Assembly (NCBI RefSeq): GCF_019967995.1
Contig: NZ_CP065377.1
Coordinates: forward strand, 2,108,001 to 2,172,000
DNA from: Faecalibacterium prausnitzii
GTDB taxonomy: Bacteria; Bacillota; Clostridia; Oscillospirales; Ruminococcaceae
Length of the DNA stretch: 64,000 nt
Direction: 5' to 3'
Shown: in pieces, positions 1 through 64,000 of the stretch
Position numbering within the stretch: the first letter of the stretch is position 1
Layout of the letters: every line of letters starts with the position of its first letter
Position numbers and translations under genes: made by a program
Notes under the pieces: model-generated
Databases searched by the model: none
The model's input: only the letters and a program-made list of their open reading frames with translations
What the model was told of the DNA's origin: nothing

Positions 1-183
1 GATATCGTCCAGCGTCTCGCCGCCGGCCAGACGCGCCTTCAGTGCGGGGGTCTGGGCCTGCAGGTCGGCATCGGACAGTGTCTGGTATTTGGGTTCCAGG
101 GCCAGCACCTTTTTGGTGATCGGGTTGATCTTTTTCAGCTCCCGGTCCGAGAAGGTACCGAAGATCTTTTCAGCTAGGGACAT
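1..183 (-). CDS. secA: SecA preprotein translocase ATPase, N-terminal fragment
   Basis: The 61 visible residues start MSLAEKIFGTFSDRELKKIN and continue with KVLALEPKYQTLSDADLQAQ and the A-GGETLDDI stretch, which is the characteristic N-terminus of SecA, the motor that drives preproteins through SecYEG. The gene reads off the left edge, so the helicase motor and the C-terminal tail are outside the window. The ATG at 183 has a GAGG ribosome site about 8 nt upstream and its own promoter at 251-279. Family assignment rests on the N-terminal signature only, but that signature is very specific. Confidence 0.93.
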   Translation of the reverse strand, partial: MSLAEKIFGTFSDRELKKINPITKKVLALEPKYQTLSDADLQAQTPALKARLAGGETLDDI

Positions 184-250
184 TCTTACACCTCATCTAT
201 TGAAATCTGGGCGGAGACCGCCCGGCAGGGGGAGTTCATCATACAGTTAT

Positions 251-279
251 ATGATACACCAAAGCAGAAAACCCGTCAA
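251..279 (-). promoter_or_regulatory. Sigma-A type promoter of secA
   Basis: Read on the minus strand, TTGACG is followed after 17 nt by TATCAT, about 70 nt upstream of the secA ATG. The leader between them carries a small GC-rich hairpin (GGGCGG/CCGCCC). Confidence 0.7.
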
Positions 280-347
280 ACCCACAGGCTCCGTTTTGGG
301 CCATTTTCCAATGAATTTTCTGTAAAATCAACAAAAAGGCCGCTGAA

Positions 348-471
348 AACTCCCTTCGTCATCGCTGGCGCGATGCCACCTCCCTCAACGAGGGAGGCTT
401 TCACAGCGTTCCGGCACGTCAAGGCTCCCTCTTGGAGGGAGCTGGCACGGCGAAGCCGTGACTGAAGGAGT
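348..471. repeat. Hairpin repeat element R1 (variant ends)
   Basis: The element is bounded by an inverted repeat of the variant form ACTCC(C)TTC(G/A)GTC. Each half has two hairpins: ATCGC/GCGAT and CCTCCCTC/GAGGGAGG on the left, GGCTCCCTC/GAGGGAGC and CACGGC/GCCGTG on the right. The layout is that of the main family, but the termini differ (CTCCTTC instead of CCTCTC), so it looks like a sister subfamily. It lies between the secA promoter and the 3' end of the cinA-like gene. Confidence 0.75.
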
Positions 472-487
472 ATCCAGCAGCCTTTTA

Positions 488-1393
488 TTACAACAGCACA
501 GCCCCCGAATGCGGCAGGCCGTTGGCCCAGAGGGAGCGCAGGCGCTGGGGCAGCGCGTAGAAGTTGCCGCCTGTGTACACCCATGCCCCGACGGTGCAGA
601 GCGCGGCCAGCACGGCCAGCACCAGCAAAACCACCAGCACCCGCCGGGCGCGGCGGGGCCTGCGGGCAGGCGGGGCCGCTTCCGGCTGGGCCGTTCGGGC
701 GGCCTTGCGGGCAGGCAGAAAGCCGGTGCCTGCGGCCTGCGGCAGGTCGCAGGCTGCGCGGCGGATCATGTCCAGCAGCCAGAGGGCAGGCCTGTCCGCC
801 AGCGGGACCGTGCGCAGCCAGCAGCCTTTTTTGCAGCTGAGCACCAGCACGCAGTCCCCTTCCCGCTCGGCGCACCCGGCGGCAAGGTCACAGCCCACCA
901 CCCGGCGGGCCGCCTGCGCTTTTGCCAGCGCACGGCGCACCGGGTCGGTGGTGTCGGCGGGCAGATGCGCTGCCGCCTGCTGCTCGATCTTTGCACCGGT
1001 CTTGGGGTGGGCATAGCTCAGCGCCCCAAAGTCAAAGACCCGTTCCGCCCCGGCGATGGTCTCCAGTCGGGCCTCCAGAAGGGTCCCGGCGGCAGCATCC
1101 GAACAGATGAGGAGTCGGTCATGCCGTTCCAGTTCCTGCACGGCGGCCTCGGCCAGCGTGGTCTCCCCGGCCCCGTACAGGTCGGCGGAAAACTTCTCCC
1201 GCAGCGCCTGCGCGGCCTTTTTCAGGCCCGCCGGGTTCTGGGCCGAAAGTGCCACCAGAGTCTCCGCGCCCCGGCTCTTCCAGCGGGCCTCCGCCTTCCA
1301 CTGGGGCGAAAACCCGCCCGCAGCCTCTTTCACGGCGTCGTCCGGCACTCCGAACAGCCGCAGCACACATTCGGCCTTCTTCTCCTCTGTCAA
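488..1393 (-). CDS. Degenerate CinA-like protein with C-terminal membrane anchor
   Basis: A 301-residue protein starting at TTG (an in-frame stop lies just upstream, and an AGGGG site sits about 8 nt before the TTG). Residues about 8-75 resemble the middle domain of CinA. Residues about 75-140 resemble the CinA C-terminal amidohydrolase domain, including GAETTL-like, AGAERVFDFGALSYAHPKTG and similar segments. The catalytic AESCTGG motif of CinA is replaced by ICSDAAAGT, so deamidase activity is unlikely. A basic linker (RRPRRARR) precedes a hydrophobic helix at about residues 252-272. It follows true cinA by 19 nt in the same operon, suggesting duplication and divergence. The function is unknown. 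Confidence 0.75.
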   Translation of the reverse strand: MTEEKKAECVLRLFGVPDDAVKEAAGGFSPQWKAEARWKSRGAETLVALSAQNPAGLKKAAQALREKFSADLYGAGETTLAEAAVQELERHDRLLICSDAAAGTLLEARLETIAGAERVFDFGALSYAHPKTGAKIEQQAAAHLPADTTDPVRRALAKAQAARRVVGCDLAAGCAEREGDCVLVLSCKKGCWLRTVPLADRPALWLLDMIRRAACDLPQAAGTGFLPARKAARTAQPEAAPPARRPRRARRVLVVLLVLAVLAALCTVGAWVYTGGNFYALPQRLRSLWANGLPHSGAVLL

Positions 1394-1412
1394 TGCTACT
1401 CACCCCTGCGTG

Positions 1413-2732
1413 TTATTCGCTCAAGAATGCCGCGTCCAGCGCATCGAGCACGGCCGTGTCGTGCTGCTGGGCTGCGGTCAGGGGCTTTGTGCCTGCGGGG
1501 GTCCTGCCCTGCGCCAGACGCAGCACCAGTTCCAGTGCAGCCTGCGCAGCGCGGGCGCGGACCAGCGCACGGTCCGGGCGGGAGACGAAGAGCTTCTTCA
1601 CATACACGGTCCCGCCGCGGGCCGCACCCAGATAGACGGTGCCCACCGGGCGGACGGCATCGCCGCCGGTGGGGCCTGCTACGCCGGTCACGCTGACGGC
1701 GATGTCCGAGCCGGACGCCTTCGCCGCGCCCAGCGCCATCTGCGCGGCCACCGGGGCCGACACCACATTGTATCGTGCGATGACGTCCGGGTCCACGCCG
1801 ACGAGCTTCGCCTTCGCCTGCTCCCAATAGGTCACAAAGCCGTAGCCGAACACCTCGCTGGAGCCTGACACTGCGGTGACGCGCTCTGCGATCATGCCGC
1901 CGGTGCAGCTCTCGGCGGTGGAGACGGTGAGCCCCTTTTCCTTCAGGGTGCGCACCACCGTTTCTTCCAGCCCGGCCACATCCTCATCATACACCGCATC
2001 GCCCAGCAGATCGTAGAACTTCCTGGCGTATGCGCGGCACATTTTTTCGCCGTCCTCGTCGGAGGCGGCACGGGCCGTGATGCGGATCTCGCATTCGCCG
2101 GTCTTGCAGTAGATGGCGGCGGTGGGGTTGGCATGATCCAGCAGGTCCCGCACCTGATATTCCAGATTGCTCTCGCCGCCCAGCACCCGCAGGGTGATGG
2201 AGTGCAGGGTGCAGTTCTGGCGTTCCAGCAGCAGCGGGCGGATGCTCTCCGTCCACATCGCCTTCATCTCACTGGGGACGCCCGGCATCAGAACGGCGCA
2301 GCGGCCGTCCTGCTCGAACCAGGCGCCGGGGGCGGTGCCGTGGTGGTTGACGATCTTCCGCCCGTGCACGGGCACCATGGCCTGCTTGCGGTTGTTGGGA
2401 GTCGTCTCGCGGCCGGAGCGGGCAAAGTAGCGAGTGATCTTCGCCCACTCTTCTTCGTCAAAGGCCAGCGTATCGCCGTAGCAGGCCGCCACCGTCTCTT
2501 TGGTCAGGTCGTCTGCTGTGGGGCCTAAGCCTCCGGTGAAGACCAGCAGGTCACACCGGGCCTTGGCCTCGTTGACGAAGTCCGCCAGACGGCCCTGGTT
2601 GTCGCCGATGGTACTCTCCCGCTGCACGGTGATGCCCAGGTCGGCCAGTTCCCGGCTCAGATACTGGGCGTTGGTATTCAGGATGTTGCCGAGCAGCAGC
2701 TCGGTGCCCACACTGATGATCTCTGCGGTCAT
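1413..2732 (-). CDS. cinA: CinA: competence/damage-inducible protein, nicotinamide-nucleotide amidohydrolase
   Basis: A 439-residue, full-length two-domain CinA. The N-terminal molybdopterin-binding-like domain begins TAEIISVGTELLLGNI and contains FTGGLGPTADDLTKE. The C-terminal domain (from about 265) has STAESCTGGMIAERV, the nucleophile loop of the NMN deamidase family, followed by GSSEVF and the Y/K motifs (TYWEQAKAKLVGV). It recycles nicotinamide mononucleotide to nicotinic acid mononucleotide in NAD salvage, and the N-domain has ADP-ribose pyrophosphatase activity in some species. It starts 6 nt after the thiI stop with a GAGGGG site and is followed by the degenerate paralogue. Confidence 0.95.
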   Translation of the reverse strand: MTAEIISVGTELLLGNILNTNAQYLSRELADLGITVQRESTIGDNQGRLADFVNEAKARCDLLVFTGGLGPTADDLTKETVAACYGDTLAFDEEEWAKITRYFARSGRETTPNNRKQAMVPVHGRKIVNHHGTAPGAWFEQDGRCAVLMPGVPSEMKAMWTESIRPLLLERQNCTLHSITLRVLGGESNLEYQVRDLLDHANPTAAIYCKTGECEIRITARAASDEDGEKMCRAYARKFYDLLGDAVYDEDVAGLEETVVRTLKEKGLTVSTAESCTGGMIAERVTAVSGSSEVFGYGFVTYWEQAKAKLVGVDPDVIARYNVVSAPVAAQMALGAAKASGSDIAVSVTGVAGPTGGDAVRPVGTVYLGAARGGTVYVKKLFVSRPDRALVRARAAQAALELVLRLAQGRTPAGTKPLTAAQQHDTAVLDALDAAFLSE

Positions 2733-2738
2733 GCAGCA

Positions 2739-3938
2739 TCACCCCTCAAACTCGATCTCGTCGGTGATCCGGATGCGGATGCGCTCGGTGTTCTCTGCCG
2801 CTTCGGCTTCCAGTGCAGCCAGACCCGGCATAGCGGCTTCGGCGGTCAGGATCTCGTCCAGCTCCGGACGGATCTTCGGGTGCGGCGGAGTGAAGATGGT
2901 GCAGCAGTCCTCATAGGGCAGGATGCTAGTTTCAAACGTGCCGATGTGGCGGGAGGTCTCGATGATCTCGGTCTTGTCCATGCCGATGAGGGGGCGGAGG
3001 ATGGGCAGGTCCTGGGCCGCATCGGTGCATTGCAGCGCCTTGACGGTCTGGCTGGCCACCTGCGCCAGGCTCTCGCCGGTGATGAGGGCCTCGCTGCCCT
3101 GCTTTTGGGCGATGCTGTTGGCGATGCGCATCATGCTGCGGCGCATCAGCACCGTGAACAGCACATCGGGGGCGTTGTCCCGGATGTACTCCTGCGGCCG
3201 GGTGTAGGGCACCACGAAGAGGTTGGTGCTGCCGGTGTAGGGCGTGATCTTCTGGGCCAGTGCCTTAACTTTGAGTTTTGCACGCTCCGAAGTATACGGA
3301 GGGGACGCAAAATGGATGTGGTCCAGCGCCAGACCGCGCTTTGCCATCCGGTACGCAGCCACCGGGCTGTCGATGCCGCCGGAGAGCATGTTCAGGGCGC
3401 GGCCGGAAGTCCCCACGGGCAGACCGCCCTCGCCGGGGATCTTCGGGCCGTGGATGTAGGCACCATAATCGCGGATCTCCACGATGACCTTGAACTGCGG
3501 GTTGCGGACATCCACCTTGAGGTAGTTGTGTTTGCCCAGCAGATACGCGCCCAACTCCCGCATCAGTTCGGGGCTGGTCATGGGGTAGGTCTTATCCGAG
3601 CGGCGGGCCTCTACCTTGAAGGTCCTGATGCCGTGCAGGCTGCCGCCGAGATAGTCCTCAGCGGTCTGGCAGATGGTGTCAAAGTCCTTCTCGCAGACCA
3701 CCGCGCGGCTCAGTGCGGCCAGACCAAAGACGGTGCGCACCCGGTCGAAGGCGAGGTCCATGTCGATGTCCTCTTCCTCCGGCTCCATATAAAAGGTAGA
3801 CTGGGTGCAGTAGACCTTGAATCTGCCCACGGTCTTGAGCCGGTACCGCAGGATCTTCATCATGGCCGACTCGAACTGGTTGCGGTTGAGGCCCTTCAGG
3901 GACATCTCGCCCTGATAGCCCATAATGATCTCTCTCAT
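2739..3938 (-). CDS. thiI: ThiI: tRNA 4-thiouridine synthetase
   Basis: A 399-residue protein: N-terminal ferredoxin-like and THUMP region (residues about 1-165), then an ATP-pyrophosphatase domain with the PP-loop LSGGIDSPVAAY near residue 185 and the conserved FTPPHPKIRPE near the C-terminus. There is no rhodanese extension, as is usual in Firmicutes. It adenylates and thiolates U8 of tRNA using sulfur delivered by a cysteine desulfurase. The desulfurase gene directly upstream ends 3 nt before the thiI ATG, so the two are translationally linked. An AGGAG site overlaps the end of the upstream gene. Confidence 0.96.
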   Translation of the reverse strand: MREIIMGYQGEMSLKGLNRNQFESAMMKILRYRLKTVGRFKVYCTQSTFYMEPEEEDIDMDLAFDRVRTVFGLAALSRAVVCEKDFDTICQTAEDYLGGSLHGIRTFKVEARRSDKTYPMTSPELMRELGAYLLGKHNYLKVDVRNPQFKVIVEIRDYGAYIHGPKIPGEGGLPVGTSGRALNMLSGGIDSPVAAYRMAKRGLALDHIHFASPPYTSERAKLKVKALAQKITPYTGSTNLFVVPYTRPQEYIRDNAPDVLFTVLMRRSMMRIANSIAQKQGSEALITGESLAQVASQTVKALQCTDAAQDLPILRPLIGMDKTEIIETSRHIGTFETSILPYEDCCTIFTPPHPKIRPELDEILTAEAAMPGLAALEAEAAENTERIRIRITDEIEFEG

Positions 3939-3941
3939 ATA

Positions 3942-5093
3942 TTATCTCCTTATTCTCTGCAAATGCTTCATGCCATCCTCAAAGCGGTTCAGGAAGGCAT
4001 CCACATCTTCGGGGGTGTTGTCTGCACAGAAGGACACTCGGATGGCCGTGTCGATGGCCAGCGGGCTGCAGCCCATGGCCGCCAGCGTATGGCTGGGCTG
4101 GCCCCGCCCGCAGGCACTGGCCGACGAGACATAGATCTGCTCCTCCGCCAGAAACGCCAGCATCGTCTCGCTCTTGATGCAGTTCTCGCTGAAGTTCAGT
4201 ACCTCCGGCACGGCGCTGTCCGGGCTGTTGATCTCCACTTCGGGGAAGGCTTTCAGCCCCTCGCGCAGCTGCTGGTTCAAGGCGCGGACGGCGGCGTCCC
4301 GGCTCTTCATGTTCTTCGAAAGGCGGCTGACCGCAGCGGCCAGCCCCACCGCGTAGGGCAGGTTCTCGGTGCCGGGGCGCTTCTCACGCTCCTGCTCGCC
4401 GCCAAGGTAGGGCGGCTGGAACGCCTGTGCCAGACTGTCGCTGAGGTAGAGCGCCCCCACGCCCTTGGGCGCGTGGATCTTGTGGCCGCTCACCGCCAGC
4501 GTGTCGATGTTGGCCAGCTTGATGGGGACCCGCATCCACGCCTGCACCGCGTCCACATGGACGAGGGTGCGGCTGTTCTTCCGCTTGACCTCGGCGGCCA
4601 GACGCTCGACCTCGTTCCGGGTGCCGATTTCGTTGTTGACCATCATGCAGGCCACAAGGATGGTATTCCTGTCCACATGCGACAGCATCTCGTCGATGTC
4701 CAGCGTACCGTCCGGGCGGGGGGCCACGACCGTGACGTCATAGCCCATCGCGGCCAGACGTTCCAGCGGCTTTTGCACACTGGGGTGTTCAAAACCGGAC
4801 ACCACGATGCCCTTGCCAAACTTCCGGGTCAGCGCCGCGCCAAGCAGGGCCATGTTGTTGCCCTCGCTGCCGCAGGAGGTGAAGTACAGCTCCCGCGATT
4901 TGCAGCCCAGGCTCCGGGCCACCACGGCGCGGGCCGCGTTCAGGGCTTCTTCGCTCCGGGCACCGGGGGCGTACAGGGACGACGGATTCGCCCAGTGCTC
5001 CCGCATGGCCCTGTCGATGACATCCGCCACGTCCGGGGCCACGATGGTGGTGGCGGCGTTGTCCAGATAATGCAATTTAGGATTTTGCAGCAT
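3942..5093 (-). CDS. Cysteine desulfurase (NifS/IscS family)
   Basis: PLP enzyme that releases sulfur from cysteine. After the chosen start (MLQNPKLHYLDNAATT) come the cofactor-binding segments SCGSEGNNMAL, the PLP lysine in AVSGHKIHAPKGVG, and the catalytic cysteine in SSASACGRGQPSHTL. The 383-residue length is normal. The longer reading from 5162 adds 23 basic residues without family similarity, while the ATG at 5093 has an AGGA site about 9 nt upstream. The operon with thiI suggests a dedicated sulfur donor for tRNA s4U8, as with B. subtilis NifZ. A role in Fe-S assembly cannot be excluded. Confidence 0.94.
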   Translation of the reverse strand: MLQNPKLHYLDNAATTIVAPDVADVIDRAMREHWANPSSLYAPGARSEEALNAARAVVARSLGCKSRELYFTSCGSEGNNMALLGAALTRKFGKGIVVSGFEHPSVQKPLERLAAMGYDVTVVAPRPDGTLDIDEMLSHVDRNTILVACMMVNNEIGTRNEVERLAAEVKRKNSRTLVHVDAVQAWMRVPIKLANIDTLAVSGHKIHAPKGVGALYLSDSLAQAFQPPYLGGEQEREKRPGTENLPYAVGLAAAVSRLSKNMKSRDAAVRALNQQLREGLKAFPEVEINSPDSAVPEVLNFSENCIKSETMLAFLAEEQIYVSSASACGRGQPSHTLAAMGCSPLAIDTAIRVSFCADNTPEDVDAFLNRFEDGMKHLQRIRR

Positions 5094-5176
5094 ACGATTC
5101 GATTCCTGCTTTCTTTGCTTGCCGTCGGCAGAGCGTTCCGCCCTGAACCGACGTTTTCTCATAATAAACCAGAATA

Positions 5177-5205
5177 ATTATAGCACAAACCCTGTCCTAA
5201 CGCAA
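5177..5205 (-). promoter_or_regulatory. Promoter of the desulfurase-thiI-cinA operon
   Basis: Minus-strand TTGCGT, 17 nt, TATAAT, about 85 nt upstream of the ATG at 5093. No other promoter-like sequence is seen before the genes down to 488. Confidence 0.6.
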
Positions 5206-5222
5206 AGGATTTGCGGCATGGC

Positions 5223-5251
5223 TTGCGCCGGGGCCTGCCATGCTGTATAAT
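5223..5251 (+). promoter_or_regulatory. Promoter of the SGNH hydrolase gene
   Basis: TTGCGC, 17 nt, TATAAT, with the extended -10 G of TGTATAAT. It is divergent from the desulfurase promoter; the two -35 boxes are only about 17 nt apart, so the promoters may compete for polymerase. Confidence 0.6.
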
Positions 5252-5284
5252 GAAGAAAATGAGCTACAGAAAGCAGGGTGTTTT

Positions 5285-6199
5285 ATGGCCGATTATCAGG
5301 AATACCGCCGCCGGATCCTCCGCAAGCGCTGGTTCCGGACCTTCTCCGTTGCAGGGCTGCTCTTCCTGCTGGTGCTGGTGAGCGTCGTGGGCACACTGTG
5401 GAAACGGCTCCACCGGGAGCACTCCCCCGCCGCCGTGCAGGGGCCGACCATCTTCCAGCAGGAGCTGCAAGGCAGCGAGTGGAACACCGTCCACTACACG
5501 CCCGCCCGGCGGCTGGCGGTACAGCTCAGCGCCGACGGCACCACCGCCATGGATTTCCGTCTGGCCGCGCTGGCCGAAAGCCCGGCCGTGGACCGCAGCT
5601 ATTTCAATAACGCCTGTTTTCTGGGCGACAGCCTGACGCAGGGGATGCAGATCTACAGCACCGGCCTGCCGGAAGCCTCCTTCTACGCCTATAAAGGCAT
5701 CGGCCCCAACGCCGTGGTCAACAGCACCACCTGCACCCGCCGGGACGGCGTCAAGGAGATCCCGATGGAGGTGCTGACGGCCCAGCAGCCAAAGGTGCTC
5801 TACATCCTGCTCGGCACCAACGTGCTCAACCGGGACGGCGATTATTCCAGCTTCCTCACCTACTACCGCCTCATGCTGGACATGATCGCACAGGCCCTGC
5901 CCAACACGCAGATCTACGTCCAATCCATCACGCCGGTGCGGCCGGAAGTCCGGGCCTCTCACCCTGGCCTCTACAAAGAGCGCTTGTGCGAGATCAACGA
6001 CGAGCTTTCCGCCATCGCGCTCGAAAAAGGCTGCGTCTTCCTCAACCTGTGGGAGGCCCTGGCCGACGAGAACGGCGACCTGAAGGCCGAATACGCCCAG
6101 AGCGACGGCTACCACGTCAAGCCCGAAGGCTACACCGCCTGGGTCGATTACCTCCGCACCCACACCATCAACCCCGGCGTGACCTCCGCTGCGGCATGA
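5285..6199 (+). CDS. Membrane-anchored SGNH/GDSL hydrolase
   Basis: A 304-residue protein with a basic N-terminus, one membrane helix at about residues 20-39 and an extracytoplasmic hydrolase domain. Family blocks are visible: GDSLTQG with the nucleophile Ser near residue 116, ILLGTN (oxyanion Asn) and SDGYHVKPEGY with the Asp-x-x-His pair. Such enzymes de-esterify or acylate cell-wall polymers or glycans; the substrate here is unknown. The ATG at 5285 is preferred to the one at 5240 because an AGGGTG site precedes it and the -10 box lies at the upstream ATG. It is monocistronic, with a strong terminator after it. Confidence 0.85.
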   Translation: MADYQEYRRRILRKRWFRTFSVAGLLFLLVLVSVVGTLWKRLHREHSPAAVQGPTIFQQELQGSEWNTVHYTPARRLAVQLSADGTTAMDFRLAALAESPAVDRSYFNNACFLGDSLTQGMQIYSTGLPEASFYAYKGIGPNAVVNSTTCTRRDGVKEIPMEVLTAQQPKVLYILLGTNVLNRDGDYSSFLTYYRLMLDMIAQALPNTQIYVQSITPVRPEVRASHPGLYKERLCEINDELSAIALEKGCVFLNLWEALADENGDLKAEYAQSDGYHVKPEGYTAWVDYLRTHTINPGVTSAAA

Positions 6200-6205
6200 T
6201 CCACG

Positions 6206-6257
6206 AAAAAAGCTGCTGTGCCATTGTTCAGAGCAATGACACAGCAGCTTTCATTTT
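6206..6257. terminator. Bidirectional intrinsic terminator
   Basis: Stem AAAGCTGCTGTG/CACAGCAGCTTT extended by an inner CATTG/CAATG stem, with A- and T-rich flanks on both sides. It closes the SGNH gene on the plus strand. Confidence 0.85.
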
Positions 6258-6268
6258 GTCTGAAAACA

Positions 6269-6300
6269 GGAACGGGGAACGGCATCGGAACCGTTCCCCA
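6269..6300. repeat. Hairpin repeat, left copy
   Basis: Palindromic GGGGAACGG/CCGTTCCCC hairpin with an 8-nt loop. A near-identical copy with one loop mismatch over about 29 nt lies at 6894-6922, on the other side of the PBECR-like gene. Confidence 0.75.
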
Positions 6301-6305
6301 TCGAT

Positions 6306-6408
6306 TGGTATTTGGCAGGCGTGGCGTTCTCCTGCATCTCTCAGGGCAGTTGCCCTTGTCGTTACCATCGGCGTGTGGCTGCCACGAAATTGACCACCTC
6401 AAATACCA
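6306..6408. other. Imperfect long inverted repeat of unknown role
   Basis: TGGTATTTG at 6306 pairs with CAAATACCA at 6400-6408, enclosing inner complementary pieces (GGCAG/CTGCC and GGGCA/TGCCC). An AATCC-type palindrome TATCCTA/TAGGATA follows at about 6412-6431. No reading frame with family features is present. It could be a structured 3' UTR of the PBECR-like gene or a relic of a small element. Confidence 0.35.
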
Positions 6409-6436
6409 CTCTTATCCTATGTATAGGATACCACAT

Positions 6437-6826
6437 TTACTCTTTTTTGTAAAGTATTTCGCTCTGACGCAAAAGTCGTCGAAAGCGCTTCGGACTGATG
6501 TTCCACATCGTAATAATGGAATTCTTATATTCCTCCGGGTCTCCGGAAACCTTCAATCGCAAAATGATCTCCGCTGTCAGTTCCGGTGTCAGGATCTCCT
6601 TGAGCACCAATGCCGTGTGCGGACGATTTCCCCGCAGAATATAATCCGGTTCCTGCAAGACCTGCGGAAGATACTGGAACAGCCGGTCATAATCGCCCGG
6701 ATGCCCTTCTTCAATATGGAGGATCTGCTGTTCTGTAATGACAACATCTTCCGTTAAAATCTCTTCGTCTACAACACTGTATAACTGCCGACTAATTTTG
6801 CAGATGAAATCCACGTCCTGCTTCAC
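6437..6826 (-). CDS. PBECR-type (Barnase-EndoU-ColicinE5/D-RelE-like) nuclease domain protein, putative
   Basis: A protein of about 129 residues if started at the GTG at 6826, which has an AGGA site 5 nt upstream; the longer frame to 6907 would run through the flanking hairpin. It reads like the PBECR family of phage- and toxin-associated RNase-fold domains: a strand-rich start (DFICKISRQLYSVVDEEI), an ITEQQILHIEEGHPGDY segment with His-Glu-x-x-His character, and a C-terminal NSIITMWNISPKRFRRLLRQ. The assignment is from memory of the family, not a search. The gene is AT-rich compared with its neighbours and stands alone between matching hairpins, which suggests horizontal acquisition. No antitoxin gene is adjacent. 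Confidence 0.6.
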   Translation of the reverse strand: MKQDVDFICKISRQLYSVVDEEILTEDVVITEQQILHIEEGHPGDYDRLFQYLPQVLQEPDYILRGNRPHTALVLKEILTPELTAEIILRLKVSGDPEEYKNSIITMWNISPKRFRRLLRQSEILYKKE

Positions 6827-6888
6827 ACCAATCCTGTTTGATGGTTTCAGTATAACATGCAGTGACGGTTTTGTATACAGCAGATCAC

Positions 6889-6936
6889 AACAAACGGGGA
6901 ACGGCATCCGAACCGTTCCCCGTTTGCTGTGATTTT
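6889..6936. terminator. Terminator-like hairpin, right copy of flanking repeat
   Basis: ATCACA-CAAACGGGGAACGG pairs with CCGTTCCCCGTTTG-TGTGAT and is followed by TTTTTATT on the plus strand. It sits just past the fhs stop codon and upstream of the PBECR-like gene, and duplicates the hairpin at 6269-6300. On the minus strand the T tract is missing, so termination of fhs here is uncertain. Confidence 0.6.
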
Positions 6937-6943
6937 TATTCGA

Positions 6944-8605
6944 TCAGAACAGCCCTGTGATCTTGCCATCGGCATCGACGTCGATGTTGACGGCGGCGGG
7001 CTTCTTGGGCAGGCCGGGCATGGTCATGATGTTGCCGCAGATGACCACCACGAATCCGGCACCGGCAGCAAGGCGGACCTCGCGCACCTCCATCGTGAAG
7101 CCGGTGGGCGCAGCCAGGAGCTTGGCGTTATCGCTGAAGCTGTACTGGGTCTTGGCGATGCAGACGGGCAGGTTGCCATAGCCCAGCTCGGTCAGCTCGG
7201 CCAGCGTCTTGCTGGCGGCGGCGCTGAAGTTCACATCGTCCGCACGGTAGATTTTCTTGGCGATGGCCTTCACCTTGTCCTTGAGGGGCATATCCAGCGG
7301 GTAGACATACTGGATGGGGCGGTCTTCCAGGATCTCCAGCACCTTCTCGGCCAGTGCCTTGCCGCCCTCGCCGCCCTTGGCGAAGACCTCGCTCAGCACG
7401 CAGGGCACGCCCTGCTCAGCGCAAACCTGCTCCACATACGCCTGCTCTTCGGGGGTGTCGGTCGGGAACGCATTGATGGCGACCACCACCGGCAGGCCAA
7501 AACCGTTCTTCAGGTTGTCGATGTGGCGGACGAGGTTGGCCGCACCGGCCTTGACGGCTTCGAGGTTGGGCTGGTTCAGGTCAGCCTTGGCAACGCCGCC
7601 GTGGCTCTTGAGGGCGCGGACGGTCGCCACCAGCACACAGGCGCTGGGTGCGATGCCCGCATAGCGGCACTTGATGTCCAGGAACTTTTCTGCGCCCAGG
7701 TCGGCACCGAAACCGGCCTCGGTGATGACATAATCGGCCAGCGAGAGGCTGAGCTTGGTGGCCATGACGCTGTTGCAGCCGTGGGCGATGTTGGCAAAGG
7801 GGCCGCCGTGGATGATGGCGGGGTTGTTTTCCAGCGTCTGAACGAGGTTCGGGTCCAGCGCATCCTTCAGCAGGGCGGTCATGGCACCGGCGGCGCCAAT
7901 CTCGCCCGCCGTGACGGGCTTGCCGTCGTAGGTGTAGGCGCAGACGATCTTGGCCAGCCGCTCCTTCAGGTCGGAGATGCTGGTGGCCAGGCAGAAGATG
8001 GCCATGACCTCGCTGGCGACGGTGATATCAAAGCCGTCCTCACGCGGGGTGCCGTTGACCTTGCCGCCCAGGCCGTCCACGATGAAGCGGAGCTGGCGGT
8101 CGTTCATGTCCATGCAGCGCTTCCAGGTGATGCGGCGGGGGTCGATGTTCAGGGGGTTGCCCTGCTGGATGCTGTTGTCGATCATGGCGGCCAGCAGGTT
8201 GTTGGCCGCGCCGATGGCGTGGAGGTCGCCGGTGAAGTGGAGGTTGATGTCCTCCATCGGGACCACCTGTGCATAGCCGCCGCCGGCTGCGCCGCCCTTG
8301 ACGCCGAACACGGGGCCGAGCGAAGGCTCACGCAGGCAGAGCATGGTCTTTTTGCCCAGCGCGTTCATGGCGTCGGCCAGGCCCACGCTGGTGGTGGTCT
8401 TGCCCTCGCCCGCCGGGGTGGGGCTGATGGCCGTGACCAGGACCAACTTGCCCTGCTTGCCAGCCTTGTGGATGAGGCGGTGGTTGATCTTGGCCTTGTA
8501 GCGGCCGTAGGGGATCACATCCTCGTCGGCAAGGCCGAGCGAGGCAGCGATCTCGGCAATGGGCTTCATGCGGGCTTCCTGTGCGATCTCGATATCAGAC
8601 TTCAT
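6944..8605 (-). CDS. fhs: Formate--tetrahydrofolate ligase
   Basis: A 553-residue protein of normal family length. It makes 10-formyl-THF from formate, THF and ATP, feeding purine synthesis and one-carbon metabolism. Visible motifs are the ATP-binding loop [17 protein letters not shown] near residue 65, [20 protein letters not shown], and the [17 protein letters not shown] segment. The start has a GGAGG site 7 nt upstream. Expression is likely controlled by the ZTP riboswitch and terminator in its leader. No folD or glyA is adjacent. Confidence 0.97.
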
Positions 8606-8621
8606 GGAACATCCTCCTTCA

Positions 8622-8666
8622 AAACAAAAAGGGCAGCTTTGCGCAGCAATTGCGCAAGGCTGCCCA
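8622..8666 (-). terminator. Terminator (expression platform) in the fhs leader
   Basis: Minus-strand stem GGGCAGC-TTGCGCA / TGCGCAA-GCTGCCC followed by TTTTTGTTTT, ending 17 nt before the fhs ATG. Its 5' arm overlaps the conserved CTGGGCAG of the riboswitch aptamer, so ligand binding and terminator folding should be mutually exclusive. Confidence 0.88.
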
Positions 8667-8738
8667 GACGGTCGGCATTGACATCAAACCCGGTCTCTGC
8701 TGCACTGTGGTGCTCCACAACGTTCCGTCAGCAGCAAA
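8660..8738 (-). promoter_or_regulatory. ZTP (pfl) riboswitch aptamer upstream of fhs
   Basis: On the minus strand the 5' domain reads GCTGC-TGACGGAACG followed by the TGTGG/CCACA hairpin and GCAGC. The 3' domain contains CCGTCTGGGCAG, matching the conserved CCGnCUGGGC of the ZTP class. GACGG in the 5' domain is fully complementary to CCGTC in the 3' domain, as the class pseudoknot requires. ZTP riboswitches commonly precede fhs and sense ZMP/ZTP, which accumulate when 10-formyl-THF is short. The aptamer plus the overlapping terminator gives a textbook ON switch. Confidence 0.82.
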
Positions 8739-8755
8739 AACCTCTTCTGACCGAA

Positions 8756-8785
8756 TGATAACACACCCGAACGCCCTTTGTCAAG
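8756..8785 (-). promoter_or_regulatory. Promoter of fhs
   Basis: TTGACA, 18 nt, TATCAT on the minus strand, about 15 nt upstream of the riboswitch 5' domain. This places the transcription start right before the aptamer. Confidence 0.75.
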
Positions 8786-8832
8786 GAAAAACTTCCCGCG
8801 CCAAAAAAGTGCGGGCGAAGTGCCCATCCGGC

Positions 8833-8862
8833 TTGCATCCACCCCCGGATGTGTGATATACT
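8833..8862 (+). promoter_or_regulatory. Promoter of the small conserved gene at 8896
   Basis: TTGCAT, 18 nt, TATACT with an extended TGA before the -10. It lies 33 nt upstream of the ATG at 8896. Confidence 0.6.
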
Positions 8863-8895
8863 AAAGTGAATCTAAACGATAGGGAGGCTTTCACG

Positions 8896-9183
8896 ATGCC
8901 ATTTACACCCAAACTGACTTATAAAGGCAAGCCCCTCGTCCGCAAGGACAACGAGCTGTATTACGGCCGTATGACCGACCCTTATGTACTGCGTATGCAG
9001 ATCTTGAGCACCAAGCCCGTGGGCGGGATGGAGGTGGCCGATAAGGTCCACATCCAGGTGTTCTCCACCAACGACAGCCTCGCTCCCGAAGCCCGCGTAT
9101 TCCGCCAGACCACCAAGAACGGCCTGTACAACGCGCTGGACATCGGCAGCATCTGGCTCCAGAAAGCAAACGAGAGCCGCTGA
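8896..9183 (+). CDS. Small conserved hypothetical protein, 95 aa
   Basis: Begins MPFTPKLTYKGKPLVRKDNE. No known motif, signal peptide or membrane segment is seen. The charged, strand-rich composition (KVHIQVFSTNDSL, DIGSIWLQKA) suggests a small beta-fold cytoplasmic protein. The ATG at 8896 has a GGGAGG site 8 nt upstream, better than the upstream in-frame ATG at 8866. It has its own promoter and terminator, so it is a single-gene unit. Codon use fits the neighbours. Function not recognised. Confidence 0.75.
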   Translation: MPFTPKLTYKGKPLVRKDNELYYGRMTDPYVLRMQILSTKPVGGMEVADKVHIQVFSTNDSLAPEARVFRQTTKNGLYNALDIGSIWLQKANESR

Positions 9184-9198
9184 TCGTTCGGCGGCCGT

Positions 9199-9238
9199 CA
9201 AAAAAGGGCCTGTCTCCCGTGGGAGACAGGCCCTTTTT
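9199..9238. terminator. Bidirectional terminator
   Basis: AAAGGGCCTGTCTCCC pairs perfectly with GGGAGACAGGCCCTTT around a 2-nt GT centre, with A5 and T5 flanks. It serves both the gene at 8896 and the convergent gene at 9248. Confidence 0.93.
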
Positions 9239-9247
9239 GCATCGGAT

Positions 9248-9826
9248 TTACTCTTCGGTCACTTCAAAGTCCAGCGGTTTGCCGCAGTTGGGGCAGGTGG
9301 GCTCGCCGTCCAGCAGGTCGGCTTCCTCAAACACTGCGGTGGCACCGCAGGCCGGGCAGGTCACCTCGTACTGCACGGGGCCGTCGTCCCCTTCGGGCTC
9401 CTCGTCGTCGGCCAGAGCCACCTCAAAGGCGACCTTGCAGCTGGGGCAGATGGCCTCGCCTGCATCCAGGTCGTCCTCACTGACGTACACGGTCTCGCCG
9501 CAGGCCGGGCAGGCCACTTCATAGTAGGGCTCGCTGGCCACATCGGCGTTGTCGTCGGCGTCGTCCTCTGCTTCAGGCTCGTCGTCTTCCTCGTCGGCAT
9601 CGTCGTCTTCGTAGAGATCGGCTTCGAGGTCTTCCAGCTCCTCGCTCAGGTCGTTGATCTGATCGTAAGCCTGGGTCACATCCTCGTCAATGCCGTCCAC
9701 GGCCTGTGCCATCTCGCACAGCAGCTCGCTCATGGCCTTGATGACTTTGCCTTCCTTGGTGGTCTCGTCGATGCCGAGGCCCTCCACCAAGCCTTTCAGG
9801 TATGCAGCCTTTTCCTTCAGTTCCAT
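9248..9826 (-). CDS. CD1247-like protein with tandem zinc ribbons
   Basis: A 192-residue protein. Residues 1-70 form a helical domain (MELKEKAAYLKGLVEGLGID) that resembles the N-terminal domain named after C. difficile CD1247. Residues about 70-98 are almost wholly Asp/Glu/Ala. Two zinc-ribbon-like modules follow, each with two CPxC knuckles (CPACG...CPSC and CPACG...CPNC). The modules are near-duplicates, suggesting internal duplication. It is probably a cytoplasmic nucleic-acid- or protein-binding adaptor, but the function is unknown. The family name is recalled, not searched. Confidence 0.72.
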   Translation of the reverse strand: MELKEKAAYLKGLVEGLGIDETTKEGKVIKAMSELLCEMAQAVDGIDEDVTQAYDQINDLSEELEDLEADLYEDDDADEEDDEPEAEDDADDNADVASEPYYEVACPACGETVYVSEDDLDAGEAICPSCKVAFEVALADDEEPEGDDGPVQYEVTCPACGATAVFEEADLLDGEPTCPNCGKPLDFEVTEE

Positions 9827-9873
9827 ACGAATGCCTCCTAGTCTATAAAATTTCTAAGCCGGTCAACGGGCTC

Positions 9874-9963
9874 ACCCTCTCCGTCATCGCTGTGCGATGC
9901 CACCTCCCCCGAAGTGGGAGGTTTTGGCGGTCCATGCAACGGACGCGAAGCGGCCTGAGAAGG
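9874..9963. repeat. Hairpin repeat element R2 (right end decayed)
   Basis: Intact left half (CCCTCTCCGTC, a CATCGC/GCGATG hairpin and a CCTCCC/GGGAGG hairpin). The right half is reduced to GGACGCGAAGCGGCCTGAG, the same decayed end found in R9 at 28109-28209. Located between efp and the CD1247-like gene. Confidence 0.75.
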
Positions 9964-9981
9964 CAAAGCCGTTTTCCTGAA

Positions 9982-10018
9982 CAAAAAACCGGGCAAACGG
10001 TCGCCCGCTGCCCGGTCT
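9982..10018 (-). terminator. Terminator of efp
   Basis: Minus-strand CCGGGCA, 13-nt loop, TGCCCGG, then TTTTTTG, starting about 12 nt after the efp stop. Confidence 0.85.
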
Positions 10019-10029
10019 TGTCGATAAAA

Positions 10030-10587
10030 TCAGACGCGCTCCATATACTCGCCGGTGCGGGTATCGATGCGGATGTGGTCGCCCTCGTTGATGAACAGGG
10101 GGACGCGGATCTCAGCACCGGTCTCGACGGTAGCGGGCTTCAGGGTGTTGGTGGCAGTGTTGCCCTTGACACCCGGCTCGGTCTGGGTCACTTCCAGCTC
10201 GATGAAGTTGGGGATCTCAACGCTGAAGACCTTGCCCTTGTAGCTCAGCAGCTTGCACAGCTCGTTCTCCTTGCAGAACTTGAAGTTATCAGGGACATCG
10301 GATGCGTTGACGGGGATATCGTCATAGGTCTCGTTGTCCATGAAGTGGTACAGATCGCCATCCTCGTAGCTGTAGGTGACATCCTTGCGCTCGATGAAAG
10401 CCTGCGGGAACTTTGCGGTCGGGTTGTAGCTGGTCTCGACCACAGAGCCGGTGATGACGTTCTTGGTCTTGGTGCGGACAAAGGCAGCGCCCTTGCCGGG
10501 CTTGACGTGCTGGAACTCAACGACCTGAAGAACCTGGCCGTCCTGCTCAAAGGTCACGCCGTTGCGAAACTCGCCTGCAGAAATCAT
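10030..10587 (-). CDS. efp: Elongation factor P
   Basis: A 185-residue, three-domain EF-P that rescues ribosomes stalled at polyproline. Domain I carries the loop [14 protein letters not shown] whose Lys (about residue 32) is the tip residue reaching the peptidyl transferase centre; bacteria differ in how or whether it is modified. The C-terminus has the conserved [20 protein letters not shown] and ends [18 protein letters not shown] site precedes the ATG, and the gene has its own promoter and terminator. Confidence 0.98.
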
Positions 10588-10640
10588 AGGAATTCCTCCA
10601 TTAGTAAAATCTCATTGATGCTTGACGCATATCTCTATTT

Positions 10641-10669
10641 ATTTTACTCAATCCCGCACGATTTGGCAA
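10641..10669 (-). promoter_or_regulatory. Promoter of efp
   Basis: TTGCCA, 17 nt, TAAAAT on the minus strand, about 54 nt upstream of the efp start. Confidence 0.55.
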
Positions 10670-10705
10670 GGGGTTTGAGCAAAAAAGACGGTGAAAACAG
10701 AAAAA

Positions 10706-10961
10706 AACCCTCTCAGTCACCTGCGGTGACAGCTCCCCCAGTGTGGGAGCCTTTGGCAGACCGGGAAAGTCCGTGCATTGTCGCCTTGCGGCTCTCCTGC
10801 TGCCGGGCCCTGTTCTCCTTGCCAGCAGCAGCTTGCCGTTGCTGCAAGGCCCGCAGGTTTCCCATTGCATTGACCCAGGCAGCCAGCAGGGCCAACACCG
10901 GCCTGCCAATGCCTCTCCCCTTGGGAGAGGTGGCAGCGCGTCAGCGCTGACGGAGAGGGTT
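10706..10961. repeat. Long hairpin repeat element R3
   Basis: A 256-bp element with ends AACCCTCTCAGTC and GACGGAGAGGGTT. The left half has GTCACC-TGC-GGTGAC and a CTCCCCCAGTGTGGGAG hairpin. The interior carries the GCCGGGCCCTGTTCTCC block shared with the other long copies. The right end overlaps the 3' end of the TIM-barrel gene and supplies its last codons and stop. Confidence 0.82.
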
Positions 10962-11816
10962 CGCCCTTCCATACATCTCCGCCATCGTCCGCGCATCCTC
11001 CGCCTGTGTCCCGGCGCTTTCGCAGATGATGACAGGTTCGAGCCTGCGCTCCGCCAGCAGCTCCATCAGCGGCTGCGGCTCCGGGCCGAACTGGGTCTCG
11101 GCAAAGGTCCAGTGGCGCTTTTCGCCGCCCGCCGTATACTCGATGCGGGAGAAATGGACCTGGAACCGCCTGGCCCGCGCGTCGCCGAGGGTCTCTTCCA
11201 TCCGGTCGAGGATCGCGGCATAATCGGCCTTGGAAGCGATGCCGCCCAGCGTCCGGGCATTGAGGTGGCCAAAGTCGATGCAGGGGGTAATGCGCCTGTC
11301 CACACGGCACAGAGCCAGCACTTCGTCCAGTGTGCCCAGCTGGCCGATCTTGCCCATCGTCTCCGGGCAGAGGGTGATGTCCGAAAAGCCTGCTTCGTCC
11401 AGCGCGGCCTGTGCTCGGCGCAGGGTGTCCAGCGCCTTTTCCAGGGCAGCCTCCCGGCTCTGCCTGCCGCAGCTGCCGGAGTGGAAGATGACCCGCTGCC
11501 CGCCCAGCGCCTTGCAGACCGCCGCGCTTTGCAGCAGATAGTTCACGCTGTTCAGCCGCTTGTCCTCTTCCAGGCTGGACATGCTGATATAATACGGCGC
11601 GTGGACGCTGAACAGGATGTCCTGCGCCGCCGCATCGGCGGCCATCTGCCGGGCCTTGTCCAGCCCCAGCCGGACGCCGCGCCCGCACTGGTACTCAAAG
11701 GCGTTCAGCCCCATCCGGGCCGTGTAGGCCGGGATATCCAGGCTGGTTTTGTAGCCCTGCGCTGCAAAGCTGTCGCTCGTGCCCGCCGTGCCGAACCGGA
11801 TCTTCCACTCCCTCAC
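10941..11816 (-). CDS. AP-endonuclease/xylose-isomerase-like TIM-barrel protein
   Basis: A protein of about 291 residues. The metal-site pattern of the endonuclease IV/sugar isomerase superfamily is visible: SVHAPYY, VIFHSGS, LCPETMGK, CIDFGHLNAR, VHFSRIEY and PVIICES supply His, His, Glu, Asp/His, His and Glu. It may be an AP endonuclease (Nfo-like) or a sugar epimerase; Nfo-like is favoured by the HAPYYI and FHSGS context. It starts at a GTG that overlaps the upstream stop as GTGA, with a GGAGGG site 8 nt before. The last codons (encoding NPLRQR) and the TGA lie in repeat R3, so the native C-terminus has been replaced. Confidence 0.8.
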   Translation of the reverse strand: MREWKIRFGTAGTSDSFAAQGYKTSLDIPAYTARMGLNAFEYQCGRGVRLGLDKARQMAADAAAQDILFSVHAPYYISMSSLEEDKRLNSVNYLLQSAAVCKALGGQRVIFHSGSCGRQSREAALEKALDTLRRAQAALDEAGFSDITLCPETMGKIGQLGTLDEVLALCRVDRRITPCIDFGHLNARTLGGIASKADYAAILDRMEETLGDARARRFQVHFSRIEYTAGGEKRHWTFAETQFGPEPQPLMELLAERRLEPVIICESAGTQAEDARTMAEMYGRANPLRQR

Positions 11817-12316
11817 AGGGTCTTCCCTCCCCGGTCGTAGTACGCCTGCCAGTGTTTTTTCTCCCACTTGCGCTTCAGGATGACCTGTGCGCCGAGGTCC
11901 GGCCCGCGCGGAATGACCATCAGGCCAGGGATGCCGTAGAGGGCTGCGGCCATCCGGTCGGCATAGAGCTGGTCGCCCACCATGGCCATCTCACGGCGTT
12001 TGACGCCCATCCGGCGGCGGGCCACCATCAGCGCAAAGGGCAGCGGCTTTGCCGAGCGGTACAGATACGCCAGCCCCAGCTTTTCGGCAAAGGGGCGCAC
12101 CCGCTTTTCGGCACCGTTGGAAACGATGGTCAGCCCGATGCCCGCCGCGCGCAGATCGGCCAGCCATTGGGCCACCTCGTCCGGCAGTTCCTGGCTGCGG
12201 TCAGCCGTCAGGGTGTTGTCGATATCCAGCACCAGCGCCCGGATGCCCTTTTCCGCCAGCCATTCCGGCGTGATGTGGGTCACATCCTGAAAAACATATT
12301 CGGGGGTTATCAGCAT
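11813..12316 (-). CDS. YqeG family HAD IIIA-type phosphatase
   Basis: A 167-residue HAD-superfamily phosphatase: nucleophile motif ALVLDIDNTLTADR, motif II TIVSNG, and motif IV AMVGDQLYADRMAA. It corresponds to the YqeG/GEP4 group; the eukaryotic relative dephosphorylates phosphatidylglycerophosphate, while the bacterial substrate is not settled. It overlaps the TIM-barrel gene by 4 nt (GTGA), indicating a two-gene operon. Confidence 0.92.
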   Translation of the reverse strand: MLITPEYVFQDVTHITPEWLAEKGIRALVLDIDNTLTADRSQELPDEVAQWLADLRAAGIGLTIVSNGAEKRVRPFAEKLGLAYLYRSAKPLPFALMVARRRMGVKRREMAMVGDQLYADRMAAALYGIPGLMVIPRGPDLGAQVILKRKWEKKHWQAYYDRGGKTL

Positions 12317-12374
12317 AGCTTTGACCTCATTTCAACCATTTGCTGCTCTTTCTCAGATAAACTCCTGCTTCGTA

Positions 12375-12472
12375 CAGCCTCTCCGTCATTGCTTCGCATT
12401 GCCGCTCCTGGTAGGAGAGGCTTTGGCAGTCCTTGCAACGTTTCTGGTCTCGCCAGCGAGACGGAGAGGTCG
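12375..12472. repeat. Hairpin repeat element R4 (short)
   Basis: Left half with CCTCTCCGTC and CTCCTGGTAGGAG. The spacer TCCTTGCAACGTTTC is shared with R6. The right half has only the small GTCTCGC/GCGAGAC hairpin; the large one is missing. Lies between yqeG and the rpsU terminator. Confidence 0.78.
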
Positions 12473-12493
12473 TACGAAGGGAATCACAAAATG

Positions 12494-12531
12494 AAAATAG
12501 GAGAGCCTGAAACTCTCAGGCTCTCCTACAT
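12494..12531 (-). terminator. Terminator of rpsU
   Basis: Minus-strand TAGGAGAGCCTGA pairs with TCAGGCTCTCCTA around a short loop, followed by TTTTCATTTTG. Confidence 0.9.
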
Positions 12532-12584
12532 CAGCGTTAGCAACACGTTTGAAATCTGAACAACCAGCGATTTCAAGCAGTTAA

Positions 12585-12761
12585 TTACTTGAACTTACGC
12601 TTGCGGGCTGCTTCAGACTTCTTCTTGCGCTTAACAGACGGCTTCTCGTAAGCCTCGCGCTTACGGACCTCTGCGAGCACACCGCTGCGAGCAGTGCTCC
12701 GCTTGAAGCGACGCAGTGCGCTTTCCAGCGACTCGCCCTCTTTAACACGAATTTCCGACAT
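12585..12761 (-). CDS. rpsU: 30S ribosomal protein S21
   Basis: A 58-residue basic protein translated here from the sequence: starts [20 protein letters not shown], contains [18 protein letters not shown] and ends ARKRKFK. This is the full length of S21, the small-subunit protein near the anti-Shine-Dalgarno region. The ATG at 12761 has a GGGAGG site about 7 nt upstream. It forms a monocistronic unit with its own strong promoter and terminator. The usual yqeY partner is not next to it. Confidence 0.97.
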
Positions 12762-12824
12762 CTTATTCCCTCCCTTGGACCGTGAGGCAGGAATTTCGTT
12801 GTTACATGGTAACTAACAGTAGAC

Positions 12825-12853
12825 AGTATAGCGCATTTTCATGCGTTCGTCAA
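12825..12853 (-). promoter_or_regulatory. Promoter of rpsU
   Basis: TTGACG, 17 nt, TATACT on the minus strand, near consensus as expected for a highly expressed ribosomal gene, about 64 nt upstream of the ATG. Confidence 0.75.
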
Positions 12854-12877
12854 CCTTTTTTTGAAAGTTTTTTCGAA

Positions 12878-13011
12878 AACCTCTCCGTCAGTGCTTCGCA
12901 CTGCCACCTCCCCTGCGGAGGGGAGGCCTTGGCAGCCGGGCACAGCTTGATGTATACGCCAGAGGCTCTCCTATTAGGAGAGCTGTCGAGCGCAAGCGAG
13001 ACTGAGAGGTT
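12878..13011. repeat. Hairpin repeat element R5
   Basis: A 134-bp copy with ends AACCTCTCCGTC and GACTGAGAGGTT. Hairpins AGTGC/GCACT and CCTCCCC/GGGGAGG on the left, GCTCTCCTATTAGGAGAGC on the right. It abuts the leuS stop codon (13013-13015) with 1 nt between. Confidence 0.85.
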
Positions 13012-13012
13012 A

Positions 13013-15562
13013 TCAGCCCTTGACGGCCAGGTTGACCAGACGGCCCTTGACGTAGATCTCCTTGGCGATGGTCTTGCCGGCCAGAGCTTCGGCCACAGCA
13101 GGCTCAGCCTTTGCGGCTGCAATGGCGTCCTCGCTGGTGATGTCGGCTGCGACCTTCAGGCGGGCCTTGACCTTGCCGTTGACCTGCACTGCGATCTCGA
13201 CCATGGCCTCCACGCACTTGGCCTCCTCGTACTGGGGCCAGGGGTAATAGGCCAGCTGCTCGTCGTGGCTGTGGCCCAGCTTCTCCCACAGCTCCTCGGT
13301 CATGTGGGGAGCAAACGGATTCAGCAGCTGAACGACGGTCTCATACTCGGCCTTGGTGGCACCGCCGTTGTCGTACAGGGTGTTGACCAGCGTCATCAGC
13401 TGTGCAATGGCGGTGTTCATCTTCAGACCCTCGATGTCCGCGCCGACCTTCTTGATGGTCTGGTGCATCAGGGTCTCGACCTGCGGGCGATAGCCCTCAC
13501 CCTCGACCAGCTTGTCGGACAGTGCCCACACGCGGTCCAGGAAGCGGTTGCAGCCTGCAATGGCAGAGGTCTGCCAGGGAGCTGCCTGCTCGAAGTCGCC
13601 CATGAACATCTCATACAGACGCATGGTGTCGGCACCGTAGGTATCCACGACCTCGTCCGGGTTGATGACGTTGCCCAGGCTCTTGGACATCTTGACGATG
13701 GGGTGGCGGGCCATCTCGCCGTATTTCTCTTCCAGCGCCTTTTCCGCGGCCTTCTGGCTGCCGTATTCCTTCAGCAGCTTTTCCTGCTCCTCCGCAGGCA
13801 GGTTGACGAAGCTGTGGGGGTTCAGGCCCAGGATCATGCCGTGGGCGGTGCGCTTCTGGTAGGGTTCCGGAGAGGGCACGACGCCGATGTCGTACAGGAA
13901 CTTATGCCAGAACCGGCTGTACAGCAGATGCAGGGTGGTATGCTCCATGCCGCCGTTGTACCAGTCGACCGGGGACCAGTACTCCAGCGCCTCCTTGGAA
14001 GCGAGGGCGTCCTTGCAGTGCGGGTCCATGTAGCGCAGGAAGTACCAGGAGGAACCGGCCCACTGGGGCATGGTGTCGGTCTCGCGGGTCGCGGGGCCGC
14101 CGCAGCAGGGGCAGGTGGTCTTGACCCAGTCGGTGTGGCGGGCCAGCGGGGACTCGCCGTCGGGGCCCGGCTCAAAGTCGGTGATGTCGGGCAGCGTCAG
14201 GGGCAGGCTGCTTTCGGGCAGGGGCTGCCAGCCGCACTTCTCGCACTTGACCATGGGGATGGGTTCGCCCCAGTAGCGCTGACGGCTGAACACCCAGTCG
14301 CGCAGCTTGTAGTTGACCTTATCCTTGCCCTTGCCGCTGCTCTCCAGCCACTCGACCATCTTTTTCTTGGCGTCGGCGACGGACAGGCCGTCCAGGAAGC
14401 CGGAGTTGACGAGGGTGCCGGTGGCCACATCGGTAAAGGCGGCCTCGTCCAGATTCGACGGGGTATTGCCCTTGACGACTTCAAGGATGGGCAGACCGAA
14501 CTTCTTTGCGAACTCCCAGTCGCGGGTATCGTGGGCAGGCACGGCCATGATGGCACCGGTGCCGTAGGTGGCCAGAACGTAGTCGGAGATGAAGATGGGG
14601 ATCTCCTTGTCGTTCACGGGGTTGATGCCCATGACGCCCTCCAGCTTCACGCCAGTCTTCTCCTTATTCAGCTCGCTGCGCTCAAAGTCGCTCTTGCGGG
14701 CAGCTTCGGCCTGATATGCCTTGACGGCCTCTGCATTCTGAATGGTGCCGTTGTCCAGCCACTGCTTGACCATGGCATGCTCCGGAGAGACGACCATGTA
14801 GGTAGCACCGAACAGGGTATCGCAGCGGGTGGTGTAAACAGTCAGGGTATCGCCTGCGGTGGTGCCGAAGTTGACCTCTGCGCCGTGGCTGCGGCCGATC
14901 CAGTTCTTCTGCTGGGTGGCGACGCGCTCGATGTAATCCAGCCCGTCCAGACCGTCGATGAGCTTGTCGGCATAGGCCGTGATCTTCAGCATCCACTGGC
15001 TCTTGACGCGGTGGACGACCTCGCTGCCGCAGCGCTCGCACACGCCGTTGACCACTTCCTCGTTGGCCAGAACGCACTTGCAGCCGGTGCACCAGTTGAC
15101 GTTCATTTCCTTCTTATAGGCCAGGCCGTGCTTGTACAGCTGCAAGAAGATCCACTGGGTCCACTTATAGTATTCGGGGTCGGTGGTGTTGATCTCGCGG
15201 TCCCAGTCGAAGGAGAAGCCCAGAGCCTTGAGCTGCTCACGGAAGTGATCCACGTTCTTCTTGGTGACGATGGCCGGGTGGATGTGGTTCTTCATGGCGA
15301 AGTTCTCGGTGGGCAGGCCAAAGGCATCCCAGCCCATCGGGTAGAGCACGTTGTAGCCGTTCTGGCGGCGCTTCCGGCTCACCACGTCCAGTGCCGTATA
15401 GCTGCGGGGGTGGCCCACATGCAGGCCCGCACCCGAAGGATACGGGAACTCGACGAGGGCGTAGAACTTGGGCTTGCTGTGGTCGATCTCGGCGTGGAAG
15501 GTCTTTTCGTCCTCCCACACCTTCTGCCACTTGGCCTCAACGGCCTTGTAATCATACTTCAT
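13013..15562 (-). CDS. leuS: Leucyl-tRNA synthetase
   Basis: An 849-residue class Ia synthetase that charges tRNA-Leu. The HIGH-type motif is in [16 protein letters not shown] and KMSKS is in [16 protein letters not shown]. The editing domain (about residues 220-420) includes the [12 protein letters not shown] and [16 protein letters not shown] signatures, and zinc-type cysteine pairs appear (CxxC near 160-180 and MVKCEKCGW). The ATG at 15562 ([12 protein letters not shown]) is the family start; the extension to 15625 is not. No T-box leader is present. It lies downstream of rsfS, with repeat R6 between them. Confidence 0.98.
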
Positions 15563-15645
15563 TGTTGTAATCAGCTCCAGACTTTTCTTCACTACCAAAG
15601 ATTCTTTTATGACAATCCCGGTCATTGTCCGGTGTTTCTCGATAC

Positions 15646-15777
15646 AACCTCTCCGTCATTGCTTCGCAATGCCACCTCTCCTTGTAGGAGAGGCCTTGGC
15701 AGTCCTTGCAACGTTTCCGTTTTCGCCAGAGGTTCCCCTGCCGGGGGGCTGGTGAGCGGATGCGAGACGGAGAGGGC
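15646..15777. repeat. Hairpin repeat element R6
   Basis: Ends AACCTCTCCGTC and GACGGAGAGGG. Left hairpins ATTGC/GCAAT and CTCTCCTTGTAGGAGAG, spacer as in R4, right hairpin TCCCCTGCCGGGGGG. Sits between rsfS and leuS inside a same-strand gene run. Confidence 0.82.
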
Positions 15778-15810
15778 ATCCGAAAAAACATCGGGCCGGG
15801 ATATGTTCCC

Positions 15811-16191
15811 TTACAGGCTGTGATCCGGCGTCAGATACTCCGAGATGTCGATGGGCTCGCCGTCGGCCCACAGGTGCTCCAGATCGTAATAGGTGCGGGT
15901 GTTGGGCACAAACACATGCACGATGACGTTCGAGTAGTCCAGCAGGACCCAGTTCTTGGAGTCGAAGCCCTCGGTGCTGATGGGCTCGATGCCCTTCTGG
16001 GAGAGCGCGAACTCCACCTCGTCGGCCAGCGACCCCACCTGCGTGGTGGAGGTGCCGGAGGCGATGACAAAGTAGTCGGTGAGGACGGTCAGGCTCTCGA
16101 CCTTGAGCACCCGGACGTCCTGTGCCTTTTTCTGATCCAGGATCTTTGCGATCTCAATGGCAAGAGACTTGCTGTCGATGTTGTTCTCCAT
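15811..16191 (-). CDS. rsfS: Ribosomal silencing factor RsfS (YbeB/Iojap)
   Basis: A 126-residue protein of the Iojap fold: KKAQDVRVLKVESLTVLTDY, FVIASGTSTTQV, and WVLLDYSNVIVHVF, followed by YYDLEHLWAD. It binds L14 and blocks 30S-50S joining during starvation. It has an AGGAGA site 8 nt before the ATG. Its position right after the LCP gene and nadD-yqeK is the standard Firmicutes order. Confidence 0.96.
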   Translation of the reverse strand: MENNIDSKSLAIEIAKILDQKKAQDVRVLKVESLTVLTDYFVIASGTSTTQVGSLADEVEFALSQKGIEPISTEGFDSKNWVLLDYSNVIVHVFVPNTRTYYDLEHLWADGEPIDISEYLTPDHSL

Positions 16192-16217
16192 CTGATTTCT
16201 CCTATCTGTTGTTTGCG

Positions 16218-17693
16218 TTACTGCCCGGCCGCCTGGCCGTCGGTCGTGGTGGCACCCGCCACGTCGGTGTCGCCGCTGAGGATGGCATCATCCGACTCTT
16301 TGTCGAGCTGGCCCACGAACTGGACGTTGGCGCTGGTGGAAGCCGTGCCGTGGGGCCAGTCGTTGGTCACAAGGTTGAGCTCCTCGGCGCTGACGGGGCC
16401 GGTATAATTGCGGAAGTAGGTGTTGAGCAGCTCTGCGATGGAACCGGCATCCGGCACCACGCAGGAGTAGCCGTCAAAGCTGTCGGTCTTGCCGACATTG
16501 GGTACGCCCATGAACACCGGCGTCTGGGCCAGCATGATGTTGGCGCTGTCGATCCGGGTAAAGGAGACCAGCATCTTGGCGATAGTGGTCAGGTCCATGT
16601 CGGTGTGGATATAATTGTTGAAGATCAGGGGCAGCTGGTTGATGACGTCGGTCACGCCCATGCTGCGCACCCGCTTGAACAGGCCGGCATAGAAATAGCG
16701 CTGCATGTTCAGGCGGTCGATATCGGAGTTGGAGTAGCCCTTGCCGTGGCGGCAGCGGACGAAGAACTCGGCCGATGCGCCGTCCAGATTGCGGTAGCCC
16801 TGCTTCAGGGCACTGCCTGCAAAGGACATGTCGTGGGGGATATAGACCTCGATGCCGCCGAAGTTATCCACCATTTCCACCAGCGCCTGCATGTCGATGG
16901 TGACATAGTAGTCGATGGGGAGCTTGTACTGGTCGTAGATGACCTCTGCCAGAGCCGCCACATTGCCGCCGTTGGAGAGAGCCACCGAGTTGATCTGGTA
17001 GTTCGAGGCGGAATAGGTCTTGCCGTTGGAGAGGGTGATCTTCCGGCTTTTGGTCGCCACCAGACTGTTGCGGGGGATCTGCAGCATCCGGAGTGCACCG
17101 CCCTTGATGTCGAACTGGCAGTACAGGATCATATCCGTCATGCCGTCGTTGGTGCCATCGGAAGAATATCCGCGGCCGTCCTCGTAGTCGATGCCGCAGA
17201 CGAGGATGTTGACCACGTCGCCCTTGTACTCCTCCAGCGTCTGGATCTCCTCCACCAGCGAAGCAGCGTTCTCCTCCGGCTTCAGGTTCTCCTCCACCCG
17301 GTTTATCATGCCGGCCGCATAGACCACGACGCCCGAAATGACGGCCAGCACCGCCAGCGTCACGGCCAGCGGGAGCCACATGGGGGCTCTTTTTTTCTTC
17401 TTTCTGGGCTTGGCGCTGCGGCGGCGGGGCGGCTCACTGGGGGCCGCATGGGCACCGCCCCGGCGGGGCGGCGGGGTTCTGCCGCCGTTTCCACCGGTGC
17501 CTGCTGCCGGGGCCGGATGCGCCGGGGCAGCCGGACGGGGCCTCTGCTCCGGATGCGGCACAGACGGCTCTTCGAAGAAATCCGGCTGGCCCTGCAGCGG
17601 AGCCGGGCGGGAGGCAGGAGCCTCCGTCGGCCGCTGTTCCGTCGGGCGGTTCAGCGAGCGTTGGGTGTTGATGCGGCGCGGAGCTTGACTCAT
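16218..17693 (-). CDS. LytR-CpsA-Psr (LCP) family cell-wall glycopolymer transferase
   Basis: A 491-residue protein. Residues 1-120 are a long cytoplasmic Pro/Arg-rich tail ending in KPRKKKKR; a membrane helix covers about residues 123-147. The extracellular LCP domain follows, with NILVCGIDYEDGRGY, GMTDMILYCQFD, LQIPRNSLV and RCRHGKGYSNSDIDRLNMQR, the Asp/Arg residues that bind the lipid pyrophosphate. It transfers undecaprenyl-linked polymers to peptidoglycan. The unusually long proline-rich tail could be a regulatory or phosphorylation segment. A promoter lies directly upstream, although the order nadD-yqeK-LCP-rsfS suggests cotranscription too. Confidence 0.93.
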   Translation of the reverse strand: MSQAPRRINTQRSLNRPTEQRPTEAPASRPAPLQGQPDFFEEPSVPHPEQRPRPAAPAHPAPAAGTGGNGGRTPPPRRGGAHAAPSEPPRRRSAKPRKKKKRAPMWLPLAVTLAVLAVISGVVVYAAGMINRVEENLKPEENAASLVEEIQTLEEYKGDVVNILVCGIDYEDGRGYSSDGTNDGMTDMILYCQFDIKGGALRMLQIPRNSLVATKSRKITLSNGKTYSASNYQINSVALSNGGNVAALAEVIYDQYKLPIDYYVTIDMQALVEMVDNFGGIEVYIPHDMSFAGSALKQGYRNLDGASAEFFVRCRHGKGYSNSDIDRLNMQRYFYAGLFKRVRSMGVTDVINQLPLIFNNYIHTDMDLTTIAKMLVSFTRIDSANIMLAQTPVFMGVPNVGKTDSFDGYSCVVPDAGSIAELLNTYFRNYTGPVSAEELNLVTNDWPHGTASTSANVQFVGQLDKESDDAILSGDTDVAGATTTDGQAAGQ

Positions 17694-17750
17694 TCCTAGA
17701 TTTCCTCCAGCTTTTTCATTCGGGGTCGGTTCACATTCATGATACCTTTT

Positions 17751-17779
17751 AGTATAGCATCCTTCCCCACAATCTGCAA
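17751..17779 (-). promoter_or_regulatory. Promoter of the LCP-rsfS-leuS unit
   Basis: TTGCAG, 17 nt, TATACT on the minus strand, between yqeK and the LCP gene, about 58 nt before the LCP start. Confidence 0.65.
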
Positions 17780-17796
17780 TCGGTTTTCATTTCCGG

Positions 17797-18396
17797 TCAG
17801 TCGGACGAACCGCAAGCCGTTCTGGCGCGGGCCTCCACCTGCGCCTGAATGTCCTCGTACGCGGCCTTGGACATGGGGTCGAGCGGCTTGCCCTGAGACA
17901 GCACGAAGTCGTTCGTCTGCTTGAGGGCCACCAGCATGGCCGCATCCAGATCGTTCCGTTCCAGCCTGCGCAGCTTGTCCACGCCCGACCAGTCCCGCTC
18001 GGCGCTGGTCATATCGGCCAGATAGAGGATCTTATCCAGCCTGCTCATGCCCGGCTTGCCCGCCGTGTGGCAGGCAATGGCCGAGAGGACGGCCTCATCC
18101 TCCACGCCCCACTCGGTGCGGGCCAGAATGGCGGCACAGATACCGTGCCACACCGGGGTCGGGCGCGCTTCGCCGCCCTCAGCGTATTTGGGGTACGCCC
18201 GCATGATGGCCCGCATCTCGTCCTTGGAGATCTCCTTGGCCGCGTCGTGCAGCAGCGCCGCCAGCGCGGCCTGCTCTTCGTCGGCCCCATAGCGCTTCGC
18301 CAGCTTGACGGCCATTTTCTTCACGTTCAGAGTGTGCTCATAGCGCTGATCGCTCAGGCGGCTGCGCACAAGCTCTTTTGCCTGTTTCAGAGTCAT
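17797..18396 (-). CDS. yqeK: YqeK HD-domain bis(5'-nucleosyl)-tetraphosphatase (symmetrical)
   Basis: A 199-residue HD hydrolase: YEHTLNVKKMAVKLA supplies the first His, LLHDAAKEISKDE the HD pair, and TPVWHGICAA and CHTAGKPGMSRLDKILYLAD the later metal ligands. YqeK-type enzymes split Ap4A into two ADP. The ATG at 18396 begins MTLKQAKELV and has an AGGAG site; it overlaps the nadD end by 59 nt. The longer frame to 18681 is an out-of-frame reading of nadD. The fused position after nadD is typical. Confidence 0.95.
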   Translation of the reverse strand: MTLKQAKELVRSRLSDQRYEHTLNVKKMAVKLAKRYGADEEQAALAALLHDAAKEISKDEMRAIMRAYPKYAEGGEARPTPVWHGICAAILARTEWGVEDEAVLSAIACHTAGKPGMSRLDKILYLADMTSAERDWSGVDKLRRLERNDLDAAMLVALKQTNDFVLSQGKPLDPMSKAAYEDIQAQVEARARTACGSSD

Positions 18397-19036
18397 TCCG
18401 ATCTTCGTCTCCTTTTGTTTCCCGGTACAGCCCCTCGCGCTGGATGACACGGCGCACCAGGGGCGGGAGTTCGTTTTCACAGCGTTCCCCGGCGGCAAGG
18501 CGGGCGCGCAGGGCGCTGCTCGCCATGGGGAGCGCTTCCACCGGCGCGAACAGGATGCGGGCCCCGGTGGCGTCCAGCTGCTTTGCCTTTTCGTGGAGGA
18601 GCGGGTCGTCGCCGACATTCCGGCTCGTGACCACGAGGCGGGCCAGTCTGAGGATGTCCTGCCAGCGATACCAGCCGTCAAAGCTCAGCAGCATATCGCT
18701 GCCGATGGCGAGATAAAGCTCTGCGCCGGGGGATCCTGCCGCCAGCATCTCCAGCGTGAGGACGGTGTAGTTCCGTCTCCCCTGCGCAGCCTGCTGCACC
18801 TCCCAGCCGCTCACGGTCAGAGCCGGGAAGCCGCCTTCCTCCGCCAGCGCGGAAAAACAGCCGCACATCTCCAGCCGCAGCGCACCGGAAGCGCTCGTTC
18901 CCCGCTTGAACGGAGACGAGCCGGCGGGCATGACCACGATCCGGTCCGGCCGGACCCGCGCCGCCGCCGCCCGCAGATTGTTCAGGTGGCCGTTGTGGGG
19001 CGGGTCGAAGCTGCCGCCGTACAGCAGGACTTTCAT
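18338..19036 (-). CDS. nadD: Nicotinate-nucleotide adenylyltransferase
   Basis: A 232-residue NadD that adenylates nicotinic acid mononucleotide. Motifs: YGGSFDPPHNGHL with the HxGH signature, and MASSALRARLAAG near the C-terminus (the SxxxR ATP-binding motif). Its start overlaps the yhbY stop (ATGA). The C-terminal 20 or so residues (KGDEDRNDSETGKRACAQ) overlap yqeK and look unconstrained, so the shared 59 nt probably encodes the real start of yqeK rather than a NadD feature. Confidence 0.96.
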   Translation of the reverse strand: MKVLLYGGSFDPPHNGHLNNLRAAAARVRPDRIVVMPAGSSPFKRGTSASGALRLEMCGCFSALAEEGGFPALTVSGWEVQQAAQGRRNYTVLTLEMLAAGSPGAELYLAIGSDMLLSFDGWYRWQDILRLARLVVTSRNVGDDPLLHEKAKQLDATGARILFAPVEALPMASSALRARLAAGERCENELPPLVRRVIQREGLYRETKGDEDRNDSETGKRACAQPPERSAL

Positions 19037-19329
19037 TTCAGCAGGTCAGCGTAGGCGCTGTCCTTCTTCTTTTGCAGATAGAGCACGAACTTGGAGCCGA
19101 TGACCTGCACGCAGTCTGCGCCGGTGGCCTCGGCCAGCTTGACGGAAGCCTCGCGGGCATTGTACATGCTGCTTTCCAGCACCTTCAGCTTAATGAGTTC
19201 GCGGGCGTCGAGGCAGTCCTTCACGCCCTGGATCATGGTCTCGTCGATCTCGCCCTTGCCCACAATGAAAACGGGGTCCATGGTGTTTGCCTTGCCGCGC
19301 AGGATCGCGCGCTGTTTGCTCGTCAGCAT
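19033..19329 (-). CDS. yhbY: YhbY family RNA-binding (CRM domain) protein
   Basis: A 98-residue single CRM domain: LTSKQRAILRGKANTMDPVF, IVGKGEID (the GxxG-like loop) and IKLKVLESS, then VIGSKFVLYLQKKKD. It associates with pre-50S particles. A GGAG site precedes the ATG. The stop overlaps the nadD start by 4 nt, the conserved Firmicutes pairing. Confidence 0.95.
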   Translation of the reverse strand: MLTSKQRAILRGKANTMDPVFIVGKGEIDETMIQGVKDCLDARELIKLKVLESSMYNAREASVKLAEATGADCVQVIGSKFVLYLQKKKDSAYADLLK

Positions 19330-19388
19330 AGTTAGTTTCTCCTTCGATCTTGATGTTGATACGGTCTTCTCCGTACAGAATCATTGGT

Positions 19389-20027
19389 TCATCGTTCTGC
19401 CAGAAATCCCGGCAGTTTCTGTTCCATCTCGGCCAGCGCGTTGCCGCGGTGGCTGATGGCGTCCTTTTCGTCGGGGGTCAGCTGCGCATAGCTGCGGCCC
19501 TCGGTGTTGGGGCGTCTGCCCGTTTTGCCCACGCCGCAGTCGGTGGGGATGAACAGCGGGTCGTAGCCGAAGCCGTAGTCCCCTGCCAGCCGCGCAAATG
19601 CCACGCTGCCGGGGCACTCGCCCACGCAGGTCAGGTGCCGGCCATCGGGCAGGATGAAGCAGACCGCCGCCACGAACTTTGCGCCGCGCTGCCCCGCCGG
19701 GATGTCCTTCATCGCTTCCAGCAGTTTATCGTTGTTGGCCTCGTCGTCGCCGTGGCGGCCGCAGTAGCGGGCGCTGTAGACGCCGGGGGCACCGTTCAGT
19801 GCATCCACGCACAGGCCGGAGTCATCGGCGATGGTGGGCAGGCCGCTGGCCTTGCAGATGGTCTCGGCCTTGATGAGGGCATTTTCTGCAAAGGTGGTGC
19901 CGGTCTCGTCCGGCTCGATGGTGATGCCCAGCTCTTTCTGGCTGACCACTTCGTGGCCCTGGGCTTCGAGGATGCGCCGCAGTTCGCGGAGCTTTCCGGC
20001 GTTGCCGGTCGCTGCACAAATTTTCAT
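19389..20027 (-). CDS. rdgB: RdgB/HAM1 non-canonical purine NTP pyrophosphatase
   Basis: A 212-residue ITPase-fold enzyme that removes dITP and XTP from the nucleotide pool. Diagnostic segments: ATGNAGKLRELRRIL, ETGTTFAENALIKA, IADDSGLCVDALNGAPGVYS and YGFGYDPLFIP, ending with SHRGNAL. The DDSG aspartates bind Mg. It starts 12 nt after the ftsY stop with a GGAGG site, so it belongs to the smc-ftsY-rdgB-yhbY-nadD run. Confidence 0.96.
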   Translation of the reverse strand: MKICAATGNAGKLRELRRILEAQGHEVVSQKELGITIEPDETGTTFAENALIKAETICKASGLPTIADDSGLCVDALNGAPGVYSARYCGRHGDDEANNDKLLEAMKDIPAGQRGAKFVAAVCFILPDGRHLTCVGECPGSVAFARLAGDYGFGYDPLFIPTDCGVGKTGRRPNTEGRSYAQLTPDEKDAISHRGNALAEMEQKLPGFLAER

Positions 20028-20039
20028 GAGTGTACCTCC

Positions 20040-20981
20040 TCAGTGCTTCCAGCCGGTGCGGGGGATGAGCTCCTCCACAAAGCCTTCCGGGGTGAAGGGA
20101 ATGAGGTCGTCGATGCCCTCGCCCACGCCGATGAACCGCACCGGCAGGCCGAGCCGCTGCTTGACCGCCACGACGCAGCCGCCCTTGGCGGTGCCGTCGA
20201 GCTTGGTCAGGATGATGCCGGTGGCGCTGGCCGCCTTGCAGAACTCTTTGGCCTGGCTGATGGCGTTCTGGCCCGTGATGGCATCCAGCACCAGCAGGGT
20301 CTCCAGGCTGGCATCTGGGGCCGCTTTTTTGACGCTGCGGCTGATCTTGGCCAGCTCGCCCATCAGGTTCGCCTTGTTGTGCAGGCGCCCGGCGGTGTCG
20401 GCAATGACCATGTCATAGCCGCGGGCGGTGGCAGACTTCACCGTGTCAAAAATGACGGCGGCGGGGTCGGCTCCCTCACCGGCCTTGACCAGCGGGACCC
20501 CGGCGCGGTCGGCCCAGATCTCCAGCTGCTCGCTGGCGGCGGCACGGAAGGTGTCGCCTGCGGCCAGCATGACCCTGCGGCCCTGACGGGTGTAATAGTC
20601 GGCCAGCTTTGCGATGCTCGTGGTCTTGCCCACGCCGTTGACGCCGATGACCAGGATGACGGCGGGGTGGCCGTCCAGCTGCATCTCTGCTTCAGGGCGC
20701 ATCTCGTCCGCGATGAGCTCGCGCAGCTCGTCCGCCGCCTGCTCACCGGTCTTCAGGCCCTTTTCGTTCACGCGGTCGCGGAGCTTGTCCACCAGTTTGA
20801 TGGCCACTTCGCCGCCGACATCGGCCAGGATGAGCTGTTCTTCCAGCTCATCGTAAAGGTCATCGTCGATCTTGCTGCCGGTGAGTGTGTTCAGGATATT
20901 GCCCCAAAAGCCCGTGCGGGTCTTTTCGAGGCCGTCTTTCATCTTGTCTTTTTCTTTTTTACCAAATCCAAAAAGTCCCAT
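20040..20981 (-). CDS. ftsY: Signal recognition particle receptor FtsY
   Basis: A 313-residue SRP-family GTPase: N-domain helices from [21 protein letters not shown]-loop [27 protein letters not shown]3 DTAGRL, and G4 [11 protein letters not shown], ending with [13 protein letters not shown]. The acidic A-domain found in E. coli is missing, as usual for Gram-positives; the short amphipathic start is the membrane contact. The ATG at 20981 has AGGAG 10 nt upstream; the frame continues into repeat R7, which must not be read as coding. Confidence 0.97.
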
Positions 20982-21044
20982 ATCGGCTTTTCTCCTACGT
21001 TTTACTCCGTGCGGCCTCTTCCAAGGGCAGGGGTTCCTTCGTAC

Positions 21045-21172
21045 AACCTCTCCGTCACCTTCGGTGACACCTCTCCTGGTAGGAGAGGCCTTGGCATTCC
21101 GCAGACTTCGCCTCTTCGCCAGTGGCTCCCCTATCAGGGGAGCTGGCATCGCGAAGCGATGACTGAGAGGTT
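21045..21172. repeat. Hairpin repeat element R7
   Basis: Ends AACCTCTCCGTC and GACTGAGAGGTT. Hairpins GTCACC-TTC-GGTGAC, CTCTCCTGGTAGGAGAG, GCTCCCCTATCAGGGGAGC and CATCGC-GAA-GCGATG are all intact, so it is one of the most complete copies. Lies between smc and ftsY. Confidence 0.87.
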
Positions 21173-21209
21173 TTTCCCTTTTACTGAGAGTTCCCTCTTT
21201 TTATTATAC

Positions 21210-24200
21210 CTACGAAACCAGTGTCGCGTCAACCTGTTCGAGGTCAAGTTTGAGCAGCTTTGACACGCCATCCTCCTGCATGGTGACACCGTAGAGGACA
21301 TTTGCGGCCTCCATGGTGCCCCGGCGGTGGGTGATGACGATGAACTGCGTCCGGTCGCTCACGCGGCGGAGGTACTGTGCAAAGCGGCTGACGTTGGCGT
21401 CGTCCAGCGCGGCTTCGATCTCATCGAGGATGCAGAAGGGCGCGGGGTTGACGGCCAGGATCGCAAAATAGATGCTGATGGCCACCAGTGCCTGCTCGCC
21501 GCCCGAAAGGGCTTCCAGATTCTTGATGACCTTGCCCGGCGGTGCGACCCGGATGCCAATGCCGCAGCCCAGCACGTCCGATTCATCTTCCAGCACCAGG
21601 CTGGCTTCGCCGCCGCCGAACAGCTCGGCAAAGATGCGGCCAAAGTTTTCGTTGATGGCGCGGAAGCTGTCGGTGAAGATCTCCCGCATCTGGCTCGACA
21701 GCTGCGAGATCATCCGGCTCAGCTCGTTCCGGCTGCCCTCCACATCCGCCACCTGCACCCGCAGGGTGTCGTACCGGGCCTTGACTTCCCGGTATTCCTC
21801 AATGGCGCGGACGTTCACGCTGCCCAGCGCACGGATCTTGTTCCGCACCTCGGCCGCCTGCGCCCGCAGGGCAGTCAGGCTGTCGAAGTCCACACAGAGC
21901 GCTTCGGCCTGCGAGACGGTCAGCTGGTATTCATCCCAGAGCTTGGCGGCGGTGGCATCGTACTCGCTCTCCGCTGCCGCTTTCCGCTCGGCCAGACGGG
22001 CCATCTCCCGGCTCATCTCCTCCCGCTCATCGGCGGCGGTGCGAGCCCTGGCCAGCGCTTCGGTCTCAGCCTTCTGGCGGGTCAGGCGCTCCTCGGTGGC
22101 CCGGCGGATCTCTGCTTCCTTCGCAGCGATCTGCTCTGCGCTCTCGCTCTTGGCCTTCCGGATGGCTTCGATCTCCGCCCGGCAGACCGCGCTGCGATCG
22201 GCCAGCGCAGTCAGGCTCTCTTCCAGCGATGCTTTGCGGGCAGCGGCGTCTCTGGTGCGCTGTTCCAGCGCGGCGATCTGCGCCTGCGCCAGCTCGGCGT
22301 CCTTCTGGCGGGTGATCTGCTCCAGCCGCTTGGCGCTGAGCTGGTCGGCCAGCTCCCGCTGGCGGGTCAGGAAGGCATCGTCGCCCTTGGCGATGCGCTG
22401 GAGTTCCGCCGACTTTTCCGCAAGGGCCGCAGCGCACTCCGCCTCCTGCCCCTCGGCCTCGGCCGCTCTGGTGCGGCTTTCGGTCCGCTGGGCGTTGAGG
22501 GTGTCGATCTCCTTCCGGCGGGCAGCGAGGGCCGTTTCGGCCTGCTCCACGGCGGCTTCCAGCCGCTTCTGCTCTGCTTCGGCCCGGACCCGGTCGTTCG
22601 CAGCCGTGATCTGTTCGCTGTTCGCGGCGGTCAGCTCGGCGGAAACGGCATCCATCTGCGCCTTGCACTGGTCGGTCTTCTCCTGCGCGGCAAGGCAGTC
22701 CTTTTGCAGCTTTGCAGCCTTCACCCGCAGCTCTTCCAGCTCCTGTTTGCGGGTGAACAGACCCGCACTGCGCTGGACGCTGCCGCCCGTGAAGCTGCCG
22801 CCCGCGTTGACGACCTGACCGTCCAGCGTGACGACCTTATTGTGGTAGCCGAGGTCCCGCGCCACGCGGGAAGCCTCGTTGATGTCGTCCACCACCACGA
22901 TCCGGCCCAGCAGATTGGAAACGATATTGGCATACCGTGCATCGGCCTGCACCAGGCTGGAAGCCAGCCGGGCCGAACCGGTCAGCCGCCCCCGGAACAC
23001 GCCGGGCTGGACGGTATCCAGCGGCAGGAAGGTGGCGCGGCCCGCGTTCTCGCTGCGCAGCAGGGCGATGCCCGCCTTGGCAGCGGCTTCGTTCTCCACC
23101 ACGATGTTCTGCAAGGCACCGCCCAGTGCGGTCTCGATGGCGACTTCCCGGCCCGGTTCCACGCGCAGGATGGAGGACACCGGCCCGATGATGCCCCGCA
23201 GCCGCCGGGCCGATGCGGCCCGCATAACGGTCTTGACGGAGTTCTGGTAGCCGTCCATGTTCTTTTCCAGCTCCCGCAGCACCGAGAGCCGCTGGCGGGC
23301 CGCATCCAGTGCACGGCTGAGCTTCTGCTCGTCGTCGTCGGCGGCATCCAGCGCGGCGCGGCGGGCCTTGTGCTTCAGTTCCAGGCCCGCGCGGACATTG
23401 GCCAGCTGTGTTTCGTTCTCCGCCAGCATCGCGCGGTACTTCACGGTATCCGCAAGGTCCTGCTTGGCGTCGTCCCGCTGGGCCGTCAGCGCCCCGGCGG
23501 CTTCTTCCAGCGCAGGCAGGCGGCTCTTCGCCGTTTCAGCAGCGGCCTCGGCGGCGGCTCTGGCCACCTGTGCTTCGGTGCGCCGGGCCGTCAGCGCCGT
23601 GATCTCCGTCCGCAGGCTGTCCTTCCGTGCCCCGCTGCGGTCGTTGTCGTGGGTCAGGCGGTCCAGTGCTTCGTTCAGTGCCGCCAGTTCTGCGGCCAGC
23701 TGCTGCCCGGCGGCTTCCATGGAGGCGGCCACTGCGCGGTGGCGCTCCAATGCGGCGGCTGCTTCGGTGCTGTCCTGCTGACCGGCGGCAAGCTCGGCCC
23801 GCAGTTCTTCGGCGCTCTCCTCGTTGCGGGCGATGTCATTTTCCAGCACGGCGATCCGGCTCTCGCTGCCGCTGATCTGCTCGGTGATGCTGCGGATATC
23901 CCCATTCAGGCGCTCGACCGCAATGGTCAGCTGTTGTGCCTGCATCCGGATCTCCTCAGCCTCGCTCTCAGCGGCTTTGACCTGCCGATCGAAGCGTTCA
24001 TAGTCGGCCTGGGCCGTCTCGTGATCCCGCACCTGGCGGCGGACGGCCTCTCTGGCGCGGTGGACGCCGTCGGTCCAGAGCGTGACTTCCAGCGTCTTGC
24101 GCTGCGCGCTCAGGGCAAGAAAGGTCTCGGCCCTGGCGCTCTCTTTTTCCAGCGGTCCGACGCGGGCTTCCAGCTCGCCCAGGATGTCCCGCAGGCGCTC

Positions 24201-24767
24201 CAGATTTTCTGCGGCTGCCGCCAGACGGCGTTCGGCCTCGTTTTTGCGGTAGCGGTACTTGGCGATGCCGCAGGCTTCCTCAAAGATCTCCCGGCGCTCG
24301 GTGCTCTTGGCAGCCACGATCTCGGCGATGCGGCCCTGCCCGATGACCGAATAGCCGTCCCGCCCAATGCCGGTGTCCAGCAGCAGCTCATAGACATCCT
24401 TCAACCGGCAGACCTGGCCGTTGATGCTGTACTCGCTCTCGCCGGAGCGGTAATACCTGCGGCCGATGACAGCTTCGTCGGCGTCCAGATCCAGCGTGTG
24501 GGCGCTGTTGTCCAGCGTCAGGCGCACCTGAGCAAAGCCCATGGCCCCCCGGCGGCGGGTGCCGCCGAAGATGACATCCTCCATCTTGCCCGCCGCGCGC
24601 AGCTGGCGGGCGCTGGTCTCACCCAGCACCCACCGCACCGCGTCCGACAGATTCGACTTGCCGGAGCCGTTTGGCCCGACGACGCCGGTGACGCCCTCGC
24701 CAAAGGTGATCTTGACTTTATCGGGAAAGCTCTTGAAGCCCTGGATCTCCAGTTCCTTAAATACCAT
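21210..24767 (-). CDS. smc: Chromosome partition protein Smc
   Basis: A 1185-residue SMC ATPase that compacts and segregates the chromosome with ScpA/ScpB. N-terminal Walker A VVGPNGSGKSNLSDAVRW; two long coiled-coil arms rich in Glu/Ala/Arg; a hinge at about residues 510-660 with GGSFTGGSVQ near its end; C-terminal signature LSGGEQALVAISIYFAIL and Walker B PFCILDEIEAALDDANV. Length is normal. It starts 4 nt after the rnc stop and is followed by ftsY past a repeat, the classic rnc-smc-ftsY cluster. Confidence 0.98.
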   Translation of the reverse strand: MVFKELEIQGFKSFPDKVKITFGEGVTGVVGPNGSGKSNLSDAVRWVLGETSARQLRAAGKMEDVIFGGTRRRGAMGFAQVRLTLDNSAHTLDLDADEAVIGRRYYRSGESEYSINGQVCRLKDVYELLLDTGIGRDGYSVIGQGRIAEIVAAKSTERREIFEEACGIAKYRYRKNEAERRLAAAAENLERLRDILGELEARVGPLEKESARAETFLALSAQRKTLEVTLWTDGVHRAREAVRRQVRDHETAQADYERFDRQVKAAESEAEEIRMQAQQLTIAVERLNGDIRSITEQISGSESRIAVLENDIARNEESAEELRAELAAGQQDSTEAAAALERHRAVAASMEAAGQQLAAELAALNEALDRLTHDNDRSGARKDSLRTEITALTARRTEAQVARAAAEAAAETAKSRLPALEEAAGALTAQRDDAKQDLADTVKYRAMLAENETQLANVRAGLELKHKARRAALDAADDDEQKLSRALDAARQRLSVLRELEKNMDGYQNSVKTVMRAASARRLRGIIGPVSSILRVEPGREVAIETALGGALQNIVVENEAAAKAGIALLRSENAGRATFLPLDTVQPGVFRGRLTGSARLASSLVQADARYANIVSNLLGRIVVVDDINEASRVARDLGYHNKVVTLDGQVVNAGGSFTGGSVQRSAGLFTRKQELEELRVKAAKLQKDCLAAQEKTDQCKAQMDAVSAELTAANSEQITAANDRVRAEAEQKRLEAAVEQAETALAARRKEIDTLNAQRTESRTRAAEAEGQEAECAAALAEKSAELQRIAKGDDAFLTRQRELADQLSAKRLEQITRQKDAELAQAQIAALEQRTRDAAARKASLEESLTALADRSAVCRAEIEAIRKAKSESAEQIAAKEAEIRRATEERLTRQKAETEALARARTAADEREEMSREMARLAERKAAAESEYDATAAKLWDEYQLTVSQAEALCVDFDSLTALRAQAAEVRNKIRALGSVNVRAIEEYREVKARYDTLRVQVADVEGSRNELSRMISQLSSQMREIFTDSFRAINENFGRIFAELFGGGEASLVLEDESDVLGCGIGIRVAPPGKVIKNLEALSGGEQALVAISIYFAILAVNPAPFCILDEIEAALDDANVSRFAQYLRRVSDRTQFIVITHRRGTMEAANVLYGVTMQEDGVSKLLKLDLEQVDATLVS

Positions 24768-24771
24768 CCGC

Positions 24772-25446
24772 TTACTTTTCCTTTATGACTCCCAGCAGCT
24801 TGAGCGCCTCACGGGCGGCATGCTGCTCTGCCACTTTTTTGCTGCGGCCCTCGCCGCGGGCCACCTTGTCGGAGTTGAAGCGCACGGCCACCACGAAATG
24901 TTTGTCGTGGTCGGGGCCGGACTCCTGCTCGACCACGTAGCTGAGCTTTTCCTCCGGGTTCTGCTGGACGATCTCCTGCAAACGGGTCTTGTAGTCGGCC
25001 TCGGCATGTTTGCCCTCGGTGATGAAGGGCAGGATGAAATTGCGGGCCACCTCCATGCCGCCGTCCAGATACAGCGCCGCGATGACGGCTTCGAACGCAT
25101 CGGACACGACGCTGGGGCGGGTGCGGCCGCCGCAGCGCTCCTCGCCGCGGCCCAGGCGCAGATAGTCGCCCAGGTTGATCTCCTGTGCGAACTGGAACAG
25201 CGCCCCCTCGCTGACGAGGCTGGAGCGGATGCGGGTCAGATCGCCCTCCGGGCGGTCGGCGTAGGCGTGGAACAGGTAATCAGCCGACACGATCTGCAGC
25301 ACACTGTCGCCCAGAAATTCCAGTCGCTCATTGTGCTGCACCGGGGCACGGCTCTCGTTGGCGTAGCTGGTGTGGGTGAGCGCCGTTTCCAGCAGCCTGG
25401 GGTTCTTGAATTTGTAGCCAATGATCGTTTCGAGTGGATGACTCAT
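24772..25446 (-). CDS. rnc: Ribonuclease III
   Basis: A 224-residue dsRNA endonuclease for rRNA and mRNA processing. Catalytic domain: NERLEFLGDSVLQIV (signature), EERCGGRTRPSVVSDAFEAV and IAALYLDGG with the metal-binding acidic residues. A C-terminal double-stranded RNA-binding domain spans about residues 155-220 (GPDHDKHFVVAVRFNSD, GRSKKVAEQHAAREAL). A GGGAG site precedes the ATG. It lies downstream of plsX without an acpP gene between them. Confidence 0.97.
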   Translation of the reverse strand: MSHPLETIIGYKFKNPRLLETALTHTSYANESRAPVQHNERLEFLGDSVLQIVSADYLFHAYADRPEGDLTRIRSSLVSEGALFQFAQEINLGDYLRLGRGEERCGGRTRPSVVSDAFEAVIAALYLDGGMEVARNFILPFITEGKHAEADYKTRLQEIVQQNPEEKLSYVVEQESGPDHDKHFVVAVRFNSDKVARGEGRSKKVAEQHAAREALKLLGVIKEK

Positions 25447-25535
25447 AGATGCTCTATCTCCCTTATGTCATTGCGGCCGGATGCGGTCTTCCGCAGGTCA
25501 GACGCAATGCCGTTCTATAATCCTCAAAACCGTTT

Positions 25536-26546
25536 TTATTCCGCAGCCGGGGCGTTCAGGTCATCCAGCGCCTTCTGCATGGTGCCGCACAGGTCGTTCT
25601 CCACGCAGATCTTCGCCTGACGGATGGCGTTCTTGATGCCCTTGGCCTTGGAGGAGCCGTGGGCCTTGATGACCGGCTGCCTTGCCCCCAGGAAGGGTGC
25701 GCCGCCGTACTCCTCGCTGTCCATCTGGTGCTTGAGGTCGGACACGCCGCTCTTGAGCAGCAGATAGGCCACCTTGCCGCCAAGGTTCCGGAGGAACATC
25801 TCCTTGAGCATCCCCAGCAGCATTTTGGCCACGCCCTCGGTCAGCTTGAGAATGACGTTGCCGGTGAAGCCGTCGCAGACCACGACATCCACCTCACCAT
25901 TCGGCACGTCGCGAGGCTCGATGTTGCCCACGAAACGGATGCCGGGGGTGGTCTTGAGCAGCTGGTGGGCCTCTCTGAGCATCGGAGTGCCCTTCGACTC
26001 CTCTGCGCCGTTGTTCGCCAGCGCCACGCTGGGCGAGGTGCGGCCCTCGACCCTGTTCACGTAGCAGCTGCCCATGACGGCGAATGCGGCCAGCATTTCA
26101 GGGCGGCACTCAACGTTCGCGCCGCAGTCCAGCAGCAGGTAGGCCTGCTTTTTGGCGGGCACCATGGTGGCCAGCGCCGGACGCTTGACACCCTTCAGGG
26201 TGCGGACGATGAGGCTGGCGCCCACATGCAGTGCGCCGGTGCTGCCGGCAGAGACAAAGGCGTCGCCCCGGCCCTCCTTGAGCAGGTTCAGGCCCACGAC
26301 GATGGAGGAATCCTTCTTGCTGCGGATGGCACGGGCAGGCTCATCGCACATCTCGATGGTCTCGGTGCAGTTCACCAGCTCGATGCCGTCCAGCGGGATA
26401 TTGTGCTCTGCGGCGGTCTTGCGGACCAGCTCCTCATTGCCCACGCCGATGAGCGAGACGCCATACTCCTTGACAGCTGCGGCTGCGCCTTCCAGCACAG
26501 CCAGCGGGGCGTTGTCGCCGCCCATCATGTCCACGATGATCTTCAT
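25536..26546 (-). CDS. plsX: Phosphate acyltransferase PlsX
   Basis: A 336-residue enzyme converting acyl-ACP to acyl-phosphate at the start of phospholipid synthesis. It begins MKIIVDMMGGDNAPLAVLEG and includes KKDSSIVVGLNLLKEG, SAGSTGALHVGASL, and DVVVCDGFTGNVILKL, all typical. The ATG at 26546 has a GGGAG site; the longer frame runs into repeat R8. In many Firmicutes plsX is followed by fab genes and acpP; here an 89-nt gap leads directly to rnc. Confidence 0.97.
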   Translation of the reverse strand: MKIIVDMMGGDNAPLAVLEGAAAAVKEYGVSLIGVGNEELVRKTAAEHNIPLDGIELVNCTETIEMCDEPARAIRSKKDSSIVVGLNLLKEGRGDAFVSAGSTGALHVGASLIVRTLKGVKRPALATMVPAKKQAYLLLDCGANVECRPEMLAAFAVMGSCYVNRVEGRTSPSVALANNGAEESKGTPMLREAHQLLKTTPGIRFVGNIEPRDVPNGEVDVVVCDGFTGNVILKLTEGVAKMLLGMLKEMFLRNLGGKVAYLLLKSGVSDLKHQMDSEEYGGAPFLGARQPVIKAHGSSKAKGIKNAIRQAKICVENDLCGTMQKALDDLNAPAAE

Positions 26547-26577
26547 AGTAGTTCTCCCTTCTGTTTCTGGGATGTTC

Positions 26578-26706
26578 AGCCTCTCCGTCATCGCTGCGCG
26601 ATGCCACCTCTCCTAACAGAGGAGGCCTTGGCATTTCGCAAAAGTTTTTCTTTTCGCCAGAGGCTCCCCTATCAGGGGAGCTGTCTGCGAAGCAGACTGA
26701 GAGGTT
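26578..26706. repeat. Hairpin repeat element R8
   Basis: Ends GCCTCTCCGTC and GACTGAGAGGTT. Hairpins ATCGC-TG-CGCGAT, CCTCTCC/GGAGG, GCTCCCCTATCAGGGGAGC and GTCTGC-GAA-GCAGAC. Ends 6 nt from the trmFO stop codon. Confidence 0.87.
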
Positions 26707-26711
26707 CTTTC

Positions 26712-28088
26712 TTACAGAGACGTTTCGTCCAGCCACTGCTGGAAGCTGGCCACGGCACGTTCGGCCACAGCCATGTAGCGCAGGCGCTTGTCGCGCGGGC
26801 GGGTCTCGGCGGGCAGCGGGGGCAGGATGCCCATATTCGCGCCCATCGGCTGGAAGTGCTTGTTCTCGGTGGTCAGATACTGGAGCAGCGCACCGCACAT
26901 GGTGTCCGCCGGGGGCGGGGGCAGCTGCCTGCCGGTCAGGCGGGCATACAGGCTGCGGGCCGCCAGCAGACCACAGGCAGCGCTTTCCATATAGCCCTCA
27001 AAGCCGGTGATCTGGCCCGCAAAGAAGACGTTGGGGTGCTCGTTCAGGAAAAGGCCCGCGTTCAGCACACGGGGCGCATCGAGGAAGGTGTTCCGGTGCA
27101 TGACGCCGTACCGCACGAACTCGGCGTTTTCGAGGCCGGGGATCATGCGGAACACCCGCTTCTGCTCGCCCCACTTCAGATTCGTCTGGAAGCCGACGAT
27201 GTTGTACAGCGTCCGCTCCTTGTTCTCGGCGCGGAGCTGGACGTTCGCCCAGGGGCGGTGGCCGGTGTTGGGGTCCACCAGACCCACCGGGCGCAGCGGG
27301 CCGAACCGCATGGTGTCGGCACCGCGGGCCGCCATGATCTCGATGGGCATACAGCCCTCATAGACCGTGACGGTGTCGGCCTTTTTGCCGTGGGCATCCG
27401 GGTCGGGCGCGGCTCCCTGCTCGGCACCGGCGTCAAAATCGTGGAGCGGGGCGCGCTCGGCAGACGCCAGCGCTGCATGGAATGCCTCGTACTCGGCCTT
27501 GTTGAACGGACAGTTCAGGTAATCCGCCTCGCCCCGGTCGTAGCGGGACGCGGCGAAGACCCGGTCGTAGTCCAGGCTTTCGGCCGTGACGATGGGGGCC
27601 ACAGCATCGTAGAAATGCAGCCGCTCGTCGCCGGTCAGGCGGCCGATCTCGTCGGCCAGCGCACCGTCGGTCAGCGGGCCGGTGGCCACCAGGATGGGAG
27701 CGCTCTCGTCGATCTGCTCCACCCGCTCCCGCCGGACGGTGATGTTCGGGCACTGCTCCACCCGGCGGGTGACGGCAGCGCTGAAGGCGTCGCGGTCCAC
27801 AGCCAACGCGCCGCCGGCGGCCACGCGGGCCTCCTCGGCGGCAGACAGCAGCTGGCTGCCCATCCGGCGCATCTCCTCTTTCAGCAGGCCGGAAGCGGAA
27901 TCCAGCCGCTCAGCTTTCAGGCTGTTGGAGCAGATCAACTCTGCAAAACCTTCGCTCTTGTGGGCCGGGGAAAAGTGGGTAGGCTTCTGCTCATAGAGCG
28001 TGACGTCCACGCCCTTGCCCGCCAGCCAGAGCGCCGCCTCGCAGCCCGCCAGACCGGCACCTAAAACTGTTACATGATATCGACTCAT
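26712..28088 (-). CDS. trmFO: TrmFO: folate-dependent tRNA (uracil-54-C5) methyltransferase
   Basis: A 458-residue flavoprotein that makes ribothymidine at tRNA position 54 using methylene-THF and FADH2. N-terminal Rossmann fold VTVLGAGLAGCEAALWLA, the catalytic-site segment AELICSNSLKAERLDSASG, FAGQITGFEGYMESAA and a C-terminal QPMGANMGILPPL are the family hallmarks. The start is preceded by AAAGGA. It follows topA, the standard dprA-topA-trmFO order, with a decayed repeat in the gap. Confidence 0.97.
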   Translation of the reverse strand: MSRYHVTVLGAGLAGCEAALWLAGKGVDVTLYEQKPTHFSPAHKSEGFAELICSNSLKAERLDSASGLLKEEMRRMGSQLLSAAEEARVAAGGALAVDRDAFSAAVTRRVEQCPNITVRRERVEQIDESAPILVATGPLTDGALADEIGRLTGDERLHFYDAVAPIVTAESLDYDRVFAASRYDRGEADYLNCPFNKAEYEAFHAALASAERAPLHDFDAGAEQGAAPDPDAHGKKADTVTVYEGCMPIEIMAARGADTMRFGPLRPVGLVDPNTGHRPWANVQLRAENKERTLYNIVGFQTNLKWGEQKRVFRMIPGLENAEFVRYGVMHRNTFLDAPRVLNAGLFLNEHPNVFFAGQITGFEGYMESAACGLLAARSLYARLTGRQLPPPPADTMCGALLQYLTTENKHFQPMGANMGILPPLPAETRPRDKRLRYMAVAERAVASFQQWLDETSL

Positions 28089-28108
28089 TGATGTTTCCTT
28101 TCATCAAG

Positions 28109-28209
28109 CACTCTCCGTCATTGCCTTTTGGCAAAGAGGAAAACTTTATCGTACTCGCTGAAAAAGCCCGCCCTTTGGAAGAGCTGGACGCGAAGCGGCC
28201 TGAGCGGGT
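28109..28209. repeat. Decayed hairpin repeat R9
   Basis: Starts CACTCTCCGTC with a TTGCC/GGCAA hairpin, then an A/T-richer middle, and ends GGACGCGAAGCGGCCTGAG as in R2. The large hairpins are lost. Confidence 0.6.
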
Positions 28210-28210
28210 C

Positions 28211-30295
28211 TTACTCCTTCTTCGGCACCGGCATCTCGAACCCGCAGCCCTCCTTGGCGCAGTAGAGCTTGGAGCCCTTGCGGAAGAGGGTGGAGCCGCA
28301 CTTTTCGCACTTGGTGGGGACGGGGGTATCCCAGGTCATGAAATCGCAGTCGGGGTAGCGCTCGCAGCCGTAGTAGATGCGGCCCTTGGCGCTCTTGCGC
28401 TCCAGCATACGGCCCTTGCCGCACTTGGGGCAGATGCCGCCGGTGTCCTTGACCAGGCGCTTGGTGCCCCGGCACTCCGGGAAGCCGCTGCAGGCCAGGA
28501 ACTTGCCGTACTTGCCCACCTTGATGACCATGGGGCGGCCGCACAGGTCGCAGACCTCGCTGGACGGCTCGTCCGGCACCTTGACCTTCTTGCCTTCCAT
28601 GTTCTTTTCCGCCTGTTCGAGGCTGGCTGCAAAGCCCTGATAGAAGTCGTCCACGGTCTTGTGCCAGTCGGCCTTGCCGCTCTCGACCTTGTCGAGGTTC
28701 TTTTCCATCTCGGCGGAGAAGTCCACATCCACGATGTGGGGGAACTGCTCCAGCATCAGGCCGTCCACGGCGCGGCCCAGCAGGGTCGGCTTGAGCTTTT
28801 TCTGGTCGCGCTCCACATAGCCGCGGTCGATGATGGTGGTGATGATGGGCGCATAGGTGGAGGGGCGGCCGATGCCGTTTTCTTCCAGCGCCTTGATGAG
28901 GGTGGCTTCGGTGTAGCGGGCGGGGGGCTGGGTGAACTTCTGTTCGCTCTTCAGCTCCCGCAGCTTGAGCACCTGGCCCTGCTCCAGCGGGGGCAGGCTG
29001 GTCTCCTTCTTTTCCTTCTCGTCCGTGGCCTCCTCATACAGGGCGGTGAAGCCATCAAAGGTGACGGTGTAGCCGCTGGCCTTGAATCGGTAGCCGCCCG
29101 CATACACGGTCACGGACACGGTGTCCTGCTGGCAGTCGGCCATCTGGCTGGCCATGAAGCGGCTCCAGATCATCCGGTAGAGCTTGGCGGTGTCGCCGCT
29201 GATGCTCTTGTCCACCTCGTCGGGCGTCAGGCACGGCACCGAGGGACGGATGGCTTCGTGGGCGTCTTGCGCAGCGGTCGCGCTCTTGGTCTTCCAGGTG
29301 CGCTTATAGGGGCAGATATACGATTCGCCGTAAGCGCCCGCAATATACTCCTTGGCTGCGTTTACCGCTTCGTCGGAGATGCGCAGGCTGTCGGTACGCA
29401 TATAGGTGATCAGACCCATGGTGCCGTGGCCCGCGATATCCACGCCTTCGTACAGCGTCTGGGCCGCGCGCATGGTGCGGGTGGCCGTAAAGCCCAGGCG
29501 GCGGGACGCCTCCTGCTGCAAGGTACTGGTGATGAACGCCGGGGTGGGCTGCTTGGCGCGCTTGCCTTTTTTCAGCTCACCCACCGTGTACTCGGCCCCT
29601 TCCAGCCCCTTTTCGATGGCGCGGGCCTCGGCCTCGGTGTGCGGCAGCAGCTTTTTGCCCTTGTCGTCGGAGGCCAGGCGGGCCGTGAAGCTCTTGTGCC
29701 CCACGCCGAGGGTGGCATCCACGTTCCAGTATTCTTCGGGCTTGAAGCCCTCGATCTCCTTTTCGCGGTCGTCGATGAGGCGGACGGCCACGCTCTGGAC
29801 ACGGCCGGCCGACAGGCCCCGGCGGACCTTCCGCCAGAGGAACGGGCTGAGCTTATAGCCCACCAGACGGTCCAGCACACGGCGGGCCTGCTGGGCATTG
29901 AACAGGTCTTCGTCGATGGCGCGGGGGTGGGCCATGCCCTCCTGCACGCCCTTTTTCGTGATCTCGTCGAAGGTCACGCGGTTGGGCTCATGGGGGTCCA
30001 GACCCAGGATATTGGCCAGATGCCAGCTGATGGCTTCGCCCTCACGGTCCGGGTCGGTCGCGAGAAGGACGCCGTCGGAGTGCTTGGCCTTGCTCTTGAG
30101 CTCCTTGATGAGCTTTTCCTTGCCCTTGATGCTGATGTACTGCGGCGTATAGCCGTGTTCGACATCAATGCCCAGCTGGGAGGCGGGCAGGTCGCGGATG
30201 TGGCCCATGCTGGCCGTCACCTCGTAGTCGCTGCCCAGATATTTGCCGATGGTTTTCGCCTTTGCAGGCGACTCCACGATCACCAGTTTTGACAT
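28211..30295 (-). CDS. topA: DNA topoisomerase I (type IA)
   Basis: A 694-residue enzyme that relaxes negative supercoils. Toprim domain at the N-terminus (SKLVIVESPAKAKTIGKYLG; ATDPDREGEAI), active-site Tyr in GLITYMRTDSLRI (about residue 300), and a C-terminal tail with three Cys4 zinc modules: CDLCG...C...C, CPKCG...C...C, and CEKCG...C...C. The ATG at 30295 has AGGAGA 6 nt upstream. dprA lies upstream and trmFO downstream. Confidence 0.97.
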   Translation of the reverse strand: MSKLVIVESPAKAKTIGKYLGSDYEVTASMGHIRDLPASQLGIDVEHGYTPQYISIKGKEKLIKELKSKAKHSDGVLLATDPDREGEAISWHLANILGLDPHEPNRVTFDEITKKGVQEGMAHPRAIDEDLFNAQQARRVLDRLVGYKLSPFLWRKVRRGLSAGRVQSVAVRLIDDREKEIEGFKPEEYWNVDATLGVGHKSFTARLASDDKGKKLLPHTEAEARAIEKGLEGAEYTVGELKKGKRAKQPTPAFITSTLQQEASRRLGFTATRTMRAAQTLYEGVDIAGHGTMGLITYMRTDSLRISDEAVNAAKEYIAGAYGESYICPYKRTWKTKSATAAQDAHEAIRPSVPCLTPDEVDKSISGDTAKLYRMIWSRFMASQMADCQQDTVSVTVYAGGYRFKASGYTVTFDGFTALYEEATDEKEKKETSLPPLEQGQVLKLRELKSEQKFTQPPARYTEATLIKALEENGIGRPSTYAPIITTIIDRGYVERDQKKLKPTLLGRAVDGLMLEQFPHIVDVDFSAEMEKNLDKVESGKADWHKTVDDFYQGFAASLEQAEKNMEGKKVKVPDEPSSEVCDLCGRPMVIKVGKYGKFLACSGFPECRGTKRLVKDTGGICPKCGKGRMLERKSAKGRIYYGCERYPDCDFMTWDTPVPTKCEKCGSTLFRKGSKLYCAKEGCGFEMPVPKKE

Positions 30296-30317
30296 AGTTT
30301 CTCTCCTATATAAAAAA

Positions 30318-30396
30318 CCTTGCCATCTGCTGCCCGGCCTGCCAAAGGCTCCCCGCTCCGGGGCGCCCGGCACCGCGCAGCGATGACTGAGAGGTT
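30318..30396. repeat. Hairpin repeat R10, right half only
   Basis: GCTCCCCGCTCCGGGGCGC hairpin followed by a GCGCAGCGATGACTGAGAGGTT end. The left half is missing; its place is taken by a short CTGCCCGGCCTGCC stretch as in the interior of long copies. Sits between dprA and topA. Confidence 0.65.
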
Positions 30397-30423
30397 TGAA
30401 TGCTCAACTTAACATGTGCGCAC

Positions 30424-31578
30424 CTAGCGCAGAATATACCGTTTGCCCGGCAGGCAGGCCACCCGGCCGGTCAGCTCCAGTTTCATGAGCGTGCCCAGCA
30501 GCAGCGCGGTGGGCAGGCCGCTTTGCAGGCCCAGTTCCTCCACGCCCTTCGCTTTGGCCCCGATGCAGGCCAGCACCTTCCGCTCGGTCTCGCTCATCGC
30601 GGCAGGTGCCGGGCGGGGCACCGCCGGGCGAAGCGCAGCCGGGGTCAGGTGGAGCGTCTCAAACAGATCTTCCGCCTTGCAGACGGCCTTTGCCCGCCCT
30701 TCCCGCAGCAGGCCGTTGGTGCCTGCGGAGTTGGGCGAATAGATGCTGCCCGGCACCGCAAACACCGGCTTGCCATACCGCTCCGCATGGCCCACCGTGG
30801 ACATGGTGCCGCTTTTTTCCTGGGCTTCCACCACCACCAGCGCCATCGACAGCGCCGCAATGAGCCGGTTGCGCTGCAAAAAGCCCACACGGCCAATGGC
30901 TGCGCTCTCCGGCGGATACTCGCTGATAACGCAGCCGTTGGCCTCGATCTTCCGGCGCAGTTCCCGGTTGGTGGCGGGATAGGTCTTGTCGATCGGGACG
31001 CCCAGCACCCCGATGGTGGGGCGGTCTTCCCGCACGGCGGCACGGTGCCCGGCGCTGTCGAGGCCGTCGGCCAGGCCGCTCACCACGATGGCACCGGCTC
31101 TGGCCAGCCCCCGCCCGATGTCCTCTGCGGCCTGCAGGCCGTACTCGGTGGGCTTGCGGCTGCCCACCATCCCCACGGTGCCGGGCTGGTTGAGCCAGGC
31201 CGGGTCCCCGGTGCAGTAGAGCACCAGCGGCATATCCGGGATGCGGGTCAGCGCCAGCGGATAGTCCGGGTCTTCATAGGTCAGGATGCGGATATTCCGG
31301 GCCGCACACCGCCGCGCAAAGGCGCGGTAATGCTCCGGCGTGTGGTCGGGCAGGAGCGCCCGCTGCGCTGCCCCCGGCCCTGCCGCGCAGCGGAACGCAT
31401 CGCTCCCCCGCTGCTCCCACGCCTCCTGCGCCCCGCCAAACGCATCCAGAACGCTGCCGTTGTGGCTGCTGCCCACGCCCAGCGTCCCGGCCAGCCAGAG
31501 CCAGCAGAGCAGCGGGTCGGGGGCCGGTTCGGGCGGGAAGAAGCTGGTCTGACCCCAGGCAGGGTCCGGCCCGCTCAC
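30424..31578 (-). CDS. dprA: DprA: DNA-processing protein
   Basis: A protein of about 384 residues that loads RecA on incoming single-stranded DNA. Rossmann-fold core with VGSRKPTEYG, VVSGLADGLDSAGHRAA, GVLGVPIDKTYPATN, and FLQRNRLIAALS (the fRNRxiaalS signature), then AVPGSIYSPNSAGTNGLL. A C-terminal winged-helix (DprA_WH) covers about the last 60 residues. The GTG at 31578 overlaps the upstream TGA as GTGA and has AGGAGA 5 nt before it, so it is preferred to the ATG at 31602. Confidence 0.95.
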   Translation of the reverse strand: MSGPDPAWGQTSFFPPEPAPDPLLCWLWLAGTLGVGSSHNGSVLDAFGGAQEAWEQRGSDAFRCAAGPGAAQRALLPDHTPEHYRAFARRCAARNIRILTYEDPDYPLALTRIPDMPLVLYCTGDPAWLNQPGTVGMVGSRKPTEYGLQAAEDIGRGLARAGAIVVSGLADGLDSAGHRAAVREDRPTIGVLGVPIDKTYPATNRELRRKIEANGCVISEYPPESAAIGRVGFLQRNRLIAALSMALVVVEAQEKSGTMSTVGHAERYGKPVFAVPGSIYSPNSAGTNGLLREGRAKAVCKAEDLFETLHLTPAALRPAVPRPAPAAMSETERKVLACIGAKAKGVEELGLQSGLPTALLLGTLMKLELTGRVACLPGKRYILR

Positions 31579-32357
31579 AGGCTCTCCTCCCGGAAATGCC
31601 ACAGCAGGATGCTGCCCGCGATGCCCGCATTCAGGCTCTCGACCCGGTCGGTCATCGGGATGCGGACGGTGCCGTCGCAGGCGGCGATGGCCGCATCGGT
31701 CAGGCCCTGGCCCTCGCTGCCGATGACGACGCAGACGCCGCCCGGATAGCGGGACGCCGCCGCGCTCAGCGGCTGGGACTGGTACAGCGCCGCCGCGAGG
31801 CAGGTGATGCCCTTTTCCCGCAGGGCTGCGATGGCCTCCGGCAGGGCACCGGCCTCAATGACCGGCACCCGCACCGCCGCGCCCATGGAGGCCCGCAGGG
31901 TCTTGGGGGCAAACGGAGACGCACAGCCATCACTCAGGAGGACGGCATCAAAGCCGAATGCCGCCGCCGAGCGCAGCAGGGTGCCCACATTGCCGGGGTC
32001 CTGCACCCGCTCCAGCGCCAGATATCGCCCGCCGGTGCGCACTTCATTCAGTGTATGCACCGGAGTGCGGAACACGCCGAACACTCCCTGATGGGTGCCC
32101 ACATCGGCGAGCTTGTCCGCCACATGGTCCTCCACCAGATAATGTTCGCCGGGCAGCGTGAGCAGCTCCGGGCATTTTTCGGCAGCGGCCCCGGTGTAGA
32201 ACAGCGTTTCCAGCTCAGCCCCGCGGCAGAGCTCCGGGCAGAGCTTGCGCCCCTCGGCCAGAAAACGCCCCTCGCTGCGGCGGAAGGCCGCACTGGAAGA
32301 AAGGCGGCAGGCGTATTTGATCTTCGCGTTGTCCCGGCTGGTGATTTTTTCGTCCAT
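31575..32357 (-). CDS. TrmH/SpoU family RNA 2'-O-methyltransferase
   Basis: A 260-residue SPOUT enzyme: N-terminal substrate-binding domain (SRDNAKIKYACRLSSS; RSEGRFLAEGRKLCPE) and a knotted C-terminal domain with ALERVQDPGNVGTLLRSAAAF, VVIGSEGQGL, and RIPMTDRVESLNAGIAGSIL, the three SPOUT motifs. It likely methylates rRNA or tRNA ribose; the exact site cannot be told. It is translationally coupled to dprA. Confidence 0.92.
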   Translation of the reverse strand: MDEKITSRDNAKIKYACRLSSSAAFRRSEGRFLAEGRKLCPELCRGAELETLFYTGAAAEKCPELLTLPGEHYLVEDHVADKLADVGTHQGVFGVFRTPVHTLNEVRTGGRYLALERVQDPGNVGTLLRSAAAFGFDAVLLSDGCASPFAPKTLRASMGAAVRVPVIEAGALPEAIAALREKGITCLAAALYQSQPLSAAASRYPGGVCVVIGSEGQGLTDAAIAACDGTVRIPMTDRVESLNAGIAGSILLWHFREESL

Positions 32358-32383
32358 GCAGGCTCCTCCCGAATCCAGAAAGA

Positions 32384-32424
32384 TACAAAAAGGACGCCCG
32401 CGTAATCATACGCGCGGGCGTCTT
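32384..32424 (-). terminator. Terminator of the infC-rpmI-rplT operon
   Basis: Minus-strand GACGCCCGCG, 10-nt loop, CGCGGGCGTC, then CTTTTTG. Starts about 12 nt after the rplT stop. Confidence 0.92.
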
Positions 32425-32436
32425 TGTCAAGTTCTA

Positions 32437-32787
32437 TTAGGCGTTCTTGACGGTCTCGACCAGAGCTGCAAAGCTCTGAGGATCGTTGATGGCCATCTCG
32501 CTCAGCATCTTGCGGTTCAGCTCGATGCCTGCCTTCTTCAGGCCAGCCATGAAGGTAGAGTAGTTCATGCCCAGAGGACGGACCGCATTGTTGATGCGGG
32601 TGATCCACAGGTTGCGGAACTGACGCTTCTTCATGCGGCGGCCAGCCAGAGCGTAGTTGCCGCTCTTCATGACCTGCTGCTTGGCCATCTTGAAGTGCTT
32701 GCTCTTGCAGCCGTAGAAGCCCTTTGCCAGCTTCAGCATCTTCTTGCGACGTTTGTGAGTCATCGTAGCGCCCTTAATACGTGCCAT
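32437..32787 (-). CDS. rplT: 50S ribosomal protein L20
   Basis: A 116-residue L20: basic N-terminal extension [20 protein letters not shown] and globular RNA-binding C-terminus ([20 protein letters not shown]). It is essential for 50S assembly and, in B. subtilis, is the autorepressor of this operon. A GGAG site precedes the ATG. Third gene after infC and rpmI. Confidence 0.98.
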
Positions 32788-32844
32788 TTTATATATCTCC
32801 TTTAGTTTCTGTCAATGTCTTGGTTGTGCGTGCGGCTCGCTTAC

Positions 32845-33048
32845 TCAGGCGTAGGGCAGCATGCTCTTGATGGTAGCTGCGTTGGTCTTATCAACGTAGC
32901 TGGGCTGACGATAACCACGGGTCAGCTTGGTGGTCTTCTTGGTCAGGATGTGGCTGCGGAATGCGTGGCCGCGCTTGATCTTGCCGTTCTTGGTCAGCTT
33001 AAAGCGCTTCTTAGCGCCGGAGTGCGTCTTCAGTTTCATCTTAGCCAT
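32845..33048 (-). CDS. rpmI: 50S ribosomal protein L35
   Basis: A 67-residue L35: [20 protein letters not shown] and the [20 protein letters not shown] segment. A strong GGAGG site precedes the ATG, 18 nt after the infC stop. Confidence 0.98.
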
Positions 33049-33066
33049 TTTAGTTTCCTCCTAAAA

Positions 33067-33600
33067 TTAGTCCTTATTGGGTTTCGGGATCAGCAGAATG
33101 GACATCGTGCGGCCCTCAAGCACCGGCGGCTTATCCATGCTTGCCTGGGGCAGAGTCTCGGCAAAGCGTTTCAGCACGTCAGCACCCAGAGCGCTGTGCG
33201 CCATCTCACGGCCGCGGAAGCGGATCGAAGCCTTCACCTTGTGGCCGGCTGCCAGGAACTTGGCGGTCTGGTTCACTTTGGTGTTGAAGTCGTTGGTGTC
33301 AATGTTGAGCGAGAGGCGGGTCTCCTTGACTTCGACCACCTTCTGGTTCTTCTTGGCTTCCTTCTCCTTCTTCTGCTGTTCAAAACGGTATTTGCCGTAG
33401 TCCAGCACCTTGCACACAGGCGGTACAGCCTGCGGTGCGATCTTGACCAGATCGAGGCCGGCCTCCTCAGCAGCGCGCATGGCCACCTGAATGGTGACAA
33501 CGCCCTTCTGCTCGCCGTCTGCTCCGATCAGGCGAACTTCACGATCACGGATCTGGCCGTTGATCTCCAGTTCCTTCGACTTTCCAGCGGTAGCGATAAT
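33067..33600 (-). CDS. infC: Translation initiation factor IF-3
   Basis: A 177-residue IF-3 that keeps 30S subunits free and proofreads start codons. N-domain ELEINGQIRDREVRLIGADG, linker of Lys/Glu (EQQKKEKEAKKNQ), and C-domain with KASIRFRGREMAH. The start is the ATT at 33600: GGAGGT lies exactly 6 nt upstream and the upstream frame has no family similarity. An AUU start is the classic infC feature, allowing autoregulation because IF-3 rejects non-AUG codons. The alternative ATC at 33597 is less well spaced. Confidence 0.95.
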   Translation of the reverse strand: MIATAGKSKELEINGQIRDREVRLIGADGEQKGVVTIQVAMRAAEEAGLDLVKIAPQAVPPVCKVLDYGKYRFEQQKKEKEAKKNQKVVEVKETRLSLNIDTNDFNTKVNQTAKFLAAGHKVKASIRFRGREMAHSALGADVLKRFAETLPQASMDKPPVLEGRTMSILLIPKPNKD

Positions 33601-33646
33601 GAATGCACCTCCAAACAATAATCCATAGTGTTGCAATATTTGGCAT

Positions 33647-33682
33647 AGAAAACGCGGCCGCCCATGTTTCAGGACAGCCGCG
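33647..33682 (-). terminator. Attenuator-like terminator in the infC leader
   Basis: Minus-strand CGCGGCTGTCC pairs (two G-U wobbles) with GGGCGGCCGCG around an 8-nt loop and is followed by TTTTCTAT, 47 nt before the infC start. It lies in a roughly 190-nt leader, the place where B. subtilis L20 controls its operon by attenuation. The control mechanism here is inferred. Confidence 0.65.
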
Positions 33683-33800
33683 CAAAATTCACTCAAAAGC
33701 GCAGTTCGCACAAAACGAACCGGTTTTTCGTATAGCCCGGAGGATGTTGTCCCTCACAAGGCGAGCGCGGCCAGGCCGTAGCTGCTTTCTTTACCGGAAC

Positions 33801-33829
33801 AGTTTACCACACACGGCAGAGCCTGTCAA
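33801..33829 (-). promoter_or_regulatory. Promoter of the infC-rpmI-rplT operon
   Basis: Consensus TTGACA, 17 nt, TAAACT on the minus strand, about 200 nt upstream of infC, defining a long untranslated leader. Confidence 0.82.
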
Positions 33830-33862
33830 GCATTTTTATGTGATTTTGCAGAAAATTATCCC

Positions 33863-34161
33863 AACCTCTCAGTCTGCTTCGCAGACAGCTCCCCTGATAG
33901 GGGAGCCCTTGGCAGGCCGGGCAAGCCCTGCTATCCGCATAGGCCCAATCGGGCGCAAGGCGCCGGGCCCTGTTCTCCTTGGCAGCAGTTGCGGGACTGC
34001 GCTCTAACAGGGATGCTGGGCCAGCAACCGTGAATCTCGGCAGCGGAGCCCGGCCGTTTACGAATACGAAAAACTTTGCTCGTCCAGTACGACCATCACC
34101 GACTCGCCAGTGGCTCCCCTACCAGGGGAGCTGGCGAGCCGTAGGCGAGACTGAGAGGTTT
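33863..34161. repeat. Long hairpin repeat element R11
   Basis: About 299 bp, ends AACCTCTCAGTC and GACTGAGAGGTT. Left hairpins GTCTGC-TTC-GCAGAC and GCTCCCCTGATAGGGGAGC; right hairpin GCTCCCCTACCAGGGGAGC. Interior shares GCCGGGCCCTGTTCTCC with R3, R12 and R14. Its end overlaps the TAA stop codon of addA. Confidence 0.87.
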
Positions 34162-37100
34162 ATACCTCGATCAGCTTTCCCAGTTCCAGCGAATAGATGC
34201 CCTTATAGGTCACCTTCTTCGGCGCAAAGCGCTTGTCGATGGCGAGGGCGTACAGGTTGAGCTGGGCGCGGTAGGCGGCGAGGAAGTCGGCCTCGGTCTT
34301 GCGGCGGTCGGTCTTATAATCCAGCAGTTCGAGATGGTCCGGGAAGACGAGCACGATGTCCGCAATGCCCTGCACGAGGACGCTGGCCTTCGCCGCTTCG
34401 CCCTCCGGGGCCGCGCTGCCCTGTGCAGCCAGCACCGCCGAGGCGGGCAGGGCCGTGATGAAGGCCAGCTCCCGCAGCACGGCATCTGCCGCACAGATGC
34501 GGGCAAAGGCATCGCTCTCGGCAAAGCGGCGGATGCGGCGGACGTCCAGCTTTTCCGCGATCTCCGGCGGGGTCAGCTGCACGGCCACCTGACGGTCCCG
34601 TTCGGCGCAGATGGCCTCATCGAGGGTGCCGGATGTCTTTGCAGCGGCAAGGGCGGCAAAGTCGGCGTGTTCGAGGAAGGCATGCAGCGCCGTGCCCATC
34701 TCTGCGGCCGTCAGGCCATCCTTGGAGAGGAAGCCGGGGCGCTCCAGCGCCGTCTGCTCCCGCTTGTGCACGATGCTCGTGACGCTGACCTTGGCGGGCA
34801 CTGCCGCCAGCGAAGCCGCCGGGTACTGCCAGGCAAAGCCCTGCCGCAGCTGTTCCGTCAACACCGGGTCGGCGGCGGGGGCTTCCGGGGCCGGGGCTTC
34901 TTCCGCTGCGGGCTGGAGCTCTTCCGGAGCCTCTTCAAAGGAAAAGTCGATGGTGCTGCGGGTGTCCGCAAACGGCAGTTCGAGGTTCTCGGCCAGGCGG
35001 CGCAGCGGCCCGCCGTTGGGATGGACGAGCAGGGCCGTGCGCAGCCAGTCGGCGAAGCTGTTGGCCTGCCGGTTCAGCGTCTCCCCTGCGCCCGCCGCGA
35101 GGAAGGCCGCCGCTTTCGCCAGCGGGTTGGTCGTTTTGGTCATGCCCAGCGGGATGGTCAGGATCAATTTGTCCTGTGCGCGGGTGAGCGCCACATACAG
35201 CAGGCGCATCTGCTCGCTGCGCAGTTCGGCGGCATGGACATTGGCCAGCGCCGCGTAGGCCGCCGTTTTATAGGAGCCTTCGCCGTCTTCGGGGCGTAGG
35301 CGCAGCCCGGCCCCGTACACCCGGTGGAGCAGCACCGGCTGGCGGGTATCGGCGGCATTGAACCGCCGGGCCGTATCCGCCACAAAGACCACCGGGAACT
35401 GCAGGCCCTTGGAACGGTGGATGGTCATGATGGTCACACAGCCGGGGCGGGAGCCGCCGGGCACGGTCTCCTGCCCGGTGGAGCCTGCCTGCGCGGCGGC
35501 GTCGATGGCGCGGATGAGGCCGGAGATGCCGTTTGCCCCGGCCCCGGCACAGAAGGACGCGAACCGCCGGGCATCTTCCCGGCGCTTGGTGCCGTTCTCC
35601 ATCACGCCCAGCGCGGCCAGATAGCCCGTGGACACAAAGATCTCTTCGAGCAGTTGTTCCACCGGCACGCTCCGGGCCATCCGGCGCAGCTCGGTCAGCC
35701 GGGCATAGAACGCCCGGACCTTCTGTTCAAAGGGGCTTTCTTCGGCGCTGTTCACGGTCAACAGCAGTGCCCCGTACAGGCTCATCCGCTGGCGGTGCTG
35801 CGGTGCAGGCGTCTCCCCTGCCGCCTCCTGTGCGGCACGGCGGGCCTCGTCCTGCTGTTTCTGCAATTCCTCCGCGCGGGCACGGAGGCGGACCAGGTCG
35901 TCGTCCGTAAAGCCGAACAGCGGGCCCAGCATGGCGGCGGCAAGATAGATATCCTGCGCCGGGTTGTCGATGACCTTCAGCAGCGCGATCAGGGGCCGGA
36001 TGTGGGGCGCATCCAGCAGATTTTCGCGGGCGTCCGCATAGACAGGGATGCCGTGGGCGGTCAGGGCTTCCACATAGGCCGGGAAGTCACCGCGTGCCGC
36101 CAGCAGGATGCAGCAATCCTCGTACTGCACCGGGCGGGTGGAGCCGCCGTCCCGCACCTGCTCCCCGGAGGCCATCAGGGCTTCGATCTTCCGGGCGATG
36201 CACTCTGCGTCCGTCTCGGCGGTGTCGTCGGGCAGGAAGCAGGCCTCCACGCTGCCCGCATATTCGCCCGGTGCGCCGCAGACCAGCCGCTGACCGTCGC
36301 CGTAGGCCGTATCGCCCAGGGCGGGGGTCATGAGCTGCTCAAACAGGAAGTTGATGCCCCGCACCACTTCCGGCGCACTGCGGAAGTTCGCATCCAGCGC
36401 CAGCAGCGCGTTCTGGCCGGGCGTCCCTTCCGCCGGGCGGGGGCGGGCCGCGCCGCCGGGCAGGAGCGGCCAGGCATCCAGCTTTTCCCGGAAGATGCTG
36501 GGGTCTGCCTGCCGGAAGCGGTAGATGCTCTGTTTCAAATCGCCCACAAGGAAGAGGTCGTCCCCGGCGGGCGAAGCCAGACAGCGGTAGAGTGCGTCCT
36601 GTAAGGCGTTGGTGTCCTGATACTCGTCCACCATGACGGCCGCATAGTTCTGCCGGATGGTCTCGCACAGCGGGGTGGGGGTGCCGTCCGGGCTGCGGAG
36701 GAGCCGGAGCGCCTGATGCTCGAAGTCACTGAACTCCAGCAGCTTCCGCTCCTGCTTTTTGGCCGCAAAGCGGGCATCGAACGCCCGCACGGCGGCAAAC
36801 AGGGCCCGCAGGCGGGGCAGGGCGGCGGCGCGGTCGGCTTCGGCCTCGTCTTCACTGCAAGAGATCAGTTCCAGGATCTGCCCGAACAGCGCAGCCGCTT
36901 CGTCGGCGCGGGTCTTGACGGCGGCTTTGTGCTCTCCGGTCAGCCGCTTCTTCATCCCCTTCAGGCCGGGCATCGGCTCCATGCCGAGCACATAGGGGGT
37001 GAGCCGGTCGTAGAGCGGGGTCCACTCCCCTGCTTCGGCCAGCCGTTCCACCTCGCCCAGCAGCGCAGCGGCCGCTTCGAGCCGTTCCAGCGGTTCGGCG

Positions 37101-37900
37101 AATTTATCGTTGACGCCTGCCACGGCCTTGGCGCGGGCGGCATCGGTCTTTGCTTTATTCTCGGCCTCGATGCGGGCCAGGACGAGGTCTTCTTTGCAGT
37201 CGTTCCAGGCGGCGCAGAACAGCTCCCGCCCGGCTCTGGCAGCGCGGGCTGCCTCGGCCAGCAGCAGGTCGTGCCAGCAGGTCGCATCGAATCCATGTCC
37301 AGCCTGCCACGGTTCCAGAAATTCATCCAGCTTGCGGTCGTAGTCAGGCAGGGCACGGAGAAAATCGTAGACGTGCAGGATGGTATCCCCGGCGGCTTTG
37401 TCGCTGCGGCCCTTGCCGTAGAGATCTGCAAAAGCGCAGAAATCCGGGTCGGCATAGGCCTGTTCCAGCGTTTCGGCCAGCGCCGCCGCGCGCAGGGCCG
37501 CCACACTGCCGGGGTCGGCGGGGGAAAAGTCCGGCGGGATATCGAGCGCCTGGAAGTGCTTGCGCAGAAGGTCCAGGCAGAACGCATCAATGGTGCAGAT
37601 GGGGGCGCGCTGCAGCAGCATCCGCTGGCGGCGCAGGGCCGTGTTGCCGGGTTCAGCCTGGCTGCGGCGGAGCAGTGCCTGCCCGATGCGGGCCCGCAGC
37701 TCGGCTGCGGCCGCGTTCGTAAAGGTGACGATGAGCAGTTTGTCGGCGTCGATGGGGCATTCCGGGTCGGTGATGAGCCGGACGGCGCGTTCGGTCAGCA
37801 CCGCCGTCTTGCCGCTGCCCGCAGCCGCACTGACCAGCAGCGCACCGCCCCGGTCGTCGATGGCGGCCTGCTGGGCGGCTGTCCATTTGGTTTCGCTCAC
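34160..37900 (-). CDS. addA: ATP-dependent helicase/nuclease subunit AddA
   Basis: A 1246-residue UvrD-like helicase with a C-terminal RecB-family nuclease. Walker A LLVSAAAGSGKTAVLTERAV, helicase motif II VMVDEYQDTN, SIYRFRQADPSIF, the VTIMTIHRSKGLQFPVVFV motif V, and LLYVALTRAQDKL. Nuclease motifs VQGIADIVLVF and LLDYKTDRR lie near the end, with QLNLYALAI. It processes double-strand breaks with AddB. It starts at a GTG that overlaps the addB stop as GTGA. The stop codon touches repeat R11. Confidence 0.97.
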   Translation of the reverse strand: MSETKWTAAQQAAIDDRGGALLVSAAAGSGKTAVLTERAVRLITDPECPIDADKLLIVTFTNAAAAELRARIGQALLRRSQAEPGNTALRRQRMLLQRAPICTIDAFCLDLLRKHFQALDIPPDFSPADPGSVAALRAAALAETLEQAYADPDFCAFADLYGKGRSDKAAGDTILHVYDFLRALPDYDRKLDEFLEPWQAGHGFDATCWHDLLLAEAARAARAGRELFCAAWNDCKEDLVLARIEAENKAKTDAARAKAVAGVNDKFAEPLERLEAAAALLGEVERLAEAGEWTPLYDRLTPYVLGMEPMPGLKGMKKRLTGEHKAAVKTRADEAAALFGQILELISCSEDEAEADRAAALPRLRALFAAVRAFDARFAAKKQERKLLEFSDFEHQALRLLRSPDGTPTPLCETIRQNYAAVMVDEYQDTNALQDALYRCLASPAGDDLFLVGDLKQSIYRFRQADPSIFREKLDAWPLLPGGAARPRPAEGTPGQNALLALDANFRSAPEVVRGINFLFEQLMTPALGDTAYGDGQRLVCGAPGEYAGSVEACFLPDDTAETDAECIARKIEALMASGEQVRDGGSTRPVQYEDCCILLAARGDFPAYVEALTAHGIPVYADARENLLDAPHIRPLIALLKVIDNPAQDIYLAAAMLGPLFGFTDDDLVRLRARAEELQKQQDEARRAAQEAAGETPAPQHRQRMSLYGALLLTVNSAEESPFEQKVRAFYARLTELRRMARSVPVEQLLEEIFVSTGYLAALGVMENGTKRREDARRFASFCAGAGANGISGLIRAIDAAAQAGSTGQETVPGGSRPGCVTIMTIHRSKGLQFPVVFVADTARRFNAADTRQPVLLHRVYGAGLRLRPEDGEGSYKTAAYAALANVHAAELRSEQMRLLYVALTRAQDKLILTIPLGMTKTTNPLAKAAAFLAAGAGETLNRQANSFADWLRTALLVHPNGGPLRRLAENLELPFADTRSTIDFSFEEAPEELQPAAEEAPAPEAPAADPVLTEQLRQGFAWQYPAASLAAVPAKVSVTSIVHKREQTALERPGFLSKDGLTAAEMGTALHAFLEHADFAALAAAKTSGTLDEAICAERDRQVAVQLTPPEIAEKLDVRRIRRFAESDAFARICAADAVLRELAFITALPASAVLAAQGSAAPEGEAAKASVLVQGIADIVLVFPDHLELLDYKTDRRKTEADFLAAYRAQLNLYALAIDKRFAPKKVTYKGIYSLELGKLIEV

Positions 37901-40900
37901 GGCTGTTCCTCCTTTCCTTCTTCCGGCGGGGTCTCAGGGGCTTCAAAGGGTTTGGCCGGAGCATCCAGTGCCCGCTCGCCGATGCCGTTCTCGTGGCAGC
38001 AGATAAAGCTGTAATCGCACCACAGGCAGGGGCTTCGGCCCGTGACCAGCGGTTCGGCGGCGATCTGCCCGCCGTAGAGCTGCTCGCCCATCCGGGTCAC
38101 GAGGTCGTCCAGGTGCAGCCGGATGCGGTCGAGCTTGGCGCTGTCGGCGCGTTTGTCCTTCTGGTAGGGGCTGGGCACACCGCGCAGATACGAGAAAGGC
38201 AGATACCGCCCAGTCTCGTCGGCGTCCATGGCGCGGAACAGCTTCTGCTCATCCCGCACCAGACCGTCCAGCTTGTATTCCACACTGCGGGCTGCGTTGG
38301 CGCGGGTGGTGTTCTCCGGGGCCGGGTCGGCCAGCAGATACAGAACGCCCGCCGGTTCCGCCCCGGTAAAGCGGCCGCTGCCGTCCCGCGTCAGGCTGAA
38401 CAGATAGAGCAGCATCTGGCAGTCGAGGCCGCAGTAGACCTCCTTCAGGTCCAGTTTTTTGCTGCCGGTCTTGTAGTCCACGACCCGCACCCAGCGGGTG
38501 CCGTCCTCCTCGACCCACTCGTCGGCGCGGTCTACCGTGCCCACCAGCTGGACGGTCCGCCCATCTGAGAGGTGATAGGTCTGGGCGCGGACGCCGTCCC
38601 CGCCGCTGCCGATCTTCAGCTCGCAGGCCACAGGCCGGAAGCTGGACTGGCGCTGTTCATCCCGCAGGTAGCACAGCAGGCTCGCCATGCTCTTTTTCAG
38701 GCGGGAGAGCAGGTAGGCAAAACGGGCCGTGTCTTCGGGCAGATAGCGGCGGGCGTATTCGTCCACCAGAAGCCCCGCCAGCTCCGCCATGGCGTCGTCA
38801 TCCAGCTCGATGAAGGGGGCCAGCATGTCGGCGCAGGGGTTGTCCGGCGCAGGGTCCGGGTCCAGCGCCATCTGCAGCACCCAGTGCATCAGGCTGCCGC
38901 TCTGGTCAGCCGAAAGCTCGGCCCGGCGGCGGGGGCGCAGGCCCAGCACGTACTGCAAAAAGTAGCCGTACCGGCAGGTATAATATTTTTCCAGCTGGCT
39001 CGGCGAGATGCGCAGCCGCCGGCCCAGCAGTTCTTCCAGTGCATCCAGGTCGCTGACCTGCCGGGGCGAAGCGTCCGCCATCCGGCGCAGCAGCTTCAGG
39101 CCCTCCGGCTCCTCGCCGCCGGGGGTGCGCAGGGCCTCGGTCAGGCTGGCGCGTTCCGTTCCGGTCAGGAGCCAGCCGCCGCCCAGGCAGTCGAGGCCAT
39201 CGGCAGGGGTCGCGGCCAGGTCGGGCAGAGCCAGCTCCGGCGGAGCCGGTTCCAGCGCCTCCACGATCGGCTCCAATGCCGCGCAGAGGGTCTGCCCCTG
39301 CCCCTTGGGCCAGCTCAGCCACAGCCCTCTGGCCGGGGCGGTGAGCGCCTTATAGAAGCAGACCTGCTCGCGGACCACCCGGTTCTCAAAGCAGTCGGGC
39401 AGGTCGATCTTCTGCGCCATCAGGGCGTCGCGGTCGGCGTGGGTCAGCAGGCCCGTCTCGCCGGGGGCCGTGGGGAACTCGCCCTCGGCAAGGCCCAGCA
39501 CGAAGACATAATCCGGCTCGTCCAGCCGCATCTTGCCCGCGCTGGCCAGCACCACGGCGTCCAGCGTCTGCGGGATATGCCCCAGGTCGGACGAGCGCAG
39601 CAGCAGCCCGAACAGGTCTTCGTATTCGGCCACCGTCACGGTCTGCTCGCCCAGCAGGCGGGCCATCTCGTCCAGCAGTTCCATGACCACGTTCCACTCG
39701 CGGGCGGCCTCTTCCGCCGCCGGGATGCCCCGTGCCGCGCGGATGGCTTCCACCTGCGCCGCCTGCTGTTCCTCTGCTCCCAGCTCTCTGAGGCAGAAGT
39801 AGAGCGCACGGCTGATGGCCTCGGCGTTGGCGTTCCGCACCTTGCCGCGCAGGGCATCGGCGGCGTTCACCAGCAGGGCGCGGGCCTTTTCGGCATCGGA
39901 CAGATTCCGGGCGTCCTCTTCGGTCAGCTCCCGATCGCCGAAGCCTTTGGGGTCGTTCCGGAACGCTGCCCGCCATGCCACCGCATTGGGCGACCAGGTA
40001 TAGGCGTAGTTTTCGAGGGCGCAGACCTCTTCTTCGGTCAGGGCGCACAGGCCCGTTTTGGCCAGCGTGGTCAGATTCTCGGTCAGGTCGGCCCCGCGGG
40101 CCAGCGCCAACAGTGCCCGGACCGCCGTGGCCGGGGCGCTGAACTCCGGGGTGGTCGGTTCATCGCAGTAGAGCGGGATGCCCGCCATCCGGAACTCATA
40201 CCGCACGGCGGCGCGGTACTTGCCGATGTCGCGGCAGACCACCGCGATCCTGCCGCACCGCACCCCCTGCCGCATCAGGCGGCGGATGGCACCGGCGGCG
40301 GCGCGGGCCTCCTCTTCCCGGCTGGGCGCAGCAAACAGCCGCACCTCGTCCGCCGGCGCTTCCAGCGGTGCACAGGTGCCGGTCTCCAGCAGTGCGGTCA
40401 CTGCCGCAAGGCCGGGGGCCTCGGTGTGCCGCAGGTCCCGCCGGAGCAGCTGGGGCGCAGCCACCTCGGCCCCATTTTTGCGGGCCAGCTGGCGCAGCTG
40501 CACGGCCACCTGCTTGGCCCCCGAAAACAGGCTCACATCGCCGGGCACGAGCGGTGCCCCATCGTCGCACAGGGCCACCGTCACCCTGGGCAGAGCGGCC
40601 AGCAGCGCCCCCAGCAGCCGCTTTTTGGGCGCATTAAAGGTATCGAACTCGTCGATGAAGACCTCCCGCTCCTTCAAAAATCCCGGCACTGCGCCGCAGG
40701 CCAGCGCCTCTTCGAGCCGCGCTCCGGCCAGCTCCAGCCGGTCGGCGGGGTCCATGCCACTGCGGGCGAGCAGGGTCTCGTAGCCCTGAAAGATCAGGGC
40801 CAGCTCCCCCAGCTTGCCGCTCTCGGCCCCGCAGCCTTTGGCAAGGTCGGCCAGCTGCTGGCCGGACAGGCCCGCGCTCTTGAGCTCGTCGATGGTCTCG

Positions 40901-41259
40901 GCGGCCATCTGGCAGAACGCTGCGCTCCGCCGGTTGCGGTAGTAGTAATGGACGTTTTCCTGCAATTCCTCCAGTGCGCGGCGCACCAGCACAGCGCGGC
41001 CTGCGTCCGAAAGGGTCTGCACGGCTGCGCCACCCTCCACGGACAGGATCTTCTCGGCCAGGCTCGTGAATGAAAAACTCTCCACCATGCCGGAAAGCGC
41101 ATCACCCAGTTCGCGGTAGATGCGCCCCTCGGTGGAGGAGGTGAACTGTTCCGGCACCAGCAGGATGCTCTTCTGACCCGCCTCGGCGCGGGCACGGATG
41201 CGGTGATACAGCAGCGTCGTCTTGCCGCTGCCCGACCCGCCTAAGACCAGTTGTAACAT
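37897..41259 (-). CDS. addB: ATP-dependent nuclease subunit AddB
   Basis: A 1120-residue partner of AddA. N-terminal Walker A VLGGSGSGKTTLLYHRIRAR; degenerate helicase core; C-terminal nuclease VGTVDRADEW, VVDYKTGSKK and CQMLLYL. Cysteines in LEKYYTCRYGYF and CLWCDYSFICC match the four ligands of the AddB iron-sulfur cluster, so the cluster seems intact. The ATG at 41259 (MLQLVLGG) has a GAGAGG site; the start at 41295 would run into repeat R12. Confidence 0.96.
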   Translation of the reverse strand: MLQLVLGGSGSGKTTLLYHRIRARAEAGQKSILLVPEQFTSSTEGRIYRELGDALSGMVESFSFTSLAEKILSVEGGAAVQTLSDAGRAVLVRRALEELQENVHYYYRNRRSAAFCQMAAETIDELKSAGLSGQQLADLAKGCGAESGKLGELALIFQGYETLLARSGMDPADRLELAGARLEEALACGAVPGFLKEREVFIDEFDTFNAPKKRLLGALLAALPRVTVALCDDGAPLVPGDVSLFSGAKQVAVQLRQLARKNGAEVAAPQLLRRDLRHTEAPGLAAVTALLETGTCAPLEAPADEVRLFAAPSREEEARAAAGAIRRLMRQGVRCGRIAVVCRDIGKYRAAVRYEFRMAGIPLYCDEPTTPEFSAPATAVRALLALARGADLTENLTTLAKTGLCALTEEEVCALENYAYTWSPNAVAWRAAFRNDPKGFGDRELTEEDARNLSDAEKARALLVNAADALRGKVRNANAEAISRALYFCLRELGAEEQQAAQVEAIRAARGIPAAEEAAREWNVVMELLDEMARLLGEQTVTVAEYEDLFGLLLRSSDLGHIPQTLDAVVLASAGKMRLDEPDYVFVLGLAEGEFPTAPGETGLLTHADRDALMAQKIDLPDCFENRVVREQVCFYKALTAPARGLWLSWPKGQGQTLCAALEPIVEALEPAPPELALPDLAATPADGLDCLGGGWLLTGTERASLTEALRTPGGEEPEGLKLLRRMADASPRQVSDLDALEELLGRRLRISPSQLEKYYTCRYGYFLQYVLGLRPRRRAELSADQSGSLMHWVLQMALDPDPAPDNPCADMLAPFIELDDDAMAELAGLLVDEYARRYLPEDTARFAYLLSRLKKSMASLLCYLRDEQRQSSFRPVACELKIGSGGDGVRAQTYHLSDGRTVQLVGTVDRADEWVEEDGTRWVRVVDYKTGSKKLDLKEVYCGLDCQMLLYLFSLTRDGSGRFTGAEPAGVLYLLADPAPENTTRANAARSVEYKLDGLVRDEQKLFRAMDADETGRYLPFSYLRGVPSPYQKDKRADSAKLDRIRLHLDDLVTRMGEQLYGGQIAAEPLVTGRSPCLWCDYSFICCHENGIGERALDAPAKPFEAPETPPEEGKEEQP

Positions 41260-41280
41260 AAAAACCTCTCTTTGCATGCC

Positions 41281-41535
41281 TGCCCTCTCCGTCATCGCTG
41301 CGCGATGCCACCTCTCCCGGAGGGAGAGGCATTGGCAGGCCGGTTTTGGCTGTGCTGTATGAGCAAAGCCCGTTCCTGCACAGCCTGCCGGGCTCCGCTC
41401 TCGCGGTCAGCGGCTGACTGCCCATGAGAACAGGGCCCGGCTGTGCGGGAGCCGCAAGGCGACAGCGCACAGACCTGCCCGGCCCGCCAGTGGCTCCCCC
41501 TTTGGGGGAGCTGGCGCGAAGCGCCTGAGAGGGCG
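41281..41535. repeat. Long hairpin repeat element R12
   Basis: About 255 bp, ends CCCTCTCCGTC and GCCTGAGAGGGC. Left hairpins ATCGC-TG-CGCGAT and CTCTCCCGGAGGGAGAG; right hairpin GCTCCCCCTTTGGGGGAGC. The shared interior block is inverted here (GAACAGGGCCCGGC). Lies between addB and the ruvX promoter, which point away from each other. Confidence 0.84.
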
Positions 41536-41561
41536 TGACCTGCTCTTATTGTAACACAAAA

Positions 41562-41590
41562 TTGCAAGAACATCTATTCTGTGATACACT
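41562..41590 (+). promoter_or_regulatory. Promoter of ruvX
   Basis: TTGCAA, 17 nt, TACACT, 30 nt upstream of the ruvX ATG. Confidence 0.6.
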
Positions 41591-41620
41591 GGGGAAAACC
41601 GAACGGGAAAGGATGCCATT

Positions 41621-42052
41621 ATGAAGATATTAGCCGTTGACTACGGAGCCAGCCGCACCGGCCTTGCCACCTGCGACGCCTCCGAATTTCTCACCACCGC
41701 CATCACGCCGCAGATCACCCTGAAAGCCCGCCCGAAGGTGGCGGCGCGGGTGTGCGAGATTGCCGCCGAGATCCATGCCGAGCTCATCGTGGTGGGCCTG
41801 CCGCTGAACATGGACGGCACCGAGGGCGAACGCGCCGAAAAGAGCCGGAAACTGGCCAAGACGCTGCAGATCTGGAGCGGCCTGCCCGTCCGGATGTGGG
41901 ACGAGCGGCAGTCCACCTGCGAAGCCGCCGATATCCTCTCCGAGACCGGCACCTTCGGCGCCCGGCGGAAAGAGATCCTCGACTCCGTCAGCGCCACCGT
42001 CATCCTCGAAGATTACCTTGCCTGGCGCAAAGAGCATCCCGGCGAGATCTGA
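41621..42052 (+). CDS. ruvX: RuvX/YqgF Holliday junction resolvase-like protein
   Basis: A 143-residue RNase H-fold protein: ILAVDYGASRTGLA with the first Asp, LIVVGLPLNMDGTEGERAEK, VRMWDERQSTCEA (Glu) and the closing DSVSATVILEDYL (Asp). YqgF-type proteins take part in 16S rRNA 5' processing and possibly junction resolution. AAAGGA precedes the ATG. In Bacillus the yrrK-yrzB (ruvX-DUF1292) pair is adjacent; here a convergent cyclophilin gene separates them. Confidence 0.95.
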   Translation: MKILAVDYGASRTGLATCDASEFLTTAITPQITLKARPKVAARVCEIAAEIHAELIVVGLPLNMDGTEGERAEKSRKLAKTLQIWSGLPVRMWDERQSTCEAADILSETGTFGARRKEILDSVSATVILEDYLAWRKEHPGEI

Positions 42053-42056
42053 GCAG

Positions 42057-42094
42057 CAAAAAAGGCTCCCACTGCCACGGGAGCCTTTTTGCAT
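42057..42094. terminator. Bidirectional terminator between ruvX and the cyclophilin gene
   Basis: AAAAAGGCTCCC pairs with GGGAGCCTTTTT around ACTGCCAC, with A- and T-runs on both strands. Confidence 0.93.
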
Positions 42095-42104
42095 TGCGCA
42101 GTTG

Positions 42105-42839
42105 TTATTGATACGTCTCGATGCTGACACTGTGGATGGTGATGGCCTCGGTGGGCTTCTGGTTCTCATCCACCGCCGTCTGGGCAATGTTGTCCACGAT
42201 GTCCATCCCCTCGTACACCTGGCCGAAGACGGTGTCGGTGTAATCGAGGTAGGGTGCGCCGCCCGCCGTCTGGTAGGCGGCCACGACCTCGGCGCGGTAG
42301 GAGGCCGCATTCATCTGGTCCACAAGCTCCTGCGTCACGGAATCGCCGCCGGGCAGCGACTCCATCACATAGAAGACGCTGGCGCACTGGCCGGATGCAT
42401 CCGTGGCCGCACACAGCGCCCCGGCGTAGTGATGGAGCCGGTCGGTGGCCTCAATGGGGTAGCGGCTGCCGTTCCAGATGGTAGTGCCTTTTCCATCAGC
42501 CCCCTGCCCGGCCTCGACGAGAAATTCGTTCTCGACGCGGGAAACGGTCAGGCCGTTGTAGTACCCCGCCTGCGCAAGGCCGATGAAGTTGTCGCAGGCC
42601 TGCGGGGCCAGCGTGGGGAAAAGCACGGCCTTGAACACGCCCGCCGAGGTATCGAACACCGCGATGGGGTCGCCCGCCGCCGGGTGGGTGAACTGCACCT
42701 CGGCGGACTCCACCGCCGGGCGGGAGATAGCTTTCGGCCCAGAAGTGCCGCTGAGCTTGTCCTTGAGCGAACAGCCCGTCAGCGCCACACAGCCCAGGAG
42801 CGCCAGCACCGCCAGCGCTTTTTTATAAAAACGATTCAT
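42105..42839 (-). CDS. Cyclophilin-type peptidyl-prolyl isomerase lipoprotein
   Basis: A 244-residue protein with a lipoprotein signal (KALAVLALLGCVALTGCS, Cys about residue 22). The cyclophilin domain follows: FDTSAGVFKAVLFPTLAPQACDNF-type start, VENEFLVEAGQGADGKG, and DTVFGQVYEGMDIVDNI near the end. Canonical FxxxF/QGGD positions are altered (EAGQGADG), so catalytic efficiency is uncertain. It probably assists folding at the outer face of the membrane. The ATG at 42839 has AGAGG 8 nt upstream. Confidence 0.88.
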   Translation of the reverse strand: MNRFYKKALAVLALLGCVALTGCSLKDKLSGTSGPKAISRPAVESAEVQFTHPAAGDPIAVFDTSAGVFKAVLFPTLAPQACDNFIGLAQAGYYNGLTVSRVENEFLVEAGQGADGKGTTIWNGSRYPIEATDRLHHYAGALCAATDASGQCASVFYVMESLPGGDSVTQELVDQMNAASYRAEVVAAYQTAGGAPYLDYTDTVFGQVYEGMDIVDNIAQTAVDENQKPTEAITIHSVSIETYQ

Positions 42840-42993
42840 AACTCTGACCTCTCGGTGAATAACATAGTAACAGCTTCCCGCTCGCCCGGAACCGAGCAGG
42901 CGGTACACAGAGTTCAGTATAGCATATTTCTGCGCCGGATGCGAGAGGGAAATGCGTGAAAATTTGTCCGCAGATTTCTGTGCGAAAAACATC

Positions 42994-43022
42994 TTGACGA
43001 GCGGGCAAAAAAACGCTACACT
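42994..43022 (+). promoter_or_regulatory. Promoter of the DUF1292 gene and possibly the RNA downstream
   Basis: TTGACG, 17 nt, TACACT, about 85 nt upstream of the ATG at 43108. No terminator is seen between that gene and the structured RNA at 43485. Confidence 0.7.
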
Positions 43023-43107
43023 ATAAGCACAGCAAGGGCCTGTGGGAGCACAGAAAGCCCCGGCTGCCCCAACTTTATTTTTCGTTTGTAACAGGAGAAC
43101 GTATCTT

Positions 43108-43422
43108 ATGGCAGAAGAGATCAAGAACCCGAACGCCGAAGAGGAATATCAGCCCGATCTGATGACCCTTGAGGACGAGGACGGCAACGAAGTCACCTTT
43201 GAGGTGATCGACGCGCTGGACCATAAGGGCGTGCATTATATGGCCGTCGTGGAATACGCCGAGGACGAGGAAGACGTGAACGAGGATGCTCAGCTCGTCA
43301 TCCTGAGCGTCGGCGAGGACAGCGAGGGCGAATATCTGGATGTCGTGGAAGACGACGAGACCCTGCTGGAAGTCAGCAAGCTGTTCGAGAAGCGGCTGAG
43401 CGACCAGTTCGAGATCGAGTAA
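43108..43422 (+). CDS. DUF1292 (UPF0473) protein
   Basis: A 104-residue, very acidic protein: LEDEDGNEVTFEVIDALDHK, GVHYMAVVEYAEDEEDV and VILSVGEDSEGEYLDVVEDD define the DUF1292 fold. It is a small cytoplasmic protein of unknown role, usually encoded near ruvX. The ATG at 43108 has a CAGGAG site upstream; the frame to 43042 is not supported. Confidence 0.93.
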   Translation: MAEEIKNPNAEEEYQPDLMTLEDEDGNEVTFEVIDALDHKGVHYMAVVEYAEDEEDVNEDAQLVILSVGEDSEGEYLDVVEDDETLLEVSKLFEKRLSDQFEIE

Positions 43423-43484
43423 GTTTTTCAGACGATTGACCCGTGCAAAACTTCCTGCCCGGCTCGATTTGTTGCGGTTTATAT

Positions 43485-43655
43485 GATCCTACTAATCATT
43501 CAACGGGAGCCCGGCGTTCGCCGGTGGATTGCAGACCTCCCCGCTGTGGGCTCGACCCCAGAGGTTCGATGAGGAAGCGTGAATCCGGAGACAGGGCACC
43601 CACCTGTCCGCAAGGGTAGGTTTGATTGCCGCAGACGACCGGGCGGGATCTTTTT
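43485..43655 (+). ncRNA. Complex structured noncoding RNA, candidate raiA-motif RNA
   Basis: About 170 nt without coding features but rich in self-complementarity. GATCC (43485) pairs with GGATC (43646) right before TTTTT. GAGCCC (43507) pairs with GGGCTC (43548) enclosing GGCG-TT-CGCC. GACCTC (43534) can pair with GAGGTT (43561). CCGG-GGATT (43521) can pair with AATCCGG (43582). ACCTGTCC-GCAA-GGGTAGGT (43602-43621) is an 8-bp stem with a GNRA tetraloop. Unpaired-looking conserved-type strings such as GATGAGGAAGCGTGAATCC join them. Length, complexity and Clostridial context recall the raiA motif, but that is recollection only. It is not 6S, SRP, tmRNA or RNase P by their signatures. A cobalamin-riboswitch-like resemblance around GAATCCGGAGACAGGGCACC is weak. 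Confidence 0.7.
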
Positions 43656-43665
43656 ATAGGGACTT

Positions 43666-43713
43666 CATCCACCGCTGTCCTCTGCCAGGAGGAACAGTGT
43701 GTGGATTTTTTTA
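43666..43713 (+). terminator. Terminator after the structured RNA
   Basis: ATCCAC-CGCTGT-CCTC pairs with GAGG-AACAG-TGTGTGGAT around TGCCA and is followed by TTTTTTTA. Together with the T5 at 43651 it gives the RNA two possible 3' ends. Confidence 0.85.
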
Positions 43714-43870
43714 TACCCTCTCAGTCTCGCTGCGCTCGCCAGCTTATCCCCTTCTGGCACAAATGTGCCACCTCCCCCGGCCGGGGGAGTCTTTCGAAAG
43801 GGAGAGCCCTTGGCAAGCCAGTTTTGGCTATTGGTTTTCGCCCTGCGGGCTCTTTTGCAGCAGGGCTTCG
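43714..43870. repeat. Hairpin repeat R13, rearranged copy
   Basis: Starts ACCCTCTCAGTC with CGCTGCGCTCG, then CTCCCCCGGCCGGGGGAG. The order of the pieces is scrambled and the interior GCCAGTTTTGGC and CCCTGCGGGC are partly those of the long copies. There is no clear right terminus before the next gene. Confidence 0.65.
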
Positions 43871-43895
43871 CGGATTTGTCAGCGTGTTTGAAAGG

Positions 43896-44546
43896 ATGTG
43901 CAATTGCGGCATGAAGTCTGAGCATCTGGTGGGGACGAACATCCCCCGATTCACCTACGACACCCCCACGGTACCGGAAAACGATTTTTATGCCCTGTGC
44001 GAGGGCAGCCGGCCCCTGTGCATGATCTTCCTGCCGGGGTTCGACCATCCCGTCAGCCGCGAGTACATCACCCGCTACCTCAAGACCCTGCCCGCCCTCA
44101 AGGGCGCACGGCTGGCCTGCGTGGTGCGGTCCAGCGCCAAGGCGGTGGCCACGGCCACCCGCGGGTCGGAGTTTCCCTTCCCGGTCATCTGCGACGGGCC
44201 GGGCGTGCTGTACGGCTATCTGGGCGTGGAGCAGACCCGCGGCCTGCTGAGCTGGAGCTTCGCGGCCCAGAAGATCTATAAGGCCGCCAAAGATGCCGGT
44301 TATCACTACGACAAGTCTGCCCCGCAGATCCTGCCGCTGACGCTGGTGGTGGGCCCTATGGGCAGGATCCTGTTCACCCATTCCGGCCGCAGCCAGACCG
44401 ACCTGCCCGAAGACTGCGCCGCCATCCACGAGGTCGTCCGGGCCGTGGAGGCAGCTACCGTTCAGGCCCGCACCGACGCGAACCCCCACTGCTCCGACGA
44501 GACCCTTACCCTGCCCGACCTGATGGGCTGGGATGACGGGACCTGA
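43896..44546 (+). CDS. Peroxiredoxin/AhpC-TSA-like protein lacking the catalytic cysteine
   Basis: About 216 residues with a thioredoxin-like layout: PRFTYDTPTV start, LCMIFLPGFDHPVSREYITR, LKGARLACVVRSSAKAVATA, then FPFPVICDGPGVLYGYLGVE and a late cis-Pro type LPLTLVVGPMGRI. In AhpC/PRX-like2 proteins the first segment has a C-P-x-C or T-x-x-C; here it reads DHPVS, so no peroxidatic Cys is present. Hence it is probably not a peroxidase. Start choice is uncertain: the ATG at 43896 lies right after AAAGG, and the ATG at 43911 is 15 nt from it. The gene follows the structured RNA and repeat R13. Confidence 0.75.
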   Translation: MCNCGMKSEHLVGTNIPRFTYDTPTVPENDFYALCEGSRPLCMIFLPGFDHPVSREYITRYLKTLPALKGARLACVVRSSAKAVATATRGSEFPFPVICDGPGVLYGYLGVEQTRGLLSWSFAAQKIYKAAKDAGYHYDKSAPQILPLTLVVGPMGRILFTHSGRSQTDLPEDCAAIHEVVRAVEAATVQARTDANPHCSDETLTLPDLMGWDDGT

Positions 44547-44555
44547 CCCAGCAAA

Positions 44556-44588
44556 AGAGCCACGGCTGCGGCCGTGGCCCTTTTTTGT
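44556..44588. terminator. Bidirectional terminator
   Basis: GCCACGGC-TGCG-GCCGTGGC stem with TTTTTTG on the plus strand and CTCTTTTG on the minus strand, ending both converging genes. Confidence 0.9.
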
Positions 44589-44593
44589 TCGTC

Positions 44594-44797
44594 TCACTCG
44601 ATGTCGTCGTCCGTGAACAAGCCCGGAATGCCGCAGACTGCGGCGATGCCGACCACGGTGAAGACGATGCGGGACCAGATGGAGCTGCTGCCACCCAGCA
44701 GCCACCCCACAAAATCGAACTGGAACAGCCCGACCAGGCCCCAGTTGATGCCGCCGATGATCATCAAGATCAGGCACACTTTATAAAAGGTCTGCAC
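44594..44797 (-). CDS. DUF378 membrane protein
   Basis: 67 residues with two membrane helices: FYKVCLILMIIGGINWGLVG and IWSRIVFTVVGIAAVCGIPG, the GGINWGLVG string being diagnostic of DUF378 (YuzA type). The function is unknown. The start is the GTG at 44797 (VQTFYK); GGGGGT about 7 nt upstream is the ribosome site and lies within the 3' arm of the terminator hairpin that follows ispE. Confidence 0.9.
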   Translation of the reverse strand: MQTFYKVCLILMIIGGINWGLVGLFQFDFVGWLLGGSSSIWSRIVFTVVGIAAVCGIPGLFTDDDIE

Positions 44798-44798
44798 A

Positions 44799-44852
44799 AA
44801 AAGACCCCCTTTCCTTTGGGAATAGCATTTCCCAGGAAAGAGGGTCTTATTC
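44799..44852 (-). terminator. Terminator whose 3' arm contains the next gene's ribosome site
   Basis: Minus-strand AAGACCCTCTTTCC pairs with GGAAAGGGGGTCTT (one G-U), with an inner TGGGAA/TTCCCA stem, then TTTTT directly before the GTG start of the DUF378 gene. It terminates ispE transcripts and, in read-through RNA, would hide the AGGGGG site. Confidence 0.85.
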
Positions 44853-44861
44853 CGTTTTGCG

Positions 44862-45752
44862 TTACAGCATCCACTTCGGGGCGGTGACCCGTGCACCGCC
44901 CTTGTCGGGCTGGGCCACATAGACCTGCGGCCAGCGGGTCTTCAGGGCCGCAGCCGCCGTGCGGGCTTCGGCCTCGCTGGCAAAGATGCCGAACACCGCT
45001 GCGCCGCTGCCGGTCATCAGGGCCGTGAGCGCACCGTGTTCGCAGAGCGCAGCCTTGATGGCCTCATTGTCCTTGGCACCGCTGCACTCTTCCAGCGCGT
45101 TGCCTGCGGCAGCACAGACGGCGGCCAGATCTTCGGCGCGGATCGCGGCTTCCTGCGCCTCGCAGTCGGGGTGGCGGCTGCTGCCCACCCGGTCATAGGC
45201 CGCAAAGGCCTCCGGGGTCGAGACACCGTAGTCCGGCATGACCACCGTAAACCAGCAGTCCGGGCAGGGCGGCAGAGCTTTCATCACATCGCCAACGCCC
45301 TGCACCCGGCAGGTGCCGCCCATGAGGGCAAACGGCACATCGGCACCGATTTTGGCACCCAGCGCGCAGAGCTCGCTCATGGACAGATGTGCCCCATACA
45401 GAGCATTCAAGCCCACGAGGACGGCGGCGGCATCCGCACTGCCGCCCGCCATACCGGCCCGCACGGGCACGTTCTTATAGATGGTGATGTCCACGCCCGC
45501 CAGCAGGCCGGTGTAGCGGAAGAACGCGATGGCCGCCTTGATGGCGGTGTTGCTGTCGTTGGCGGCGACCGGGCTTCCGGGCAGAGAGAGGTTCAGGCTG
45601 CTGCTGCGGGCCAGCACCACCTTTTCATACAGAGTGATGGCCTGCATGGTCATGTCAAGGTCGTGGTATCCGTTGGGCAGAGTACCCACCACGTCCAGCG
45701 CCAGATTCAGCTTGGCAGGGGCCAGAACGGTCACGCGGTTCAGTTTTGCCAT
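44862..45752 (-). CDS. ispE: 4-diphosphocytidyl-2-C-methyl-D-erythritol kinase
   Basis: A 296-residue GHMP kinase of the MEP isoprenoid pathway. VLAPAKLNLALDVVG start, the ATP loop VPVRAGMAGGSADAAAVL (canonical GLGGGSSDAA), GADVPFALMGGTCRVQGVGD and a C-terminal LMTGSGAAVFGIF. The ATG at 45752 has GAGGAG 8 nt upstream; the upstream TTG at 45758 is poorly spaced. It follows the aminotransferase gene by 12 nt. Confidence 0.96.
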   Translation of the reverse strand: MAKLNRVTVLAPAKLNLALDVVGTLPNGYHDLDMTMQAITLYEKVVLARSSSLNLSLPGSPVAANDSNTAIKAAIAFFRYTGLLAGVDITIYKNVPVRAGMAGGSADAAAVLVGLNALYGAHLSMSELCALGAKIGADVPFALMGGTCRVQGVGDVMKALPPCPDCWFTVVMPDYGVSTPEAFAAYDRVGSSRHPDCEAQEAAIRAEDLAAVCAAAGNALEECSGAKDNEAIKAALCEHGALTALMTGSGAAVFGIFASEAEARTAAAALKTRWPQVYVAQPDKGGARVTAPKWML

Positions 45753-45764
45753 TTTCAACTCTCC

Positions 45765-46949
45765 TCACTGCGGCATTGCGATGCCGTTTTCCTCCAAAAA
45801 GGCGCGGATGCGCTTCATGGCTTCGGTCAGATGCTCCACCGAGTACGCATACGACACGCGGCAGTACCCCTCGCCGGAAGCGCCGAAGGCATCGCCGGGC
45901 ACCAGCGCCACGTGCTTCTGCTCCAGCAGCCGGGTGCAGAACTCCTGGCTGGTCATCCCGGTGGACTTGATGCAGGGGAAGGCGTAGAACGCGCCCCGCG
46001 GCTCAAAACAGGTCAGGCCCATGGCGTTGAAGCCCTTCACCACCAGACGGCGGCGCATGTTGTACTCATCCCGCATCCGGTCGATCTCGCCGTCGCAGTC
46101 CTTCAGGGCCGTGATGGCGGCGTACTGGCTGGTGGTGGGAGCGCTCATGATGGCGCTCTGGTGGATCTTGGTCATGATCTTGATGATGGGAGCCGGGCCG
46201 CAGGCATAGCCCAGACGCCAGCCGGTCATCGCATAGCTCTTGGAGAAGCCGTTCACCACGATGGTCCGCTCGGCCATGCCGGGCAGGGTGGCAATAGAGA
46301 CGTGCGGCCGCAGGCCGTAGTTCAGTTCGGCGTAGATCTCATCCGACAGCACCAGAACGTTCGTGTCCCGCAGAACGTCGGCGATGGCTTCGAGGTCTTC
46401 CTTCTCCATCACGGCACCGGTGGGGTTGTTCGGGAACGGCATGATGAGCAGCTTGGTCCTGGGGGTGATGGCCGCTTTCAGGGCCTCCGGGCGGAGGCGG
46501 AACTCATCCTCCTGGCGGCAGGCCACATGGACCGGCACACCGCCTGACAGGGTAGTGATGGGCTCATAGCAGACGAAGCACGGCTCCGGGATGACGACCT
46601 CATCCCCCGGCTGCACCACGGTGCGGATGCACATATCAATGGCCTCACTGCCGCCCACGGTGACCAGCACCTGGCTCAGCGGGTCGTAGTGCAGGTTCAT
46701 CCGGCGCTCCAGATAGCGGCAGATCTCTGCGCGCAGCTCCTTCAGGCCCGCATTGGCGGTATAGCGGGTGCGGCCGTGTTCCAGGCTCTCGATACCGGCC
46801 TCTCGCACGGCCCAGGGCGTTTTGAAATCCGGTTCGCCGACGCCCAGGCTGATGCACTCCGGCATATCGGCGGCAAGGTCGAAGAATTTGCGGATGCCGG
46901 AGGGGCGCATGGCCGCAGCGGCAGGCGCGATCAGTTTATCGTAATCCAT
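45765..46949 (-). CDS. PLP-dependent class I/II aminotransferase, alanine-transaminase-like
   Basis: A 394-residue fold-type I aminotransferase: SLGVGEPDFKTPWAVREAG, GGSEAIDMCIRTVVQPGDEV, PFPNNPTGAVM, DEIYAELNYG, and the PLP lysine in VVNGFSKSYAMTGWRLGYA. C-terminal CRVSYAYSVEHLTEA carries the substrate-carboxylate Arg. The pairing with a Lrp-type regulator resembles yugG-yugH (alaR-alaT) of B. subtilis, which suggests alanine transamination. Its ATG overlaps the regulator stop by one base (TGATG), a tight coupling. Confidence 0.93.
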   Translation of the reverse strand: MDYDKLIAPAAAAMRPSGIRKFFDLAADMPECISLGVGEPDFKTPWAVREAGIESLEHGRTRYTANAGLKELRAEICRYLERRMNLHYDPLSQVLVTVGGSEAIDMCIRTVVQPGDEVVIPEPCFVCYEPITTLSGGVPVHVACRQEDEFRLRPEALKAAITPRTKLLIMPFPNNPTGAVMEKEDLEAIADVLRDTNVLVLSDEIYAELNYGLRPHVSIATLPGMAERTIVVNGFSKSYAMTGWRLGYACGPAPIIKIMTKIHQSAIMSAPTTSQYAAITALKDCDGEIDRMRDEYNMRRRLVVKGFNAMGLTCFEPRGAFYAFPCIKSTGMTSQEFCTRLLEQKHVALVPGDAFGASGEGYCRVSYAYSVEHLTEAMKRIRAFLEENGIAMPQ

Positions 46950-47428
46950 CACAGCACGGTGCACTCTCTTTCATCGATTTCGTCGTCCTGGTAGAAGCGG
47001 CCCTCTTTCTTATAGGTACGCAGGACAAAATGGGTGGCCGTGGACAGCACGTCGTCCAGCGGGCTCAGGCGCTTGGCCACAAACAGGGCGATCTCCTGGA
47101 AGGTCTGCCCCTTGATGATCAGCTGCAGATCGTAGCCGCCGCTCATCAGCAGCACACTCTCCACCTCGTCAAAGGCGGCGATGGTGGCTGCGATCTCGTC
47201 AAAGCCGCGGCTCTTCTTGGGGCTGACGTTCAGTTCGATGACAGCCTCCACCCGGTTCACCCCGGCCTTTTCCCAGTCCACAAGGGTCTTGTAGCCCTTG
47301 ATGATGCCCTGCGCACGGGCCAGGTCGATCATCGCCGCCACCTCAGCGGGGGATTTATTCAGCATCGTGGCAATGTCCTCGATCGGCAGCCGCGCGTTGT
47401 CTTCCAGAAGTTTCAAAAGCTGTTCCAT
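46949..47428 (-). CDS. Lrp/AsnC family transcriptional regulator
   Basis: A 159-residue regulator. N-terminal helix-turn-helix (LLKLLEDNARLPIEDIATML; SPAEVAAMIDLARAQGIIKG) and C-terminal RAM/ACT-like ligand domain (VEAVIELNVSPKKSRGFDEI; LMSGGYDLQLIIKGQ). Probably autoregulates and controls the downstream aminotransferase in response to an amino acid, by analogy to AlaR. The tail KEGRFYQDDEIDERECTVL is charged and extra. Confidence 0.94.
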   Translation of the reverse strand: MEQLLKLLEDNARLPIEDIATMLNKSPAEVAAMIDLARAQGIIKGYKTLVDWEKAGVNRVEAVIELNVSPKKSRGFDEIAATIAAFDEVESVLLMSGGYDLQLIIKGQTFQEIALFVAKRLSPLDDVLSTATHFVLRTYKKEGRFYQDDEIDERECTVL

Positions 47429-47478
47429 CGTCGTTACTCCTTTGTATCCGCGGCGTACCGCGTCGATTTGTATCTTTC

Positions 47479-47507
47479 AGTATAGCACAAGCGCGCCGTA
47501 TTTGCAT
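47479..47507 (-). promoter_or_regulatory. Promoter of the Lrp-aminotransferase operon
   Basis: TATACT -10 on the minus strand with a weak ATGCAA -35 at 17 nt, about 50 nt upstream of the regulator gene. Confidence 0.45.
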
Positions 47508-47566
47508 CTTGTTTTTTAGATAGACCGTCTTTTCCGCTCAGTTCTTGTTCTTTTTTCCAAAAAGTG

Positions 47567-47595
47567 TGTTCAAAAACCGGTAAATCTGCTATACT
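47567..47595 (+). promoter_or_regulatory. Possible promoter of the ACT-PFL operon, upstream of repeat R14
   Basis: TGTTCA, 17 nt, TATACT on the plus strand, about 320 nt before the ACT gene. Repeat R14 lies between, so transcripts would contain the whole repeat. Confidence 0.45.
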
Positions 47596-47609
47596 GGAAA
47601 GGAAGTCTT

Positions 47610-47888
47610 GCCCTCTCAGGCGCTTCGCGCCAGCTCTCCCAGAGGGAGAGCCCTTGGCAGGCCGGGCAGGTCGGTGTGATCGCCTTGCGGCTCCCGCACA
47701 GCCGGGCCCTGTCCTCATTGGCAGCATCTGCCGACTTGACGCGCAAGGCAAGCTTCTGCTGACCGTTGCAGCGGAGCCCGGCAGCCTGTGCAAAATGAGG
47801 CTTCTTCATCCAGCACATCCAAAACCGACACGCCAGCGGCTCCCCCTTTGGGGGAGCTGTCAAACCCATAGGGTTTGACTGAGAGGGT
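47610..47888. repeat. Long hairpin repeat element R14
   Basis: About 279 bp, ends CCCTCTCAGGC and GACTGAGAGGG. Hairpins GCGCTTCGCGC, CTCTCCCAGAGGGAGAG and GCTCCCCCTTTGGGGGAGC. The interior carries GCCGGGCCCTGTCCTC and a GCAGCGGAGCCCGGC complement. The right end reads TTTGACTGAGAGGG, i.e. contains a -35-like TTGACT. Confidence 0.85.
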
Positions 47889-47916
47889 TTTCCATCAACT
47901 ATTGGGGGTAAGGAAT

Positions 47917-48186
47917 ATGAAAGCATTCATCACGGTCATCGGCCACGACACCGTCGGCGTCGTCGCAAAAGTTGCTGCCCTGTGCAGTGAGCTCAACATC
48001 AACATCGAAGACGTGACCCAGAGCATCCTGCAGGGCATGTTCGCCATGATCATGCTGGTGGACATCAGCCATTGCAGCGTCAGCCACGAGGAACTGCACA
48101 ACCGCACAGACGCCCTGGCCAAGGAGATGGGGATGCAGATCAACGTCACCCGTCAGGAAGTGTTCGACGCGATGCACACGATCTAA
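47917..48186 (+). CDS. ACT domain protein (UPF0237)
   Basis: An 89-residue stand-alone ACT domain: KAFITVIGHDTVGVVAKVAAL then ELNINIEDVTQSILQGMF and MIMLVDISH. UPF0237 proteins always sit upstream of a PFL-like UPF0210 gene, as here, and are presumed amino-acid sensors; the function is not established. A GGGGG site precedes the ATG at 47917. The TAA stop is followed directly by the end of repeat R15. Confidence 0.95.
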   Translation: MKAFITVIGHDTVGVVAKVAALCSELNINIEDVTQSILQGMFAMIMLVDISHCSVSHEELHNRTDALAKEMGMQINVTRQEVFDAMHTI

Positions 48187-48300
48187 CCTCTCCGTCATCG
48201 CTGACGCGATGCCGCCTCCCCTATTGAGGGGAGGCCTTGGCAAGCCGGTTTTGAACGTGCTGATCGCCTGCGGCTCCAAAGCAGCCGGGCTTCGCGTTTT
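48184..48300. repeat. Hairpin repeat R15, left half plus remnant
   Basis: AACCTCTCCGTC with ATCGCTGACGCGAT and CCTCCCCTATTGAGGGGAGG hairpins, then GCCTTGGCAAGCCGG. The right half is absent, replaced by GCCTGCGGC-type interior pieces. It begins inside the ACT stop codon and lies between it and the PFL gene. Confidence 0.7.
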
Positions 48301-48340
48301 TGTCAGCGACAGAGGAATCTAAGAGAGAAGGGAATCTATT

Positions 48341-49708
48341 ATGAGCATGATGAATACCGGTGACATCCTCGAAACCATCGAGATGTTCACCCAGGACAAT
48401 CTGGACGTGCGGACCGTGACCATGGGCATCAGCCTGCTGGACTGCATCGACCCGGACCCGAAAAAGGCCTGTGAGAAGGTCTACAACAAGATCGTGACCA
48501 AGGCGGCCAATCTGGTGCCCGCCGTGGAGCACATCAGCGCCGAATACGGCATCCCCATCATCAACAAGCGCATCAGCGTGACGCCCATCGCCATGCTGCT
48601 GGGTGCCTGCCCGGATGCCGACCCGGTGGACTTTGCCAAAGCACTGGATGCCGCCGGCAAGAAGGTGGGCGTCAACTTTGTGGGCGGCTACACGGCCCTT
48701 GTGCACAAGGGCTTTTCGGCGGGCGACCTCCGGCTCATCGAGTCCATCCCCCGCGCACTGGCGGAGACCGACATCGTGTGCAGCTCGGTGAACATCGGCG
48801 CCACCAAGGCGGGCCTGAACATGGACGCCATCAAGCTGATGGGCGAAGCCGTCAAGAAGGCCAGCGAGCTGACGGCAGACCGCCAGTGCATCGGTGCGGC
48901 CAAGCTGGTCGTCTTCTGCAATGCGCCGGAGGACAACCCCTTCATGGCCGGTGCATTCCACGGCCCCGGCGAGCCTGACTGCGAGATCCACGTCGGTGTC
49001 TCCGGCCCCGGTGCAGTGCGCGCCGCGCTGGCCAAACTGCCCAAGGATGCCCCCATCGATGAGGTGGCCGAGCTGGTCAAGCGCACGGCGTTCAAGATCA
49101 CCCGCGTGGGCCAGCTGGTGGCAAACCTCGCCTCCAAGGCGCTGGGCGTACCCGCCGGCATCATCGACCTGTCGCTGGCCCCCACCCCGGCCGTGGGCGA
49201 CAGCGTGGCCAACATCCTCGAAGAGATGGGCCTTGAGACCTGCGGCTGCTGCGGCACCACAGCCTGCCTGGCCCTGCTGAACGATGCCGTCAAGAAGGGC
49301 GGCGTCATGGCCTCCAACCACGTGGGCGGCCTGTCCGGTGCCTTCATCCCCGTCAGCGAGGACGACGGCATGATCCACGCAGCGGAGTGCGGATGCCTGA
49401 CCATCGAAAAGCTCGAAGCTATGACCGCCGTCTGCTCGGTGGGCATCGACATGGTCATCATCCCCGGCGACACCACCCCTGCCGTCATCAGCGCCCTCAT
49501 CGCCGACGAAGCCGCCATCGGCATGGTCAACAGCAAGACCACCGCCGTCCGCGTCATCCCGGCCATCGGCCGCAAGGCAGGCGAGATCCTGGACTTCGGC
49601 GGGCTGCTGGGCTATGGCCCCATCATGCCGGTCAACCAGCGCGACCCGTCGGTCTTCATCAACCGCGGCGGCCGCCTGCCCGCCCCGATGCAGTCGCTGA
49701 AGAACTGA
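48341..49708 (+). CDS. PFL-family protein (UPF0210/DUF711)
   Basis: A 455-residue protein of the pyruvate-formate-lyase-like fold family UPF0210: [20 protein letters not shown] start, [32 protein letters not shown], and [20 protein letters not shown]. It lacks a PFL glycyl-radical motif, so the name reflects fold only. It is paired with the ACT protein. GAAGGG about 8-11 nt upstream of the ATG is the ribosome site. The TGA is immediately followed by a repeat. Confidence 0.93.
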
Positions 49709-49766
49709 CCCTCTCAGTCAATGCTTCGCATTGCCAGCTCCCCCGAAGGGGGAGCTTCAGCAGTGA
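49709..49766. repeat. Hairpin repeat R16, left half (5' of the DUF559 gene)
   Basis: ACCCTCTCAGTC with AATGCTTCGCATT and AGCTCCCCCGAAGGGGGAGCT. It starts at the PFL stop codon and stops about 22 nt before the DUF559 start. It pairs with the right half at 50171-50219. Confidence 0.8.
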
Positions 49767-49787
49767 CGTGTGCACGCTCTATTCATT

Positions 49788-50153
49788 ATGAAACTTGATA
49801 TTGTTCCCAAAAATCATGGTATGCTCCCGCAGGCTCGTGCGTTGCGCCGCAATATGACTCCACAGGAAGCAAAGTTGTGGTATCAATTTTTACGAAACTA
49901 TCCTGTTAAAATCTACAAGCAGCGTATCATTGAATCCTTTATCGTCGATTTTTATTGTTCAAAGGCTCAATTGGTCATCGAAGTGGATGGCGCACAGCAT
50001 TTTTCTGAACAGAGACAGACTTATGACCGCGAACGAAGCGCTATTTTAGCGCAATACCATTTACAAGTCCTGCGTTTTTCGAATGCGGAAGTGGATTTTC
50101 ATTTTGACTCTGTCTGCGAAAAGATTCATCAAACGATCCAATCTCGTTTATGA
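49788..50153 (+). CDS. DUF559 domain endonuclease-like protein
   Basis: A 121-residue Vsr/PD-(D/E)XK-type small nuclease: ARALRRNMTPQEAKLWYQFL, then FRKYPV-like NYPVKIYKQRIIESFIVDFY, the LVIEVDGAQHFSEQ metal site (Glu-x-Asp-Gly plus His) and RERSAILAQYHLQVLRFSNAEV. DUF559 proteins are predicted DNA endonucleases; the role is unknown. The gene is AT-rich compared with its surroundings, lacks a clear ribosome site, and lies between the two halves of a repeat element with perfect 11-bp terminal inverted repeats. Confidence 0.9.
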   Translation: MKLDIVPKNHGMLPQARALRRNMTPQEAKLWYQFLRNYPVKIYKQRIIESFIVDFYCSKAQLVIEVDGAQHFSEQRQTYDRERSAILAQYHLQVLRFSNAEVDFHFDSVCEKIHQTIQSRL

Positions 50154-50170
50154 TGTTTCCCTTTTCCATT

Positions 50171-50219
50171 CAAGCTCCCCCTTCGGGGGAGCTGTCGCCG
50201 CAGGCGACTGAGAGGGTTT
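50171..50219. repeat. Hairpin repeat R17, right half (3' of the DUF559 gene)
   Basis: AGCTCCCCCTTCGGGGGAGCT, GTCGCC-GCA-GGCGAC and GACTGAGAGGG. The end matches the inverse of the R16 start. A TATAAT box begins 7 nt after it. Confidence 0.82.
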
Positions 50220-50225
50220 CCGCTG

Positions 50226-50231
50226 TATAAT
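50226..50231 (+). promoter_or_regulatory. -10 box of the spoIIR promoter
   Basis: TATAAT. The -35 position falls in the repeat end (GCGACT at 16 nt), which is poor, so activity depends on the repeat-derived sequence or on another sigma factor. Confidence 0.4.
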
Positions 50232-50238
50232 CACACCC

Positions 50239-50288
50239 AAACAGACCCAGACTCTGGATAGTATTTCCAGAGAAAGGGTCTGTTTTTT
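50239..50288 (+). terminator. Terminator immediately before the spoIIR start
   Basis: AACAGACCC-AGACTCTGGA pairs with TTCCAGAGAA-AGGGTCTGTT, then TTTT abuts the ATG. The only ribosome-site-like AAAGGG lies in the 3' arm, so full transcripts would also be translation-limited. Confidence 0.85.
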
Positions 50289-50924
50289 ATGTACAGCCGC
50301 ATTTTATCCCGCCGCCAGATGACCGTCTGGTGCATTACACTCAGCGGTGCGCTCGCGCTCTGCATCGGTCTGCAGGGCCTGCTGGGCTGGGGCCGCACCC
50401 AGCTCGACACCGGAGCCGCGCTTGCCGCCGACACTCTGCGGCTCCACATCCGCGCTGCCAGCGACACCACCGCCGACCAGACCGACAAGCTGGCTGTGCG
50501 GGACGCCGTGCTCGCGTATCTGGACACGGCCTGCCCGGCGGCAGACCAGCCCGCCGCCCTCCGCTGGGCTGCAGCCCATCTGTCTGAGCTGCAGCGGGTC
50601 GCCCGCACCGTGCTGGCCAGACGGGGCAGTTTTGCACCGGTGCGGGTGTATCTGGTGGAAATGTACTTCGGCACCACCCGCTACTCTGCCTCGGCCCTGC
50701 CCGCCGGGCGGTATCAGGCCCTGCGCATCGACATCGGCGCAGCCCCCTATGGCCGGAACTGGTGGTGTGTGCTCTACCCCGGCCTCTGCCGCACCGCCTG
50801 CGGCGGCTATGCCGCCCCCGCCGAGAACGACCTCGTCTGCGGGCGGTATCTCCTGCGGTTCAAATGCGTGGAGTGGTGGCAGAAGCACACCGCCCGCCGG
50901 GACGATGTCATCCTGCTGGGATGA
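50289..50924 (+). CDS. spoIIR: Stage II sporulation protein R (SpoIIR) homologue
   Basis: A 211-residue protein with one N-terminal membrane helix (about residues 14-36) and the SpoIIR domain: DTLRLHIRAASDTTADQTDKLAVRD-type start (the LRxHVxANSD signature in diverged form), a long helix, and ALPAGRYQALRIDIGAAPYG followed by NWWCVLYPGLC. In Bacillus SpoIIR is secreted from the forespore and activates pro-sigma-E processing by SpoIIGA. The conserved C-terminal signature is intact. Its presence is notable if the organism is an asporogenous Faecalibacterium-like species. Confidence 0.88.
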   Translation: MYSRILSRRQMTVWCITLSGALALCIGLQGLLGWGRTQLDTGAALAADTLRLHIRAASDTTADQTDKLAVRDAVLAYLDTACPAADQPAALRWAAAHLSELQRVARTVLARRGSFAPVRVYLVEMYFGTTRYSASALPAGRYQALRIDIGAAPYGRNWWCVLYPGLCRTACGGYAAPAENDLVCGRYLLRFKCVEWWQKHTARRDDVILLG

Positions 50925-50995
50925 CCTCTCCGTTCCCGCATCCGCGATGCCGCCTCTCCCGGCAGGAGAGGCCCTGGCCGTCGGGTATTGCCTGC
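50923..50995. repeat. Hairpin repeat R18, left half
   Basis: GACCTCTCCGTTCCCGCATCCGCG with CTCTCCCGGCAGGAGAG hairpin and GGCCCTGGCC. It begins in the spoIIR stop codon. No right half. Confidence 0.6.
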
Positions 50996-51073
50996 CAGAT
51001 CTGACAAAGGTTCCCACGAACACTTCCACCTTCCGCCGCATAAGCTCCTGGTGGAAGGAGTGTGAGTTTGACC

Positions 51074-51544
51074 ATGGCAATTCCGGCCTATTATTCCCTC
51101 ATCCAGCGCGGCTCCACCGGCCCCGACGTAGCACTGGTGCAGACCTGGCTCAACGGCCTGCGCGACACCTGCACCTGGTACCACGAGCTGACCACGGATG
51201 GGCGGTTCGGCACCAAGAGCGTGAACGCGGTGAAGGAGTTCCAGCTCAAAAACGACATGAATGTGGACGGCAAGGTGGGCGCGAACACCTGGAACGTGCT
51301 CTACACCAAGTACACCGCCAAACACGGCCTGCACGTCCCCTACCCCGGCATCGTGCTGCGGCAGGGCAGTTCCGGCGGCACGGTCCGGCTGGTGCAGCAG
51401 AAGCTGAACGCGCTGGGTGAAAAGCTCTCCACCGACGGCAAATACGGTGCTTCCACCGCAGCCGCCGTGGAGCGCTACCAGCGCCGCAACGGCCTCACTG
51501 CCGACGGCGCAGTCGGCAAAGCCACCTGGGAGAAGATGTTCTGA
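51074..51544 (+). CDS. Peptidoglycan-binding protein with two PG_binding_1 repeats
   Basis: A 156-residue protein made of two PGB modules: RGSTGPDVALVQTWLN...DGRFGTKSVNAVKEFQ...DGKVGANTWNVLY and QGSSGGTVRLVQQKLN...DGKYGASTAAAVERYQ...DGAVGKATWEKMF. No signal peptide or catalytic domain is visible, so how it reaches the wall is unclear. AAGGAG at 51055-51060 favours TTG at 51068 or the ATG at 51074. It follows spoIIR, a combination compatible with a spore- or division-related wall function. Confidence 0.86.
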   Translation: MAIPAYYSLIQRGSTGPDVALVQTWLNGLRDTCTWYHELTTDGRFGTKSVNAVKEFQLKNDMNVDGKVGANTWNVLYTKYTAKHGLHVPYPGIVLRQGSSGGTVRLVQQKLNALGEKLSTDGKYGASTAAAVERYQRRNGLTADGAVGKATWEKMF

Positions 51545-51553
51545 CGACGGCCC

Positions 51554-51855
51554 ACCCTCTCCGTCTGCTTCGCAGACAGCTCCCCCGAAGGGGGAGCCAC
51601 TGGCGAGACGGTTTTGGGCGTACTGGATGAGCAAAGTTTCTTGAAACCATAAAATGGAGTGCTCCGTTGTTTCGTTCGACCGCATCTACCCAAACGCTCT
51701 TTGTCAGAGCGCAGTACAGATGTTGTTGGCCCTGACAGCGGAGCACTTCCGTTTACGATACGAAATACGTTCAGCGTCCAGCAGGGGCTGCCCGGCATGC
51801 CAATGGCTCGCCCTTCGGGAGAGCTGGCAAACCCGCAGGGTTTGACTGAGAGGGT
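51554..51855. repeat. Long hairpin repeat element R19
   Basis: About 302 bp, ends ACCCTCTCCGTC and TTTGACTGAGAGGGT. Left hairpins GTCTGC-TTC-GCAGAC and GCTCCCCCGAAGGGGGAGC; right half CTCGCCCTTCGGGAGAG and CAAACCCGCAGGGTTTG. The interior shares GTACTGGATGAGCAAAG with the R12 interior. Its right end supplies the sbcD -35 box. Confidence 0.85.
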
Positions 51856-51870
51856 AAGGCCGTTTATAAT
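51842..51870 (+). promoter_or_regulatory. sbcDC promoter with -35 inside repeat R19
   Basis: TTGACT (in the repeat end) is followed after exactly 17 nt by TATAAT outside it, about 31 nt before the sbcD ATG. This is the only good promoter seen upstream. Confidence 0.78.
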
Positions 51871-51901
51871 AAAAGCATTCCAACTGAAAGGCGGTGCTCC
51901 C

Positions 51902-53041
51902 ATGCGTTTTCTTCACCTCTCCGACCTGCACCTCGGCAAGCGGGTCTGCGAGTTCTCCATGCTGGACGACCAGCGGTATATTCTGGAGGAGATCTTATCG
52001 CTCCTCGACACCCACCCCGTGGATGCTGTTCTGCTGGCGGGCGACCTCTACGACAAGCCTGTGCCCCCCGCCGAAGCCGTCCGTCTGCTGGACTGGTTCC
52101 TCACCGAACTGGCCGACCGGAAGCTGCCGGTCTTCGCCATCAGCGGCAACCACGACTCCGCCGAACGGATCGCGTTCGGTGCCCATCTGCTGGCGGGGAG
52201 CCAGGTCTACGTCAGCCCGGTGTTTGAAGGGGCCCCGGCCCCCATCCCCCTCACCGACGCATACGGCCCGGTGGATATTTACTTACTGCCCTTCCTGAAA
52301 CCCGCCACGGTGCGCCACATCTACCCGGACGAGCCCATCGAGAGCTACAGCGACGCCCTGGGCTGTGTGCTGCGCCGCTGCGCCCCCGACCCGGCCCGCC
52401 GCAGCGTACTGGTGGCCCACCAGTTCGTGGCCGGTGCCGCCGCCTGCGAGAGCGAGGAGCCATCGGTGGGCGGGCTGGACTGTGTGGATGCCGCCCTCTT
52501 TGACGGCTTCGACTATGTGGCCCTCGGCCACCTGCACAGCCCCCAGAAGGTGGGCCGCGATACCCTGCGCTACTGCGGCACCCCGCTGAAGTATTCCTTC
52601 TCGGAGGCGCACCAGCACAAGAGCGCAACGTTTGTGGAGCTGGGGCCGAAGGGAGAAGTCACGCTTTCCACCGAGCCGCTGACCCCGAAGCACGACCTGC
52701 GGGAGCTGCGCGGCAGCTACATGGAGCTGACCGACCGCCGCAGCTATGCAGGCACGGCCACCGACGACTATCTGCACATCACCCTGACCGACGAGCAGGA
52801 TGTGCCCGATGCGCTGGCCCGGCTGCGGGTCATCTACCCGAACCTGATGCGGCTGGACTACGACAACCTCCGCACCCGCACCCAGGCCGACCTCGACGCC
52901 CCGGCCCAGACCGAGCAGAAAACGCCGCTGGAACACTTCGCGGCCTTTTATGCGCTGCAAAACAATCAGCCCCTGAGCGCCGAGCAGGCTGCCTTCTGCC
53001 AGCAGCTCATTGAAACGCTCTGGAAGGAGGAGGACGCATGA
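51902..53041 (+). CDS. sbcD: Exonuclease subunit SbcD (Mre11-like)
   Basis: A 379-residue metallophosphoesterase: RFLHLSDLHLGKRVCEFSML, VLLAGDLYDKPVPPAEAV, FAISGNHDSAERIAFG, and YVALGHLHSPQ, giving the two-metal site of Mre11/SbcD nucleases. With SbcC it cuts hairpins and ends blocked by protein. The ATG at 51902 starts MRFLHLSD; the stop overlaps the sbcC start (ATGA). Its promoter is shared with a repeat end. Confidence 0.97.
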   Translation: MRFLHLSDLHLGKRVCEFSMLDDQRYILEEILSLLDTHPVDAVLLAGDLYDKPVPPAEAVRLLDWFLTELADRKLPVFAISGNHDSAERIAFGAHLLAGSQVYVSPVFEGAPAPIPLTDAYGPVDIYLLPFLKPATVRHIYPDEPIESYSDALGCVLRRCAPDPARRSVLVAHQFVAGAAACESEEPSVGGLDCVDAALFDGFDYVALGHLHSPQKVGRDTLRYCGTPLKYSFSEAHQHKSATFVELGPKGEVTLSTEPLTPKHDLRELRGSYMELTDRRSYAGTATDDYLHITLTDEQDVPDALARLRVIYPNLMRLDYDNLRTRTQADLDAPAQTEQKTPLEHFAAFYALQNNQPLSAEQAAFCQQLIETLWKEEDA

Positions 53042-55830
53042 GACCCCTGAAGCTGACCATTTCGGCCTTCGGGCCATACGCCAGCGCCGTCACGCTGGAG
53101 CTGGAGCGCCTGGGCAAAGGCGGCCTGTATCTCGTCACCGGTGACACCGGCGCGGGCAAGACCACCCTTTTCGACGCCATCACCTATGCCCTGTACGACC
53201 ATTCCAGCGGCGGCGTGCGGGACGGCGCCATGCTGCGCAGCAAGTACGCTGACCCCGGCACCCCCACCTTTGTCGAGCTGGAATTTGAGGTGCGCGGCCA
53301 GCGGTACACCGTCCGCCGCAACCCGGACTACCTCCGCCCCAAAGCGCGGGGCGAGGGCACGACCACCGAAAAGGCAGACGCCGTCCTCACCTACCCGGAC
53401 GGCCGCCCGCCAGTGACCCGGTCGAAGGATGTCACCGCCGCCGTCACCGCCCTCATCGGGCTGGACTACGACCAGTTCTGCCAGATCGCCATGATCGCGC
53501 AGGGGCAGTTCACCCGCCTGCTCAATGCCACGACCGAGGAGCGGAGCAAGATCTTCCGCAAACTGTTCCGCACCCAGCGCTACCAGAAATTGCAGGACGC
53601 ACTGCAAGAGGAGAACGCCCGCCTCACGGCCCAGCGCACGGCCCAGAACGTCCAGCTGGACGCGTTGCTCTCCGGCATCCGCTATCCGGAGACCGACCCC
53701 GACGCCGAAGCGCTGGGCGGGCTTTCGGCGCAGCGCCCCGCCGAGGAAGTCACCGCCCTGCTGGACGGGCTCCTCACCCGGCAGGAGGCGGAACTCTCCG
53801 CTGCTGCCGCCGCCCACACCGCCGCGCAGACGCAGCTGGACGCGCTGCAGCAGACGCTGGGCCGGGCCGAGCAGGCCGAAGCGCTCCGCCGCCAGCGGGT
53901 CGAAAAGCAGGCCGAGCTTGCCGCCCTGCTCCCCCGCCGGGACGCAGCCCGCGCCGATGCGGCCCGCCATGCAGGCGATGCCGCCGCACTGGACGCTTTG
54001 ACCGCCCAGCTGGAGCGGGCCAGAGCGGGCCTTGACGCCTGCGACGCGCTGGACAAGCTCTGCCGCGCACAGACCGCCGCCCGCAGCGAGGCCGACTTCG
54101 AACAGGCCAAAGCCCGCAAGGCGCGGGCCCAGCTGACCGCACTGGATGCAGAACTCGCCGCGCTGGACGCCGAAGCAGCCGCCCTCGGCGACCCGGAGAC
54201 CCGGAACGTGGCCCTGACCGCTCAGGCCGAGCAGCTCACCCGCCGGGAGACCGCCCTCACCGCGCTGGCCCAGAGCCTGACCGAAGACCAGCGCCGCACC
54301 CACGCAGCCCGACAGGCACAGGACGCCTACCGCACCGCAGCCGCCGCGCAGGAAGCCGCCCACGCGGAGCGGGACGCCTGCGAGCGGGCGTTTCTGGACG
54401 CACAGGCCGGACTTCTGGCGCAGGGCCTTGCCGAAGGCACCCCCTGTCCCGTCTGCGGCAGTGTCCACCACCCGGCCAAAGCAGCGCTGCCTCACACCGC
54501 CCCCACCCAGGCGCAGGTGACCGCCGCCAAGCAGGCGGCCGAAGCGGCAGACCGCGAAGCGCAGGACCGCGCGGCCGCCGCCCGCGAAGCCCTCGCCGCC
54601 CAGCGGGAGGGCAAAGCCACCCTCCGCCGGGACGCCGAAAGCCTTCTGCCTGAACGCTTCACCTCGCCGGAGGGGCCGGTCGCTCTGACCGTGGCCCTGC
54701 TGAAAACGGCCCTTGCCGAGGAGACCGCCGCGCTCCAGACCGCACAGGCCGAGAACCGCGCAGCCCGGCAAAAGGCCGCCGCCGACTGTGCCCGCCGCAC
54801 CCGGCTGGATACCACCCGCAAGACCAAAACGGCCCAGCGCACTGCGCTGGAAGCAGCAGCGGCCTCTGCCGAACAGACTGCCGCTGCCCGCGAAGCCACG
54901 GCTGCGGCGCTGGAACAGCAGATCACCGAAGCCCGGCAGACCGCACCGGCCAGCCGCGCCGAGGCCCAGCAGACGGTCGCCGACCTGACGGCCCAGCGCA
55001 CTGCCTTGCGCACCGGCATGGAGCAGGCCGAAGCCGCCCGCCGCGCTGCGGAAAACGCCGTCGCTGCCGCCGAAGCTGCCGTGCAGGCCCTGCAAGACCA
55101 GCAGGCCCCGGAGACCGAGGCTACAGACCTCGACGCTTTGCGCACCCGGCTCACTGCGCTGCAAACGGCCCGCCAGCAGGCCGCCGAACAGGAAAAAGCC
55201 CTGACGGCCCAACTGGTGCCCAACCGCCGCGCCGCCGCCGACTACCGCCGCCTGGCCGCCGCCCGGCAGGTGCTGGAGACCCGCTGGCAGTGGGTCAACG
55301 CGCTGGCCTCCACAGCGGGCGGCACCCTGAGCAGCAAGCAGAAGATCAAGCTGGAAGCCTACATCCAGATGCACTATCTCGACCGCATCCTCGTCCACGC
55401 CAACACCCGCCTGATGCAGATGACCGCCGGGCAGTACGAGCTGGAGCGGGTCGGGGCCGAGAACCAGCGCAGCCAGTCCGGCCTGGACCTCGGCGTCATC
55501 GACCACTACAACGGCACCCGCCGCAGTGTGAAGACCCTTTCCGGCGGCGAGAGCTTCAAGGCCTCGCTGGCGCTGGCGCTGGGCCTTTCGGACGAAGTCC
55601 AGAGCACGGCCGGCGGCATCCGGCTGGATACCCTCTTCCTCGACGAGGGCTTCGGTTCCCTCGACGACGAAAGTCTGGAACAGGCCATCCGGGTCCTCTC
55701 CGGCCTGACCGAGGGCGACCGGCTCGTGGGCATCATCTCCCACGTCGCCGCCCTCAAAGACCGCATCGACCATCAGGTCCTCGTCAAAAAGGCCCGCAGC
55801 GGGGGGAGCACGGTGGAGCTGATCGTGTAA
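53038..55830 (+). CDS. sbcC: Exonuclease subunit SbcC (Rad50-like)
   Basis: A 930-residue ABC-type SMC-like ATPase: Walker A VTGDTGAGKTTLFDAITYAL, FCQIAMIAQGQFTRLL (Q-loop), two Ala/Arg/Gln/Glu-rich coiled coils around the zinc hook CPVCGSVHHP near residue 470, and the C-terminal LSGGESFKASLALALGLSD with Walker B TLFLDEGFGSLDDESL. Strong alanine bias reflects the high GC. Coupled to sbcD. Confidence 0.97.
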   Translation: MRPLKLTISAFGPYASAVTLELERLGKGGLYLVTGDTGAGKTTLFDAITYALYDHSSGGVRDGAMLRSKYADPGTPTFVELEFEVRGQRYTVRRNPDYLRPKARGEGTTTEKADAVLTYPDGRPPVTRSKDVTAAVTALIGLDYDQFCQIAMIAQGQFTRLLNATTEERSKIFRKLFRTQRYQKLQDALQEENARLTAQRTAQNVQLDALLSGIRYPETDPDAEALGGLSAQRPAEEVTALLDGLLTRQEAELSAAAAAHTAAQTQLDALQQTLGRAEQAEALRRQRVEKQAELAALLPRRDAARADAARHAGDAAALDALTAQLERARAGLDACDALDKLCRAQTAARSEADFEQAKARKARAQLTALDAELAALDAEAAALGDPETRNVALTAQAEQLTRRETALTALAQSLTEDQRRTHAARQAQDAYRTAAAAQEAAHAERDACERAFLDAQAGLLAQGLAEGTPCPVCGSVHHPAKAALPHTAPTQAQVTAAKQAAEAADREAQDRAAAAREALAAQREGKATLRRDAESLLPERFTSPEGPVALTVALLKTALAEETAALQTAQAENRAARQKAAADCARRTRLDTTRKTKTAQRTALEAAAASAEQTAAAREATAAALEQQITEARQTAPASRAEAQQTVADLTAQRTALRTGMEQAEAARRAAENAVAAAEAAVQALQDQQAPETEATDLDALRTRLTALQTARQQAAEQEKALTAQLVPNRRAAADYRRLAAARQVLETRWQWVNALASTAGGTLSSKQKIKLEAYIQMHYLDRILVHANTRLMQMTAGQYELERVGAENQRSQSGLDLGVIDHYNGTRRSVKTLSGGESFKASLALALGLSDEVQSTAGGIRLDTLFLDEGFGSLDDESLEQAIRVLSGLTEGDRLVGIISHVAALKDRIDHQVLVKKARSGGSTVELIV

Positions 55831-55867
55831 ACATGTCCGTTTTTCCACCCTCTGTTTCGGCCCTGCC

Positions 55868-55910
55868 GACAAAAAAATCTCCGCGCAGCTGCGCGGAGAT
55901 TTTTTGTTTG
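55868..55910. terminator. Bidirectional terminator between sbcC and dnaK
   Basis: AAAAAATCTCCGCGCAG pairs with CTGCGCGGAGATTTTTT, a perfect palindrome with A and T flanks. Confidence 0.95.
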
Positions 55911-55915
55911 CCTTC

Positions 55916-57715
55916 TTATTGTTCTTCCTGTTCTTCGCTCGTGTAGAGCATCATCAGGTGGTTGGCCGAAGCTTCCAGCTGCTCTTTGGCCTGCCGGAGG
56001 TTTGCTTCCTCGGTCTCGTTCATCTTTTCGGGTTTGTCCTTCCGCAGGCAGCGGCGGAGGTTGGCCACATCGGCCTTGATGCGGTTCTTTTCGTCCTTGT
56101 CCAGCTCCTTTTTGCACTTGGACAGGGCCTCATCCACCTTGTAGGCCAGCACTTCGGCCTGATTGTGAAGTTCCAGCCGCTCTTTCCGGCGGCTGTCTTC
56201 AGCCTCATACGCGGCGGCATCCGCCATGGCGCGCTGGATCTCGTGTTCCGACAGGTTCGTGCTGCCGGTGATGGTGATGTTCTGCTCCCGCCCGGTGCCG
56301 AGGTCTTTGGCGGAGACCTTCACGACGCCGTTGACGTCGATATCAAAAGTCACTTCGATCTGCGGCTTGGACGAGAAGCTGGCACGGATGCCGTTCAGCT
56401 TGAACTTGCCCAGGCTCTTGTTGTCCCGCGCAAAATGGCGTTCTCCCTGCAGGACGTTGATCTCCACGCTGGTCTGCATCGGGCGCGCCGTCGTGAAGAT
56501 CTGGCTCTTCCGGGTGGGGATCATGCTGTTGCGGGTGATGAGCGGGGTCGCCACGCCGCCCAGCGTCTCAATGGACAAGGTCAGCGGAGTGACATCCATC
56601 AGCACAAGGCCCTGCGCAGCGGCACCGGCAGCACCGGCCAGCTTGCCGCCGCCCTGCAGCAGAGCGCCCTGGACCGCTGCGCCCATGGCGACACATTCGT
56701 CCGGGTTCAGGCTGTGGCTGGGCTCGCAGCCCAGCAGCTCTTTGACCTGACGTTCTACGGCCGGCATCCGGGTGCTGCCGCCCACCAGAAGCACCTTGCC
56801 CAGCTGGCTGGCGGCGATGCCTGCATCCCGCAGGGCATTCTGCACCGGCTGCACGGTGCGGGCCAGCAGGTCGCCGGTCATCATCTCGAACTGCGGGCGG
56901 GTGAGCGTCAGGTCCAGATGGTGGGGGCCGTCTTTGCCCACCGCAATGAAGGGCAGGTTCAGCTGTGCGCTCAGCGCGCTGGATAGCTCCTTCTTGGCCT
57001 TTTCGGCCTCCTCTTTCAGACGGCCCATGGCGGCGGGGTCGCGGCTCAGGTCGATGCGGTCGGATTTCTTGAACTCCGCCACCGCATACTCCACGATCCG
57101 CTCATCGAAATCATCGCCGCCCAGATGGGTGTCGCCGCCGGTAGCCAGCACCGTGAAGGTGCCATCCTCGATCTCGATGATGGAGACATCGAAGGTGCCG
57201 CCGCCCAGGTCATAGACCAAAATCTTCTGCGGCGCTTCGTTGTCCAGACCGTAGGCCACCGCTGCGGCTGTAGGCTCGTTGATGATGCGCAGAACGTTCA
57301 GCCCCGCGATGCGGCCTGCATCCTGCGTAGCCTTGCGCTGGCTGTCGTCAAAGTAGGCAGGCACCGTGATGACGGCCTCGGTCACCGGCTCGCCGAGGTA
57401 GCTCTCAGCGTCGCGGCGGATCTTCGTCAGGATCATGGCGCTGATCTCCTGTGGGGTCAGGTCTTTGCCGTCGATGTGGACCCGGTGGTCGGAACCCATG
57501 TAGCGCTTGATGCTGGAGATGGTGCGGCCGGAGTTGGTCGCGATCTGGCGCTTGGCCGCACCGCCCACCAGACGCTCACCGTCTCTGGTAAAGGCGACCA
57601 CGCTGGGGGTGGTGCGTTCGCCCTCGGCATTGGCGATGACCACGGGCTTGCCGCCCTCGACCACTGCCACACAGGAGTTGGTCGTTCCAAGGTCGATTCC
57701 GATCACGTTGCTCAT
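55916..57715 (-). CDS. dnaK: DnaK (Hsp70) chaperone
   Basis: A 599-residue Hsp70: phosphate-1 [20 protein letters not shown], connect [19 protein letters not shown], phosphate-2, adenosine motif [15 protein letters not shown] and the substrate-binding domain [28 protein letters not shown]. The lid is shorter and the C-terminal acidic EEVD-like tail of main DnaKs is absent (ends [10 protein letters not shown]). There is no grpE, dnaJ or hrcA nearby, and no CIRCE element upstream, so this may be a second Hsp70. A GAGG site precedes the ATG at 57715. Confidence 0.92.
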
Positions 57716-57824
57716 AGTGCTTGTCCTCTTTTCTTGCGGCACAGATTTTTTTCCAGAATCATCTTACCGATTTCCTATGACGATTTCATAGAACAAATGT
57801 AAAGAATTTGTGTTCCTGCCGATC

Positions 57825-58889
57825 TCATCGGTTCTCCAGCCCTTCGTTCATCAGCTCCGCCACGGTCTTCCGGGTCTCGTCCAGCCAGATCTCCGCGTCC
57901 GGTGCCCCCTCTTCCAGCTGGATGCAGAAGCCCTGCTCGGCCTCCGCCAGCTCCATCAGCGCCTTTTTGCGGGAGACATACCGCGTTTCGCACTGGGCGA
58001 TGCGGAGCCGGATCTGCGGCGTATAGGAGACATCCGGCATCCCGCGGGCGGCACTCTGGGCGCGGCGGTAGTATTGCAGCGCGGCGGCGGCTTCCTGCCC
58101 GGAGGCCGCTGCGTCATCGCCAAGGGCGATCATGGCCTGCACTTCCCCGGCCTCGGCGGCTTTTTTCCACATCCGCCGGGCCTGTACCTTGCTGCGCCGG
58201 GCACCCCGGCCCTGATACAGGCAGTCGCCCAACAGCGCCAGCGCTTCGGCGCTGCCCGCCTCGGCGGCTTTTTCATAGTGCTGCACCGCCTCGGCCCAGC
58301 TGCCCTGCCGCGCGGCATCGTAGCCCGCATCCAGTTCTTCCAGACCGGGGCCTTCGCTGCCCCGCTCCGACTTGAGCAGCCCGTTCAGGATGGAGCCATC
58401 CAGCGTAGCGGAATTGGTCCACGGGTCGATGACCACACCGTCGATGCCGTCGGTGTTCAGGGCATATTCCATGGCCTCCCGCATCCCGCGCTCGGCCATG
58501 GGCCGGGTGGCCGTGGCGCGCTCGGCTTCCGCCGTCTTCACCGAAGTGAACAGGGGTAGGTAGCTGCGCTCCTTCCGGGTGTGGAGCAGCCAGGGGTCCA
58601 GCCCTTCTGCCTTTTCCGCCGGGATGGGCATGGAAGCCCACGGAGCCGGGCCGCTCTGCGGGTCGGCTGCGGCATCCAGCGGCACCAGCACCCGCGTTTT
58701 CAGCTCCAGTGCATAGTTCAGGGCGTTCATCAGGTTCCAGAAATGCGTCTCGTTCTGCTCCCGGTAGAGCCGCTCCACGGCCTGCTCCACCACCGGGCAG
58801 CCCGTGCCCGCCGGGCTGTATTGGGGGGCAGCCTTTTTCTTCCGGCTGCCCACCGGGCGGAACCGCCGTGCGCTTTTCTCGTATTCCAT
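57825..58889 (-). CDS. SseB-domain protein with Sel1/TPR-like repeats
   Basis: A protein of about 354 residues. Residues about 30-170 resemble the SseB N-terminal domain (VEQAVERLYREQNETHFWNL, RSYLPLFTS, GIDGVVIDPWTN). Residues about 190-290 contain Sel1-like repeats (WAEAVQHYEKAAEAGSAEAL, ARRMWKKAAEAGEVQAM) and end in a helical tail. Sel1 and TPR repeats mediate protein contacts. It is transcribed toward the orphan dnaK, 109 nt upstream, and so could be its partner. No enzymatic motif is seen. The ATG at 58889 has AAGGG 9 nt upstream. Confidence 0.8.
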   Translation of the reverse strand: MEYEKSARRFRPVGSRKKKAAPQYSPAGTGCPVVEQAVERLYREQNETHFWNLMNALNYALELKTRVLVPLDAAADPQSGPAPWASMPIPAEKAEGLDPWLLHTRKERSYLPLFTSVKTAEAERATATRPMAERGMREAMEYALNTDGIDGVVIDPWTNSATLDGSILNGLLKSERGSEGPGLEELDAGYDAARQGSWAEAVQHYEKAAEAGSAEALALLGDCLYQGRGARRSKVQARRMWKKAAEAGEVQAMIALGDDAAASGQEAAAALQYYRRAQSAARGMPDVSYTPQIRLRIAQCETRYVSRKKALMELAEAEQGFCIQLEEGAPDAEIWLDETRKTVAELMNEGLENR

Positions 58890-58927
58890 TTGCATCACCC
58901 TTCTTTTTCCATCCGTCATAATAATTT

Positions 58928-58956
58928 ATTATAGCAGGATTTCCCAAGTTTCACAA
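58928..58956 (-). promoter_or_regulatory. Promoter of the SseB/Sel1-dnaK unit
   Basis: TTGTGA, 17 nt, TATAAT on the minus strand, 39 nt upstream of the gene. Confidence 0.6.
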
Positions 58957-59072
58957 TGGGGAAGACGCACCGCATTTTTCCGCAAAACAATAGCATTCCG
59001 ACTCCGGTTGTATTATAATATGCGATGGGAAAGTTTCCCCCGATTTACATTTCAGAAAAGGAGTCTTTCGCC

Positions 59073-60812
59073 TTGAACAAAATGCTTACCCACCTGAACG
59101 GCTACAAGCGCGAGGCCGTCCTCGCGCCGCTGTTCAAGATGCTGGAAGCCACGTTCGACCTGTTTGTCCCTCTGGTCATGGCAGACATCGTCAACGTCGG
59201 CATTGCGGCGCACGACCTGCAGTATATCCTTGCGCGGTGCGGCATCCTGCTGCTGCTCGCCGTCATCGGCCTGACCTGCAGCCTGACGGCCCAGTATTTC
59301 TCCGCCAAGGCCGCTGTGGGCTACTCCACCTCGCTGCGCCATGCGCTGTTTGAGCACATCCAGAAGCTCGGCTTCACCGAGATGGATACGCTGGGCACCA
59401 GCACCCTCATCACCCGCATGACCAGCGACATCAATCAGGTGCAGAGCGGCCTGAACCTCTTCCTCCGCCTGTTCCTGCGCAGCCCGTTCGTGGTGGTCGG
59501 GGCCATGGTCATGGCCTTCACGGTCAATGCGCGGGCCGCATGGATCTTCGTGGTGGCCATCCCGCTGCTGTCCATCGTGGTCTTCGGCATCATGGTCCTG
59601 ACCAACCCGCTGTATAAGACCGCCCAGACCCGTCTGGACCGGGTGCTGGGCCTGACCCGCGAGAACCTGACCGGCGTTCGCGTCGTCCGCGCCTTTGACA
59701 AGGAGAAGAGCGAGATCGACCGCTTCGAGTCCGCCAACGACCTGCTGACCAAAATGCAGCTCCACGTCGGCCATCTCTCCTCCCTGATGAGCCCGCTGAC
59801 CTACGTGATCATCAACCTGGCCATCGTGGCTCTGCTGTATGTGGGCAGCATCGAGATCAACATCGGCGGCATGGCAGCCGGTGATGTCATCGCGCTGGTC
59901 AACTACATGAACCAGATCCTGGTCGAGCTGGTCAAGCTGGCCAACCTCATCGTGCAGATCAGCAAGGCGCTGGCCTGCGCCAGCCGTGTGCAGGCCGTGC
60001 TGGACACGGAACCGGGGATGGCGTTCCCCGCTGCCCTTCCGGATGCCGTGGAGGCCGACAAGGCCGATGACGCCGTTCGGTTCGACCATGTCAGCCTGAC
60101 CTACGCCGGTGCCGGTGCCCCCAGCCTGTCGGACATCAGCTTCACGGCCAAATGCGGCCAGACCATCGGCGTCATCGGCGGCACGGGCAGCGGCAAATCC
60201 AGCCTCATCAACCTCATCCCCCGCTTCTACGATGCCACCGAGGGTTCGGTTGAGATCCTGGGCCGTCCGGTGCAGGCATACCCGCGGGACGTTCTGCGCG
60301 GCAGTGTCAGCGTCGTCATGCAGAAAGCGCAGCTCTTCGGCGGCACCATCCGCTCGAACCTGCTCTGGGGCAACAAGAACGCCTCGGATGCCGACCTGTG
60401 GGCCGCACTGGAAACGGCACAGGCTGCGGAATTCGTCAAGACGAAGCCCCTTGGGCTGGACGAGCCGGTGGAGCAGGGCGGCCGGAACCTCTCCGGCGGC
60501 CAGAAGCAGCGCCTGACCATTGCCCGCGCACTGGTGGGCAAGCCCGACATCCTCATTCTGGACGACAGCGCCAGCGCTCTGGACTACGCCACCGATGCCG
60601 CCCTGCGCAAGGCACTGGCGGCTCTGCCCGGCAGCCTGACCGTCTTCATCGTCAGCCAGCGCGCCGCCAGCCTGCAGCACGCCGACCAGATCCTCGTTCT
60701 GGACGACGGCAAACTCGTCGGCCTCGGCAAACACGCCGACCTGCTGGCCTCCTGCCCGGTCTATGAGGAGATCTATGCCAGCCAGTTCAAGAAAGGGGAT
60801 GCGCAGAAATGA
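59073..60812 (+). CDS. ABC exporter half-transporter A (degenerate ATP site)
   Basis: A 579-residue permease-ATPase. Six membrane helices lie in residues about 15-310. The ATPase has Walker A IGGTGSGKSSLINLIPRF, signature LSGGQKQRL, and Walker B DILILDDSASALD. Asp replaces the catalytic Glu after Walker B, and the switch His is Gln (FIVSQRAAS), typical of the degenerate site in heterodimeric exporters. Starts at TTG 59073, with AAAGGAG 9 nt upstream; the ATG at 59082 is further. Substrate unknown; multidrug or peptide export is likely by family. Confidence 0.92.
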   Translation: MNKMLTHLNGYKREAVLAPLFKMLEATFDLFVPLVMADIVNVGIAAHDLQYILARCGILLLLAVIGLTCSLTAQYFSAKAAVGYSTSLRHALFEHIQKLGFTEMDTLGTSTLITRMTSDINQVQSGLNLFLRLFLRSPFVVVGAMVMAFTVNARAAWIFVVAIPLLSIVVFGIMVLTNPLYKTAQTRLDRVLGLTRENLTGVRVVRAFDKEKSEIDRFESANDLLTKMQLHVGHLSSLMSPLTYVIINLAIVALLYVGSIEINIGGMAAGDVIALVNYMNQILVELVKLANLIVQISKALACASRVQAVLDTEPGMAFPAALPDAVEADKADDAVRFDHVSLTYAGAGAPSLSDISFTAKCGQTIGVIGGTGSGKSSLINLIPRFYDATEGSVEILGRPVQAYPRDVLRGSVSVVMQKAQLFGGTIRSNLLWGNKNASDADLWAALETAQAAEFVKTKPLGLDEPVEQGGRNLSGGQKQRLTIARALVGKPDILILDDSASALDYATDAALRKALAALPGSLTVFIVSQRAASLQHADQILVLDDGKLVGLGKHADLLASCPVYEEIYASQFKKGDAQK

Positions 60813-62584
60813 GTGCAAAAGCAAAGAGCAGCCTGACCCCGGAACAGCGCAAGGCAACGCTCCGCCGGGTGCTGAAAAAGATCCGCCCCTACTACTTTTT
60901 CGTGGGGTGCAGCCTCATCGTGGCCGCCGTGAGCGTGGCCGCCCAGCTGTATATCCCCATCCTCTGCGGCAGCGCCATCGACCTGATGCTCGGCAAGGGC
61001 CGCGTGGACTTTGCCGGTGTGATGCAGATCATCGTGCAGATCGTGGCCGTGGCCATCCTCGCAGCCTTTGCGCAGTGGCTGCTGAGCGTCTGCAACAACC
61101 GCATCACCTTCTCCGTCAGCCGCGACCTGCGCAATGCCGCCCTGCGGAAGATTCAGACCCTCCCCCTCTCCTATCTCGACAGCCACCCCTCCGGCGACAT
61201 CGTCAGCCGGATGATCGCCGATGTGGACACCTTCGCTGACGGCCTGCTGATGGGCTTCACCCAGCTGTTCTCCGGCCTGCTGACCATCTTCGGCACCCTG
61301 TTGTTCATGCTGTGGGAGAATGTCCCCATCACGCTGGTGGTCGTCTGCATCACCCCGCTGAGCCTGGTGGTTGCCAGCTTTCTGGCCAAGCGCAGCTACA
61401 AGTATTTTCAGGGGCAGAGCACCGTGCGCGGTGAGCAGACTGCTCTGGTCAATGAGATGATCGAAGGCCAGAAGGTCGTGCAGGCCTTCGGCCACGAGGC
61501 CGAGAGCCTTGCCGCCTTTGACGAGGTGAACACGCGGCTGCAGGATGTCAGCCTGAAGGCCATCTTCTTCTCCAGCATGACCAACCCCGCCACCCGCTTC
61601 GTCAACAACATCGTCTATGCAGGCGTCGGTCTGGTGGGTGCGATCTATGCTGTGGCGGGCGGCATCACCATCGGTCAGCTGAGCATCTTCCTCAACTACG
61701 CCAACCAGTACACCAAGCCCTTCAACGAGATCTCCGGCGTCGTCACCGAGCTGCAGAACGCACTGGCCTGCGCGGCCCGCGTCTTTGAGCTGCTGGACGC
61801 CGACGACCAGGTGCCCGAAGCCGAACACGCCAGGGTGCTGCAGCCGGACGGCCATGTGGAGCTGAAGGACGTCTCCTTCCGCTACCTGCCGGACCGCCCC
61901 CTCATCGAGGGCCTGAACCTGGACGTCAAGCCCGGCCAGCGCATCGCCATCGTCGGCCCCACCGGCTGCGGCAAGACCACCCTCATCAACCTGCTCATGC
62001 GGTTCTATGACGTCAACGGCGGCTCCATTACCGTCTCCGGCGACGACATCCGGAACGTGACCCGCGCTTCCCTGCGCGGCAGCTACGGCATGGTGCTGCA
62101 GGACACCTGGCTGCGCGCCGGCACCGTCCGCGAGAACATCGCCTACGGCAAGCCCGATGCCACCGACGAAGAGATCGTTGCCGCGGCCAGAGCAGCCCAC
62201 GCCGACAGCTTCATCCGCCGCCTGCCGGACGGTTACGATACCGTCATCGCGGAGGACGGCGGCAACATCAGCCAGGGCCAGAAGCAGCTGCTCTGCATCG
62301 CCCGCGTCATGCTCTGCCTGCCGCCCATGCTGATCCTGGACGAGGCCACCTCCTCCATCGACACCCGCACCGAGGTGCGCATCCAGGCCGCGTTCGCCCG
62401 GATGATGCAGGGCCGCACGAGCTTCATCGTGGCCCACCGCCTGTCCACCATCCGCGAGGCCGACGTCATCCTTGTGATGAAGGACGGCCACATCGTGGAG
62501 CAGGGCAATCACGACGAACTGCTGGCCCAGGGCGGCTTCTACGCCAAGCTCTACAACAGCCAGTTCGAGGGCGTGGAGACCTGA
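60809..62584 (+). CDS. ABC exporter half-transporter B (canonical ATP site)
   Basis: A 591-residue partner. Membrane domain in residues about 25-320, then ATPase with Walker A VGPTGCGKTTLINLLMRF, LQDTWLRAGTVRENI, signature ISQGQKQLL, Walker B PMLILDEATSSID (Glu present), and H-loop IVAHRLSTI. Its non-canonical signature matches half A's degenerate site, while its Glu and half A's LSGGQ make the active site, as in TM287/288-type pairs. ATGA overlap with half A. Confidence 0.94.
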   Translation: MSAKAKSSLTPEQRKATLRRVLKKIRPYYFFVGCSLIVAAVSVAAQLYIPILCGSAIDLMLGKGRVDFAGVMQIIVQIVAVAILAAFAQWLLSVCNNRITFSVSRDLRNAALRKIQTLPLSYLDSHPSGDIVSRMIADVDTFADGLLMGFTQLFSGLLTIFGTLLFMLWENVPITLVVVCITPLSLVVASFLAKRSYKYFQGQSTVRGEQTALVNEMIEGQKVVQAFGHEAESLAAFDEVNTRLQDVSLKAIFFSSMTNPATRFVNNIVYAGVGLVGAIYAVAGGITIGQLSIFLNYANQYTKPFNEISGVVTELQNALACAARVFELLDADDQVPEAEHARVLQPDGHVELKDVSFRYLPDRPLIEGLNLDVKPGQRIAIVGPTGCGKTTLINLLMRFYDVNGGSITVSGDDIRNVTRASLRGSYGMVLQDTWLRAGTVRENIAYGKPDATDEEIVAAARAAHADSFIRRLPDGYDTVIAEDGGNISQGQKQLLCIARVMLCLPPMLILDEATSSIDTRTEVRIQAAFARMMQGRTSFIVAHRLSTIREADVILVMKDGHIVEQGNHDELLAQGGFYAKLYNSQFEGVET

Positions 62585-62589
62585 CCGGC

Positions 62590-62636
62590 ACAAACAAAAA
62601 ATGGGATGCTCGTTTCGAGCATCCCATTTTTGTTTG
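62590..62636. terminator. Bidirectional terminator
   Basis: AAAAATGGGATGCTCG pairs with CGAGCATCCCATTTTT around TTT. Confidence 0.95.
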
Positions 62637-62659
62637 CCAGAATCCTGCCGCCCGTCGTT

Positions 62660-63595
62660 TCAGACCGTCTCGACCACCACCGGCTCCTCCGGCGGCGGGG
62701 TCAGCGTGGAGTGCGCCCGCACAAAGGCAGCTGCGCGCTGGCTGGCAATGCCCTGCCGCAGCTTTCGCTTGTCGTTGGACGGGAAGGTCCGCTCCCCGTT
62801 CCAGCTCTCCAGCGCAGCCTGCACCTCGGCCTCCGTGGGCCAGAGATGTTCCGCTTCGGCCACCAGCAGAAGCCCCAGACGCCCCCGCAGTTTCTGTTCC
62901 GCCTGAGCGTGAAGCTCCGCCCGGAACTGTTCCACCGTCTGGCCCTGCACCTTCAGGTATTGGTCAAAGTTGATGTTGTTTGCCTGCATCCGCAGGTTGA
63001 ACTCCCGCTGCTCGGCAAAGTAGTTGCCCGCCACCAATTGCTTCGGCAGCGCGCCCTTCACCTCGCCGCCGAGCTGGTAGACCAGCTCCCGCTCGGCCAG
63101 CGTCTCGGCCTGGGCGCAGCGGGTCTTGTAGATCTCCCGCGCCACACGGTCCCGCAGAGCTTTTTTGCCCGCCTCGTCGGCGGCGCGGTCCTCGTCGCCG
63201 TGGTGGCGGTTGATCTCCAGTTCAAGGGTCAGTTTCCGGATAGGCCGGGGCCGGATGGGCTGCACAAAGCCGGTGTACCGCCCCAGCTCCAACGGCGGCA
63301 GGCAGAAAAACTCCGCTCCCGCCCGGAACCCTTCGGCCCGGTTGACGGCCAGCAGCTCAAAGTCCGGGTCGGTCACCGGGACGAGCCGGTGCTCTTCCAT
63401 CAGCTGCGCGAACAGCGGCGAAAAGCCTTCCAGAATGGCGCGGTTCACCGCTGCCGTCAGCAGGTCTTCTTCCTCTTTGGGCGCATCCGGTGCCGCCTGC
63501 TCGGCCTGCACCGCTGCTTCCAGCTCCTCGGCACTGGCCGAAAAGACCACCCGGCAGTCGCCCGGTTCCGGCATCCCAAAATGTTCCAATTTCAT
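62660..63595 (-). CDS. Trigger-factor-like protein without a PPIase domain
   Basis: A 311-residue soluble protein. Residues about 45-120 (TAAVNRAILEGFSPLFAQLM, FELLAVNRAEGFRAGAEFFC, LELGRYTGF) resemble the last part of the trigger factor ribosome-binding domain. Residues about 160-270 (LPKQLVAGNYFAEQREFNLR, NINFDQYLKVQGQTVEQFR, AEQKLRGRLGLLLVAEAEH) match its C-terminal arm domain. The central FKBP-like PPIase and the GFRxGxxP ribosome loop are not seen. It is probably a chaperone-like factor that does not bind ribosomes. GGAGG precedes the ATG; it follows the DUF3592 gene by 12 nt. Confidence 0.75.
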   Translation of the reverse strand: MKLEHFGMPEPGDCRVVFSASAEELEAAVQAEQAAPDAPKEEEDLLTAAVNRAILEGFSPLFAQLMEEHRLVPVTDPDFELLAVNRAEGFRAGAEFFCLPPLELGRYTGFVQPIRPRPIRKLTLELEINRHHGDEDRAADEAGKKALRDRVAREIYKTRCAQAETLAERELVYQLGGEVKGALPKQLVAGNYFAEQREFNLRMQANNINFDQYLKVQGQTVEQFRAELHAQAEQKLRGRLGLLLVAEAEHLWPTEAEVQAALESWNGERTFPSNDKRKLRQGIASQRAAAFVRAHSTLTPPPEEPVVVETV

Positions 63596-63607
63596 AGCAT
63601 TTCCTCC

Positions 63608-63982
63608 TCACCGCACAAATCCGGCCATCAGCAGCACCAGCACCACCGCCAGCGCAAAGTACAGCACTTCGGCCCCCAGCACGGCGCGGTCGCCTTCCAC
63701 ATACATCTTCTCCGGATCTTCCGGGTCATAATATAAGGTAACGGTCTCCCCGGCCGCAAAGCCCTTGCCCTTGGCCGCTTTCGGGTAATGGAGGCGGTGG
63801 CTGCCGCCTGCCGTCTCAAATTCCAGCACATAGGCCTGACCGTCCCGGCCCTGCGCGGTGCCCGCAACGCGGGCGGTGACCTTTTCGCCTTTTGTCTGCA
63901 AACGCCGCCGCGCAAGCACACTGCGCACCCCCATGCCGAACATGAGCGCCGCCCCGATGATAAAGATCAGAAAGTTGAACAT
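63608..63982 (-). CDS. DUF3592 membrane protein
   Basis: A 124-residue protein with two membrane helices: MFNFLIFIIGAALMFGMGV at the start and EVLYFALAVVLVLLMAGFV at the end. Between lies the DUF3592 strand-rich domain with KGEKVTARVAGTAQGRDG, FAAGETVTLYYDPEDPEK. The function is unknown. The ATG at 63982 has a GAGGG site 8 nt upstream. It is the first gene of a unit with the trigger-factor-like gene; the upstream region is outside the window. Confidence 0.85.
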   Translation of the reverse strand: MFNFLIFIIGAALMFGMGVRSVLARRRLQTKGEKVTARVAGTAQGRDGQAYVLEFETAGGSHRLHYPKAAKGKGFAAGETVTLYYDPEDPEKMYVEGDRAVLGAEVLYFALAVVLVLLMAGFVR

Positions 63983-64000
63983 GTGTGGTTCCCTCATTCC

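Follow-up and report, generated by a model that had tools for sequence, protein, structure and literature searches.

A gene for a DUF1292 protein, an RNA matching the 6S family, an intrinsic terminator and a gene for a peroxiredoxin-like protein follow each other on the plus strand of the window, i.e., the whole stretch of 64,000 nt of Faecalibacterium DNA that was analysed (Table 1). The DUF1292 protein matches PF06949 with 55.1 bits (cut-off 24; E 1.5e-14), and is identical to the protein of a record of Faecalibacterium hattorii; among solved proteins no clear relative was found (best E 0.038). The product of the downstream gene matches AhpC-TSA_2 below threshold (25.4 bits vs a cut-off of 27, scored on a longer reading frame).

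Only three RNA families passed the Rfam cut-offs in the whole window: 6S RNA (RF00013), the ZTP riboswitch (RF01750; 8655-8745 (-), 56.7 bits) directly upstream of the gene for formate--tetrahydrofolate ligase (6944-8605 (-), NF010030), and skipping-rope RNA (RF02924; 6307-6407 (-), 52.2 bits), an orphan structured RNA family.

Table 1 Features of the DUF1292-6S locus (positions refer to the window)
Feature	Position	Strand	Remarks
Predicted promoter of the DUF1292-6S unit	42994..43022	+	-35 TTGACG 42994-42999, N17, -10 TACACT 43017-43022
DUF1292 protein gene, first cistron	43108..43422	+	PF06949; 104 aa, strongly acidic
Gap between stop codon and 6S RNA, 26 nt	43423..43448	+	no promoter found; unconserved across genus alignment
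6S RNA	43449..43653	+	RF00013 match and covariation; mature ends approximate
Closing stem	43453-43462 with 43639-43648	+	10 pairs, 8 double-changed; 94.0 % of cells paired
Probable pRNA template	43486..43493	+	best-conserved part of 5' central-bubble strand; near-invariant columns
Apical (terminal) stem-loop arm	43505..43601	+	helices 2-7 of the 46-pair structure
3'-side central-bubble hairpin	43602..43621	+	8 pairs, 6 double-changed
Intrinsic terminator behind 6S RNA	43667..43712	+	hairpin of -24.8 kcal/mol, then T7
Peroxiredoxin-like protein gene	43896-44543	+	sub-threshold AhpC-TSA_2

Family membership and structure of the RNA

6S RNA, a textbook regulator, acts as a decoy to which the RNA polymerase of bacteria binds. 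In the Rfam scan of the whole window, RF00013 was matched with 65.9 bits (E 8.6e-11; gathering cut-off 46.4 bits) over the full length of the model (positions 1-187 of 187), and this match is the sole one in its genome. Across the 61 genomes searched (own, genus, family and order), 54 have a 6S match at E <= 0.001, 46 of these above the Rfam cut-off. The feature is almost certainly the 6S RNA of a Faecalibacterium. With other members of the 6S/SsrS family (ssrS of E. coli, bsrA and bsrB of B. subtilis) it shares the full-length covariance match, the arrangement of closing stem, predicted central bubble, apical arm and 3'-bubble hairpin, and a conserved putative template, the CC of which would be copied into GG of the product RNA.

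A preliminary description had placed a structured RNA at 43485-43655, likened it to a large ribozyme or the raiA class and named the raiA, cobalamin, 6S and SRP models for comparison, of which 6S alone matched. The raiA motif, the cobalamin riboswitch and SRP RNA yielded no match in the window at the gathering cut-off and none at E <= 1 in 43200-43900, where 6S is accompanied by one sub-threshold match only; in view of these covariance-model searches the three were rejected. A different large RNA (raiA- or ROOL-like, or a ribozyme) would suit a compact structured RNA adjoining a small conserved gene; it is extremely improbable, since no such family appears around the feature even at E <= 1, 6S matches end to end and the covariation tracks the 6S layout.

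Covariation was assessed for a 46-pair structure in an alignment (A2) of 54 6S sequences, 52 of them distinct and identical rows counted once, which omits one partial match (L055) and includes two copies from one genome (L007 and L031). The pairs are formed in 88.7 % of cells vs 38.0-49.1 % with the partners slid, 33 of 46 show changes on both sides, and none of 500 shuffles reached any of the five measures; since the structure had been obtained by folding 30 of these sequences (A3), this count is not wholly independent, and kinship alone can lift related sequences above shuffles in such measures. RNAalifold of all 54 sequences gave the same layout with 35 pairs, 25 of which have double changes. 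That a structured RNA is present and that its homologues covary is borne out by these results.

The long closing stem is supported by covariation in most of its pairs (Table 1). Helices 2-7 of the apical arm, the stem of which is interrupted as the 6S family requires, are paired in 82.4-98.7 % of cells, with double changes in 19 of 28 pairs. The GNRA hairpin recognized in the preliminary description is real: its stem (43602-43609 with 43614-43621), capped by a GCAA loop (43610-43613), is paired in 87.0 % of cells of the 52 distinct sequences. Published 6S structures have a hairpin facing the 5' bulge (PMC8414754). Two additional helices covary, one that prolongs the closing stem inwards (43469-43477 with 43629-43638) and a 4-bp hairpin around the template (43484-43487 with 43495-43498), together comprising 13 pairs formed in 77.6 % of cells. 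The 5' strand lacks a long partner of the Rfam type; as these helices covary, the central bubble is not simply open.

The proposed 5' edge at 43485 proved to be about 36 nt late with respect to the start of the family match and to the closing stem. Likewise, the letters of an outer GATCC/GGATC helix (43485-43489 with 43646-43650) are in place; its covariation score (0.125) is no better than that of shuffles, which average 0.127 and equal or exceed it in 275 of 500 cases, and the helix was rejected. Its 3' strand is part of the closing stem, whereas the central bubble includes its 5' strand. The 205-nt 6S stretch folds at -82.2 kcal/mol (z -1.98; 6 of 200 shuffles as good), and the fold of the minus strand has a z of -0.22. 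For the 171 nt originally outlined, said to be paired more densely than a simple UTR, the fold reaches -64.5 kcal/mol with z -0.55 and 52 of 200 shuffles fold equally well; energy by itself is thus uninformative here, and the thermodynamic argument was dropped. Nor is the region, described as free of coding frames, devoid of open reading frames, since short predicted ORFs cross the feature (e.g., 43443-43619, 58 aa). Overall, the observation behind the preliminary description is partly confirmed and its interpretation partly supported.

In the template, A43486 and C43488 are found in 54 of 54 sequences, C43489 and C43492 in 53 of 54 and A43491 in 52 of 54. Known product RNAs (pRNAs) share a GG, either at positions 4/5 or at 5/6, and their start is flanked by a conserved adenine (PMC8414754). 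A pRNA starting opposite U43493 would read 5'-AGUAGGAU with GG at positions 5/6 in this putative register, and A43494, beside the predicted start, is an adenine in 36 of the 40 rows that have no gap there; the CC-containing stretch agrees with the rule as given in that source, the pRNA itself being a prediction. The score of 65.9 bits is moderate vs up to 119.2 bits in the phylum sample, as might be expected of a decayed or non-functional 6S copy. Decay is nevertheless very unlikely, given the single copy in the genome, the strongly conserved putative pRNA template and the compensatory changes.

Gene neighbourhood of 6S RNA

DUF1292 is the order-wide partner of 6S RNA: the gene is located directly upstream on the same strand in 53 of 54 6S-bearing genomes, the exception (G037) having DUF1292 on another contig. 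Between the end of the DUF1292 profile match and 6S lie 25-181 nt. Measured from the stop codon, the distances in 54 loci of the order are two-humped, with 45 loci in the range of 1-47 nt and the other 9 in that of 60-154 nt; within the genus 6S begins 11-47 nt past the stop codon in all 30 loci, and in the 15 close-linked loci of the order outside the genus it does so after 1-20 nt. Linkage was found in 9 of 30 loci at the class level (the 30 best-scoring loci, with 51 genomes having a match) and in 0 of 30 at the phylum level (the 30 best-scoring loci, with 100 genomes having a match), counts that include one locus (L060) incomplete upstream, which could not show the link. It is thus not an ancient link throughout the Clostridia.

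A converse scan of DUF1292 in named genomes, covering 22 loci, revealed 6S behind DUF1292 in 17, with two of the 17 matches falling under the Rfam cut-off; ten Faecalibacterium records in this set have the pair, and these overlap the main genome sample and are not independent of it. In one genome (G034, contig C3) the pair occurs twice, at 1076904-1077358 (L007) and 1079865-1080319 (L031); the two copies are 2.96 kb apart and have equal scores, indicating duplication of the unit or an assembly duplicate. In two Clostridia MAGs, RNase P RNA instead of 6S is found behind DUF1292, on the opposite strand (L130, 1872-2316 (-); L132, 1895-2283 (-)).

No literature joining 6S to DUF1292 was found, and an earlier report within the central 6S surveys is possible. 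6S RNA and yrzB appear in one paper, listed separately where it names them (PMC3871023). For lactic acid bacteria, 6S is described in a fixed gene neighbourhood as well, like the DUF1292-6S pair; their 6S differs in having promoters of its own and, as neighbours, rarA and a gene for a universal stress protein (PMC8414754).

On the 3' side, the T5 tract noted before is present at 43651-43655, and the second terminator proposed there corresponds to the hairpin listed in Table 1, which the terminator scanning tool did not list. A hairpin followed by T5 occurs within about 130 nt behind 6S in 27 of 30 genus loci, at least two of these terminators being doubtful (L053, -5.2; L051, -8.8). Directly past the terminator, a 29-nt motif (43716-43744) represents a dispersed repeat with 17 other copies in the genome (90-100 % identical over 28-29 of 29 nt).

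A tblastn search (E <= 1e-5) of about 1.5 kb behind 6S placed the peroxiredoxin-like gene there in 28 of the 30 loci of the genus. Outside the genus, none of 24 loci of the order has it in this range, one of them (L043) comprising only 211 nt downstream. Its constancy within the genus would accord with the suggestion that the RNA is a cis-acting leader of this gene; this role is very improbable, as a terminator separates the two, the gene is missing from the other loci of the order and 6S itself is order-wide, with DUF1292 as its partner. The suggested alternative of a trans-acting RNA fares better: the RNA is conserved, structured and probably trans-acting.

Promoter signals at 6S loci

Sigma-A-like sites were defined by at least 9 of 12 matching positions, a spacer of 16-18 nt and A and T at fixed places, and were sought with the start of the -10 box 6-40 nt before 6S. 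An own promoter of this type, which is usual and not defining for 6S RNA, was found at 1 of 50 close-linked loci (none of the 30 in the genus, none of the 15 elsewhere in the order and 1 of 5 in the class), 8 of 13 linked but spaced loci and 38 of 51 unlinked loci, L060 being left out as incomplete upstream. The difference between close and unlinked loci is pronounced (Fisher p 2e-15; 6e-8 without the genus) with genomes treated as independent. Compared with dinucleotide shuffles, p < 0.05 was obtained for 2 of 50 close loci, about the number due to chance; among spaced loci 5 of 13 reached this level, and among unlinked loci, here including L060, 14 of 52. One locus (L068) has 6S 47 nt from the stop codon and yet carries its own promoter. 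From these sequence comparisons, 6S of this genus is predicted to lack an own promoter, as is that of roughly every second family among the others sampled from the order.

An ordinary 6S RNA could still be transcribed from a promoter directly in front that is of a type missed by a TTGACA/TATAAT scan, i.e., weak, of the extended -10 type only or read by another sigma factor, since a sigma factor with a different consensus could serve the gap. The 6S RNA of C. difficile (RCd3), a fellow clostridial family member, is described as starting, at a mapped site, downstream of its own sigma-A promoter of consensus type (PMC3649979), differing from the predicted state in Faecalibacterium, and the spaced and unlinked loci analysed here carry such promoters. 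Against this possibility, which is rather unlikely, stand the genus gaps of 11-47 nt without conserved columns across the genus alignment, the absence of any site with at least 9 of 12 matches from the gap and the last 300 nt of DUF1292 in all 30 genus loci, and the conservation of a promoter-like site before DUF1292 in each of them.

This upstream site, TTGACG-N17-TACACT, was found with the pattern TTGAC-N18-TACACT in 29 of the 30 genus loci and has TAAACT with the same spacing in the remaining one (L023). Its -10 box TACACT agrees with TATAAT at only 4 of 6 positions, and the promoter scanning tool reported none in 43000-44000, a range that starts 6 nt inside the site at 42994. Conservation and position suggest promoter activity of this element.

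Proposed biogenesis and implications

Taken jointly, the data are explained best by a 6S RNA that lacks its own promoter and is processed out of the 3' part of the DUF1292 mRNA, a reading that is quite likely correct. A single promoter upstream of DUF1292 would drive one transcript of ~680 nt, comprising 6S in addition to the DUF1292 coding region and ending at the terminator hairpin, from the 3' end of which a nuclease would cut 6S free. Like other 6S RNAs, it would then mimic an open promoter and sequester the housekeeping RNA polymerase holoenzyme, and it would be released once the enzyme transcribes a short product RNA on the central bubble. For this genus, production of 6S from the DUF1292 mRNA only is probable. 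The wider proposal, namely that the sole 6S of Faecalibacterium and of several related families is an mRNA tail that lost its promoter and derives solely from the DUF1292 mRNA, is tentatively favoured.

Bacterial small RNAs derived from 3'-UTRs are released from the 3' ends of mRNAs, and the known ones are mostly base-pairing regulators; the 6S RNA would resemble them in its release and differ in its role as polymerase decoy. Transcription as one unit implies that 6S must be cut out or act while attached. Action in the attached state is not far-fetched, as 6S-1 of B. subtilis extended by mRNA of its neighbours aspS and yrvM is described to still bind the sigma-A holoenzyme (PMC11077062). That read-through product is a side form, whereas in Faecalibacterium 6S would come mainly or exclusively from transcripts entering it from DUF1292.

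6S being a textbook regulator, its identification is ordinary; the layout, with 6S behind DUF1292 and predicted to lack a promoter of its own, which sets it apart from other 6S/SsrS RNAs, seems to be the less ordinary part. If the proposal is true, the level of 6S would be set by the promoter of the DUF1292 mRNA and by RNA cleavage, linking DUF1292 to polymerase control, and uncut DUF1292 mRNA could serve as 6S in tethered form. In dominant gut bacteria, a global regulator of transcription would then have its amount governed by cleavage of an mRNA and not by an own promoter, and the conserved acidic DUF1292 protein would gain a testable link to the control of RNA polymerase.
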